The position numbers were made by a program, and so were the translations under genes. Positions 1-46,692 of a stretch of DNA of 46,692 nt are shown here, piece by piece; the stretch's first letter is position 1, and the number at the start of each line of letters is the position of its first letter. The stretch is taken from assembly GCA_013288015.1 (NCBI GenBank), contig JABDCR010000017.1:1-46692 (forward strand). Reading direction: 5' to 3'. Under the pieces are notes generated by a model that saw nothing but the letters and a program-made list of their open reading frames with translations, was not told where the DNA came from and did not search any database. This DNA is from Bacteroidota bacterium (lineage in GTDB: Bacteria > Bacteroidota > Bacteroidia > B-17B0 > Aurantibacillaceae).

Positions 1-456
1 TTTTGTGATACTGTCTTTACAATTTATTCCTGCCGAAACAAGCAATTGTACTGTATGTGTTCCACTTGTGGTATAAGTGTAGCTTGGGTTTTGTAGAGAT
101 GATGTGTCACCTATTCCAAAACTCCAATGCCAGTTATTTATAGTTCCTGCATTGGTGGTCGAATTATCTGTAAAACTCACCGACTGACCTAAGCAAGCAT
201 TGTTTACAGTAAAGGCTGCGTGAGGTTGTCCGTTTCTGTATACCACTATAGTATCTCTTACTATTCCACATGAGCTTCCTTGGTTAACAGCTAATACAAA
301 AGTTAATGTGTCGTTATCTGTTATTGCAGGCGTGTAAGTTGCATTTAATGTGCTATCATTTGGTGTAAATGTTCCGCTTCCAATAGTCGACCAATGCCCA
401 ACTGCAGTTGCTGTAACCGAACCGCTAAGCGCTATTATATTACTCGAACAAATTGT
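1..456 (-). pseudogene. PKD/Ig-like adhesin fragment, minus strand, open at both ends
   Basis: The minus strand is open for 152 codons and reads as a cell-surface repeat protein. From its upstream end it begins with CSSNIIALSGS and an Ig-like stretch (GHWSTIGSGTFTPNDSTL), then a PKD repeat with NNWHWSFGIGDTSS, NPSYTYTTSGTHTVQLLV and a closing CKDSITK. This layout is typical of large T9SS-exported Bacteroidota proteins. The reading frame hits a stop (complement of 457-459) just upstream of the homologous part, and no start codon fits there, so the N-terminal part is missing. The other end runs off the left edge. The next gene on the plus strand is the same kind of protein and carries the C-terminus, so I infer that both are parts of one gene separated by an inversion or a chimeric join at 447-457. 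Coding on this strand is confident; what it means is not. Confidence 0.75.
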
Positions 457-1182
457 TTAACGCTTATGGTTAACTTTAAAGATACATCTAAAGTGATTTT
501 ACCTGATAGTATTTCATCTTACAATTGGAACTTTGGCGATGGTGCTACATCGGTGGTTACAAACCCATCGCATACATACAGCACAAGCGGAACTTATACT
601 GTGTTATTGCAAGTGCAAACCAACAACGGTTGTAAAGACACAGCTACTAAAATAATTATTACAGGCCAACCTATCGTAGCTGATTATACACCTGCCGGAG
701 GAAGTTATAATGTTCATCAGGATATAGACTTTACAAGTCAGGTTACCGGTGCAAGCACCTACAACTGGAATTTTGGAGATAACTCAACTGCATCTACGCT
801 GCCTAATCCATCGCATGGATATAATCTTGCAGGCACATATACTGTAACATTAGTTGCTACAAACAGCATGGGTTGCAGCGATACAGTTAGACATACATTT
901 GAAGTAAACCCAAGCGGACATAATGTACCAACCGGATTTACACCTAATGGTGACGGTTTAAATGATTACTTCTACATTATGGGTGGACCATTTGATCAGT
1001 ATGATTTGAGAGTGTTTAATGAATGGGGTCAGCAAATATTTATGTCGAATAGTCAAAATGATAAATGGGATGGAACCATTAATGGAACCAAACAACCAGA
1101 AGGCACTTATATGTACATATTTAATGGCAGCATTGACGGTAAGAGCTTAAAACTAAGTGGTGAAATAAACTTAATACAATAA
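394..1182 (+). CDS. PKD-repeat protein, C-terminal part with type B T9SS sorting domain
   Basis: This is the C-terminal part of a secreted, cell-surface protein exported by the type IX secretion system. Two PKD repeats are visible (SYNWNFGDGATS with HTYSTSGTYTVLLQV, and TYNWNFGDNSTAS with GYNLAGTYTVTLVA). They are followed by a gliding-motility-associated type B sorting domain over about the last 85 residues (GFTPNGDGLNDYF, LRVFNEWGQQIF, KWDGTINGTKQPEGTYMYIF). The ATG at 394 is probably not real: residues 1-19 read antisense through the minus-strand fragment and look unlike any domain, and recognisable protein starts around 454 (CLTLMVNFKDTS). No signal peptide is present, so the true N-terminus lies elsewhere. 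The PorP/SprF gene begins 2 nt after the stop, a common pairing of a T9SS type B cargo with its membrane partner. Confidence 0.85.
   Translation: MPNCSCCNRTAKRYYITRTNCLTLMVNFKDTSKVILPDSISSYNWNFGDGATSVVTNPSHTYSTSGTYTVLLQVQTNNGCKDTATKIIITGQPIVADYTPAGGSYNVHQDIDFTSQVTGASTYNWNFGDNSTASTLPNPSHGYNLAGTYTVTLVATNSMGCSDTVRHTFEVNPSGHNVPTGFTPNGDGLNDYFYIMGGPFDQYDLRVFNEWGQQIFMSNSQNDKWDGTINGTKQPEGTYMYIFNGSIDGKSLKLSGEINLIQ
447..457. repeat. 11-bp palindrome at a coding-strand switch
   Basis: The sequence aacaa-a-ttgtt is a perfect inverted repeat around one central base. Left of it the minus strand encodes a PKD/Ig-like protein; right of it the plus strand encodes the same type of protein. Both frames remain recognisable right up to the palindrome, with Cys codons on both strands inside it. 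The palindrome is therefore the best estimate of the join. Short inverted repeats serve as crossover sites in invertible DNA and also as the site of fold-back chimeras in amplified DNA or assemblies. Confidence 0.6.
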
Positions 1183-1184
1183 CC

Positions 1185-2198
1185 ATGAAAACAAAACTAA
1201 TATATATACTCGTTTCGCTTTATTGTTTTTTAACAATACAATTAAAAGCACAAGACCCGCATTTAGCGCAATATGATGCGTTTCCTGTTTATTTAAATCC
1301 GTCGCTAACCGGAAACTATTTAGGCGAAGGAGATGATTACAGAATTTCTTCCGTTTATCGTTCGCAATGGCGAGCCCTTACACCAAAGCCTTATACTACA
1401 TATGGAATAGCATATGATCAAAAAGTTCAACGGTTTGGAATAGGCGGGTATATTATTGACGATAAATCGGGAGTAGGAAATTATAACACCATGAATGTTC
1501 AGGTATCCGGCTCTTATTTAATTACAGATCCTAAAACATCTCCACACTTATTAAGCGCAGGAGTGCAAATGGGCATTTTTTATAAAACCTTTAATCCTAA
1601 TTCATTATTATATGAAAGTCAACTTGATAATTCGACCGGTACACTTAACCCCAATATTAATAGTGGCGAATATTATAAAAAAAACAGCTTAGTGAATTTT
1701 GATGCAAATATTGGTGTGTTTTATAAGTACCGTGATGTACAGAAAAAATTCTGGCCTTATATTGGTTTATCATTGTTTCATGTAAACCAACCAAAAGAAA
1801 ACTTTGGCGGAGCTGCCGAAACCAGATTACCTATACGTTGGGATATGCAGGCAGGATGTGATTTTTTGATTAATGAAAAATTTAAATTAACGCCTACTGT
1901 TTTATATATGAACCAAGCAAAAGCCTGGGAGTTAAATATGGGCGCATTGGGTTACTATAAACTTAATGACAGTAAAGATGTTCGCTACGATTTAATTTTT
2001 GGATTAAACTATAGGCTACAGGATGCCGTTATTATACAAGCAGGAATTAAGAAAGATAACATTGCTTTGCGTATGAGTTATGATATAAACACATCGTACC
2101 TTAGTAGTTATACAAATGGTAAGGGTGGTTTCGAAATGACACTTATTATAATGGGTAAAAAAGGTACACCCATTTTTAAATCAATGAGTAAGTACTAA
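1185..2198 (+). CDS. PorP/SprF family T9SS outer-membrane protein
   Basis: A 337-residue protein of the PorP/SprF family, outer-membrane beta-barrels that work with individual type B T9SS cargo proteins. A signal peptide is visible (KLIYILVSLYCFLTIQLKAQ), followed directly by the family hallmark QDPHLAQYDAFPVYLNPSLTG and then YRSQWRAL. Later segments alternate in the manner of beta-strands (IGGYIIDDKSGVGNYN, LIFGLNYRLQDAVIIQAGIK, MRMSYDIN-like end) and finish with a GGFEMTLIIMGKKG-type terminal strand. Length is normal for the family. The ATG lies 2 nt after the stop of the PKD adhesin, so the two are almost certainly co-transcribed. The family call is firm; whether this protein anchors the upstream adhesin is inference from proximity and from how such pairs behave in Flavobacterium. 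Confidence 0.93.
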   Translation: MKTKLIYILVSLYCFLTIQLKAQDPHLAQYDAFPVYLNPSLTGNYLGEGDDYRISSVYRSQWRALTPKPYTTYGIAYDQKVQRFGIGGYIIDDKSGVGNYNTMNVQVSGSYLITDPKTSPHLLSAGVQMGIFYKTFNPNSLLYESQLDNSTGTLNPNINSGEYYKKNSLVNFDANIGVFYKYRDVQKKFWPYIGLSLFHVNQPKENFGGAAETRLPIRWDMQAGCDFLINEKFKLTPTVLYMNQAKAWELNMGALGYYKLNDSKDVRYDLIFGLNYRLQDAVIIQAGIKKDNIALRMSYDINTSYLSSYTNGKGGFEMTLIIMGKKGTPIFKSMSKY

Positions 2199-2277
2199 AG
2201 TAAAACCAATTATCAACAAAAAAAAGTGCATTGACTATATACATCTACTTACTTTATTTATTTATACAAAACCCGTG

Positions 2278-2298
2278 TAAGCCTTTTGCTGTGGCTTA
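2278..2298 (+). terminator. Possible weak hairpin after porP-like gene
   Basis: TAAGCC and GGCTTA form a 6-bp stem with a 9-nt loop about 80 nt beyond the stop of the PorP/SprF gene, followed by an AT-rich run but no clean T-tract. A second longer imperfect stem (AAACAAG at 2332-2338 with CTTGTTT at 2361-2367) lies further on. Either could end the adhesin-porP transcript. Otherwise I see nothing in the 271-nt gap except the promoter element of the next gene. Confidence 0.3.
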
Positions 2299-2423
2299 TC
2301 CAATCAATAAAAATTATTTTACATATTAATTAAACAAGTAAAAAAAGCTTTCTTGCTTTGCTTGTTTGGGATAATTTGTTAATACAAATAAATTCGATTT
2401 TTACATTGCGTAAAAAGATTTTA

Positions 2424-2431
2424 TATATTTG
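2424..2431 (+). promoter_or_regulatory. -7 box (TATATTTG) for the SWIB gene
   Basis: TATATTTG matches the Bacteroidota -7 consensus TAnnTTTG exactly and lies 38 nt before the ATG of the SWIB protein. A TTG at 2406-2408 is closer than the usual -33 spacing, so only the -7 element is convincing. Confidence 0.55.
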
Positions 2432-2469
2432 GCTTATAGTAAAATTTAAACTTAATCATAAAAAACACT

Positions 2470-2850
2470 ATGGCAAAAAAAGCAGTTAAAAAAGCAACTA
2501 AGAAAGTTGCTAAAAAAGCGACTAAGAAAGCAGCTAAAAAAGTTGTAAAAAAAGCAGCTAAGAAGGTTGCTAAAAAAGCACCGGCTAAAAAAACTAAACG
2601 TAAATTAAATCCTGCTCTTTTAAAACCATATACTCCAAGCGCTGCTCTTGCTGAAGTTGTTGGAAGCAAAGCTATCCCTCGTTCAGAAGTAGTAAAAAAA
2701 CTATGGGTATATATCAAAGCTCACAAATTACAAGACAGCAAAAACAAACGCATGATTAATGCTGACGCTAAACTAAAACCAGTTTTTAGTGGTAAAGGTC
2801 AAGTATCTATGTTTGAAATGGCTAAACACATTTCTAAACATTTAAAGTAA
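2470..2850 (+). CDS. Lysine/alanine-rich histone-H1-like protein with SWIB domain
   Basis: The 126-residue protein has two distinct parts. Residues 2-44 are almost entirely Lys, Ala and Val in repeating KKA/KKV units, resembling eukaryotic histone H1 tails and bacterial H1-like proteins, which bind DNA through charge. Residues 45-126 form a SWIB/MDM2-like domain (LNPALLKPYTPSAALAEVVG, then RSEVVKKLWVYIKAHKLQD, KRMINADAKLKPVF, SMFEMAKHISKHL). SWIB domains occur in chromatin remodellers and as stand-alone proteins in Chlamydia and Bacteroidota. A nucleoid-associated role is likely, though the partner of the SWIB fold in bacteria is not known to me. It has its own promoter box and a strong terminator, so it is monocistronic. 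The repetitive DNA also creates a long antisense open frame, which is not a gene. Confidence 0.9.
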   Translation: MAKKAVKKATKKVAKKATKKAAKKVVKKAAKKVAKKAPAKKTKRKLNPALLKPYTPSAALAEVVGSKAIPRSEVVKKLWVYIKAHKLQDSKNKRMINADAKLKPVFSGKGQVSMFEMAKHISKHLK

Positions 2851-2872
2851 AACATACATTATGTAGTTTCAT

Positions 2873-2906
2873 AAAAAAAACCTCGCAGCATTGCGAGGTT
2901 TTTTTT
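2873..2906. terminator. Strong bidirectional rho-independent terminator
   Basis: CCTCGCA (2881-2887) and TGCGAGG (2892-2898) form a 7-bp GC-rich stem around a GCAT tetraloop, flanked by eight A residues upstream and eight T residues downstream. It starts about 20 nt after the SWIB stop codon and isolates that gene from the T9SS cargo gene. Confidence 0.93.
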
Positions 2907-2956
2907 ATGTACAAAATTTCTTATATTAGTAGCCTAATATTTAAACCAAAATAAAA

Positions 2957-3871
2957 ATGATTAAAAAACTATTTACTTTAGGATTAGTACTTGCTACTTT
3001 TGCAGGTACTGCGCAACAAGCGAGATTAAAAAACACAGCTAATGCTTTAAAACTTGGAGGAGTTACTCCGCCATCAGTTATGGCAACAACCAATTTAGGT
3101 TTTGAAACTTGGTCAGGCGGTAGCCCAACAGGTTGGAGTACACTTAATTTACTTGGTCTACAGTCTGCTATACAGTACACAACAAGTCCAGGTACCGGTA
3201 CTTCATCTTTAGAATTAACTACAGTTAGTTGTACTGCTTGTCCTACTTATGGCTTACCTACAAAAGCTGGTTTTGCTCAGCAGTTTGTTCCATATGTTGG
3301 TCAACCGACTTCTGCATCTTTTCAATATAAATCGGCTGTTGCAGCCGGAGATACCGGCGCTATATTATTAAGTCTTTCTGTAGCGACTGCTGCTACTGGT
3401 CAGGCCGGTTTTATTTTTTCAGGAACTGTTAGCACTTGGACTACGGTTACTGTACCTTTTCAATATTCTAATGCTGTAAATTCAGATAGTATCAGTATAT
3501 TAATTGCATCTAGCGATTCGGGCATTGTATCAGGACCTGGTATTGTAGGACGTCCTGTTGTTGGATCTAAAGTATATATTGATGCAATTGCTATTACTAA
3601 CCCAGCTGGTATCCAAACTATCTTTACTTATAGTGATTATGTAATGTTCCCTAACCCTGCTATGGCTGAATTAAACTTTATTATTAAAGATGCTAAAGCC
3701 AGAAAAGTAGAAGTTTATAACGTTAATGGAGTTCTTGTTCAATCATTTACTATTGAAAACGAAAGAACACAAATTAACTCATATAACATGAGTAACGGAA
3801 TGTATTTCTATCATGTGGTAGATGCTAATGGCGGTGTTTTACATACTGATAAATTTACTGTTATTAAGTAA
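2957..3871 (+). CDS. Secreted protein with type A T9SS sorting domain
   Basis: A 304-residue exported protein. It opens with a Sec signal peptide (LFTLGLVLATFAGTAQQ). The middle (about residues 45-210) looks like a beta-sandwich/jelly-roll with LGFETWSGGSPTGWSTLN near its start, reminiscent of carbohydrate-binding-like domains, plus Gly/Ser/Thr-rich strands. The last 75 residues are a type A T9SS sorting domain: MFPNPAMAELNFII, VEVYNVNGVLVQSF, NMSNGMYFYHVVD and a C-terminal TDKFTVIK. In this family the sorting domain is removed as the protein is anchored or released at the surface. No enzymatic motif is visible, so substrate or ligand is unknown. The gene is flanked by terminators on both sides and stands alone. 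Confidence 0.88.
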   Translation: MIKKLFTLGLVLATFAGTAQQARLKNTANALKLGGVTPPSVMATTNLGFETWSGGSPTGWSTLNLLGLQSAIQYTTSPGTGTSSLELTTVSCTACPTYGLPTKAGFAQQFVPYVGQPTSASFQYKSAVAAGDTGAILLSLSVATAATGQAGFIFSGTVSTWTTVTVPFQYSNAVNSDSISILIASSDSGIVSGPGIVGRPVVGSKVYIDAIAITNPAGIQTIFTYSDYVMFPNPAMAELNFIIKDAKARKVEVYNVNGVLVQSFTIENERTQINSYNMSNGMYFYHVVDANGGVLHTDKFTVIK

Positions 3872-3890
3872 TTAGTGCCAACTATTTTTC

Positions 3891-3921
3891 AAAACCCTCG
3901 CCCTTTGGCGGGGGTTTTTTT
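3891..3921 (+). terminator. Rho-independent terminator of the T9SS cargo gene
   Basis: CCCTCGCC (3895-3902) pairs with GGCGGGGG (3907-3914), including one T-G wobble, around a 4-nt loop and is followed by seven T residues. It starts 20 nt after the stop codon. Confidence 0.92.
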
Positions 3922-4021
3922 ATGGATTAATTATTTAACGATGATCTCGCTAATTTTACATTAATTAATATTTTCGTTTCCTTAATATTTTCTAATTTCC
4001 TACCTTAATTTATTTGAATTT

Positions 4022-6508
4022 ATGAGGAGAGTTTTTCTATTAGGCATTTATATTATTAGTCAGTTAGTGCAGTCGCAGAATTCACCTCAAATGAATTCTG
4101 CAGAGATTCTGCAATCATTAAAAAAACTAAATACAGTTGGTTCAGTATTATATATAGCGGCACACCCCGATGACGAGAACACTCGCCTATTAGGTTATTT
4201 AGCTAAGGAACGAAATTTAAGGGCCGGTTATTTATCGCTTACACGTGGTGATGGCGGGCAAAATTTAATTGGTAAAGAGCAAGGAGAGCTACTGGGTTTA
4301 ATTCGCACACAAGAGTTATTAGCAGCTCGTAGAATTGATGGTGCCGAACAACTTTTTACACGCGCTAATGATTTTGGTTTTTCTAAAAACCCGAAAGAAA
4401 CTTTTTCCATTTGGAATAAAGATAGCATACTGGCTGATGTGGTTTTAGCTATTCGTAAATTTAAACCAGATGTTATTATTTGTCGTTTCCCTACTACAGG
4501 AGAAGGTGGGCATGGACATCACACAGCCTCAGCCATACTTGCCTTAGAAGCTTTTGATGCGGCGGCTGACCCAGCTAAATTTCCGGAACAATTAGCCTAT
4601 ACACAAGTTTGGCAAGCTAAATGTATTTTTTGGAACACCTTTAATTTTGGAGCAACAAACACAACAGCACCTGACCAATTAAAAATTGATGTAGGTGTTT
4701 TTAATCCATTATTAGGAAAAAGTTATGGAGAAATTGCAGCAGACAGTAGGTCTATGCATAAAAGCCAAGGTTTTGGTTCTGCTAAAATAAGAGGCGAGAA
4801 CATAGAATATTTTAAACAACTAAAAGGAGATAAAGCAAATACAGATTTATTTGAAGGCATTAATCAAACATGGGGAAGATTTGCTGTAACCAGCCCTCTT
4901 CAAAAAACAATTGATGATTGTATAAAAAAATATAATCCGCAAGCCCCTGAAAAAACAGTTACAGATTTAGTTGCTATTTATAAACAACTCCAGCAAATAG
5001 ATGAGAGTGATGTGGACATTAAATATTGGAAACGATTAAAACTTAAAGAAACCGAAACACTTTTACTTACTTGCTCGGGCTTATGGACAGAAGCTTATGC
5101 GGCAGACTATAAAGCTGTACCGGGTAATGATATTTTTATTACAGCACAAATTATTGTCAGGAATAATTGTGAAGTAAAATTAAATAGTATTTCTTTTTTC
5201 AATCAGACAGATACTACTACAGCTAAAGTTTTAAAGCAAAACGAATTACTTACTTTTAAACACAAGGAAAAACTAGCTCCCACTACTCCATTCTCTAACC
5301 CTTATTGGTTAAACGAAAAGCATGCCATTGGCATGTACACCGTAAATAATAAACAACTAATTGGCAAACCCGAAAATGACGCTTTTGCTAAAGTAACTTT
5401 TGATGTAAGCATTTACGATTTGAATTTAAAAATTGAAAGAGGCTTGGTTTATAAATACACCGACCCTGTTAAAGGAGAAGTTTACAGACCTTTTGAAATT
5501 TTACCACCTGCAACCATTAACATTTCTGATAAAGTTTTTGTGTTTAGTTCGGATAATCCGAAAGACGTTTCGTTTACTGTAAAAGCTAATGCAGCTAATG
5601 TAAACGGCACCGTACAATTAAAAGCACCCGAAGGGTGGATTGTTCAAATTAAAAATCCAACCTTTAAATTAGTTAGTAATGGAGATGAAGCTATTGTAGA
5701 AGCAACCATTACTCCTAAAAAAAATAGCACAGATGGTAAACTGCAAGTTATGCTAAATATTGATGGAACCATATATACAAAAAGCATTAAACGCATTGAG
5801 TACGACCATATACCCTACCAGTTTATTTTAAGTGATGCAGAAGCAGTACTTGTGCATGTTGATTTAAAAAAGACGGGAAATATTATTGGATATATTCCTG
5901 GTGCAGGAGATGATGTACCCGCTTGTTTAAAACAAATTGGTTATGATGTTACTATACTTACCAATGAATTATTAGCCAAAGAAAACTTAGCTAAGTACAA
6001 TTGTATTGTAACAGGAGTACGTGCCTATAACACTAACGAACGCTTGCAAGTTTACTATACTAAGTTAATGGACTATGTAAAAAACGGAGGGAATTTAGTT
6101 GTGCAATACAACACTAACAGTCGTATTGGACCTGTTGGCACTAAAGTAGGGCCTTATCCATTTACCATTTCGAGAGATAGAGTTACGGATGATAATGCCG
6201 AAGTGCGTTTTACAAACCCTAAACACTCTGTTTTAAACTTTCCTAATATCATTACACAAAAAGATTTTGATGGATGGGTGCAGGAACGTGGAATTTATTT
6301 TGCCAGCGATATAGATAAAAATTATGAAACCATATTTTCTATAAACGACCCAGACGAAAAAGCCAGTGAGGGAAGTTTAATAATTGGCAAATACGGAAAA
6401 GGCAATTTTGTATATACGGGCTTGGTGTTCTTTCGCGAGTTACCGGCAGGAGTTCCAGGGGCTTATCGTTTGTTTACAAATTTACTTAGCATACCAACTA
6501 ATAAATAA
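4022..6508 (+). CDS. Exported PIG-L (LmbE-like) deacetylase, long form
   Basis: The 828-residue protein begins with a short signal-peptide-like segment (VFLLGIYIISQLVQSQ). Residues 40-260 are a PIG-L/LmbE zinc-dependent N-deacetylase domain with the metal-binding motif AAHPDDE (residues 46-52) and a second histidine motif GGHGHHTAS. This family removes acetyl groups from N-acetylglucosamine-type substrates. The remaining 550 residues hold Ig-like beta-rich sequence and then a region resembling a ThuA/glutamine-amidotransferase-like fold (YNCIVTGVRAYNTNERL, GGNLVVQYNT, GKYGKGNFVYTGLVFFRELP). Long PIG-L proteins of this build are common in Bacteroidota. The stop codon overlaps the start of a 38-residue membrane peptide (TAATG), itself overlapping a sodium:solute symporter, so deacetylation and uptake of one substrate seem to be linked. 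Substrate identity is unknown. Confidence 0.88.
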   Translation: MRRVFLLGIYIISQLVQSQNSPQMNSAEILQSLKKLNTVGSVLYIAAHPDDENTRLLGYLAKERNLRAGYLSLTRGDGGQNLIGKEQGELLGLIRTQELLAARRIDGAEQLFTRANDFGFSKNPKETFSIWNKDSILADVVLAIRKFKPDVIICRFPTTGEGGHGHHTASAILALEAFDAAADPAKFPEQLAYTQVWQAKCIFWNTFNFGATNTTAPDQLKIDVGVFNPLLGKSYGEIAADSRSMHKSQGFGSAKIRGENIEYFKQLKGDKANTDLFEGINQTWGRFAVTSPLQKTIDDCIKKYNPQAPEKTVTDLVAIYKQLQQIDESDVDIKYWKRLKLKETETLLLTCSGLWTEAYAADYKAVPGNDIFITAQIIVRNNCEVKLNSISFFNQTDTTTAKVLKQNELLTFKHKEKLAPTTPFSNPYWLNEKHAIGMYTVNNKQLIGKPENDAFAKVTFDVSIYDLNLKIERGLVYKYTDPVKGEVYRPFEILPPATINISDKVFVFSSDNPKDVSFTVKANAANVNGTVQLKAPEGWIVQIKNPTFKLVSNGDEAIVEATITPKKNSTDGKLQVMLNIDGTIYTKSIKRIEYDHIPYQFILSDAEAVLVHVDLKKTGNIIGYIPGAGDDVPACLKQIGYDVTILTNELLAKENLAKYNCIVTGVRAYNTNERLQVYYTKLMDYVKNGGNLVVQYNTNSRIGPVGTKVGPYPFTISRDRVTDDNAEVRFTNPKHSVLNFPNIITQKDFDGWVQERGIYFASDIDKNYETIFSINDPDEKASEGSLIIGKYGKGNFVYTGLVFFRELPAGVPGAYRLFTNLLSIPTNK

Positions 6509-6624
6509 TGCAGGAAGAAGAATCTTCTATAAACAAAAAGTGGCGTAATGCATATGCCTTAGTTATTGGCACATTAATACTGCTTATTATTTTCTTTTAC
6601 TTTTTTACAAAACAATTTGCATGA
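6508..6624 (+). CDS. 38-residue single-pass membrane peptide between PIG-L and symporter
   Basis: A small gene overlaps its neighbours at both ends: its ATG shares one base with the deacetylase stop (TAATG), and its own stop shares ATGA with the symporter start. The product starts with an acidic, polar stretch (MQEEESSINKKWRNAYA) and continues as one hydrophobic helix of about 20 residues (LVIGTLILLIIFFYFF) ending TKQFA. The charge pattern predicts an inner-membrane peptide with a cytoplasmic N-terminus. The double overlap strongly suggests translational coupling, and a small auxiliary subunit of the symporter is the natural guess. I recognise no named family. Alternatively the frame could merely be a spacer that lets ribosomes reach the symporter start. 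Confidence 0.75.
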   Translation: MQEEESSINKKWRNAYALVIGTLILLIIFFYFFTKQFA

Positions 6625-8333
6625 GTATAGTAGATTGGTTTGTCTTAATTATAACACTTCTCGCCGTAATTACATATGGCGTATATAAAAGCAAAAGCGA
6701 AAAAACCTTAGATGGATATTTTAAAAGCAGTAACTCAATGAGTTGGTTTTTGATTTTGCTTTCTATTATGGGTACGCAGGCAAGCGCCATTACTTTTTTA
6801 TCAGCACCCGGACAGGCTTATACCGATGGAATGCGATTTGTACAATATTATTTTGGTTTGCCCTTAGCTATGGTGGTGCTATGTGTAACTTTTATTCCCA
6901 TCTATCATAAATTAAAAGTTTACACAGCTTATGAGTTTTTAGAACAGCGTTTCGATTTAAAAACGCGCGCTTTAGCCTCGGTTCTGTTTTTAATTCAACG
7001 GGCTTTATCAACAGGCATTAGCATTTATGCCCCTTCTATTATTTTATCTTCTTTACTTGGGTGGAATATTTATTATACCAACCTTGTTATGGGTGGTTTT
7101 TTAATTATTTATACTGTAAGTGGTGGCACTAAAGCGGTTACCTATACACAAATGCAACAACTGCTTATTGTTTTTATAGGCATGTTTTTAGCAGGTTATA
7201 TGGTAGTACATATGCTACCACCGAATGTTAGCTTTTCGGATGCTTTGCATGTAGCGGGTAAAATGGGCAAGCTAAATGTTATTGAAACAAAAATTAATGT
7301 TACCGACTCGCATTGGTGGAAAGACAAATACAATATATGGAGTGGTTTAGTAGGAGGTTTTTTTCTGGCTCTCTCTTATTTTGGAACTGATCAATCGCAG
7401 GTAGGGCGATACTTAACTGCAAAAAACACCAAAGAAAGCAGGATTGGTTTATTGATGAACGGCTTGGTAAAAGTGCCTATGCAGTTTTTAATTTTAATGG
7501 TAGGTAGTTTGGTTTTTGTGTTTTATATGTTTTACCAATCGCCAGTTTTCTTTAATCAAAAAGAGGTTGAAAAAGTTTTAGCAACTGATTACAAAACTTC
7601 ATTTGTTAGCTTGCAAGTAAAGAATGATTCGTTAAACAGCATTAAGCAAACTCAAACTCATAAGTTAGTAGATGCTATACATCAAAAAAATGAGTCGCAA
7701 ATTCGCAATACTCAAGCCTCTTTAAAGGAAATTGAAAAGCAAACAAAAACTATACGAGCAGATGCTGTTGCTATAATGAAAAAAGCAGATAAAACTGCCG
7801 ACACAAATGATACCAATTACATCTTTCTATATTTTGTTGTACAAAACCTTCCGCGCGGTTTAATTGGTTTATTAATTGCTATGATATTTTTAGCAGCCTG
7901 GGGCAGCATTGCAGCGGCATTAAATTCATTGGCATCTACTACCGTTATTGATTTATATAAACGTATGTGGGTAAAAGAACAAACCGAAACGCACTACTTT
8001 AAAGCATCGCGTTGGTTTACATTCGGCTGGGGGCTTTTTTGTATTGCCACAGCTATGTTTGCAAGCAAACTAGGCAGTTTAATTGAAGCTGTTAATGTAT
8101 TGGGTTCTTTATTTTATGGAACTATTTTGGGCATTTTTTTAGTGGCTTTTTATATGAAAAAAATTGGTGGTAAAGCTGTTTTTTATGCTGCTATAACTAC
8201 AGAGGTTTTTGTTATTGCCATTTATATCTCAGATATAATTTCTTTTTTATGGTTAAATGTTATAGGCTGTTTATTGGTAATGGGGGTCGCGTTCGTTTTG
8301 CAAAAAGTATTAGTTAAACCTACTGCAAAATAA
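6621..8333 (+). CDS. Sodium:solute symporter (SSS family)
   Basis: The 570-residue inner-membrane transporter has a dozen or more hydrophobic helices and SSS-family features: an N-terminal YGVYKSKSEKTLDGYFKSSN segment followed by MSWFLILLSIMGTQASAITFLSAPG (split here as adjacent motifs), a VSGGTKAVTYTQ motif, and FGTDQSQVGRYLTAKN. The family couples sodium entry to uptake of sugars, sialic acid, amino acids or similar small solutes; the substrate cannot be read from sequence. Residues of about 310-395 form a charged, Gln/Lys-rich insertion between membrane helices that looks like a coiled coil (see findings). The gene overlaps the small membrane peptide by 4 nt and is the last gene of the deacetylase-peptide-symporter unit. 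Confidence 0.92.
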   Translation: MSIVDWFVLIITLLAVITYGVYKSKSEKTLDGYFKSSNSMSWFLILLSIMGTQASAITFLSAPGQAYTDGMRFVQYYFGLPLAMVVLCVTFIPIYHKLKVYTAYEFLEQRFDLKTRALASVLFLIQRALSTGISIYAPSIILSSLLGWNIYYTNLVMGGFLIIYTVSGGTKAVTYTQMQQLLIVFIGMFLAGYMVVHMLPPNVSFSDALHVAGKMGKLNVIETKINVTDSHWWKDKYNIWSGLVGGFFLALSYFGTDQSQVGRYLTAKNTKESRIGLLMNGLVKVPMQFLILMVGSLVFVFYMFYQSPVFFNQKEVEKVLATDYKTSFVSLQVKNDSLNSIKQTQTHKLVDAIHQKNESQIRNTQASLKEIEKQTKTIRADAVAIMKKADKTADTNDTNYIFLYFVVQNLPRGLIGLLIAMIFLAAWGSIAAALNSLASTTVIDLYKRMWVKEQTETHYFKASRWFTFGWGLFCIATAMFASKLGSLIEAVNVLGSLFYGTILGIFLVAFYMKKIGGKAVFYAAITTEVFVIAIYISDIISFLWLNVIGCLLVMGVAFVLQKVLVKPTAK

Positions 8334-8334
8334 A

Positions 8335-8358
8335 AAGCCTCGTATAAATACGAGGCTT
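8335..8358. terminator. Bidirectional terminator between symporter and DUF2911 gene
   Basis: AAGCCTCGTAT (8335-8345) and ATACGAGGCTT (8348-8358) are perfect complements. The T-rich tail is better on the minus strand (TTTTTATTTTG), so it mainly ends the DUF2911 transcript, with some effect on the symporter transcript whose stop codon overlaps its left edge. Confidence 0.85.
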
Positions 8359-8382
8359 CCTTTATAGAACTAATTTGTTTGA

Positions 8383-9237
8383 TTATTTATTATCAGCTAA
8401 TAACTTTTTAGCCATAGCTACATAATCATCGTTTTTAGCTTCGGTAGCCATTGTAATTGTTTTTTCTGCACTGGCTTTACCATTTACTTTATCGCCTTGT
8501 TTATAAGCAATTTTTGCTTTTAACAACATCATGTAAAATGCTTTTGGGTTTTGTTCTAAAGCTTTATCTACCCAAGTTGACGCCTGTTTTAAGTCTTTAT
8601 TATTGTCAAAATAATAACTGGCTGCCTGAAAATACGGGCGGTTATCTTTACCCAATGTAGTTTCAATGTTTTTCATCACTTTAGCATCTATGTCAGTAGT
8701 AAGCTTTATAGCAACAGCTGTGTTTTCCCACAACAGCTCTATATTCGCGGAAGTAGCAGTAATGTCTCCTAAATTCATGGTAAATGATTCTATCTTGTTA
8801 GTTAAAGTAGTTGGTTTTACTTTAAAACGTAATACTTCATTTTCTTGTTTATATTCAGCTACATCTCCGCCCAAAGTAAGGTCTTTGTATAACATAATAT
8901 CCCAGCTATCTTTATTTGGAATAGTATATAAACCATACGTGCCTGCTTTTACATCATTGCCCTCTAATTTTACATCGTCAGAAAAAGTAATTTTTGTTGT
9001 TGCATTAGCTCCAGTACGCCAAATTTTTCCAAAAGGAACTACGTCGCCAAATATAACACGGCTTTTAACACCCGGACGAGAATATTCGATAGTTACATCA
9101 CCTAATGCAAAATTTTGTTTTAATGTTTGTAATGGGCTTGGTGCCGGAACCTTTAATTGTTGTGCTTGTGCATTTAAGCTACCAAAGCCTAAAGCGGCTA
9201 TGGCTATTGCGCTAATTATTTTTTTTGTTTTAATCAT
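8383..9237 (-). CDS. DUF2911 family exported protein
   Basis: The 284-residue protein begins with a Sec signal peptide (KIISAIAIAALGFGSLNAQAQ). Residues 30-175 match the DUF2911 family: VTIEYSRPGVKSRVIFGDVV, PFGKIWRTGANATTKITFSD and KAGTYGLYTIPNKDSWDIML. The rest (residues 180-284) is helical and TPR-like (DNKDLKQASTWVDKALEQNP, FYMMLLKAKIAYKQGDKVNG). Members are periplasmic or surface proteins of unknown function, widespread in Bacteroidota. The gene is monocistronic: it ends at a bidirectional terminator and has a -7 box upstream. The large antisense open frame across its 5' half shows no protein-like features. Confidence 0.9.
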   Translation of the reverse strand: MIKTKKIISAIAIAALGFGSLNAQAQQLKVPAPSPLQTLKQNFALGDVTIEYSRPGVKSRVIFGDVVPFGKIWRTGANATTKITFSDDVKLEGNDVKAGTYGLYTIPNKDSWDIMLYKDLTLGGDVAEYKQENEVLRFKVKPTTLTNKIESFTMNLGDITATSANIELLWENTAVAIKLTTDIDAKVMKNIETTLGKDNRPYFQAASYYFDNNKDLKQASTWVDKALEQNPKAFYMMLLKAKIAYKQGDKVNGKASAEKTITMATEAKNDDYVAMAKKLLADNK

Positions 9238-9287
9238 GATTCTTTATTTGTTTTTTAGTTAGTGTATTCGTTTTGTTTAAACGCCAA

Positions 9288-9295
9288 CAAATGTA
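9288..9295 (-). promoter_or_regulatory. -7 box (TACATTTG) for the DUF2911 gene
   Basis: On the minus strand TACATTTG matches TAnnTTTG and lies 50 nt upstream of the DUF2911 start codon. No good -33 element is seen at the standard distance. Confidence 0.45.
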
Positions 9296-9368
9296 GAAGA
9301 TTTTTAAAAGGTAACGAGCTTTATATCGAACAAAAGTCACGAAATAATAGAAAAATAAGAGTTAAATT

Positions 9369-10226
9369 TTATTTACTGTTTTTAACCAGATTTTTATAGA
9401 CTTCAAAATAACGTTTACCCATCTCTCTTTGTCCGTCAGCATTATAATGCAAGGTATCTTGGTTATTATTGGGTTTCTGTATTTTTTGAGGCAAGTAAGG
9501 GTCTACATATGCAGTTACCGGTATGCGATTTACAGTTTCTTTAATGATTTGTTGTTGGTGTTTTCGTTCAGGTTTTAACTCAGTCCAATATGGTACCATT
9601 CCTCCTAAAATAAAAGGCGTAGTTTTATTAGCCCCAATTATATCTCTACGAAATTGTGCTATAAGCGTATCTAAATCTCTTTGGTAGTTTTTATAATTAA
9701 CATCTTTTTCTCCTTGATGCCATAGTATGGCCTTTAAATTGCTTTTCGGATATTTTTTAAATACATAATTAATTCTACTAATGGCATTATCGTATAAAAA
9801 ATCTTTTCTATGCCAACCCTCACCATCAAATCCTGTGTTATCCATTCCACAAGGGATAATTAAAATATCATTCTTTTTTTGAATATATGTTTGATATAGT
9901 TTTGCAAAGGTTAAAGCAAAACCTATTCTATCGGCCTTGGGATTAAAATGATGTAATGGTTCTTTTGCCTGAATTATTTTCAAATCGTTTGGCGCAAGCC
10001 TTCCTAATTGATATATACCCTCAACCTCTTTATCTTTAATTGAGTCATAACCTTGACCCCAATATGTGTTTGACTGCCCCGCCACAACAAAAACGTCGTA
10101 GGCACTATCTTTTACCAAATTAGTATCTGATTTATTGTTATTTGAAGCTATATTAGAAGAACATTTTGAGAAAAAACAAACTAATAAAGCAACAAAAAAA
10201 ATACTGTTTACTAATTTAAATCGCAT
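9369..10226 (-). CDS. SGNH-type carbohydrate (sialate-like) O-acetylesterase lipoprotein
   Basis: The 285-residue lipoprotein has a lipobox-like FFSKC ending at Cys22. The catalytic features of a SASA/SGNH acetylesterase are present: VVAGQSN with nucleophile Ser52, an oxyanion-type block GMDNTGFDGEGWH, the AILWHQGEKD block, and the C-terminal Asp-x-x-His pair (D257, H260 in DTLHYNADG). Such enzymes remove O-acetyl groups from sialic acid or from plant and bacterial polysaccharides; which one cannot be told here. It follows the glycosyltransferase by 14 nt and is presumably co-transcribed with it, and nearby genes include two acyltransferases, so a role in trimming acetyl groups from a surface glycan is plausible but inferred. 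Confidence 0.85.
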   Translation of the reverse strand: MRFKLVNSIFFVALLVCFFSKCSSNIASNNNKSDTNLVKDSAYDVFVVAGQSNTYWGQGYDSIKDKEVEGIYQLGRLAPNDLKIIQAKEPLHHFNPKADRIGFALTFAKLYQTYIQKKNDILIIPCGMDNTGFDGEGWHRKDFLYDNAISRINYVFKKYPKSNLKAILWHQGEKDVNYKNYQRDLDTLIAQFRRDIIGANKTTPFILGGMVPYWTELKPERKHQQQIIKETVNRIPVTAYVDPYLPQKIQKPNNNQDTLHYNADGQREMGKRYFEVYKNLVKNSK

Positions 10227-10240
10227 GGATGTTTTGTAGA

Positions 10241-10984
10241 TTAGTTATTAAAAAGTTTACGGTCAAAAAATTTATATTTTATCATACAATATAAAGCCCT
10301 AATCGCATCTTTCATTCCTATTTTTTTTCCCTCTTCATAAGTACGACCATAATATGAAATTCCTACTTCGTAAATTCTGATTTTTGGAATACGAGATATT
10401 TTTGCAGTAACTTCAGGTTCAAACCCAAATCTTTTTTCCTTTAAATAAAGTTTCTGAATAATTTCAGTACGAAAAATCTTATAACAAGTTTCCATATCTG
10501 TTAAATTTAAATTAGTAAGCATATTAGACAAGAACGTAAGGAATTTATTACCTATGCTATGCCAAAAAAACAATATACGATGTGGCTTCCCTCCCATAAA
10601 TCTTGAACCATATACTACATCGGCATGTCCTTCAATAATAGGGCGCAACAAAATATTATATTCATTAGGGTCATATTCTAAATCAGCATCCTGTATAATC
10701 AGATAATCTCCTGTAGCTATTGAAATTCCTTTGTGTAAAGCAGCTCCTTTACCTTGATTAAATTCTTGATTGAAAAGTTGAAAATTGATTGTTGGATGCG
10801 TTGCTATATATTGTTCAACCACCTCTTTAGTGTTATCAGTAGAGAAATCATTTACAATGATTATTTCTTTTTCTATATCATTTATTAGTGCAACATCTAA
10901 AACTTTATTTAAAATCAAATGAATTGTCCGTGCTTCATTATAAGCAGGGATAACAATAGATAATTTTTTTTTGTTAGATGACAC
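10241..10984 (-). CDS. Family 2 glycosyltransferase (polyprenyl-phosphate sugar transferase-like)
   Basis: The 247-residue GT-A enzyme opens with [17 protein letters not shown] and continues with [13 protein letters not shown], a [10 protein letters not shown] motif, and the nucleotide-sugar/metal motif [11 protein letters not shown], then VYGSRFMGG. This order is that of DPM1-like or undecaprenyl-phosphate glycosyltransferases, which charge a lipid carrier with a sugar for glycan or lipid modification. No transmembrane helices follow the catalytic domain, so it is the short soluble form. It forms a two-gene unit with the acetylesterase. The divergent upstream region separates it from the GH5-like gene. 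The acceptor and sugar are not deducible. Confidence 0.9.
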
Positions 10985-11136
10985 AATACTTTGATGGTTA
11001 AATAAACGAGCATAAAGATAGTTATATTAGTCTCTTTTATATCCATATATTTAAAAAAATTGCTGTTTTTATGTTTCGTGTATTTATTAAAAGAATAAGC
11101 TTAATTTGCTAAGAATCAAGCAATCTTTATAATCAC

Positions 11137-11166
11137 TTTGCGTTTAATTGTAAATTGCTATTTTTG
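11137..11166 (+). promoter_or_regulatory. Promoter (TTTG-N18-TATTTTTG) of the GH5-acyltransferase unit
   Basis: TTTG at 11137-11140, 18 nt, then TATTTTTG at 11159-11166 match the Bacteroidota -33/-7 consensus. Transcription would begin near 11173, after an upstream in-frame ATG at 11155, which makes the ATG at 11185 the likely start of the next gene. Confidence 0.7.
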
Positions 11167-11184
11167 GCAAACCAAATATTTTGC

Positions 11185-12675
11185 ATGTATATACAGTTCT
11201 GTCGTAAAATCGTTATTTGTATTTTTTTATTATGCCTGTCTGTTTTATTTTTTTCGTCATGTAATGATGCAAAAAAGGCTGAAAGTGGGTTTGTTTATAT
11301 GGAAGGGAAGGATTTTAAATTAAGCGGTAAAGATTTTTATCCTATAATTTTGAATTACAGCTCCTTATTAAAAGCTGATAGTAACGACCTTTGGGTTGGC
11401 CCCAACATAGCCTATGAAGATAAAGACCCCTACACTAAAAAGGCAGGTAATTTGAGGTTTAAAGCAGACATGCAAATGATAAAAGACCTTGGGTTTAATA
11501 CTGTGCGTTTAGTTGGTATTGGAGAGTATGGGATTGATAATAATATTGCCGGAAAACGGGCTAACACAACCGACTCATTAACTAAATATGTAGCATTTGA
11601 AGGTAAAAGCCTTGACAAATATTTTGAAGCTTTGTCTGATATGTTTAATATCCTTAATGAACTGGGGATTAAAGCTATTGTTTTAATTAATTCGTTTCCT
11701 GATGAAAATGCAGTTTCTGAAAAATATTGGGCTGCACTTTTATCAAGATTTAAAAACGAAAAAGCTATACTCGCTTGGGATTATTTTAATGAACCCTTGT
11801 ACTTTGATGCGAAAGAAAGAAAGAAAGAAAATGTTTATAGGATAGTAAAAAAATGGAAAAAAACTCGTGGAGAGTGTGACCCTAATCATCTGTTTACAAT
11901 TGGATTAACCGGCACCAGAGAGGTTTTTGAGTGGGACCCTAACATTTTGGATGTTGATTTCCTTTCTATACATCCTTACGAATTTCATAAAGGCGAAGTA
12001 GAAAATGAAATTACCTGGTATGGCAGATATGTGAAAACACCTTGGATTATTGGAGAAACAGGGTTTTCGGCAGATAATGATTCTATTAGTTACGATGTGC
12101 AAAAAATGTATACTGAAAAATTTATCCAGCATGCTATAAATTGTGGAGCAAGTGGTTTTTCGTGGTGGCAATATAAAGACGTTGAATGGCATCAGTTTCA
12201 ATCTAATTTTTTAGGATTGCTTAATAATAAGGGAACTACTAAAACAAGTAACAAAGACCTTATTGTCAACGGAACCGTAAAACCAGCGGGTTACGTATTT
12301 AAAAACTTTAACCCAAACAAAAAAACAGGGGAATGCAGTTGCCGAGATAATTACTATAATTATGATGGTTTAAACCAATTTGCGGTTAAGGGTAAATTAA
12401 TTGATAGAAAAACAGGACAGCCTATCGTTGGTGGAAACGTGGTAGTTTGGAATCAATATTATGGAGAATCGAATTTGACTTTTACCAAAGAAGATGGGTC
12501 ATTTATTGTTTATGGTAATTTTAAAATATATCACTTTATTGCTTCATCTACATTAATGAGTTTTTACAGGGCAAATTTTGATTGGGATGGCATTAAAATA
12601 ACTACTGAAAATGGTGTACCTATATACGATATTGGCACTATAAAGCTAAGCCCTTTACAAATAGGCCTTCCATAA
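11185..12675 (+). CDS. GH5-like (clan A) glycoside hydrolase lipoprotein
   Basis: The 496-residue lipoprotein has a signal peptide ending in FFSSC (Cys26). Residues 40-370 are a TIM-barrel clan A hydrolase: LGFNTVRLVGIGEYG, a WDYFNEPLYF motif with the acid/base Glu203, DFLSIHPYEF, and WIIGETGFS with the nucleophile Glu291, ending at GFSWWQYKD. The last 120 residues include a carboxypeptidase-regulatory-like beta-sandwich (KGKLIDRKTGQPIVGGNVVV). The family cleaves beta-glycans such as mannans or glucans; specificity is not readable. I prefer the ATG at 11185 over the one at 11155 because a consensus promoter covers 11137-11166 and the later start gives a clean signal peptide. An acyltransferase follows 2 nt after the stop. 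Confidence 0.85.
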   Translation: MYIQFCRKIVICIFLLCLSVLFFSSCNDAKKAESGFVYMEGKDFKLSGKDFYPIILNYSSLLKADSNDLWVGPNIAYEDKDPYTKKAGNLRFKADMQMIKDLGFNTVRLVGIGEYGIDNNIAGKRANTTDSLTKYVAFEGKSLDKYFEALSDMFNILNELGIKAIVLINSFPDENAVSEKYWAALLSRFKNEKAILAWDYFNEPLYFDAKERKKENVYRIVKKWKKTRGECDPNHLFTIGLTGTREVFEWDPNILDVDFLSIHPYEFHKGEVENEITWYGRYVKTPWIIGETGFSADNDSISYDVQKMYTEKFIQHAINCGASGFSWWQYKDVEWHQFQSNFLGLLNNKGTTKTSNKDLIVNGTVKPAGYVFKNFNPNKKTGECSCRDNYYNYDGLNQFAVKGKLIDRKTGQPIVGGNVVVWNQYYGESNLTFTKEDGSFIVYGNFKIYHFIASSTLMSFYRANFDWDGIKITTENGVPIYDIGTIKLSPLQIGLP

Positions 12676-12677
12676 TT

Positions 12678-13787
12678 ATGAGTGAAATAAAAAATCAAAA
12701 TAACGCCTATATTATTCAACTTGATGGTCTCAGGTTTTTTGCTATCCTATCGGTAATGATTGGGCATTGGTTACAATGGCAAATTAATAAACCAATAGTT
12801 CAAGGTTTCCCTTTTAGCAATGGAGTTATTTTATTTTTTGTACTTAGCGGATATCTAATTACAGATATTTTGTTGCGTAATAAAATTAAAGCTGTAGAAA
12901 TTTCTATTCCTAAAGCAACACTTTTAAAATCCTTTTATATGCGAAGGGTGCTTCGCATATTTCCACTTTATTTTGCAACAATTTTTTTTCTTTTTTTTAT
13001 TAATTATAAAAATACGCGCGAAATTTTTCCATGGTTGGTTACATTTTCTTCCAATATATACCAAGCCATTAATAACGTTTTTGTTGGAGACTTTAATCAT
13101 TTTTGGTCGTTGGCAGTAGAAGAGCAATTTTATTTGTTTTGGCCATGGATTATAATTTTACTTCCAACAAAACACAGCGAAAAAATAATCATAGGTTTGA
13201 TTGGCCTTTCTTTACTGACAAAAATTTATTTGTTCATTAATTTTCCTGATAAATGGATGGCCAATTCTTACTTTACCCTTAGTTGCATGCACGCTTTAGG
13301 TATAGGAGCCTTGGTTTCTTATTGGAATATTTATAGGAAAAATATTATCTCTTATTTTTCGAAATTTGGATGGGTCATTGGTAGTGTATTTGTGTATTTT
13401 TCTATTCACTATTTAAGCTTTTTAAAAGATATAACATGGCTACACGCCATTCTTGATGATATACTTTTTGCTTTAATGTCTGCATTTATTATAAATTATG
13501 CGTCACAAAATAAATTTACAGGTATATTTAAATATATTCTCGAAAATAAGTTTGTAGTTTATTCCGGTAAGATTTCTTATGGCTTATACATATTTCATTT
13601 ATTTGTGCCTAATTTCTTTTGGGGTTATTTATCAGGCAAAATAGGAATAGACATTACAAGTAAATATACAGCAGTTATTGTGTTTTACTTTATAACCTTT
13701 GCCATGGCACATCTATCGTGGAAATTCATGGAAAATCCAATAAACAATTTAAAGAATCGCTTCCCGTATTTAAAAACGAAAAAATGA
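12678..13787 (+). CDS. Acyltransferase family 3 (OafA/YrhL-like), copy 1
   Basis: A 369-residue integral membrane O-acyltransferase with about ten hydrophobic helices. The N-terminal signature QLDGLRFFAILSVMIGHW contains the conserved catalytic-region histidine (His30), followed by the ILFFVLSGYLITDILL helix, an arginine-rich FYMRRVLRIFPLYF segment, and SLAVEEQFYLFWPW. The family acetylates or otherwise acylates sugars of O-antigen, capsule or exopolysaccharide. It follows the GH5-like lipoprotein by 2 nt and faces a closely similar acyltransferase on the other strand at 13897-14976. The target is presumably a surface glycan made or edited by neighbouring genes. Confidence 0.92.
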   Translation: MSEIKNQNNAYIIQLDGLRFFAILSVMIGHWLQWQINKPIVQGFPFSNGVILFFVLSGYLITDILLRNKIKAVEISIPKATLLKSFYMRRVLRIFPLYFATIFFLFFINYKNTREIFPWLVTFSSNIYQAINNVFVGDFNHFWSLAVEEQFYLFWPWIIILLPTKHSEKIIIGLIGLSLLTKIYLFINFPDKWMANSYFTLSCMHALGIGALVSYWNIYRKNIISYFSKFGWVIGSVFVYFSIHYLSFLKDITWLHAILDDILFALMSAFIINYASQNKFTGIFKYILENKFVVYSGKISYGLYIFHLFVPNFFWGYLSGKIGIDITSKYTAVIVFYFITFAMAHLSWKFMENPINNLKNRFPYLKTKK

Positions 13788-13792
13788 TAAAG

Positions 13793-13811
13793 AAATAAAC
13801 TTAGTTTATTT
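13793..13811. terminator. AT-rich hairpin between convergent acyltransferases
   Basis: AAATAAAC and GTTTATTT form a perfect 8-bp stem with a 3-nt loop six bases after the stop of the first acyltransferase. It is AT-rich and lacks a T-run, so its terminator strength is doubtful. Confidence 0.35.
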
Positions 13812-13896
13812 AGCGAGCGTTAATTTACTCCGATAACACATTTAAAAAATCGCAAACCGAAGTTATTATGCCAACACTACGGCTACGAAAAAAAAT

Positions 13897-14976
13897 TTAT
13901 TGAAAGTATCGTTTTAAATTTAAAATTGGTTTCTCAATTAAGTACCAAGAAATACTTGCTAATAAAACAGAAAGAATAAAAAATAAAACAAACAAATCTG
14001 CATCGCCTGTTAGTTTTGGGAAAAATCTCATTATACAGCTATAGTATATATCCGGCACAAAAGCGTGGTATAAATACAAGCCATAACTTATTCTACCTAA
14101 GTATAAAACAGTTTTATTTTCAAGAAAGGATTTGAAATTTCCACCAAACCCATTATTAGCTGCTATTGAAATAACAAAAAAGAAAACAACTGCAGTTGCA
14201 AAATTTAAAAGTAATGTGTGTAATTCTTGATTGAGAAATCCAGGACTTACAAATAACAATACATATATAACTATACTAATTAATAGATAAAGTTTATAAA
14301 GTGTGGATTTAAATGGTTGTATTCTTGTCTTTTGCAAATAAGCAATTAAAGCCCCTAAGCCCAAGGCATCAAAACAGGAAAAGGTAGCTCCGTTAACCCC
14401 CATCCAATAAGATGTGAAATATAAAAAATAAATTTTGCTGGTTAAACTCAACAAAACAGCAAAAATGCTAAGCCCTAAAATCCACCTTTTAGGTGTCATA
14501 AAAATTAAAAAAGGCCAAATTAAATAAAATTGCTCTTCTACTGCCAACGACCACAAGTGTGTTCTGTTTCCAATATAAACACCCTTAAAAACCATAAACC
14601 AATTAATAGAATAGGTTATTAAGTATCCTAAATATTCTTTGATTCCAGAGTAAGAAAATATGCAAAGTAAAATAATAACAAGATAATAAATTGGGAAAAT
14701 TCGAAGTGTTCTTTTTACATAAAAGTTTTTTATTTCATGTAAAAAAGACGTTTTATTTTCAGCAATCTCATCTTTTTTCTTTAATAGAATATATGTTATC
14801 AAGAAACCACTAATTACAAAAAACAAATTAACGCCAGTACCGAAAGGAATGTTTTTAAAAATAAAACTATTTGAAAAATCCTGAACAACCCAATGATGAA
14901 TCATTACACCAAAAACGGCAATAAATCGCAAGCCATCTATCTGCGGCAGAAATTCAATAGTTTTTTTTTCTGACAC
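13897..14976 (-). CDS. Acyltransferase family 3 (OafA/YrhL-like), copy 2
   Basis: This 359-residue membrane acyltransferase has the same motifs as copy 1: QIDGLRFIAVFGVMIHHW, LFFVISGFLITYILLKKK, FYVKRTLRIFPIYYL, HLWSLAVEEQFYLIWP and a C-terminal LGRISYGLYLYHAFVP matching SGKISYGLYIFHLFVP in the other copy. The two are clearly paralogues in convergent orientation. Its start lies 6 nt after the accC stop on the same strand, so it may be transcribed as the last gene of the plsX-fabH-accB-accC unit. Whether it then uses acetyl-CoA for glycan O-acetylation, as the family does, or another acyl donor cannot be told. Confidence 0.92.
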   Translation of the reverse strand: MSEKKTIEFLPQIDGLRFIAVFGVMIHHWVVQDFSNSFIFKNIPFGTGVNLFFVISGFLITYILLKKKDEIAENKTSFLHEIKNFYVKRTLRIFPIYYLVIILLCIFSYSGIKEYLGYLITYSINWFMVFKGVYIGNRTHLWSLAVEEQFYLIWPFLIFMTPKRWILGLSIFAVLLSLTSKIYFLYFTSYWMGVNGATFSCFDALGLGALIAYLQKTRIQPFKSTLYKLYLLISIVIYVLLFVSPGFLNQELHTLLLNFATAVVFFFVISIAANNGFGGNFKSFLENKTVLYLGRISYGLYLYHAFVPDIYYSCIMRFFPKLTGDADLFVLFFILSVLLASISWYLIEKPILNLKRYFQ

Positions 14977-14982
14977 TAACTT

Positions 14983-16323
14983 TTATTCTTTAAAATCCCA
15001 AGTCTCTAAAAACTTGGTAGTATAGTTTCCTTGTTTAAAATCTTCATTTTGCATTAATTTTAAATGGAATGGAATAGTTGTTTTTACCCCTTCTATAACA
15101 TACTCGCTTAACGCACGATACATTTTTGCAATAGCCTCTTCACGTGTTTGTGCAACTGTAATTAGTTTACCAACCATGCTATCATAATTTGGCGGTATAG
15201 TGTACCCACTATACACGTGGCTATCTACACGTACTCCATGACCACCAGGCGTGTGTAACGTAGTAATTTTACCTGGAGATGGCGCAAAGTTTTTAAATGG
15301 ATCTTCGGCATTAATACGGCACTCAATAGCATGTAATTGCGGATAATAATTTTTACCGGAAATAGGAACTCCGGCAGCAACTAATATTTGTTCACGTATT
15401 AAATCATAATCAATAACTTCTTCAGTAATTGGATGCTCAACTTGTATACGCGTGTTCATTTCCATAAAATAGAAATTACGATGCTTATCAACTAAAAATT
15501 CAATTGTACCTACACCTTCATACCCTATAGATAAAGCAGCTTTAACAGCAGCATCTCCCATAGCATCACGCAACTCAGGCGTCATAAATGGTGAAGGTGT
15601 TTCTTCTACTAATTTTTGATGGCGACGTTGTACCGAACAATCACGCTCACTTAAATGACAAGCTTTTCCATACTGATCTCCCACAATTTGAATTTCAATG
15701 TGGCGAGGTTCTTCAATATATTTTTCCATATACATAGCACCATTACCAAAAGCTGCAGTAGCCTCATGTGTAGCACTATCCCAAGCTGCTTGAAAATCTT
15801 CTTCTTTCCAAATAATGCGCATGCCTTTACCACCACCACCTGCAGTAGCCTTTATGATGACAGGATACTTAATGTCTTTGGCGAGTATTATTCCTTGTTC
15901 AACACTATCTAATAATCCTTCTGAACCAGGCACGCAAGGCACGCCACTTTTTATCATGGTTGCTTTTGCGTTACTTTTATCGCCCATAGCGTTAATCATT
16001 TCGGGCGAAGCACCAATAAATTTTATTTTATTCTGACGGCATATTTCAGAAAACTTAGCGTTCTCTGATAAAAAACCGTAGCCCGGATGTATAGCATCGG
16101 CATTTGTAATTTCGGCAGCAGCAATAATGCTTGCCATGTTTAAGTAACTTTCTTTACTCGGTGGTGGGCCAATACATACAGCCTCATCGGCAAATTTAAC
16201 ATGTAATGAATCTTTATCGGCGGTAGAATAAACGGCAACCGTTTTTATACCCATTTCTTTGCAAGTACGTAAAACACGCAATGCAATTTCTCCGCGATTG
16301 GCAATTAATATTTTTTTAAACAT
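14983..16323 (-). CDS. accC: Acetyl-CoA carboxylase, biotin carboxylase subunit
   Basis: The 446-residue enzyme carboxylates biotin on AccB using ATP and bicarbonate, the first half-reaction of fatty acid synthesis. It starts with [20 protein letters not shown] and shows [13 protein letters not shown], the ATP-grasp glycine loop [29 protein letters not shown], and [15 protein letters not shown]. Length and motif order are normal for the family. It is encoded 101 nt after accB on the same strand, separated by a 12-bp inverted repeat, and followed by an acyltransferase gene. Confidence 0.97.
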
Positions 16324-16367
16324 CTATTTTTTAATTTGATGATTTGAAAATTAGTTGATTTAAAAAC

Positions 16368-16412
16368 TTACTTATTTGAAAATTTTGCATTTTCAGATTA
16401 TCAAATAAGTAA
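16368..16412. repeat. 12-bp inverted repeat between accB and accC
   Basis: TTACTTATTTGA (16368-16379) and TCAAATAAGTAA (16401-16412) are perfect complements with a 21-nt spacer that itself contains GAAAA and TTTTC arms. The flank holds further TTTGAAAATT and TTGATTT words. It has no T-tract suited to termination; it could be an mRNA processing or stability element, or a short dispersed intergenic repeat. Confidence 0.6.
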
Positions 16413-16424
16413 ATAACAAATTAA

Positions 16425-16940
16425 TTAAGCTGTTGGATCTATCAAGAAAAGTGGTTGATCGTATTCTACCGGGGTAGCATCGTTTACCAACACTTTTACA
16501 ATTTTACCTTTTATATCGCTTTCAATTTCGTTAAACAGTTTCATGGCTTCAATAATGCAAACCACTTTGCCCGCACCAACCTCATCGCCTACGTTAACAA
16601 ACAAAGGTTTATCAGGACCAGCAGAACGATAGAATGTACCAATCATTGGTGATTTAATGGTTACATATTTACTATCATCGTTACCTGCGGCTGGTGTAGC
16701 TGCAACAGGAGCTTTAGCCTCGGCAGCAGGCTGTTGTGGAGCTTGCTGAAATGCCTGCTGTTGCGGAGCTTGTTGCATATATTGTTGCGGAGCTGCTTGT
16801 TGATACACAACTTGAGCTTCATTTTTTTTACCGGCCGGGGTTTTTATTACAATTTTAACCTCTTTGGTTTCAAGCTCTACTTCGCTTACACCCGACTTAG
16901 CTACAAACTTTATTAAATCTTGGATTTCGGTTAGTTTCAT
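16425..16940 (-). CDS. accB: Acetyl-CoA carboxylase biotin carboxyl carrier protein
   Basis: The 171-residue carrier holds the biotin carboxylated by AccC. The N-terminal 35 residues form the usual helix/strand region, residues 45-88 a flexible Ala/Pro/Gln-rich linker with repeated QQAP units, and residues 91-170 the biotinyl domain. The biotin-accepting lysine is Lys134 in the EAMKLFNEIE motif. The preceding VTIKSPMIGTFYRS is the usual BCCP signature. It lies between fabH and accC on the same strand. Confidence 0.97.
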   Translation of the reverse strand: MKLTEIQDLIKFVAKSGVSEVELETKEVKIVIKTPAGKKNEAQVVYQQAAPQQYMQQAPQQQAFQQAPQQPAAEAKAPVAATPAAGNDDSKYVTIKSPMIGTFYRSAGPDKPLFVNVGDEVGAGKVVCIIEAMKLFNEIESDIKGKIVKVLVNDATPVEYDQPLFLIDPTA

Positions 16941-17010
16941 GATTATTTGTTTTACTTGTTAGTTGATGTACTTATTTGTTGTGTTGTGTTTTCTATTTTT
17001 TACTTCTAAA

Positions 17011-17994
17011 TTAATATGCCCATTTTAACCAGATAGCCCCCCATGTAAATCCTCCGCCAAAAGCAGAAAGAATAAGGCTATCTCCTTTTTTAAATTTTTT
17101 CTCGTAATCCCATAATAGAAGCGGAACAGTGCCAGCAGTTGTATTACCATAGCGTTCTATGTTCATAAGCACTTTGTCAGCACCAAGTCCCATACGCTCA
17201 GCAGTAGCTTCAATTATGCGTTTATTTGCCTGATGCGAAACCAAGTAACTGATGTTTTCTGACTTTAAATTGTTGCGCCGCATAATTTCTACTGATACTT
17301 CAGCCATATTGTAAACAGCATGTTTAAAAACAGGTTGCCCTTCTTGATAAACAAAGTGTAATTTTTTATCTACCGTTTCGTGCGATGCAGGCATTAATGA
17401 CCCACCCGCTTTCATATGTAAATGTTGTCTGCCGGCACCATTGGTTTTTAAAATAAAATCTTGGATGCCATTATCGTCAGTGGCCGGTTCTAATAAAACG
17501 GTACCTGCCCCATCTCCAAAAATTACGCAAGTAGAGCGGTCTTCATAATCTAAAATGGAACTCATTTTATCAGCACCTACAATAACTACTTTTTTATATG
17601 TACCGTTTTGTATAAACTGTGCACCTGTAACTAAGCTGTATATAAAGCCACTACAAGCAGCTGAAATATCATAACTCCAAGCTTCGGTAGCACCTATTTT
17701 ATCGCATATAATATTGGCTGTTGCCGGAAAAACCATATCGGGTGTAACCGTAGCACAAATAAGTAAATCAATTTCTTTGGGCGATATCCCTCTTTTTCTA
17801 CACAACTCTAATACGGCTGCACTTGCCATATCTGATGTGGCCTTACCCGGTTCTTTTAAAATGCGACGCTCTTTAATGCCAGTACGACTGATAATCCACT
17901 CATCCGTAGTATCAACCATTTTTTCCAATTCTTGGTTGCTTAAAATATAATCGGGTACGTAGCCTGCAACAGCAGTTATGGCGGCTCTTATCAT
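17011..17994 (-). CDS. fabH: 3-oxoacyl-ACP synthase III
   Basis: The 327-residue condensing enzyme starts fatty acid synthesis by joining acetyl- or branched acyl-CoA to malonyl-ACP. The catalytic Cys114 is in ISAACSGFIYS, the histidine in LVSHQANKRIIEA and the asparagine in ERYGNTTAGTVPL. The N-terminal DTTDEWIISRTGIKERR segment is the family hallmark. It begins 2 nt after the plsX stop, the conserved plsX-fabH order, and is followed 70 nt later by accB. Confidence 0.97.
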   Translation of the reverse strand: MIRAAITAVAGYVPDYILSNQELEKMVDTTDEWIISRTGIKERRILKEPGKATSDMASAAVLELCRKRGISPKEIDLLICATVTPDMVFPATANIICDKIGATEAWSYDISAACSGFIYSLVTGAQFIQNGTYKKVVIVGADKMSSILDYEDRSTCVIFGDGAGTVLLEPATDDNGIQDFILKTNGAGRQHLHMKAGGSLMPASHETVDKKLHFVYQEGQPVFKHAVYNMAEVSVEIMRRNNLKSENISYLVSHQANKRIIEATAERMGLGADKVLMNIERYGNTTAGTVPLLLWDYEKKFKKGDSLILSAFGGGFTWGAIWLKWAY

Positions 17995-17996
17995 AA

Positions 17997-18935
17997 TTAG
18001 TTAAATGCTTCTTTTATTTTATCAGGTAGATTAGCTTCTGAAATTTCTTTAGCTAATAATAAACTGTTTTTTATTGCAAGTGGAGATGATATACCATGGC
18101 AAATAATTACGGTTGAGTTAATGCCAAGTATAGGCGTACCACCATATATTTCGTAATTAAATCTATCGAAAAATTCATCCGATTTATTTTTACGTTTAAG
18201 CATCCCATAAAAAGATTCGCAAGCTTTTAAAACAATATTGCCGGTAAACCCTTCGCAAACAACAACATCTGCTTTTTCATTAAATAAATCGCGTCCTTCA
18301 ACATTACCCACAAAATTAAAGTCTTTGCTTTCTTTCATTAAGTTATAAGCTGCTTGAGATACCAAATTACCCTTTTCGGCCTCTTCGCCTATATTTAAAA
18401 GGGCAACTCGCGGTTTGTTTATTTTATAAACATGCTCAGCAAATAAAGAGCCCAAAATACCAAATTGATATAATACATCAGGCTTACAATCGGCATTTGT
18501 ACCTACATCAAGCATAAAACCAAGTGAGCCATTAAGTTTTGGTAGAATGGTGCCAATACTTGGGCGAATAATGCCCGGCACCACTTTTACTGAGAACATA
18601 GCACCCACCATCATAGCACCTGTGTTACCGGCACTTATAAAACCTTGTATGGCATTTTCTTTAAGATACTTAAATCCTAAGGCTATAGTTGAGTTTGGTT
18701 TTTGACTTAAAGCTTTAGTAGGATGTTCGCCCATTTGAATAACATCAGTAGTATGAACGTATTCGAAAATATTGGGGTCTGCTCCTTTTTCGGTAAAGTA
18801 TTTTTTGGCAATATTGCTATCGCCAAAAAGCACTATTTTTATATGAGGTGGTAATTCTTTTGAGGCTAAAACAGCTGCTTCAAGCTCGTTATTTGGGGCA
18901 AAGTCGCCTCCCATTATATCTAATCCTATCTTCAC
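17997..18935 (-). CDS. plsX: Phosphate acyltransferase PlsX
   Basis: The 312-residue enzyme converts acyl-ACP to acyl-phosphate for phospholipid synthesis. Signature segments include IGLDIMGGDFAPNNELEAAV at the start, SAGNTGAMMVGAMF, LDVGTNADCKPDVLYQFG, LLNIGEEAEKGN, and CEGFTGNIVLKACE. It is somewhat shorter than the Bacillus and E. coli proteins but all core motifs are present. It sits between rpmF and fabH as in many bacteria, but a hairpin terminator lies between rpmF and plsX here. A loose -7-like element with a one-base-longer spacer lies upstream of its start. Confidence 0.95.
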   Translation of the reverse strand: MKIGLDIMGGDFAPNNELEAAVLASKELPPHIKIVLFGDSNIAKKYFTEKGADPNIFEYVHTTDVIQMGEHPTKALSQKPNSTIALGFKYLKENAIQGFISAGNTGAMMVGAMFSVKVVPGIIRPSIGTILPKLNGSLGFMLDVGTNADCKPDVLYQFGILGSLFAEHVYKINKPRVALLNIGEEAEKGNLVSQAAYNLMKESKDFNFVGNVEGRDLFNEKADVVVCEGFTGNIVLKACESFYGMLKRKNKSDEFFDRFNYEIYGGTPILGINSTVIICHGISSPLAIKNSLLLAKEISEANLPDKIKEAFN

Positions 18936-19065
18936 TTTTAATGCTAAATAAAAATTTTAATCGGCGGCTAAGGAACTAATTTTTTCATAAAAAACCTACC
19001 AAAAAATATTAAGTTTTTAACATGAAATTGAGTGTTTTTTGTTAAAAAAAACGATTTTAAAGCAA

Positions 19066-19090
19066 AAAAACAGACTTTTGGTCTGTTTTT
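19066..19090. terminator. Terminator between rpmF and plsX
   Basis: AAAAACAGAC (19066-19075) and GTCTGTTTTT (19081-19090) are perfect complements around a 5-nt loop. On the minus strand the stem is followed by a T-run (seven T in total), 18 nt after the rpmF stop. It should end or attenuate the DUF177-rpmF transcript before plsX. Confidence 0.8.
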
Positions 19091-19108
19091 ATTGATTTTT
19101 AGTTTTTT

Positions 19109-19297
19109 CTATTTTACGGTTTTTTCCATTACCACTTTACCTTTATAGTAAAGTTTGCCTTCGTGCCAATGTGCACGGTGCCATAAATGGGCTTCACCAG
19201 TTGTTTGGTCAACGCCAAGCGTTGGGGCAGCACCTTTATAAGTAGATCTGCGGCTACGTGTGCGGGCTTTCGAGTGGCGTCGTTTAGGATTTGGCAT
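19109..19297 (-). CDS. rpmF: 50S ribosomal protein L32
   Basis: The 62-residue basic protein starts [18 protein letters not shown], the standard L32 N-terminus, and ends with [12 protein letters not shown]. It lacks the zinc-binding cysteines found in some L32 forms, so it is the zinc-independent type. It follows the DUF177 gene by 13 nt, the conserved order in most bacteria. Confidence 0.97.
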
Positions 19298-19310
19298 GAC
19301 TTATTGTTTT

Positions 19311-19853
19311 TTAGTTATTATTAAAGTTTATGTTTTTTAGTTTATCCCAAGTAGTGTTTTCGGGCTTCTGCTCGGGTTCATCTACTGAAATGTCGTTTAA
19401 TTTATTTAATGTTTCAAAATCGCATTTAAAGTTTTTATCTTCTTCGCAAGGCACTAAACGTGCGGGCAATGCAAGAGTTATAAACTCAAAAAGCGGCGAC
19501 GATATATCCAATTCGTTTTCGCCGTGAGGCAAAACAAAAACATCTTCGGCGTGTGGTTCATCCGGGTCTCCAAAACGCAGATGCATTTTTTCAACCGAAT
19601 CAATCTCCACATCATAAGGTTTTACGCATCTGTCGCATAAAACATGTAATGTTCCACTAATAGTAAAAGTTAAGTTTATAACTGAATTTTGCTTTAGCAA
19701 TTCAACCGAAACTTTTACGTTAGCACCTTGTATGTCTGAATAATCGCGTGTCTCAAAGAACGAATCCGTTACCTTAAATTCATAAAGATGATTTCCAACT
19801 TCTAATCCGTTTAAGCGGATAATAAACTGCTTATCTGCCATCTTTAATCCCAA
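19311..19853 (-). CDS. DUF177 (YceD-like) protein
   Basis: The 180-residue protein belongs to the DUF177/YceD family, conserved next to rpmF and linked in the literature to 23S rRNA accumulation. It shows LHVLCDRCVKPYDVEI in the middle, an acidic segment, and PCEEDKNFKCDFETLNKL near the end. The cysteines suggest a degenerate metal-binding arrangement. Two starts are possible: the ATG at 19853, only a few bases after the predicted transcription start, or an ATG at 19841 (MADKQFIIRL), which leaves a more normal leader. I keep the longer form but consider 19841 at least as likely. Confidence 0.9.
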   Translation of the reverse strand: MGLKMADKQFIIRLNGLEVGNHLYEFKVTDSFFETRDYSDIQGANVKVSVELLKQNSVINLTFTISGTLHVLCDRCVKPYDVEIDSVEKMHLRFGDPDEPHAEDVFVLPHGENELDISSPLFEFITLALPARLVPCEEDKNFKCDFETLNKLNDISVDEPEQKPENTTWDKLKNINFNNN

Positions 19854-19863
19854 AAAGGGAGGG

Positions 19864-19894
19864 CAAAGATACCATTTTAATTAAAAATGCCAAA
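19864..19894 (-). promoter_or_regulatory. Consensus promoter of DUF177-rpmF
   Basis: On the minus strand TTTG (19894-19891), exactly 19 nt, then TATCTTTG (19871-19864) match the Bacteroidota -33/-7 consensus perfectly, just ahead of the DUF177 start. Confidence 0.85.
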
Positions 19895-19931
19895 TTTTTT
19901 ATGCTTTTATATAAGAGATTATAGCCTAAAC

Positions 19932-19965
19932 AAAAAAGCCTGCTAATTAATCTTAGCAGGCTTTT
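19932..19965. terminator. Bidirectional terminator after the PpiD-like gene
   Basis: AAAAGCCTGCTAA (19934-19946) and TTAGCAGGCTTTT (19953-19965) form a perfect 13-bp stem with a 6-nt loop and, on the minus strand, a six-T run. It lies 18 nt after the stop of the foldase gene. Confidence 0.93.
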
Positions 19966-19983
19966 ACAAGATTTTCATCTTAC

Positions 19984-22179
19984 TTAAAAATCAAATTTTG
20001 CTTTGTGGTCTTCAATGCCAGCAAGTGTTTTTTGAGCTTCGTAAGCCTCATAATCTACACGTGATGAAAGAGATTGGTTTATGCCCGACTGTACCGCTTT
20101 TGAATAAGCAGCAGTAGTTGGTTTTTTTTCTGCCACGTAAACTACGTAAACCGCGTTTTGACCTTTTAATGCTTTAGATAAAGTAGCAGGTTTCAAAGCA
20201 TTTACAGCGCCACACATAACATCTTCTTTACCAAGTCCGGTTACGCTATAGCTGCTAAACACAAGCCCATCCATTTTCTCTACTGCTAGTTTCATTTTAG
20301 AAGCTAAGTCATCAGGTGTTTTAGCTCCAGAAAGATTCGCATCAAATTCTTTCATAAAGGTTTCAGCTTTTTTATCTTGCTTAACTTTTAAGATTACTTC
20401 ATCTTTCACCTGCTCAAGTGGTGCAGTGCCTTTGTCTTTGGTATCACTTAATTTTGCCACAATAAAACGGTTACCGAATTGGTAAGCCTGAGAGATATCT
20501 CCTTTTTTAGCCTGATACATCCAACGAATTAGTTCTTTAGGATTTTCTAAGCCCGGTACTTGTTTGTCGCCTTCTTTAATATTATCAGCTAAGCGTTTAT
20601 TTAATTTTTGTTCTTCTATGCCTTTATCAAAAAGTTCGCCTGTATTATATTTACCTGCAAACTCGCTGGCTTTAAGGTTTATATTGTTAAGCGTTTTTTC
20701 GCTTGGTTGAATTTTACGTTGAATGGTTGCCAATTTGTATTTTGTCATGGTGCCTTTACTTACATCCATAACTTCCATAATATGATAACCAAATTGAGAC
20801 TCAACTACTCCAAGCTGTCCTTTTTTACCCTCTAAACCAAAGTTTTTGAAAGATTCAACAAAACCACTTTTTTCGTTTAACCATCCATAATCACCATCTT
20901 TACCCATATAGGTCTCTCCTTCTTTTTTTGTAGGAGGCATTTTTTTGCCACCATCATCAGAGAAGTTTTTTACATACTCAGGGAATTTTTTAACGTCTTT
21001 TTTAAGTAAAGCTAATAAGCTATCTGCCATTTTTTTAGCTTGCTCTTTAGTACGTTTAACTTCTGGTGCTGCACCAGAACCTGCATAAGAAATTAGAATA
21101 TGGCGAACTTTAGCAGAATCAAGCATGTTAACTTTATCTTCTAATTTAATAACCTTGATAAGATTGTTTTCTTGAAAAGGACCATAAACAGTACCCTTTT
21201 CGGCAGTAAAAATAGTAGAGTCTACTTCAGGACTAATCATGTTCTTTTTGAATAAACCGATATCAACTGTATTGTTTTCGTTTTCTGCCTGCATTAAAGC
21301 AGAATCTTCAGCCATTGTTTTTTTGTTTTTAAAATCCTTAGCAATATCTGCTAATTGAGTTTTAATATCAGCTATATCTTCAGGTGTTGCATAAGCATCA
21401 AAAGCTACATAATCAATTTTACGGGTAGTTTCAGGATTTTGAAAGAAGTAGGTGTGATTGCTATAATAATTTTGGATATCATCATCGCTTACTTTTACAG
21501 ATGAATCTGATACGGTACTGTAACGTTTAGCTACATAAGTTACATTGTATGAAGTACTTTGTTTTTCATATTCTGCTTTACCTTCAGCCTCAGTAATATA
21601 TAATCCTTTTTTTAGCAAGTTGTTATATTTTTCGGCCATACGTGTATCGTGTACATAATCTTCTACTTTTTTCCAATATGCTTCTTGCTCAGGAGTCATT
21701 TGCTGTGCAAACCCTGCTAATTTAGCCGGGTCAAGCGTTCCATCAGGTTTTGCAAAGTTAGGATAAGCCTTACCCGTTTGTTTATCAGTAAGCTGACTGA
21801 CTACAATTTGATGTGGATGTGTAATCATTAAATCATATAACTCATCTTCACTAATGTTTACACCAGCCTTAGCGTAGTTTACTTTTAACACGTTATTAGC
21901 TAAAAACTCGCCCCATACTTGGTCAACAAGGCCTTGTTTGGTTTGCTCGTCAACCTTTTGTCCGTTTTGCTCGTAGGCTTGTATAGCAGCACTTAATTTC
22001 GCCTGAAACTCATTATAATCAATGTTTTTACCCGCAATTGTACCCACTGTACGCTCGTTAGTTCCAAATAAAGATCTGCCTGAATTAAGGGCTCCTTCTA
22101 ACACAAAAATAATAAGGGCAACGGCAATGATACCAACTAATAGGCCCGTTTTGTTACGAATTCTTTCTAATACGCTCAT
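19984..22179 (-). CDS. PpiD-like periplasmic foldase (SurA_N/PpiC-type)
   Basis: The 731-residue membrane-anchored chaperone has one N-terminal transmembrane helix (LLVGIIAVALIIFVLEGAL), after which the bulk is periplasmic. A SurA-N-like chaperone region follows (NIDYNEFQAKLSAAIQAYEQ, VDQVWGEFLANNVLK) and a parvulin PPIase domain around residues 355-475 (SAKVRHILISYAG, AKKMADSLLALLKKD, GDYGWLNEKSG, ESQFGYHIMEVMDV). It helps newly exported proteins fold. The size matches Bacteroidota PpiD homologues. It is transcribed alone, with a -7 box in front and a strong terminator behind. Confidence 0.9.
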   Translation of the reverse strand: MSVLERIRNKTGLLVGIIAVALIIFVLEGALNSGRSLFGTNERTVGTIAGKNIDYNEFQAKLSAAIQAYEQNGQKVDEQTKQGLVDQVWGEFLANNVLKVNYAKAGVNISEDELYDLMITHPHQIVVSQLTDKQTGKAYPNFAKPDGTLDPAKLAGFAQQMTPEQEAYWKKVEDYVHDTRMAEKYNNLLKKGLYITEAEGKAEYEKQSTSYNVTYVAKRYSTVSDSSVKVSDDDIQNYYSNHTYFFQNPETTRKIDYVAFDAYATPEDIADIKTQLADIAKDFKNKKTMAEDSALMQAENENNTVDIGLFKKNMISPEVDSTIFTAEKGTVYGPFQENNLIKVIKLEDKVNMLDSAKVRHILISYAGSGAAPEVKRTKEQAKKMADSLLALLKKDVKKFPEYVKNFSDDGGKKMPPTKKEGETYMGKDGDYGWLNEKSGFVESFKNFGLEGKKGQLGVVESQFGYHIMEVMDVSKGTMTKYKLATIQRKIQPSEKTLNNINLKASEFAGKYNTGELFDKGIEEQKLNKRLADNIKEGDKQVPGLENPKELIRWMYQAKKGDISQAYQFGNRFIVAKLSDTKDKGTAPLEQVKDEVILKVKQDKKAETFMKEFDANLSGAKTPDDLASKMKLAVEKMDGLVFSSYSVTGLGKEDVMCGAVNALKPATLSKALKGQNAVYVVYVAEKKPTTAAYSKAVQSGINQSLSSRVDYEAYEAQKTLAGIEDHKAKFDF

Positions 22180-22202
22180 AGCTTATATAAAATTAAAGTG
22201 TG

Positions 22203-22210
22203 CAAAGATA
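22203..22210 (-). promoter_or_regulatory. -7 box (TATCTTTG) of the PpiD-like gene
   Basis: TATCTTTG on the minus strand matches TAnnTTTG 24 nt before the foldase start codon. Its first base is shared with the T-run of the terminator of the upstream histidine kinase gene. Confidence 0.65.
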
Positions 22211-22255
22211 AAAAACCGCTTGAAATGTGAAAATTTAATTAAAAGCGGCTTTTTT
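22210..22255 (-). terminator. Terminator of the histidine kinase gene
   Basis: On the minus strand AAAAAAGCCGCTT is followed by a 21-nt loop and AAGCGG plus six T. The long loop weakens it, but it starts right after the kinase stop codon and has a good T-run. Confidence 0.65.
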
Positions 22256-22256
22256 A

Positions 22257-23687
22257 TTAAAAATGGATGTTAAATGTAGTTCCTTTTTGAGTTTCGGTTT
22301 TTAAAGTGCCTCCTAATTGCCCTATTAAAGAGTGAACCAGTTGCAAACCTAGTGTATCAATTTGTTTTATATTATCTGCATTGGCAAAACCTACTCCATT
22401 ATCTGAAACAATAAGGTTATACTGTTTTTCTACTTCCTTAAAGGAAATGTTTATGGTGCCTTTTTTCTTGTTTTTAAAAGCATATTTAAATGCATTAGAT
22501 AATAATTCGTTAATTATAATTCCGCAAGGAATAGCTTTATCAAGTTCAATAAATTTTTGTTGAACCTTAACCTTTAAATTAACGGTAATGTTTTTATCTA
22601 CACTGTATGTGCTGGTAATGTATGACACCAACTCATCTAGATAGTCTTTAATTTCAATAGTAGATAAGTTTTTTGAACGATATAATAACTCGTGTATGAT
22701 TGCCATTGATTTAATACGGCCAATGCTTTCGGTATATTTTTCTTTAGTAACGGGGTCGTTAATGCTTTGGGCTTGGAGGTTAAGCAGACTACTAATTATT
22801 TGTAGATTATTTTTTACTCGGTGATGGATTTCTTTCAATAAAAACTCCTTTTCAGCAAGTGATGAATTTAATTTTTCCTCTACCTTTTTCCGTTCAAGAA
22901 AAGATGGGATTTCGATAGCATGTTTGCTTTTTTTATTATTACTTTTAGGAAGATAACTATCTATTTTATGCGGAGGGGCCATAATAAAAGTACAGTGTTT
23001 ATCGCCTTTTGCGCGACAGGAAATTTCGACAGCTGTTAAAGGCATATTAAAACTAGCCTCCGTCCAACCACTTGAATAACCTGCATTCATAATACAAACA
23101 GCGGTTTCAGACTTTTTACCTGATTTTATCCATGAATCAGCCTCAAAAGAATAAGGGTGGTGGTATTTAATAAAAAAGTTTTCGTCTGGAGTTGGACTAC
23201 TTTCAGGTAAAATATCTACAAAAGCCCAACCGGTATAAGCAAAATGCACAGGACCCGCAGATAGTTTACTAATAGGATCTTTTAACTTCATTTTTTTATG
23301 AAAACTGCGGGCATCTTCTAAACCTAAAACGTGCGATAAATCGAATAAAAGGTTTTTGCCAATACTAAGTGCTTCTTCCTCTCCACGGTCTTTATATAAA
23401 TGCTTAATGCTATTTAAAAACTCATGCGATAAAGCTGAAGCACGCACCAAAATATAACGCTCTTTATTAATTTCGATACACCCTTTGGACGGATTGAATT
23501 TTAATGAACTAAAATAATCGCCTACTAATTTCTCGGCTTTACTAAAAACAGGTTGTACTGGTTTTGGAACTTTTACTGTTGGCTGATTGGTAGTGTGTTT
23601 TAAAATTTTTAGCTTTTGATTTTCTTGCTTAAGAAAAGCTATCTCCTCTTTAAGTTCTTTAATTTTATGTTGGTATGATAAATCCAT
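22257..23687 (-). CDS. Sensor histidine kinase with XylR_N/V4R sensor and HisKA_2 domain
   Basis: The 476-residue cytoplasmic kinase has a coiled coil at residues 1-30 and a XylR_N-like region (about 66-146, [20 protein letters not shown]). Next comes a V4R small-molecule-binding domain (about 147-240) with [20 protein letters not shown] and the cysteine/histidine end [17 protein letters not shown] HisKA_2 dimerisation domain carries the phosphate-accepting histidine in [14 protein letters not shown] (His288/289), then a HATPase domain with [13 protein letters not shown] and VSDNGVGF. No transmembrane helix is present. V4R domains bind hydrocarbons or aromatic compounds in known regulators, so a soluble ligand is inferred. 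No response regulator lies nearby, so it is an orphan kinase. Confidence 0.9.
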
Positions 23688-23703
23688 TTTTTTCGGTAAA
23701 ACC

Positions 23704-23711
23704 CAAATATA
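23704..23711 (-). promoter_or_regulatory. -7 box (TATATTTG) of the histidine kinase gene
   Basis: TATATTTG on the minus strand matches TAnnTTTG 16 nt before the kinase start codon, implying a very short leader. No clear -33 element is seen. Confidence 0.5.
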
Positions 23712-23770
23712 AGGGCACGAAATTAGTGCTTTTTTAGATTAAAACTGAAAAAGATAAATGAGTTTTAGGT

Positions 23771-25288
23771 TTATTCTTCAAATAGAATAACTATTTTTCT
23801 ATTTAATCGGGTTAAATAATTTTGGTACTGCCAATCGGTATAGTTTTGTGTAGCATTAATGCATTTTGCAAATTGCTTAACACGGTACTTTATTTCTTCT
23901 TGCAACAAATGTACAAGCTCAGTGCCCTCTTCAAAACAAGAGGCGTTATCTTTTATTTTCCCGTAATGCTCTTCTAAGGATTGATCTAAAACAACCTGAG
24001 GTTTTAAACCTTTCTTTAAACAATGCATGTACTTATCGCGCACAATAAATTCTTCGTCGTGCGAGTTGATAAAGCGCTGTTTAATTTCTTCAGGCATATC
24101 ATAATCACGCTCGGTTTCATAATCCCACTCGTCTTTATAACGTTGCTCTAAGTACATATGCGGCGCTATAAATACATGGTTCCAATCAATTGGCATTTGC
24201 CACAAACCAAAACGACGCGAATTATTTCCTAAATCAATAATTTTAAATTGTTTTTTACCTGGTGTAATTCGACTACCACGCCCAATCATTTGATGATACA
24301 GGGTAAGCGATTTTGTAGCCCTATTAAGCATTATAGTTTCTACCTCAGGCTCATCAAAACCATGCGTAAGTATACTAACCGAAGTAAGTATAGCATCTTT
24401 GGTATTATGAAACCAGTCTAAAATTTCGTAACGCTCTTTATCGCTATATGTACTATCTAAATGTTTTACGGGATAATTTTTCTTTTTAAAGGCTTCGTAA
24501 ACCAAACGACTTGAAATAATTCCGCTATTAAAAATAAGTGTCTTTTTACCAAGAGAAACTTCTTCGTAAGCTGATACTAATTTGCTTTGCATCATGGCAT
24601 TACTATATAACATCTCTAACGAAGCTGTTGTAAACTCACCTGTGTAACCAACCTTAAGCGATGATAAATTTACATCGTACGAATAAGTAACCCCCTCACA
24701 CAAATAACCGCTTTCAATTAACGTAGGAATAGTTTCTCCAATAATTAGTGCATCATAAGTATCCATTAACGGAAGCTTTTTGTTGCTGCTAAGCGGAGTT
24801 GCCGTTACACCTAAAATGTTGACTTCTTTAAAATGCTTAAATACTTTTCTGAATGAATTGTTGTGCGCTTCATCAACAATAACCAAGCCAATGTCCTGTA
24901 AAAATTCCAAATTATCTTCATCGTGCAAACGGTTACTTAGGGTTTCTATAAGAGCCGTATATACAAGATAAGGTTCGTTTTTATCTAAAATTTTTACGCT
25001 GCTGTTAATGGTTTTGTTAGGGATGTTTACTGAACTTAAAACAGCCGATGTTTGTTGAGAAAGCTCAACACGATGCGTTAGTATAAGAACTTTTTTATTG
25101 AATTGTTGAATGTACTTTTTAGCAATCTCAGAAAAGATGATGGTTTTTCCACCACCTGTTGGTAACTGAAAAAGCAAGTTGGAATGTGGCGGAAGCTCAG
25201 CTAATTTTTTATAAATGTTATCTACAGCTAATTGCTGATACGGATATAATTTCCGTTCGGTGGTTTGCTCCGTAATTTCTTCGCTCAT
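23771..25288 (-). CDS. DEAD/DEAH-box superfamily 2 helicase
   Basis: The 505-residue ATPase has helicase motif I FQLPTGGGKTIIFSEIA, motif II VIVDEAHNNSF, motif III LGVTATPLSS, motif V LTHGFDEPEVETIMLNRAT and motif VI HQMIGRGSRITPG. It resembles the SSL2/type III restriction-like helicases often annotated simply as DEAD/DEAH-box helicases in Bacteroidota. The C-terminal 140 residues are charged and helical without a recognised domain. No methylase, nuclease or restriction subunit lies next to it, so there is no reason to call it a defence gene. It has its own -7 box. Confidence 0.88.
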   Translation of the reverse strand: MSEEITEQTTERKLYPYQQLAVDNIYKKLAELPPHSNLLFQLPTGGGKTIIFSEIAKKYIQQFNKKVLILTHRVELSQQTSAVLSSVNIPNKTINSSVKILDKNEPYLVYTALIETLSNRLHDEDNLEFLQDIGLVIVDEAHNNSFRKVFKHFKEVNILGVTATPLSSNKKLPLMDTYDALIIGETIPTLIESGYLCEGVTYSYDVNLSSLKVGYTGEFTTASLEMLYSNAMMQSKLVSAYEEVSLGKKTLIFNSGIISSRLVYEAFKKKNYPVKHLDSTYSDKERYEILDWFHNTKDAILTSVSILTHGFDEPEVETIMLNRATKSLTLYHQMIGRGSRITPGKKQFKIIDLGNNSRRFGLWQMPIDWNHVFIAPHMYLEQRYKDEWDYETERDYDMPEEIKQRFINSHDEEFIVRDKYMHCLKKGLKPQVVLDQSLEEHYGKIKDNASCFEEGTELVHLLQEEIKYRVKQFAKCINATQNYTDWQYQNYLTRLNRKIVILFEE

Positions 25289-25305
25289 AAAAAAAAAGTA
25301 ACCTG

Positions 25306-25313
25306 CAAATATA
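25306..25313 (-). promoter_or_regulatory. -7 box (TATATTTG) of the helicase gene
   Basis: TATATTTG on the minus strand matches TAnnTTTG 17 nt before the helicase start codon, between the helicase and the HutD-like gene. Confidence 0.55.
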
Positions 25314-25340
25314 GGGCTAATTTTTTATTGAAAAAATCAT

Positions 25341-25922
25341 TTACAGATATATTTCGGCAATGGCTATATCGCTTGTTTTTTGAGCAAGCAATACAAAGTT
25401 TTCGCTTACTTTTTCTTTACTTATAAGTACTACATCACCTTGACTCGCATTTATTTTTTGAGTTGATGATTGCTCTATTACAATCTCCCCTGCTGAAACA
25501 TAAATAGCCATAACGTCGCTATTCAAAATGAGTTCTTTTTTAGATTTCTCGGCTAAAGTAAATCCCGATGCGGTTGCTTTTGCCGAACCCCTTGTCATTA
25601 TATTAAAATCAGTTGCTTTGCCGATAGAGGTCGTTTTCCAATTCCCCGAAAAAATATCGGTATCAAATTTTTTAAGTTGTTTTGTGTATTGGTTTTTATG
25701 TTGAATTGTTAGCTCTCCATCTAACACCATAATAACACGAGAAACATTGGGTAGACTAGTAAACGTAGATTCTTCTACTTCAATAGTTGCGGTACTAATT
25801 CTAAAATTAAAATCCAGGTTTTTATAAATGGCCTCTTTAGGATAGATGACTAATTGCGTAGTTGTGCCGCCTGACCAAACACTTCTGTTTAGCTGCTCTT
25901 TTTTAGTGTGGTTTATTTGCAT
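25341..25922 (-). CDS. HutD/Ves-like cupin protein
   Basis: The 193-residue protein matches the HutD (Ves) family: SVWSGGTTTQLVIYP near the start, FNFRISTATIEVEESTFTSL, and VSRVIMVLDGELTIQH. It is a double-stranded beta-helix (cupin-like) fold. HutD family members are associated with histidine utilisation in Pseudomonas, but no hut genes are present here, so the role is unknown. Its start overlaps the 3' end of gldD by 20 nt in another frame, which implies translational coupling with the gliding gene. Confidence 0.85.
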   Translation of the reverse strand: MQINHTKKEQLNRSVWSGGTTTQLVIYPKEAIYKNLDFNFRISTATIEVEESTFTSLPNVSRVIMVLDGELTIQHKNQYTKQLKKFDTDIFSGNWKTTSIGKATDFNIMTRGSAKATASGFTLAEKSKKELILNSDVMAIYVSAGEIVIEQSSTQKINASQGDVVLISKEKVSENFVLLAQKTSDIAIAEIYL

Positions 25923-26529
25923 CCGATAATTTCATTTTCTCGTCTTTCCACTTAAATGTTTTAATCATTTGCATAATATCAACTCGTAAATAATCGATTA
26001 CAATTTTTAGAGAATCGATATTAGGTGGGCAATTAAAATATAAAGAACCTCGTAAAAAATGTTTGGTGCTGTCGGTTATATAAAATTGTATAGCTGATGC
26101 ACTATTGCCCGAAATATCATACAGCAAGCCATATACATGTGCCGAATCGTTTATTAAAACCTGTTCGTCTAACCCACTTGCCTTTACTTGATGGCGTATA
26201 GCTAGCTCACGCGAATCGTTTAAATGTTTTGGCAAATCGTTTTTAAGTTCATTATAGCTAATATACAATTGTGCCCTATATAGCGGATACATAATATTTA
26301 GCCAGCACGGTTGAGCGTTTTTACTTTTATCGTTTTCTACAAAAGAGTAAACAGGGGTTTGAAATGTAAAGGGACAAATGCTATCGTAGGTTTTGTATTT
26401 TTTCTCAGGGAAGTTTAATTTATAATATGCTGTTGGTTTAGGTGCTGATGTATTTTCATCATCATTGCCAATACAGGATGTCAAACAAAAAGTAGCTGTT
26501 AACAGACAATAGAAAATTAGTTTTTTCAT
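25903..26529 (-). CDS. gldD: Gliding motility lipoprotein GldD
   Basis: The 208-residue lipoprotein has a lipobox ending at Cys19 (ATFCLTSC). The GldD signature follows (PKPTAYYKLNFPEKKYKTYD, CPFTFQTPVYSFVE, CWLNIMYPLYRAQLYISY, SLYFNCPPNIDSLKIVIDYL). In Flavobacterium johnsoniae GldD is required for gliding and T9SS-dependent functions. It follows ssb by 65 nt on the same strand; gldE, which neighbours gldD in F. johnsoniae, is not in this interval. The HutD-like gene overlaps its end. Confidence 0.92.
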   Translation of the reverse strand: MKKLIFYCLLTATFCLTSCIGNDDENTSAPKPTAYYKLNFPEKKYKTYDSICPFTFQTPVYSFVENDKSKNAQPCWLNIMYPLYRAQLYISYNELKNDLPKHLNDSRELAIRHQVKASGLDEQVLINDSAHVYGLLYDISGNSASAIQFYITDSTKHFLRGSLYFNCPPNIDSLKIVIDYLRVDIMQMIKTFKWKDEKMKLSDANKPH

Positions 26530-26594
26530 CTTTCAAAAATAAAAAACCCCAACAGATAAAACCGGAGCTTTTAAATTTATTATCAACAGCTTAT

Positions 26595-26993
26595 TTAAAA
26601 GGGTAAATCGTCGACAGGAATTGGCTGATTTCCTCCACTTGAAGGCTGGTTAGGTGCTCCATCACTCTTTCTGATTAACTGAAAAGTCTCAGCAACTATA
26701 TCGGTTGTGGTTCTTTGTTGCCCCTCTTTATCCTGCCATTTGCGGGTTTGTATTTTACCTTCTAAATAAATAGTGTAACCTTTTTTAAGAATGCGTTCGG
26801 CACTTTCAGCAATGGTTCTCCACATAACTATGTTGTGCCACTCGGTTTGTTCAATGCGGTTGCCATCTTTGTCTTTATAATATTCAGTAGTGGCTAAACT
26901 AAAACTTACCCGGGCCACTCCCCCATCTAAACGGCGCATTTCAGGGTCTTTACCCAAATTACCTACCAAAATAACTTTATTTACACCTGCCAT
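26595..26993 (-). CDS. ssb: Single-stranded DNA-binding protein
   Basis: The 132-residue OB-fold protein coats single-stranded DNA in replication and repair. It begins VNKVILVGNLGKDPEMRRLD, shows WHNIVMWRTIAESAERILKKG and LEGKIQTRKWQDKEGQ, then a short flexible linker and the partner-binding tip PVDDLPF. It is slightly short because of the brief linker. It leads the ssb-gldD-hutD-like group. Confidence 0.97.
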   Translation of the reverse strand: MAGVNKVILVGNLGKDPEMRRLDGGVARVSFSLATTEYYKDKDGNRIEQTEWHNIVMWRTIAESAERILKKGYTIYLEGKIQTRKWQDKEGQQRTTTDIVAETFQLIRKSDGAPNQPSSGGNQPIPVDDLPF

Positions 26994-27015
26994 ATCTCAA
27001 AAAATAATTGCCAAA

Positions 27016-27023
27016 CAAATGTA
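27016..27023 (-). promoter_or_regulatory. -7 box (TACATTTG) of ssb
   Basis: TACATTTG on the minus strand matches TAnnTTTG 22 nt before the ssb start codon. It lies back to back with the element for the divergent hydrolase at 27059-27066. Confidence 0.5.
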
Positions 27024-27058
27024 AAGATTTAATCAGCTTAATTGTTTTTACAAATGCT

Positions 27059-27066
27059 TATTTTTG
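27059..27066 (+). promoter_or_regulatory. -7 box (TATTTTTG) of the alpha/beta hydrolase
   Basis: TATTTTTG matches TAnnTTTG. Transcription would begin near 27073, which coincides with a GTG codon at 27074, so the hydrolase mRNA may be leaderless. The -33 element is poor (TTG at 27042-27044, only 14 nt away). Confidence 0.45.
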
Positions 27067-27073
27067 TTTGATT

Positions 27074-27904
27074 GTGAAAACAAAACCAAATATCCGATAC
27101 GCAAATTTTAAACAAGCAAAAATTGCTTATACCGTTAGCGGAAAAGGAAGGGCCGTTGTTTTGTTGCATGGCTTTTTGGGCTCGACAGATGTTTGGGAAT
27201 CGATAAAAACCTCGTTAGCAAAGCAGTTTAAAATAATTTGCATTGATTTACCTGGGCATGGACAAAGCGATAGTTTTGGTTATGTGCACAGTATGGAAGT
27301 AATGGCACAGGCTATTAAAGCCGTTATGGATAATTTACATTTGAAAAAATATGTGCTGATTGGGCATAGCATGGGTGGATATGCGAGTTTGGCTTTTGCC
27401 GAATTGTTTCCTGATTTTGTGAGGGGTTTGTGTTTATTTCATTCTACTTCATACGCAGATAACGAGCAAAAAAAACGTGACCGAGATAAAGCTATTAGGG
27501 TTGTGAAAAATAATACAGATATATATGTTAGAGCAACCATTAATAATCTGTTTGCCACAAAAAATTTAAAGCATTTAAAAAAAGAAATTTTATTTACTCA
27601 AAAAATTGCGCGTAAAACGACTAAACGAGGCATTATAGCCGCGCTTGAAGGAATGAAAACCAGACCAAGCAGAGATGTGGTGTTACACTTTGCCAATTAC
27701 CCTATTTTATTTATTGTAGGTAAATATGATAATTTATTGCCTATGCAATCGCTATTAGACCAAGCCGAAATAGCAAAATATAAAGATGTTTTATTGCTTG
27801 AAAAAGCAGGTCACATGGGCTTTTTAGAAGAACCTGAGGTTTGTGTAAAGCATTTGAAACGTTTTATTAGAAACTCTTTTTCGCCTTATAAACTAAGAGG
27901 GTAA
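27074..27904 (+). CDS. Alpha/beta hydrolase
   Basis: The alpha/beta-hydrolase-fold enzyme has an HGFLGSTDVW oxyanion motif, DLPGHGQSD, the nucleophile elbow IGHSMGGYASLAF, a late-strand acid near FIVGKYDNLLP and the catalytic histidine in AGHMGFLEEPE. It resembles MenH-like or general esterase members; the substrate is unknown. The open frame extends back to a TTG at 27008, but a -7 box at 27059-27066 and the lack of homologous-looking sequence before KTKPNIRYANF favour GTG at 27074, giving 276 residues. Its 3' end overlaps the convergent rsmA gene by 12 nt. Confidence 0.88.
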   Translation: MKTKPNIRYANFKQAKIAYTVSGKGRAVVLLHGFLGSTDVWESIKTSLAKQFKIICIDLPGHGQSDSFGYVHSMEVMAQAIKAVMDNLHLKKYVLIGHSMGGYASLAFAELFPDFVRGLCLFHSTSYADNEQKKRDRDKAIRVVKNNTDIYVRATINNLFATKNLKHLKKEILFTQKIARKTTKRGIIAALEGMKTRPSRDVVLHFANYPILFIVGKYDNLLPMQSLLDQAEIAKYKDVLLLEKAGHMGFLEEPEVCVKHLKRFIRNSFSPYKLRG

Positions 27905-28672
27905 TCTCTGTTGCTCAATTATTTGAGTCAACTCAATAAACTGGGCTACACTTAATTGTTCGGGGCGTTTATCAAACAATTTACTGGTAGTATCAAATCC
28001 ATCATGCAACAAAGGCTTTACAGAATTTCGTATGGTTTTACGGCGCTGATTAAAACTTGTTTTTACTACAATAAAAAACAATTTTTCATCGCAGTTTAGT
28101 TTTTGTGTGGCGTTTCTTCTAAACCTTATAACAGCAGATTTTACTTTTGGTGGCGGAGTAAAAGCACCGGGCTCTACAGTAAATAAATATTCAATGTCGT
28201 AATAGGCTTGTAGCAACACACTTAAAATACCATACACTTTTGAGCCCGGTCCTTCTGCCATACGCTCGGCTACTTCTTTTTGAAACATGCCAACTACTAC
28301 ATCAACCCTATCGCGCAAATCAAGTACTTTAAACATTATTTGCGAAGAGATATTGTAAGGGAAGTTACCAATGATGGCAAATTTTTCAGGAAACAAATTA
28401 TCCATGCTCATCTTCAAAAAATCGCCGTACAAAATTTTATCGGGATGTTTTGGATAAACTTTCTTTAAAAACTCAATAGATTCTGTATCGATATCTACTG
28501 CAAAGAATTTTTCTTTCTCAATAAGATATTTGGTTAAAACGCCTGTACCTGGTCCAATTTCAATTAAAGGCAAATCGGTTGATTGCAACAAAGCATCTAC
28601 AATGTTTTTGGCTATTTGTTCATCTTTTAAAAAATGCTGCCCTAAATGTTTTTTTGCTCTAACCGGTTGCAA
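27893..28672 (-). CDS. rsmA: 16S rRNA dimethyladenosine transferase
   Basis: The 259-residue KsgA/RsmA enzyme dimethylates two adjacent adenosines near the 3' end of 16S rRNA. Motifs are AKKHLGQHFLKDEQIAKNI, the SAM-binding IEIGPGTGVLTKYL, FAVDID, and the catalytic NFPYNISSQIM. A typical C-terminal helical domain (FNQRRKTIRNSVKPLL) follows. It lies 11 nt after DUF4286 and overlaps the convergent hydrolase by 12 nt. Confidence 0.97.
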   Translation of the reverse strand: MQPVRAKKHLGQHFLKDEQIAKNIVDALLQSTDLPLIEIGPGTGVLTKYLIEKEKFFAVDIDTESIEFLKKVYPKHPDKILYGDFLKMSMDNLFPEKFAIIGNFPYNISSQIMFKVLDLRDRVDVVVGMFQKEVAERMAEGPGSKVYGILSVLLQAYYDIEYLFTVEPGAFTPPPKVKSAVIRFRRNATQKLNCDEKLFFIVVKTSFNQRRKTIRNSVKPLLHDGFDTTSKLFDKRPEQLSVAQFIELTQIIEQQRLPS

Positions 28673-28683
28673 TAGTATTAGGT

Positions 28684-28983
28684 TTAAATAATTTGTAATA
28701 AAGTACGGAAAGCTACAAACTTATCTTTAAACTTATCTATAGTTTGTTTTTGCAGTGCCGAAGCGTATTTTTGTTTATATTCTTCCATATCGCTCATGTT
28801 TAAAAAAGTGTATTGCACCGAGTATGTGGTACCTTCATCGTCTACATTCAGCACTTTAAGTATACGATGATCAATAAAACAACCTGTTTTCATTACTTCA
28901 GGAATATGAAATTCTTGCATCCACTTCAGCCATTCATCGTGCGAGGCATTATCAACATTTATGGTTACGTTATATATATACAT
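28684..28983 (-). CDS. DUF4286 family protein
   Basis: A 99-residue protein matching DUF4286 (YIYNVTINVDNASHDEWLKW, VMKTGCFIDHRILKVL, YSVQYTFLNMSDMEEYKQKY), a small ferredoxin-like alpha/beta fold of unknown function found mainly in Bacteroidota. It lies between lysC (6 nt) and rsmA (11 nt) in one transcription unit. No catalytic residues stand out. Confidence 0.9.
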   Translation of the reverse strand: MYIYNVTINVDNASHDEWLKWMQEFHIPEVMKTGCFIDHRILKVLNVDDEGTTYSVQYTFLNMSDMEEYKQKYASALQKQTIDKFKDKFVAFRTLLQII

Positions 28984-28989
28984 GGGGGA

Positions 28990-30261
28990 TTAATTTGTGT
29001 TTCTTACTACTAATTGCACAGTATATCTGCTTTTTTGTTCTAACAACACTTCTTTGTCTACACAAACACGCTCGATGGTAGATTGGTCGTAATAACGTAT
29101 AGTAACCAATTCCAACTCATCATTATACAACACTTTATAATCATTCTGTAAGGTTTGGATTAAAGGTTGTATTTTTTTATTATCCATATCAACACAAACC
29201 GAAAAACTAATAGCTGATAACTGCATTACATTTATTTTTACCTGATGTTGGTGAAACAGGGCAAAAATTTTACTTAAATTCTCTTCGGCAATAAAAGAAA
29301 AATCGCGCGGAGAAATGGTGATAAGCATTTGATGTACCTTAAAAATAAAGGATGGTATAGGTAAATGCTTGTTACTGTCTTTTATAACAGTTCCTTCTGC
29401 AACAGACTCTATGAAAGATTTTACATAAAGTGGGATATTTTTATTTTGTAAAGGTTTAATTGTTTTTGGATGGATTACCGTTGCCCCGTAATAAGCCAAC
29501 TCAATAGCATCCTGATATGTAAGCTCATCTATTTTTTGTGTGTTACTAAACCATTTCGGATCAGCATTTAGCACACCCGGCACATCTTTCCAAATGGTAA
29601 CGCTTTCGGCATTGGTGCTGTATGCAAGTATAGCGGCCGTGTAATCAGATCCCTCTCTGCCCAATGTAGTAGTAAAGTTTTCGCTTGTGCCACCAATAAA
29701 GCCCTGAGTTAAAATAACTTTATGTTGTTTAAGTAAAGGCAGCAAATCTTTTTCGGCTAACTGTTGGGTTAATTCAAAATCAACGTTTCCTTCTCGGTAG
29801 GTGTTGTCTGTTTGTATAATGCCTCTGGCATCAAGCCATAAGCAATCACTTCCATCTTCATTAAAATAAGCCGAAACAATTCTGCTTGAAAAAATTTCGC
29901 CCATACCAACTATTTGATCGTAATGATGATTATAGGTTGAACTAGGTTCATCCTCTATAGCCCATAACAACTCTACAAAATCATTTTCTAATTGCGCATA
30001 AATAGCACTTGATTTATCTTTAAAAAGGGCTGATACAATATCGAAATGAAATGTTTTTAATTCATCAAAAATTTCCTGCATAGTTCCTTTATCAAAGAAA
30101 TAGGCATTTACCAATCGCTCTAAATTATTAGTGGTTTTACCCATAGCCGATACCACAATAAGCAAATTATCTTTTGTGAACTGCTTTATTATTGATGCCG
30201 CATTTTTAACAGCAGCAGCATCTTTAACTGATGCGCCACCAAACTTAAATACTTTTAACAT
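28990..30261 (-). CDS. lysC: Aspartate kinase (monofunctional)
   Basis: The 423-residue enzyme phosphorylates aspartate, the first step to lysine, threonine and methionine. It begins KVFKFGGASVKDAAAVKN and shows LIVVSAMGKTTNNLERLV, LTQGFIGGTSENFTTTLGREG, YTAAILAYSTNAESVTIWKD and ATVIHPKTIKPLQNKNIP. The C-terminal 130 residues hold ACT-type regulatory sequence (SFIAEENLSKIFALFHQH). No homoserine dehydrogenase domain follows, so it is the single-function form. It leads the lysC-DUF4286-rsmA unit. Confidence 0.95.
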   Translation of the reverse strand: MLKVFKFGGASVKDAAAVKNAASIIKQFTKDNLLIVVSAMGKTTNNLERLVNAYFFDKGTMQEIFDELKTFHFDIVSALFKDKSSAIYAQLENDFVELLWAIEDEPSSTYNHHYDQIVGMGEIFSSRIVSAYFNEDGSDCLWLDARGIIQTDNTYREGNVDFELTQQLAEKDLLPLLKQHKVILTQGFIGGTSENFTTTLGREGSDYTAAILAYSTNAESVTIWKDVPGVLNADPKWFSNTQKIDELTYQDAIELAYYGATVIHPKTIKPLQNKNIPLYVKSFIESVAEGTVIKDSNKHLPIPSFIFKVHQMLITISPRDFSFIAEENLSKIFALFHQHQVKINVMQLSAISFSVCVDMDNKKIQPLIQTLQNDYKVLYNDELELVTIRYYDQSTIERVCVDKEVLLEQKSRYTVQLVVRNTN

Positions 30262-30312
30262 GGCTGTAAATATACGGTACTTTAGAAACTAAGTGGGGTG
30301 TAGCCAAAAAAA

Positions 30313-31650
30313 TTACTTACGCGTTGAATTAAATTTTTGCACACAAATTAGTTGGTCGTAATAAGTGCCTTGTTGCTTGTGATAAACATAAATAGTATAA
30401 TCGTTTTCCGTTTCCCAATGGTCGCCTTCTATTTGATTAGTCTCGGCAGCTTGTTTTCCATCGGGTAAAAAAACATACATATAATCGTAATAACCTTGTT
30501 TTAGGTACAACTCACATTCATACGTTTTCTTAAAATAGTTAAAAGTCATTTTATTTACCGCAGTAAAATGGTTGTCAACCATATTTCCTATCACATAAAA
30601 ATCACCATCAACCTGCGGAAACTCAAAAGGAAAATTAAATTTCACATAAGCATATTCTGCCGATATATCAATTAGGGAGCTATCTCGCTCTTCAACCGTA
30701 ATTAAAAACCGCCCATTAATGTCTTGCGTTTGATAGTACCGTTTAAATGTTTTCACCTCGTCGGGCAACAAGGTTACGTGCCAGCTGTGCAAAGAATCGC
30801 GATACATTCTATCTGTATTTGCAGTAACAAATTTAAAATTTTTAAAAACTGCGGGCCTGTACTCATTACCCCCATTAAAGGTGTTACTGCCATCATCATA
30901 ATCATAACTCAATTCACTGGGTTTAAGGTATAATGGTTGAAGATTATAAATGGCATTATCCCAACGGTTATTTTGTTGTATGATAACTTTTAAATCGGCA
31001 AATTGAGGGATGTTATATCCGGGGTTAAAAATACTAAAGTCAACTTCTTGTTTGTTCATATAATCATCTGAACCGGCAGCCTGATGAATGTTTGCTTTGA
31101 TGGCAACTTTACTCGAATAAACCATTAATCTACGTGTAAGTACAGGTTTATCTTTTGCGCCACTTACATACACTTTTAAAAGATAGTTACCCGTTTTACT
31201 AATACGCATATTATTATTAGGAAATGCCCACGTATAATGTGTATATTTTTGTGTAGTTCCACCCGAAAAAGTATAGGTAAGAATTTGTTCCTCAAAATAA
31301 TTGCTAAGATACTCTTGCTGCATTAAATCAGACGGCTTCCATGCCGCATCGCAATGTACCAATGTATAATAATATGTTTTGCTATCTGCATCTAAATCAT
31401 CGAAACTAAGCGAGAGTTGTTGCCCACCATCAAAATCAATAACAGGAGATGATAATATAAAAGAACTCTCGTAAAGTAAAACACTTTTAATGTTAGGCGC
31501 ATAAATCCAGTCTTCGTATCGCAATTGGTTTGTGTTTACATATTCTTCTGTAGAATCTGATTTCGGGTTTTTCGTGCCGTTTTGCGAAAAAGTCAAAAAA
31601 CCAGCTAATAAAAAAAAAGAAAGGGAAAAGTATCTTATTAAATATTTCAT
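30313..31650 (-). CDS. Type IX secretion system plug protein (former DUF5103)
   Basis: The 445-residue exported protein has a signal peptide (RYFSLSFFLLAGFLTFSQ). Recognisable family segments are RYEDWIYAPNIKSVLLYESS, SLSFDDLDADSKTYYYTLVH, CDAAWKPSDLMQQEYL, and a C-terminal GDFYVIGNMVDNHF, GYYDYMYVF. In the F. johnsoniae translocon the Plug protein closes the periplasmic side of the SprA/Sov channel. It is the last gene of the eleven-gene run that also encodes a PorE-like protein and four prolyl isomerases; its start overlaps the GIN-domain gene by 1 nt. The family call rests on these motifs and on context. Confidence 0.88.
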   Translation of the reverse strand: MKYLIRYFSLSFFLLAGFLTFSQNGTKNPKSDSTEEYVNTNQLRYEDWIYAPNIKSVLLYESSFILSSPVIDFDGGQQLSLSFDDLDADSKTYYYTLVHCDAAWKPSDLMQQEYLSNYFEEQILTYTFSGGTTQKYTHYTWAFPNNNMRISKTGNYLLKVYVSGAKDKPVLTRRLMVYSSKVAIKANIHQAAGSDDYMNKQEVDFSIFNPGYNIPQFADLKVIIQQNNRWDNAIYNLQPLYLKPSELSYDYDDGSNTFNGGNEYRPAVFKNFKFVTANTDRMYRDSLHSWHVTLLPDEVKTFKRYYQTQDINGRFLITVEERDSSLIDISAEYAYVKFNFPFEFPQVDGDFYVIGNMVDNHFTAVNKMTFNYFKKTYECELYLKQGYYDYMYVFLPDGKQAAETNQIEGDHWETENDYTIYVYHKQQGTYYDQLICVQKFNSTRK

Positions 31651-32393
31651 TAATTTTTAATTAATTTGCCACTACCCTTACCTGTTTTATTTATTATAGT
31701 AGCACTGCCGCTATAATAAAGATTACCTGTATAATCAATTTCAGTATCTAGTTGATCTGATACATTTACGTGAGCCTCACCGGTAGAATTATAAACCACA
31801 AACGAATAAAAAGTTTGTAAATTTTGTGCATTAATAAAACATTCTCCGGCTGCATTTACTAAATGATACTGACCAACACCATTAAGATAAACATCGCCTA
31901 CACCATATAAACGACCATACACCCAATGCACATTTAAATTTAGATGTATATCGCCAGAATTATTGACATTGTATCTTACTGAATCTTGTGTGATGATGTT
32001 ACTATATATATTGCCAACACCATCTTGAATAAAAGAAAGTACATGAGGGGCAGTAACATAAACGGTAACATCATTATTACTTCTTACAAAATTACATTTG
32101 TTCAAGTTTTTAATTTGAAGTTCCCCATTACTGACCTCGGTAGAAATATTAGATAACAAGTTTTTACCCGTTGACACCTTTACCGTACAAGTAGTCACTG
32201 TTGTATCTTGCAGATAATAAACCTCTATTTTATCAAAAGTATGAAGGGTGCTAAATGGTGTGGTTATAACACGATTTTCATTTACAGGCGCGCCGCGCGA
32301 TTTAATACAATCGCAATCGTTTTGCTTTTTACAAGAAGTAAGTAAAATTAAATAAGAAAAGAATACTGTTGATATGCTAATGCAACGAAGCAT
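31650..32393 (-). CDS. GIN-domain (DUF2807) lipoprotein
   Basis: The 247-residue lipoprotein has a lipobox ending at Cys21 (YLILLTSC). After it come the repetitive beta-strands of a head GIN domain (right-handed beta-helix): NRVITTPFSTLHTFDKIEVY, TCTVKVSTGKNLLSNI, VTVYVTAPHVLSFIQDGVGN, DIHLNLNVHWVYGRLYGVGD. Function is unknown; similar proteins are common at the Bacteroidota surface. It overlaps both neighbours by a single base (TAATG-type junctions), placing it firmly in the operon between the cyclophilin-FKBP fusion and the plug gene. Confidence 0.88.
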   Translation of the reverse strand: MLRCISISTVFFSYLILLTSCKKQNDCDCIKSRGAPVNENRVITTPFSTLHTFDKIEVYYLQDTTVTTCTVKVSTGKNLLSNISTEVSNGELQIKNLNKCNFVRSNNDVTVYVTAPHVLSFIQDGVGNIYSNIITQDSVRYNVNNSGDIHLNLNVHWVYGRLYGVGDVYLNGVGQYHLVNAAGECFINAQNLQTFYSFVVYNSTGEAHVNVSDQLDTEIDYTGNLYYSGSATIINKTGKGSGKLIKN

Positions 32394-33439
32394 TATTTTA
32401 CGTCCAACAATTCTACATCAAATATTAGCCATGCGTTTGGTGGGATAACACCACTTGCACCATTAGCACCGTAACCTAATGCCGGAGGAATGATAAATTT
32501 AGTTTTACCACCTACTTTCATTAATTGCAAACCTTCTGTCCAACCCGGAATTACTCGATTTAAAGGAAATGTAGCGGGTTGGCCTCTGTCAACAGAACTA
32601 TCAAACTTTTTACCATCTAACAATGTACCTGTATAATGTACCGTTACTTGGTTAGTTGCTAAAGGCGATGCCCCCGTTCCTTCTTTTTCTACAATATAAC
32701 GTAAACCACTTGCCGTAGTTTTTGCGTTAGCATATTTTTCATTTAGTACTTTATCCATAGATGCTTGTTCGGCTTTAGCTTTCTCTTCAGCCTTTTTAGA
32801 TACATTTCCTTTTTCAAACTCAAATACTTTAGCCGCATCAAATTCTTCCGCTTTTTTCCCTTTACGAAGAACGGTTACTGTTTTTAAAGTATCGTTTTGT
32901 TGTATAGCGTTAACTACATCTTGTCCTTTTACAACATGTCCAAATATAGTATGTTTACCATTTAACCAAGGTGTTTCAACGTGTGTAATAAAAAACTGAC
33001 TACCATTTGTACCTACTCCAGCATTTGCCATAGATAATACACCCGGGCCGCTATGCTTTAAAGTTGTATCAAACTCATCCGGGAATTTATAACCTGGACC
33101 ACCTTGACCTGTACCTTGAGGATCGCCACCTTGTACCATAAAATTAGGAATAACACGATGAAATTTTAATCCATCATAAAAAGGTACACCTTCGGCTTTC
33201 GCTGTGTTTTTAATTGTTCCTTCTGCCAAGCCAACAAAATTTGCAGTTGTCATAGGTATTTTTTCAAATTCCAATTGCAAATAAATATCGCCACGGTTAG
33301 TGTTCATTTTAAGAAATAAACCGTCAGCTTGTGTTTTTAAAAATTCTTGATCCATTTTAGAAAGTTTTTGTTTGGTTTTTTTTTGAGCCGATGCAATCAG
33401 CGAAGCAAATACTAATGCAAATGTTATTATTTTTTTCAT
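32393..33439 (-). CDS. Cyclophilin-FKBP fusion peptidyl-prolyl isomerase
   Basis: The 348-residue exported protein joins two unrelated prolyl isomerase folds. After a signal peptide (TFALVFASLIASAQ) comes a cyclophilin domain (about residues 35-195) with FHRVIPNFMVQGGDPQGTG, SGPGVLSMANAG and GSQFFITHVETPWLNGKHTI. A short charged helix follows, then a complete FKBP domain (about residues 240-348) with VTVHYTGTLLDGKKFDSS, NRVIPGWTEGLQLMKVG and IPPALGYGANG. Dual-family immunophilins are described in some bacteria and protists. It is the last of four consecutive prolyl isomerase genes. Confidence 0.95.
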   Translation of the reverse strand: MKKIITFALVFASLIASAQKKTKQKLSKMDQEFLKTQADGLFLKMNTNRGDIYLQLEFEKIPMTTANFVGLAEGTIKNTAKAEGVPFYDGLKFHRVIPNFMVQGGDPQGTGQGGPGYKFPDEFDTTLKHSGPGVLSMANAGVGTNGSQFFITHVETPWLNGKHTIFGHVVKGQDVVNAIQQNDTLKTVTVLRKGKKAEEFDAAKVFEFEKGNVSKKAEEKAKAEQASMDKVLNEKYANAKTTASGLRYIVEKEGTGASPLATNQVTVHYTGTLLDGKKFDSSVDRGQPATFPLNRVIPGWTEGLQLMKVGGKTKFIIPPALGYGANGASGVIPPNAWLIFDVELLDVK

Positions 33440-33465
33440 CTGAGTATAACGATAAAAGTTGATTT

Positions 33466-34386
33466 TTATTTTTGAGCCTGAGCAGGATTTTGTTGAGGAG
33501 GGTTAATTTTTACCACTTCTATTTCAAAAACCAAAGGAGAATATGGCGGAATTGGTCCTGAACCATTAGGACCATAAGCTAAAGCAGAAGGAGAGATAAT
33601 TAGTGCCTTTGTACCCACTGTCATGGTTTGTAAAGCCTCATCCCAAGCAGGAATTACTTGTTGCATGCCAACAGGAAAACTAAATGCTTTATCATGTTTT
33701 TCAGACGCATCAAATACTTGTCCGTTAGTTAACATGCCTTTGTAATTTACTTCGGCGTTATCACCTTTTTTAACTTTTTCGCCTTTGCCTTTTTGTTTTA
33801 TAATTATGTATAAACCAGTTGCAGTAGGTTTTTCGGTAATTTTATTATCAGCAAGATATTTTTTCATCAAACTATCTTCAGATGTTTTTGCTTTTTCCAT
33901 AAAAGCTGCTTGTGCTGCTTTTTGTTTCTTTTCAATTTCATCTACCTTTTGAGAAGAATATACGCTATCAATTCTTACGTGATAAACGATAAACCCGGTA
34001 GAATCTAAAAATTTAGGAATTGGTTGGTGATAGTATCTTTGAAACATAGAATCTATACGCAACATAAAAGATGCGCTATCGCCGGGATGCATTTTTAAAA
34101 TCATCTCAAACATATCGCCTTTATATTTTGGTAAATCTAAACGCATAGCGTAAGGTTGACCCGGGCGCAACATAGTTTTATAGTTAAATAAAAGTGAATC
34201 CTTTTCGGTGGTCATTGTGTGCGACATAAAAACCACATCACCTTTGTTTAAGGTTTTGCTTTCGTCACCTTTTTTATCTACTTTAAAATATGAACCTGAT
34301 ATTTCTTCGTAACCAGGATGTTTGCTGCTTTTGCAAGCAACTAACGAAAACAGTGCTGCTGTTGTAATTAAAATTGTTTTTTTCAT
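33466..34386 (-). CDS. FKBP-type peptidyl-prolyl isomerase lipoprotein
   Basis: The 306-residue lipoprotein has a consensus lipobox LVAC (Cys18). Residues 30-150 look like a diverged FKBP-like domain (NKGDVVFMSHTMTTEKDSLL, MILKMHPGDSASFML). A helical linker rich in Lys/Ala/Glu follows, then a canonical FKBP domain at about 190-300 with DNAEVNYKGMLTNGQVFD, VIPAWDEALQTMTVG and SPSALAYGPNG. It lies 2 nt after the next FKBP gene upstream. Likely a periplasmic, membrane-tethered foldase. Confidence 0.93.
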   Translation of the reverse strand: MKKTILITTAALFSLVACKSSKHPGYEEISGSYFKVDKKGDESKTLNKGDVVFMSHTMTTEKDSLLFNYKTMLRPGQPYAMRLDLPKYKGDMFEMILKMHPGDSASFMLRIDSMFQRYYHQPIPKFLDSTGFIVYHVRIDSVYSSQKVDEIEKKQKAAQAAFMEKAKTSEDSLMKKYLADNKITEKPTATGLYIIIKQKGKGEKVKKGDNAEVNYKGMLTNGQVFDASEKHDKAFSFPVGMQQVIPAWDEALQTMTVGTKALIISPSALAYGPNGSGPIPPYSPLVFEIEVVKINPPQQNPAQAQK

Positions 34387-34388
34387 GT

Positions 34389-35264
34389 TTATTTTATGTC
34401 TGCTATTTCTATTTGATACACTAATGGGGTATAAGGTGGTATAGCTCCGTTGCTACTACCATCACTTCCAAAAGCGAGTTGCGAAGGTAATATAATTTTT
34501 GCTTTTTCACCTTTTTTCAGCTTATATAAGGCAAGCCGCAAACCCTCTATTAATTGCCCCTCTTGCCCGTATATAAACTCAAAAGCCCAGTTGTGCGGGG
34601 TATAATCTACCAAGGTACCATCCAAAAAATAACCTTTATAGAAAAGCTTTATTTTTTTGCCTTTTTTAACAGAATCCAAATTTGTTGGGTGCGTTATCTC
34701 TATAAAAGCATTAGTGGCAAATTCGTTTACCTGCTTGCAATTTTTTGAAACGTAATTTTGAATTTGAAGTTGCTCTTTACTTTGTTGTTTATCTGTAAAT
34801 GCATGTATACTATCATTAAACGCATTGAATTGATTAGCCGTTAAAGTTTGGATTATTTTTAATGAGAATTTTACACAGGAATCTTTTTTGCAAAAAAAAG
34901 GAATCTCCGATTTAAAAAATTCACTAAAAAATTTCTCGGTAGGGAAAAGATACTGCAAACTATCGCCTACCGAAAAACCAAAGGCATTCTTTAAAAAGTA
35001 AGGGGAATTTTTAGTGACGAAAAAAGTTTGACTTCCTTTGTGTTTTGTTTCCCAAAATATAGAATCTGCTAAGTTTTTACAGGAAGCCTCAATTAAAAGG
35101 CATTGGGTTGAGTCTGTTTTTTTTGTTCCCTCACCCAGTGAAATTAATTTATAATAAAAATCTTGTTGCTTTGAGTAACCTTTATATGTTTTAGGTTTTT
35201 CTCGACATGAAAAAATTAAAATCAGGCTTGTAATAAGAACAATTTTAAACAATGTTATTCTCAT
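34389..35264 (-). CDS. FKBP-type peptidyl-prolyl isomerase lipoprotein, diverged
   Basis: The 291-residue lipoprotein has a lipobox ending at Cys20 (LILIFSC). Its N-terminal half resembles a degenerate FKBP-like region (SVGDSLQYLFPTEKFFSEFF). The C-terminal half is a recognisable FKBP domain: KKGKKIKLFYKGYFLDGTLVD, IEGLRLALYKLKKGEKAKI, LPSQLAFGSDG, IPPYTPLVYQIEI. Architecture parallels the downstream gene at 33466-34386, suggesting an old tandem duplication. It starts 1 nt after the stop of the preceding gene. Confidence 0.9.
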   Translation of the reverse strand: MRITLFKIVLITSLILIFSCREKPKTYKGYSKQQDFYYKLISLGEGTKKTDSTQCLLIEASCKNLADSIFWETKHKGSQTFFVTKNSPYFLKNAFGFSVGDSLQYLFPTEKFFSEFFKSEIPFFCKKDSCVKFSLKIIQTLTANQFNAFNDSIHAFTDKQQSKEQLQIQNYVSKNCKQVNEFATNAFIEITHPTNLDSVKKGKKIKLFYKGYFLDGTLVDYTPHNWAFEFIYGQEGQLIEGLRLALYKLKKGEKAKIILPSQLAFGSDGSSNGAIPPYTPLVYQIEIADIK

Positions 35265-35265
35265 A

Positions 35266-35811
35266 CTATTGAACAGAAATAACTTCGACAGTATAAACTA
35301 CGGCAGCTTTTGGCGGAACTTTATCTCTATCGCCAATTAAACCAAATGCAAGGTGGGCAGGTAAAATAAATATAGCTTTATCATGCAAATGCATAAGCTG
35401 AACTCCCTCATGTATGCCGCTTTCTACCATATCAGCACCAACAGTAAATTCTTTTGGTCCTTTTTTATCAGATGAGTAACAAAGTGTTCCATCTAATAAA
35501 GAGACCTTATAATTCACTTTTATACGGTTGCCAGCTTCTATTTTTTTTTCCTTAGTATTTTCTTTTAAAAACATATAGCGCAAACCGGTGCCGGTTATTT
35601 TCATATCATAATTATGCGCTTTTACGTAGGCATTAATTTCATCGCTCTCCATTACAACGGCGGGTTTATTAACGGCTATAATGTCTTCTTTTAGTTTAGA
35701 GTAATTTACTACAATAGGTTTCTGTTTGGGTTTATCAGTACAAGAGGTATAAAGCAGGCAATGCACTACGCATAAAAGATAGAACAGAATATTTGTGGCA
35801 GTAATTTTCAC
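35266..35811 (-). CDS. FKBP-type prolyl isomerase lipoprotein (GldI-like)
   Basis: The 181-residue lipoprotein has a lipobox ending at Cys24 (LLYTSC), a short spacer and one FKBP domain (GTGLRYMFLKENTKEKKIEA, RIKVNYKVSLLDGTLCYSSD, EGVQLMHLHDKAIFILPAHL, PPKAAVVYTVEVIS). Size, lipoprotein anchor and position next to a DHH phosphoesterase are reminiscent of GldI of F. johnsoniae, an FKBP lipoprotein needed for gliding, but I cannot separate GldI from general FKBP lipoproteins by eye. It lies 6 nt after the DHH gene. Confidence 0.88.
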   Translation of the reverse strand: MKITATNILFYLLCVVHCLLYTSCTDKPKQKPIVVNYSKLKEDIIAVNKPAVVMESDEINAYVKAHNYDMKITGTGLRYMFLKENTKEKKIEAGNRIKVNYKVSLLDGTLCYSSDKKGPKEFTVGADMVESGIHEGVQLMHLHDKAIFILPAHLAFGLIGDRDKVPPKAAVVYTVEVISVQ

Positions 35812-35817
35812 AATAAT

Positions 35818-36828
35818 TTATTTTTTTAACTCTGTTTTATATTGGGGTAAAAGGTCGATAAATTTTTTAACCGTATCATCTAACGATAAAATGCTTTTTG
35901 CACCGGCTGCGTTTATATGTCCGCCACCATTAAAGTGTGCACGAGCAAAATTATTTACATCAAATTTTTTGCTACGGAAAGATATACGGATAGCGCCATC
36001 TTTAACAGAAAAGAAAGCTGACAAATCCATGCCACCAACCGATAAAGCATAATTTACAATGCCTTCTGTATCTCCTTTTTTAAACCCGAATTGTTTTAAT
36101 TCATCTTCGCTAAGTGCTATGTATGCCGCTTTGTATTCAGGTACAAAAACAAGTTTTTCGTACAAGCAGTAACCCAGCAATTTTAAACGGTTTTCAGTAT
36201 AATCGTCGTACACACTATTATAAATATCTGCGTTTTTTGCACCTGCTTCTATTAGAGCAGCCGCTACTTGAAATGTTTTTTGTGTAGTAGATGCAAAACG
36301 AAACGAGCCTGTATCAGTCATAATGCCCGTATACAAACAGTTAGCCATTTTTTTATCAATTACTTTTTTTGAATCAACGCCGCAAATAAAATCATACACC
36401 AACTCGCAGGTAGAAGATGCCTCAACATCATGAAAATAATAATCAAACACCGTATCAGGTTTTTGGTGATGGTCTATCACCATTTTCTTTGCAGCTGAAT
36501 TTCGAATTAATTCTCCTAAAGCATCAATGCGCTTATAATTATTAAAATCTAAAATAAAAACAACATCGCTTTTCTCTATTTGTTTTTTTACAGCTACTTC
36601 ATTGCCTTCAAAAACCATAGCTTGTTTACTGGCGGGCATCCAAGCCAAAAAATCAGGAAAAGCATTTGGCACAATAACTTTTATATTTTTGCCTTTGCTT
36701 TTTAAATAATGATATAAGCCTAAGGAAGAACCCATTGCATCTCCATCAGGGTTTACATGGGTTACAATTGAAATGGTTTTTGTTTTTGAAAGGAGTTTTT
36801 TCAAATCACTAAAAGGAGTTTTTTTCAT
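35818..36828 (-). CDS. DHH-family phosphoesterase (NrnA-like nanoRNase/pAp phosphatase)
   Basis: The 336-residue cytoplasmic phosphoesterase has motif I VTHVNPDGDAMGSSLGLYHY, the DFNNYKR motif, the DHH motif MVIDHHQKPDTVFDYYFHD, a MTDTGSFRFASTT segment, and the DHHA1 motif GGGHINAAGA. Members degrade 2-5-nt RNA oligomers or 3'-phosphoadenosine phosphate. It lies 14 nt after the PorE-like gene and ahead of the FKBP lipoproteins. The cytoplasmic enzyme is an outsider among envelope genes; the neighbourhood with an FKBP lipoprotein is seen elsewhere in Bacteroidota. Confidence 0.93.
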   Translation of the reverse strand: MKKTPFSDLKKLLSKTKTISIVTHVNPDGDAMGSSLGLYHYLKSKGKNIKVIVPNAFPDFLAWMPASKQAMVFEGNEVAVKKQIEKSDVVFILDFNNYKRIDALGELIRNSAAKKMVIDHHQKPDTVFDYYFHDVEASSTCELVYDFICGVDSKKVIDKKMANCLYTGIMTDTGSFRFASTTQKTFQVAAALIEAGAKNADIYNSVYDDYTENRLKLLGYCLYEKLVFVPEYKAAYIALSEDELKQFGFKKGDTEGIVNYALSVGGMDLSAFFSVKDGAIRISFRSKKFDVNNFARAHFNGGGHINAAGAKSILSLDDTVKKFIDLLPQYKTELKK

Positions 36829-36842
36829 ATACGGGTAAATGC

Positions 36843-38864
36843 TTATTTATCTAAAATTAAAAATTCTGTTCTACGGTTTTTTGCTTTTCCTTCAACCGTA
36901 CTGTTATCTGCAATTGGTTTACTTGGGCCATAACCTTTAGCCGTAATTCTGTTTGCTGTAATGCCTTTTGTTTCTAAATATTTTTTTACATTTTCGGCAC
37001 GTTTTTCCGATAACAGTTTATTATCATTTTCATTACCCACATTATCTGTGTGACCCTGTATCTCAATTTTCATGGTTGGGTTAATTTTTAAGTAATCAGC
37101 AAATTCATCTAAGGTAACAAACGATTGCGGATACAAATCAGCCGCACCTGTTGCGTATAAAATATTATTAATTACGAACGATTTTCCTTTTTCAGCTACC
37201 TCAACGTTTAGTGTAGCGGGTGCTGGTGGTTTTTCAAATGTTACATCTTTCATATCAACTGTTTGCGATGCAAAAGAATAATCGGGTGCTTTTACGGTAA
37301 CAATTAAATGTTCTTTATTTTTTTTTAGATTAATTGCGGCCACATAACCTCCACTAGTAGAATCGTACACAGCCTTGGTAACTTCTTTTGTTTTGGTATT
37401 TTTTATTTCAACACTTGCGTTAGCAACAGGTGCGCCGCTTTCTTGTTTTACCTCTCCGCGTAAAAATGCAACTGCTTCGGGGCGCGCTTCTTTGTATAAA
37501 TCAAAATAGTATACATCGTATTTTCCTACTCCCTTACCACGTACACTGCCTTTATTATCTGAACAGAAATAACCATACAAACCATCAGTGCTGGCAAAAA
37601 AACCTACATCATCTGCTTCTGAGTTAATCGGGCTGCCAATATTTTCAGGTTCTTTCCAATTCCCTTTTTCATCTTTTCTAATATAATAAATGTCAAAACC
37701 ACCAAAACCAAATAAACCATCGCTACTGTAATAAAGTGTTTCAGAATCGGAATGCATAAAAGGGTTTTTCTCGCTGCCTGATGTGTTTATTTTAGGCCCC
37801 ATGTTTACAGGGGTTTGCCATTGTTTGGTTACAGGATGACGTTCACTTTTCCAAATATCAATTTTACCATAACCACCGGGTCTGTCGCTGGCAAAATAAA
37901 GTGTATTTCCATCAGCCGATACAGAAGGCTGAGAATCCCAATAGATAGGATGATTAATGGTTGGCACTTTTTGAATTTTAGACCAAGCTTCATCAATTAA
38001 ATCACTATAATATATATCAGCATTGGGTTGAGAGCCACCTTCGGTTTTATATATGGTATAAAATAAATGTTTGTTATCAATGCTTAAACAAGCTCCACCT
38101 TCATTACTATTTTCATTAAACGGATAATCCATTGGTTTACCAACATCAAAGTTTCCATCTTTTTGTTTGGTAGCAATCATAAACACTTCTTTTTCTTTAT
38201 CGGTTTGATACACTTTATCTTTACCCTGATCAGGCACAGTACGTGTAAAAAGAAACAAGGTCTCATCAGGCGACAAATATGGCAAGTACTCGTTGTTGGC
38301 TGTAGAAATTGGAAGTAACACTTTAGGATTGAATGGGACAACCTTCTTCTTTAGCTCAGTTTCTTTTTTAATAGACTTTACCATTTCTTTTGCCTGATAT
38401 TGTTCGAACTGATAATCTTTAGAAAATTTCTTTTCGTCGTCATCAATAAATTTTATAAACAATTCCAGATATTTAATTGCCGAATCATTCTTAGCATCTT
38501 CATAATAACTATACCCAATGTAATAATAGGGTTGCGAATGTATTTTTGGACAAGCTGCCACGGCAGCCTTAAAATAAGGCAAGGCGGTAGAAAAAGGGAG
38601 ATTATCTAACTTACATTTTACAATAATTTCGTTACCCAAAAACATAGCAGCTTCTGCATAGTTTGGTTCCAGCTGAAGTGCCTCTTGCAAAAATTTTAAA
38701 CGCTCAGGCTTTTCGTACTTCTTTTTGTTACTTCCTTTTTCGTATAGAGCAATAGCTTTTTTATTCTCAGGTGCAGGGCACGTGTTTTTTTTCTCCTCCT
38801 CTTGGGCAAAAGCAAGTGATGTTATAGATAGAAAGAAAAATATGTTTAGAAATTTTACTTTCAT
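36843..38864 (-). CDS. PorE-like T9SS protein: TPR, propeller, CRD and OmpA domains
   Basis: The 673-residue exported protein has a signal peptide (KFLNIFFFLSITSLAFAQ). TPR-like helices follow (LKFLQEALQLEPNYAEAAMF, YYYIGYSYYEDAKNDSAIKY). Next are five PD40/WD-like propeller repeats (NEYLPYLSPDETLFLFTR; QPSVSADGNTLYFASDRPGG; NPFMHSDSETLYYSSDG), then a carboxypeptidase-regulatory-like fold (LRGEVKQESGAPVANASVEI). Last is an OmpA C-terminal peptidoglycan-binding domain (IEIQGHTDNVGNENDNKLLS, RAENVKKYLETKGI). This exact order is that of PorE of Porphyromonas gingivalis, a T9SS component that contacts peptidoglycan. The start used is the ATG at 38864, 1 nt after folD; a longer frame reaching 38921 would overlap folD and spoil the signal peptide. 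Confidence 0.9.
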   Translation of the reverse strand: MKVKFLNIFFFLSITSLAFAQEEEKKNTCPAPENKKAIALYEKGSNKKKYEKPERLKFLQEALQLEPNYAEAAMFLGNEIIVKCKLDNLPFSTALPYFKAAVAACPKIHSQPYYYIGYSYYEDAKNDSAIKYLELFIKFIDDDEKKFSKDYQFEQYQAKEMVKSIKKETELKKKVVPFNPKVLLPISTANNEYLPYLSPDETLFLFTRTVPDQGKDKVYQTDKEKEVFMIATKQKDGNFDVGKPMDYPFNENSNEGGACLSIDNKHLFYTIYKTEGGSQPNADIYYSDLIDEAWSKIQKVPTINHPIYWDSQPSVSADGNTLYFASDRPGGYGKIDIWKSERHPVTKQWQTPVNMGPKINTSGSEKNPFMHSDSETLYYSSDGLFGFGGFDIYYIRKDEKGNWKEPENIGSPINSEADDVGFFASTDGLYGYFCSDNKGSVRGKGVGKYDVYYFDLYKEARPEAVAFLRGEVKQESGAPVANASVEIKNTKTKEVTKAVYDSTSGGYVAAINLKKNKEHLIVTVKAPDYSFASQTVDMKDVTFEKPPAPATLNVEVAEKGKSFVINNILYATGAADLYPQSFVTLDEFADYLKINPTMKIEIQGHTDNVGNENDNKLLSEKRAENVKKYLETKGITANRITAKGYGPSKPIADNSTVEGKAKNRRTEFLILDK

Positions 38865-38865
38865 A

Positions 38866-39750
38866 CTACTTATAAATTTCTTTTTTAGCAGCCAGTAATG
38901 TGTTTTTAAGTAATGATGCAATAGTCATTAAACCAACGCCACCAGGTACAGGTGTTATGTAAGCGCATTTAGGGGCAACCTCATCAAACAACACATCACC
39001 TACTAGTTTAAAACCACTTTTAGTTTCAGTGCTCGGTATACGATTAATGCCCACATCAATTACCGTAGCACCTTGTTTTACCATATCAGCCGTAACATAA
39101 TTTGGTTTCCCAATTGCTGCAATAATAATATCGGCAGCTAATGTGTATTGTTTTAAATTTTCGGTTTTACTGTGGCAAAGCGTAACGGTACAGTTAGCAT
39201 ACTGTGTGTTTTTAGCCATTAAAATACTCATAGGTGTACCCACAATATTGCTTCTGCCAATAACCACACAATGCTTGCCTTGTGTTGGTATTTTATAATA
39301 TTCTAATAACTGAATAATACCATAAGGTGTAGCGCTAATATAAGTAGGTAAATTTAAAACCAGCTTGCCTACATTAACCGGATGAAAGCCATCTACATCT
39401 TTACTTGGTTTTATGGCTTCAATTATTTTTTGTTCTGCAATATGTTTTGGTAATGGCAACTGAACAATGTAGCCATCAACATCAATATCATTATTTAATT
39501 CTTCTATTTTACTTAAAAGTGTTTGTTCGGTAACATCCGTTTCAAATTTTACAAAGGTAGATGTAACACCCACTCTTTCGCAGGTTTTTATTTTTGAATT
39601 AACATAAGCCATACTTGCAGGGTCGTTGCCCACTAATACAGCAGCTAGATGTGGAGTTTTTTTACCGGCTTGTTTTAATTGAATTACTTCTTGCCTAATT
39701 TGTTCGAGTACTTTTTCAGATACTTCTTTTCCGTTGATGAGTTGGTACAT
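38866..39750 (-). CDS. folD: Methylenetetrahydrofolate dehydrogenase/cyclohydrolase
   Basis: The 294-residue bifunctional enzyme interconverts methylene-, methenyl- and formyl-tetrahydrofolate. Motifs are [14 protein letters not shown], the [14 protein letters not shown] block, [34 protein letters not shown] and [17 protein letters not shown]. Length is typical. It lies between lipA (24 nt) and the PorE-like gene (1 nt) on the same strand, so housekeeping one-carbon metabolism shares a transcript with T9SS genes. Confidence 0.97.
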
Positions 39751-39774
39751 CTATAAATTTCCTCTTAAAAATAT

Positions 39775-40656
39775 TTACAATACGTGTTTTTCTGCGTGAT
39801 AAGATGAACGAACCAACGGACCACTCTCTACATATAAAAAGCCTTTGGCAACGGCAGCTACTCTGTATCTTTCAAATTGGTCGGGGTGAACAAATTCTGC
39901 AACAGGTAAATTTTTTGGAGTAGGTTGCAAATACTGACCAATAGTAACTACATCGCAATTAACGCTACGCAAATCATCTAGGGCTTCTAAAACTTCTTCT
40001 TCTCTTTCGCCCAAACCAACCATAATGCCCGATTTGGTTCTTATACCTGCTTCCTTTATACGTTTTAAAACTTCTAAACTCCTATCATATTTAGCTTGTA
40101 TGCGAACCTGTGGAGTTAAGCGTTTTACGGTTTCAATGTTATGCGAAATAATATCAGGCTTAACATCAATAACACGTTGCAGGTTTTCCCACTTGCCCAT
40201 AAAATCGGGAATAAGTGTTTCAAATTTTGTTTCCGGACTTTCCTTTCTTATTGCCTTAATAGTTTCTGCCCAAATAATAGAGCCGCCATCTTTTAAATCA
40301 TCTCTATCAACCGAAGTAATAACACAATGTTTAACACTCATTAATTTTACCGAGTTTGCCACACGCATGGGTTCATCCCAATCTGCAGGTAATGGTTTTC
40401 CTGTAAACACTGAACAAAATCCGCAAGAGCGCGTACAAACATTTCCTAATATCATAAACGTAGCTGTACCTGCCCCCCAGCATTCGCCCATATTTGGGCA
40501 ATTACCGCTTTGGCAAATAGTGTGCAGCTTATGCTTATCTACAATATTGCGAACTTTTATATATTCCTCACCGGTAGGCAGCTTAACCCGTAACCATTGG
40601 GGTTTACGGGGTTTTTCATTTATAGGAGTCGTAATAGTTTCTTGCGTGATGTCCAT
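39775..40656 (-). CDS. lipA: Lipoyl synthase
   Basis: The radical-SAM enzyme inserts two sulfur atoms into octanoyl chains to make lipoate. The auxiliary cluster cysteines are in [14 protein letters not shown], the radical-SAM cluster in [10 protein letters not shown], and the C-terminal [10 protein letters not shown] supplies the conserved RSSY. The internal [13 protein letters not shown] segment is also typical. I use the ATG at 40656 ([10 protein letters not shown], 293 residues); an upstream ATG at 40695 lies inside the end of the preceding gene and adds 13 residues unlike the family. Confidence 0.96.
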
Positions 40657-40663
40657 CTTAATT

Positions 40664-41428
40664 TTAAAACTTACGTTTGCCAATATGAATGCCAACGTAT
40701 AGCGTTACAAAAAAATTCTCGGCCTTGTTGTAAGCCATAGTTTGTATTGCCTTTGGGAAACAATCTACCGCAGCACCAACTTCAATTGCTTTTATTAAAT
40801 TGGTTTTGCTACCATATTCAAAACTAAAACCTAATTTAGCATATCCACCCGGATGTAATTTTAAATCTTGTAAGCCGTCAAAATAAGGTGCTCTACCTAG
40901 TATATTGTTTTGATTATGAATGGCAGGATTGTAAGCCTCATCTTTAATAATATAAACATTTTGACTAGTAGGGTCAGGATACTCTATTTGTAAATAAACT
41001 GGTTTTGAAATACCAATGGTAACTCCGGCACTATACAGCATTCGTATTTCAATGCTTTTTCGCTCGGCCCGTTCATATAATTTGCGCTGAAAACCAAAGC
41101 CTGCCCGTAAAAAAAATAATCCGTTTAGTTTGCCATATTTATAACTCTTACCTCCCTGATCAGATTTTACACTAATCTCTTTAGGATGTTTCATATTAAG
41201 CCCTTCAATTTCTATCAGGCGTTTTAATTTACCGGTAACATGCCATAACCTACGATATATAGCGCCAAAGCCACGCGAGTGCATGTAAATGCCGCCGGTA
41301 CTTTCGTTTCTAAAAAGCACATTTACATCTTGCCCTTGATCTAATGCTTGTTGTGCGCTTTGCGAAAACGCTGTTTCAGCTAACATGAAACAAAAAACAA
41401 GAGCACTTATTTTGAAAAAATTTCGCAT
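40664..41428 (-). CDS. Putative outer-membrane beta-barrel protein, unknown function
   Basis: I do not recognise a named family. The 254-residue protein has a signal peptide ([17 protein letters not shown]). After it come segments alternating hydrophobic and polar residues with many aromatics ([72 protein letters not shown]), which is what small outer-membrane barrels look like, and it ends in a barrel-like last strand. It is the first gene of the eleven-gene minus-strand run and is followed 7 nt later by lipA. It diverges from the OsmC gene, with a TACATTTG box upstream. Confidence 0.75.
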
Positions 41429-41441
41429 TATTTTAGAAGAA

Positions 41442-41449
41442 CAAATGTA
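41442..41449 (-). promoter_or_regulatory. -7 box (TACATTTG) of the eleven-gene run
   Basis: TACATTTG on the minus strand matches TAnnTTTG 13 nt before the first gene of the lipA-folD-PorE-like-plug run, implying a very short leader. No -33 match at the expected distance. Confidence 0.5.
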
Positions 41450-41469
41450 CGATAATTATACCTATTTGT

Positions 41470-41477
41470 TACTTTTG
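41470..41477 (+). promoter_or_regulatory. -7 box (TACTTTTG) of the OsmC gene
   Basis: TACTTTTG matches TAnnTTTG 15 nt before the ATG at 41493. It lies 20 bp from the divergent box at 41442-41449 and rules out the upstream ATG at 41385 as the main start. Confidence 0.5.
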
Positions 41478-41492
41478 ATGCAAAACAAAAAC

Positions 41493-41909
41493 ATGGCATA
41501 TACTTCAGAAGTGACTTATCTGGGCGAACTTCGTACGGAGGCAGTTCATTTACAATCGGGTAATAAAATTACAACCGATGCCCCAAAAGACAATCATGGA
41601 AAAGGAGAGGCTTTTTCGCCTACCGACTTAGTAGCTACGGCATTGGCTTGTTGTATGATTTCTCTAATGGGAATTCTTGCTTTAAAAGAGGGAATTACAA
41701 AATCAGACGGGGCAGTTGCCAAAGTAACTAAGGTTATGTACGCTGAACCACGCAGAATTGGCGAAATACACATTAGTATAACCATGCCAGCCAATAATTT
41801 TACCGAAAAAGAGAAGAAAATGTATGAACACGCTGCATACACTTGTCCGGTTGCAAAAAGTTTACATCCGGATTTAAAGCAAGTAATTGAATTTGTTTAT
41901 CCCGCTTAA
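41493..41909 (+). CDS. OsmC family peroxiredoxin-like protein
   Basis: The 138-residue protein is of the OsmC/Ohr family, which reduces organic hydroperoxides with two cysteines. The first is in the ALACCMISLMGIL helix and the second in AAYTCPVAKSLHPDLK. The GKGEAFSPTDLVATALA segment is also typical. I use the ATG at 41493 because the longer frame from 41385 crosses the divergent promoter and reads through the start of the neighbouring gene. Closest in style to the YhfA/OsmC-like subgroup rather than Ohr. Confidence 0.93.
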   Translation: MAYTSEVTYLGELRTEAVHLQSGNKITTDAPKDNHGKGEAFSPTDLVATALACCMISLMGILALKEGITKSDGAVAKVTKVMYAEPRRIGEIHISITMPANNFTEKEKKMYEHAAYTCPVAKSLHPDLKQVIEFVYPA

Positions 41910-41921
41910 AGGACAGAAAAA

Positions 41922-42053
41922 CTAAATGTGTGCAGCTACTTTTTTAACTGGAGCTTGCGCATACGCGGCACAAGTACCATGTTTGCTTCTGCACGATGAA
42001 ACAAAAATTACAACTGCAACTATAAATAAGGTAGTGGTTAAGTGTTTTTTCAT
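41922..42053 (-). CDS. 43-residue small lipoprotein
   Basis: A short gene on the minus strand encodes a signal peptide (KKHLTTTLFIVAVVIFV), a lipobox SSC with Cys21, and only 22 mature residues (RSKHGTCAAYAQAPVKKVAA, then HI). A perfect Bacteroidota promoter lies just upstream: TTTG, 19 nt, TACATTTG. That combination makes a real gene likely despite the size. The mature peptide has one further Cys and several Lys/His and could be a surface or periplasmic small lipoprotein. I do not recognise a named family. It converges with the OsmC gene, 12 nt between stops. Confidence 0.78.
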   Translation of the reverse strand: MKKHLTTTLFIVAVVIFVSSCRSKHGTCAAYAQAPVKKVAAHI

Positions 42054-42075
42054 AGACTTGGTTTTAAGCGTTAGA

Positions 42076-42106
42076 CAAATGTAAATCTATTATTGAAATT
42101 GACAAA
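42076..42106 (-). promoter_or_regulatory. Consensus promoter of the small lipoprotein
   Basis: On the minus strand TTTG (42106-42103), exactly 19 nt, then TACATTTG (42083-42076). Both elements and the spacing are consensus; transcription would start about 16 nt before the ATG at 42053. Confidence 0.8.
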
Positions 42107-42122
42107 TATTTATTATTAATTT

Positions 42123-42797
42123 ATGACAGAAAAATCTCCACAAATTGAAGCCGGTTGGTTACACGCTTTAAAAGATGAATTTAGTAAAGATTATTTCTTA
42201 AAACTGAAGGCTTTTTTGGTAGAAGAAAAAAGCAAATTCCGCTTGTTTCCTGTTGGAAAGCAGATTTTTGAGGCTTTTAACCTTACTCCATTTAATGAAG
42301 TTAAGGTGGTTATATTGGGACAAGACCCCTACCATGGCGCAGGGCAAGCCCACGGTCTATCTTTTTCGGTGCCTGATGGCGTAAAAGCCCCGCCATCATT
42401 AGTAAACATATATAAGGAGTTAAAAGAGGATGTTGGCATTGAGATTCCTAAAACAGGTAACTTAACCCCTTGGGCAAAGCAAGGGGTTTTATTGCTTAAC
42501 GCAACCTTAACAGTACGAGAAAGTCAGGCAGGGTCGCACCAAAATAAAGGCTGGGAGCTATTTACTGATGCCGTTATTAAAAAATTATCGGATGAAAAAA
42601 AGGGACTTGTTTTTTTACTTTGGGGTAATTATGCTAAGCAAAAAGGCACCCTAATTGATGCCACAAAACACCATGTGCTTGTTGCCCCACACCCTTCTCC
42701 ATTGGCACGTGGGGGTTTTTTTGGCTGTAAACACTTTTCTAAAACCAACGACATTTTGCAGAAACAGGGTCAAAAACCTATAAATTGGCAGTTATAA
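42123..42797 (+). CDS. ung: Uracil-DNA glycosylase
   Basis: The 224-residue family 1 enzyme removes uracil from DNA. The water-activating motif GQDPYHGAGQAHGLSFSV contains catalytic Asp68; the C-terminal motif APHPSPLARGGFFGCKHFS contains His190. VLLLNATLTVRESQAGSH and VFLLWGNYAKQKG are also family blocks. Normal length; transcribed ahead of rpsO, probably independently, as rpsO has its own promoter. Confidence 0.97.
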   Translation: MTEKSPQIEAGWLHALKDEFSKDYFLKLKAFLVEEKSKFRLFPVGKQIFEAFNLTPFNEVKVVILGQDPYHGAGQAHGLSFSVPDGVKAPPSLVNIYKELKEDVGIEIPKTGNLTPWAKQGVLLLNATLTVRESQAGSHQNKGWELFTDAVIKKLSDEKKGLVFLLWGNYAKQKGTLIDATKHHVLVAPHPSPLARGGFFGCKHFSKTNDILQKQGQKPINWQL

Positions 42798-42822
42798 ATA
42801 TGGGGCAAAAGCCACAAAATAT

Positions 42823-42852
42823 TTTGTGTATTTAAAAAAAGACGTATATTTG
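42823..42852 (+). promoter_or_regulatory. Promoter of rpsO
   Basis: TTTG at 42823-42826, 18 nt, TATATTTG at 42845-42852: a consensus Bacteroidota promoter, with the expected transcription start about 17 nt before the rpsO ATG. Confidence 0.8.
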
Positions 42853-42874
42853 CCGTCCTTAAAATAAAGAAATA

Positions 42875-43144
42875 ATGTATTTATCAACAGAAGTAAAAAA
42901 AGAGATTTTCAAAAAACACGGAGGTTCTGAAAAAAACACAGGTGCTACAGAATCACAAATTGCCTTGTTTACTCACCGTATCGACCATTTAAGCAAACAT
43001 TTACAAGTTAATAAAAAAGATTTTGGAACTCAACGTTCTCTACTAAACTTAGTAGGTAAACGTCGCGCTTTACTTGACTATTTAAAACGTCACGAATTAG
43101 AAAAATACAGGGCTTTGCTTAAAACCCTTGATCTCCGTAAATAA
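42875..43144 (+). CDS. rpsO: 30S ribosomal protein S15
   Basis: The 89-residue protein binds 16S rRNA early in 30S assembly. FKKHGGSEKNTGATESQIAL, FTHRIDHLSKHLQVNKKDFG and the C-terminal LLNLVGKRRALLDYLKRH are the usual S15 blocks. It lies directly upstream of pnp, the conserved order in most bacteria, with a hairpin between them. Confidence 0.98.
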   Translation: MYLSTEVKKEIFKKHGGSEKNTGATESQIALFTHRIDHLSKHLQVNKKDFGTQRSLLNLVGKRRALLDYLKRHELEKYRALLKTLDLRK

Positions 43145-43167
43145 AATGAACGGAAAATAAAACAACT

Positions 43168-43199
43168 AAAAGGCATTCGGGGTAACTTGAATGCCTTTT
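43168..43199 (+). terminator. Hairpin between rpsO and pnp
   Basis: AAAAGGCATTC (43168-43178) and GAATGCCTTTT (43189-43199) form a perfect 11-bp stem with a 10-nt loop 23 nt after the rpsO stop. The T-run ends with the stem, so it may terminate partially or act as a processing or mRNA-protecting hairpin in the rpsO-pnp transcript. Confidence 0.65.
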
Positions 43200-43238
43200 G
43201 CATTTAAAACTGGAAATAAAATAACATAAATATAACCC

Positions 43239-43257
43239 GTTTCGGAAACGCCGAAAC
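43239..43257 (+). promoter_or_regulatory. Hairpin in the pnp leader
   Basis: GTTTCGG and CCGAAAC form a 7-bp stem with a 5-nt loop, ending 18 nt before the pnp ATG. pnp leaders in enteric bacteria carry stem-loops cleaved during autoregulation; a comparable role here is inference only. Confidence 0.5.
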
Positions 43258-43275
43258 ACAAATCAAAAAAAACAG

Positions 43276-45420
43276 ATGTCACAATTAGGAACCACACATT
43301 CGTTCGACTTAGGAGATGGACGAATAGTAAGCCTGGAAACAGGTAAATTAGCAAAACAAGCCGATGGATCGGTAGTAGTAAAAATTGGCGACACCATGTT
43401 GCTGGCTACCATCGTATCATCTAAAGATGCCAAAGAAGGCATAGATTTTTTACCTTTAACGGTAGATTATCAAGAAAAATATGCGGCTGCAGGCCGTATC
43501 CCGGGCTCTTTTTTTAGAAGAGAAGCAAAACTTTCTGATTACGAAGTTTTAATTAGTCGTATTGTAGATCGCGCTATACGCCCACTATTCCCTGAAGATT
43601 ATCATGCTGATATTCAGTTAATGATTCAACTTATTTCTTCTGATAAAAAAACAATGCCGGATGCGCTTGTAGGCTTAGCTGCTTCAGCTGCTGTAGCTGT
43701 TTCAGATATTCCGTTTAACGGCCCAATTTCTGAAGTACGTGTTGGTAAAATTGATGGTAAATTGGTTTTAAACCCAAATTTAGATGAATTAGAAAAATCA
43801 ACTATTGATATGATTATTGCAGCATCGGCTACCGATATTTTAATGGTAGAAGGTGAGATGAGCGAAATTAGCGAAGCTGAAATGCTTGAGGCTATTAAGT
43901 TTGCACACGAAGCAATTAAAGGTCACATTATTGCTATAAAAGAATTCGCTATAAAAGCAGGTAACAAACCTAAACGCGAGTACTCGCACGAAAAAAATGA
44001 CTTTGAATTAAAAGAAAAAGTTAGTGCGGCTACTTACCAAAAAGTTTATGATGTTGCTAAAATTGGTAACCCAAATAAAAACGAGCGTAAAGTTGCGTTT
44101 AAAGCTGTTTTAGAAGAGTACAAAGCAACTTTTACTCCTGAAGAATTAAAAGAGAAAGAAGGCTTAATCAACAAATACTATCATGGTGTTGAGTACGATG
44201 CAGTTCGTCGTGTTGCTTTAGATACCAAATTACGTTTAGATGGTAGAAAAACTACTGATATTCGCCCAATTTGGAGCGAAGTAGCTTATTTACCTGCTGC
44301 ACACGGTTCAGCTGTATTTACACGCGGAGAAACTCAATCGCTTACTACAGTAACTTTAGGTACTAAATTAGACCAACAGTTAATTGATGGTGCGTTTATT
44401 GAAGGCGAAAATAAATTTTTATTACACTACAATTTCCCTGGTTTCTCAACCGGCGAAGTAAAACCAAACCGTGGTACATCTCGTCGTGAGGTTGGACATG
44501 GTAACTTAGCGTTACGTGCACTTAAAAAAGTGTTGCCAAATAATTGCCCTTATACTATTCGTGTAGTATCTGATATTTTAGAAAGTAACGGTTCATCATC
44601 TATGGCTACAGTTTGCGCAGGTACACTGGCTTTAATGGATGCGGGTGTTCAAATTAAAAAACCGGTTACCGGTATTGCAATGGGTTTAATTACCGATGAT
44701 AAAGGTGGTTATGCTATTTTATCTGATATCTTAGGTGATGAAGATCACTTAGGTGATATGGATTTTAAAGTTTGCGGTACTAAAGATGGTATCACCGCTG
44801 TTCAAATGGATTTAAAAGTAAACGGACTTCCTTACGAAGTTATGTCTCAGGCTTTAAACCAAGCTAAAGACGGACGTTTACACATCTTAAACGAAATAAG
44901 CAAAACACTTGCTGCACCTCGTACAGATTATAAACCACACGCACCAAGATTGTTGCAAATTGAAATTCCTCAAGATTTTATTGGCGCTGTAATAGGGCCA
45001 GGAGGTAAAATCATACAAGAAATTCAAAAAACAACTAATACAACCATTACTATTACTGAAATTAACGGTAAAGGTTTAGTTGAAATTTTTGGAGAAGACG
45101 ATGCCGCTGCATCAGCCGCATTAGCGCGTGTAAAAGGCATAGTTGCTATTCCTGAAATTGGTGAGGTGTACGATGCAAAAGTAAAAACAGTTATGCCGTA
45201 CGGTGCTTTTGTTGAATTTATGCCGGGCAAAGATGGTTTGTTACACATATCTGAAGTTGAATGGCGCAGACTTGACACTTTAGAAGGAGTGTTGAAAGAA
45301 GGCGATATGATTAAGGTAAAATACATTGGAAACGACCCTAAAACAGGTAAATCTAAATTATCTCGTAAGGTGTTGTTACCAAAGCCTGAAGGTGCCCAAG
45401 CAGAAACAGAAAACAAGTAA
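43276..45420 (+). CDS. pnp: Polyribonucleotide nucleotidyltransferase (PNPase)
   Basis: The 714-residue enzyme degrades RNA from the 3' end using phosphate. Two RNase PH-like cores are visible ([20 protein letters not shown] in the first; [20 protein letters not shown] and [20 protein letters not shown] in the second), then a KH domain with [20 protein letters not shown] and an S1 domain with [20 protein letters not shown]. Length and domain order are normal. It follows rpsO and ends at a strong terminator. Confidence 0.98.
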
Positions 45421-45437
45421 ATTCTTAAAATAATACT

Positions 45438-45474
45438 AAAGCAGTATCGTAATATAATACGGTACTGCTTTTTT
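45438..45474 (+). terminator. Strong terminator of pnp
   Basis: AAAGCAGTATCGTA (45438-45451) pairs with TACGGTACTGCTTT (45458-45471), one T-G wobble, with a 6-nt loop, and the stem runs into a six-T tract. It starts 17 nt after the pnp stop. Confidence 0.93.
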
Positions 45475-45506
45475 GTGTTTATTTATTGTTAAAATCACTA
45501 TCTTTG
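45472..45506 (+). promoter_or_regulatory. Promoter of the HTH/coiled-coil gene
   Basis: TTTG at 45472-45475, 23 nt, TATCTTTG at 45499-45506. The -33 overlaps the T-run of the pnp terminator. Transcription would start near 45512, so the ATG at 45542 is the best start for the next gene. Confidence 0.6.
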
Positions 45507-45541
45507 ATATGCGAATGGTTACGTTAGAAAGAAAAGCTTAT

Positions 45542-45931
45542 ATGAATCTGAAGAATAAAATAATTACTCTTTTAGAACAGAACAAGTACACTTATAAAGA
45601 GCTTGCTGAGCATTTGAAGATTAGCGAAGCAGAATTAGACCACGCACTTGAAACCAAAACCCTTGAAGTACGTACTTTAGAACTTATATCGAAAGAACTG
45701 CGTATACCCCTTTACAGCTTTTTCCGTGACCCTGCTGAAATGGAGAAAATTTTATCGCCTGATAAACAGCGTTATTATGATGTGAACATTTGGAGCGATC
45801 AGGAGGTTAAATACAGAACTGAAATCACCAAATTGAAAGAAGAGTTAGAAAAACTTGCCATAGAAGCAAAAAACAAAGACATGCTAATTGAAGCTTTAGA
45901 AGGTGAGCTTAAAAAAGGTTGGGCTAAGTAA
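45542..45931 (+). CDS. Small HTH protein with C-terminal coiled coil
   Basis: A protein of 129 residues from the preferred ATG at 45542. The N-terminal 60 residues read as an XRE-like helix-turn-helix (IITLLEQNKYTYKELAEHLK, ISEAELDHALETKTLEVRTL, LISKELRIPLYSFFRD), and the last 45 residues form a charged coiled coil (YRTEITKLKEELEKLAIEAK). A DNA-binding dimer is the simple reading. An upstream in-frame ATG would lie in or before the promoter. Its stop codon abuts that of the convergent radC. Confidence 0.8.
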   Translation: MNLKNKIITLLEQNKYTYKELAEHLKISEAELDHALETKTLEVRTLELISKELRIPLYSFFRDPAEMEKILSPDKQRYYDVNIWSDQEVKYRTEITKLKEELEKLAIEAKNKDMLIEALEGELKKGWAK

Positions 45932-46630
45932 TTATAAAAGTCCTTCGTCGGCAAAACTAAAGTAGTTTGCATCTCCAACAATTATATGGTCTATAACCTG
46001 CACATCAAACAAAGCAGCCGCTTGTTTTACTTTTTGTGTTAAGTTTATATCCTCTCTGCTAGCTTGCAAATTTCCTGACGGATGGTTGTGTGCCAATACA
46101 ATAGAGGATGCTAAATTTTCGATAGCGCCTTTTAAAATTATGCGCACATCTGCCACCGTACCCGAAACGCCACCTCGGCCAATAAATTCGGTTTTTATAA
46201 TTTTATTGCTTCGGTTAAGTAACAATGCCCAAAATTCTTCGTGCGGCAAATCGCTTAATTTAGGTGCTATATGCGCATAAGCATCTTTACTGGTTTTAAC
46301 TACATCTAAAACAGGCGCATCAACATCTTTTCTTCTTCTGCCCAACTCAAGTGCGGCTATAATGGTTATGGCTTTTGCCTCGCCAATGCCTTTAAATTTT
46401 TTTAAATCGTTTATAGATAACTTAGCTAACTCATGTAAATTATTTTTATGCGTTGCCAATATGCGTTGAGAAAGTTGCACAGCCGATTCGTTTTTTGAAC
46501 CCGATGCAATTAAAATGGCAATTAACTCCGCATCTGATAAAGCTTGTTTGCCTTTGCTTATAAGCTTTTCGCGTGGTCTGTCATCTTCTGCCCAATGCTT
46601 TATAGAAATATGTTGTTGCTCCATTTGCAA
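45932..46630 (-). CDS. radC: RadC family JAB/MPN-domain protein
   Basis: A 232-residue protein with an N-terminal HhH-like region (LSDAELIAILIASGSKNESA, LKKFKGIGEAKAITIIAALE) and a C-terminal JAMM-type metalloprotease-like domain, with metal ligands in IVLAHNHPSGN and the aspartate of REDINLTQKV. Despite its name, the family's role in DNA repair is uncertain. The start may be the ATG at 46630 or two codons later at 46624. It converges with the HTH gene. Confidence 0.95.
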   Translation of the reverse strand: MQMEQQHISIKHWAEDDRPREKLISKGKQALSDAELIAILIASGSKNESAVQLSQRILATHKNNLHELAKLSINDLKKFKGIGEAKAITIIAALELGRRRKDVDAPVLDVVKTSKDAYAHIAPKLSDLPHEEFWALLLNRSNKIIKTEFIGRGGVSGTVADVRIILKGAIENLASSIVLAHNHPSGNLQASREDINLTQKVKQAAALFDVQVIDHIIVGDANYFSFADEGLL

Positions 46631-46661
46631 TAAATAACAAGCAAGTTAGCTAAAGTTACGT

Positions 46662-46669
46662 TACCTTTG
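46662..46669 (+). promoter_or_regulatory. Possible -7 box for a gene leaving the window
   Basis: TACCTTTG matches TAnnTTTG on the plus strand and is followed 13 nt later by an ATG at 46683 that is open to the right edge, only ten bases. A divergent gene may start here; the window ends before it can be judged. Confidence 0.35.
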
Positions 46670-46692
46670 TGGGCAATTTATAATGAATTCGC

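Follow-up and report, generated by a model that had tools for sequence, protein, structure and literature searches.

An intragenic strand flip in a type IX secreted PKD adhesin of a Bacteroidota draft genome is very probably a fold-back chimera at a contig end

Introduction

In the contig examined here, the coding strand flips inside a gene for a type IX secreted PKD adhesin, approximately 450 bp from the contig end. The flip is almost certainly not a real feature of the genome, and with high confidence it can be ascribed to a fold-back chimera, an artefact of the laboratory or of assembly, with no evidence of a switchable gene. Four observations lead to this reading, namely that a relative carries the region as one gene, that the flip sits at a contig end, that the same geometry recurs at two other contig ends, and that no recombinase match occurs on the contig itself (C17) or on contig C11.

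The window, meaning the whole stretch of DNA that was analysed, is the entire contig C17 (46,692 bp), so that base 1 is an assembled contig end. The assembly (G000) is a draft of 2.47 Mb in 98 contigs with an estimated completeness of 58%, and 3.6% of it lies within 456 bp of any contig end. Its smallest contig measures 2,533 bp, which suggests ordinary metagenome binning rather than a single-cell genome.

Two halves of an adhesin and their junction

The features at the left end of the window are as follows.

1 to 456, minus strand: inverted terminal arm, a PKD/Ig-like adhesin piece, open at the contig end (BLASTP, DNA match, PKD_4)
447 to 457, no strand: the very probable fold-back junction with AACAAATTGTT (sequence; the coding of both strands abuts here; upstream-site homology to 458)
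448 to 1182, plus strand: C-terminal end of the same adhesin gene, with PKD repeats and a CHU_C type IX sorting domain (BLASTP, PF18911, PF13585)
1185 to 2198, plus strand: PorP/SprF-family type IX secretion membrane protein (PF11751, E 9.6e-37; colinear with the relative)

The minus strand of 1-456 is open throughout and encodes 152 amino acids with a PKD domain (PF18911, 1.9e-13), and 448-1182 on the plus strand codes for two PKD stretches followed by the CHU_C type IX sorting domain (PF13585, 1e-18). PorP/SprF-family proteins are the usual neighbours of type IX secreted PKD adhesins, and the locus combines PKD repeats, a C-terminal sorting domain and such a neighbour (PF18911, PF13585, PF11751). 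Downstream of it, 2470-2850 of the window encodes a small protein with N-terminal 12-bp lysine-alanine-rich repeats and then, by eye, a SWIB-type-looking domain.

A dicodon model trained on the long ORFs of the same genome had minus-strand coding stop at 447 and plus-strand coding begin at 457, leaving zero intergenic space. ORFs, domains and this model together confirmed the original prediction, made from the letters of the contig, that the coding strand flips within a T9SS PKD adhesin near 447-457. The same prediction had pointed to an 11-bp palindrome at the join. AACAAATTGTT is indeed present at 447-457, its only occurrence in the window, where shuffling predicts 0.23, but a palindrome of the 5+1+5 type is nothing special in this genome, with approximately 1.6 per kb. 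The motif AACAA-A/T-TTGTT itself is rare, occurring only eight times in the 1.91 Mb that were read, both orientations counted, which gives no sign of a shared recombination site. AACAAATTGTT was considered as a recombination site and rejected on these two grounds, the commonness of such palindromes and the rarity of the motif.

The match to the upstream site continues through TTGTTT up to position 458; the assembly lacks this strain's native downstream site. The joined strands probably share a microhomology of approximately 6-11 bp at the junction, an overlap deduced from the relative's upstream site.

That the two halves are independent, complete genes lying head to head has next to no chance of being right. 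An ATG at 394 does open a 262-aa ORF that runs into the plus-strand half, but this codon falls on sequence antisense to the other coding segment, inspection by eye reveals no signal peptide in the ORF, no intergenic space separates the halves, and both halves fall within one ORF in the relative.

The intact gene in a relative

In a relative of the same genus (L014, PLYA01000092.1, contig C85 of genome G005), a single unbroken ORF spans the region, with at least 4,550 codons in the part that was read. BLASTP aligned the left half to residues 1495-1644 of this ORF with 71% identity (E 5e-73) and the right half to residues 1745-1985 with 65% identity (E 2e-109), the left-half match preceding the right-half match on the same strand. 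Other repeats of the relative's protein matched the left half far worse than residues 1495-1644 did (E about 1e-72). Judged from sequence, 1-456 and 448-1182 are thus two pieces of one type IX secreted PKD adhesin, and the single ORF bears out the expectation that the left segment, once turned round, would stand upstream of the right one in one protein.

The DNA comparison agreed with the protein matches. Bases 1-456 match positions 15429-15823 of the relative's contig on the strand opposite to that of the adjoining part of the contig, and by blastn 469-2186 of the window is colinear with 5250-7013 of L014. Among the main matches of the first 20 kb of the window to G005, 1-456 is the segment whose strand differs from that of its neighbour. 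The two sites that meet in C17 lie on one strand in L014, the upstream one at approximately 4,483 and the downstream one at approximately 5,240, hence well within 10 kb of each other; in C17 they are joined head to head, and a segment of approximately 0.76 kb is skipped. The species itself yielded no native copy of the junction.

The right end of C11 follows an earlier stretch of this adhesin gene in the relative colinearly, at 82% identity, until the contig breaks off. The native order is most likely the C11 end, a gap of approximately 2.2 kb, bases 456 to 1 in sense orientation, a gap of approximately 0.3 kb, and 457 onwards. The adhesin is a giant repeat protein, with at least 3,040 codons up to the end of C11 (C11:55000-64122), and contig C177 of another genome (G004) also starts within the adhesin gene. 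Such a repeat-rich giant may be the kind of gene inside which assemblies break.

The same geometry at other contig ends

A single junction looks the same under inversion and under fold-back, and other contig ends were therefore checked for the same geometry. In total, 1.91 of the 2.47 Mb were read, covering nearly all contig ends and most small contigs, with the right ends of C43 and C44 read without their last bases. The scan listed abutting opposite-strand coding segments devoid of a proper start or stop. The candidates nearest to contig ends were the right end of C31 (219 bp), the left end of C17 (447 bp) and the left end of C21 (1,091 bp by coding, with the join at approximately 620).

At the left end of C21 (L117, 1-627), the four informative relatives of the same genus (G002, G003, G004 and G005) all show bases 1 to approximately 620 to be inverted with respect to the sequence from 624 on, and the two sides are 88% and 83% identical to G003. 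By eye, the translation places the end of the inverted arm within an MscL-like gene. The sequence across the join encodes the N-terminus of a coiled-coil lipoprotein, and approximately 4 bp (TAAT) are common at the join. The end of the arm stops short of meeting itself by approximately 125-150 bp in C21 and by approximately 300 bp in C17.

At the right end of C31 (L222, 19774-20000), the last 227 bp encode the N-terminus of an ATP-dependent PEP carboxykinase (PF01293, 3.8e-21) that is cut mid-gene, and comparison with G002, G005, G006, G013, G015 and G029 showed them inverted relative to the upstream neighbour gene. The genes at both of these ends are unrelated to the adhesin, and the relatives show the opposite, ordinary orientation. 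As a housekeeping enzyme, PEP carboxykinase would not be expected to switch in this manner.

Controls deeper inside contigs, in C12 (2.1 kb) and C69 (1.7 kb), revealed no flip relative to the relatives. All three confirmed flips lie no farther than approximately 625 bp from a contig end. Under an even spread of flips, the chance of this would be approximately 1e-4, a figure that is indicative only, as near-end candidates were examined first. Both the location of the flip at the end of a contig and the recurrence of its geometry at two further ends support the fold-back chimera or misassembly that the original prediction had named as an alternative to inversion.

The inverted segment of C17 is single-copy in the assembly, and the assembly was searched in vain for a second copy of it, for contig ends that overlap and for ends that duplicate themselves in inverted form. 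The missing self-inverted duplicate ends do not count against a fold-back, because the arm ends before repeating itself. In C81 (L177), a 4-kb contig, 251 bp occur as two direct copies that are 92% identical (1097-1347 and 2586-2836).

Inversion as an alternative

The favoured idea of the original prediction, a phase-variable invertible surface antigen, gained no support. It would require a real and reversible intragenic inverton of approximately 0.76 kb, turned by a site-specific recombinase at short inverted repeats and cutting the sorting domain off from the remaining protein. If this were true, the inversion would switch a giant type IX secreted adhesin between sorted full-length and truncated forms. 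Turning the segment round does convert the order of the relative into the observed order and accounts for the one junction, and invertons with repeats of 10-40 nt are a familiar feature near the surface genes of Bacteroidota (PMC11892184). C17 resembles the intragenic invertons of this phylum in that a segment of a surface gene would likewise be turned round, but those require a recombinase, inverted repeats of approximately 10-40 nt on either side of the segment and the presence of both orientations in the population (PMC11892184), none of which was found for C17.

Specifically, no inverted repeat of at least 11 bp occurs around the two breakpoints in the sequence of the relative (L014 4380-5320). 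The tyrosine or serine recombinase that was to be looked for nearby is likewise missing, with zero matches to PF00589 or PF00239 on C17 and C11; the five integrase or resolvase matches of the assembly lie on C3, C9, C35, C42 and C65, and an enzyme could act from elsewhere. Moreover, the second breakpoint is absent from the assembly, C17 lacks the second end of the segment, and unrelated genes including that for PEP carboxykinase are flipped alike at contig ends. An inverton is accordingly left with a slim chance of being the explanation.

A fixed, one-off inversion that does not switch, leaving the adhesin as a broken pseudogene in this strain, is compatible with the order of the pieces as well. 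Coding remains intact up to the join in both pieces, so that no decay is apparent, and the position at a contig end together with the two sister cases points to a technical cause. The chance that such an inversion is the explanation is very slim.

A fold-back chimera and its known counterparts

For the fold-back chimera, which the evidence favours, the following course can be proposed. A 3' end would have been copied leftwards to approximately base 457, would then have paired, by a few complementary bases, with the opposite strand approximately 0.76 kb upstream in the same gene, and would have been extended back from there. The chemical step may have taken place during DNA amplification or during library preparation. 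The assembler would then have extended a presumably low-coverage end of C17 with the chimera, yielding the inverted arm of 456 bp, which ends before meeting itself; the exact microhomology used in this step is likewise presumed. As this arm is longer than one short read, the chimera must either have been present in several molecules or have been extended by native reads. This weighs against the proposed course, as do the lack of a native junction copy from the species and the size of the smallest contig, which suggests binning rather than a single-cell genome.

Chimeras of this kind are known from two sources. During phi29 amplification, 3' ends that have been displaced anneal anew to strands nearby, using a few complementary bases (PMC1855051). 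Inverted joins made up 85% of 475 amplification chimeras, a deletion typically lay between the partners, and most chimeras joined sequences less than 10 kb apart; 93.5% of the inverted joins below 10 kb had at least 2 complementary bases, with a range up to 21 (PMC1855051). The C17 junction resembles the inverted chimeras of multiple displacement amplification (MDA) (Lasken and Stockwell 2007, PMC1855051) in its inverted join, its intervening deletion, partners less than 1 kb apart, probably a few complementary bases at the join, independence of gene function and the occurrence of several cases per genome. Unlike it, those chimeras were seen at the level of reads from an amplified single E. 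coli cell (PMC1855051), while the C17 case is seen at the level of an assembly.

Library preparation also yields inverted-repeat chimeric reads, which arise when single strands pair with each other at palindromes or inverted repeats (PMC10908179). C17 is alike in that a strand is joined to its own inverted complement at a short inverted repeat, but the reported cases are soft-clipped reads in human capture libraries (PMC10908179), whereas the arm of C17 is 456 bp and longer than one read. Searching the literature for reports of such an artefact in metagenome bins yielded nothing specific.

Implications

Intragenic strand flips at the ends of draft contigs can mimic phase-variable inversions. 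Looking through the other contig ends for this geometry in unrelated genes costs little, and it could be used to screen the intragenic inversions that are reported in draft genomes.
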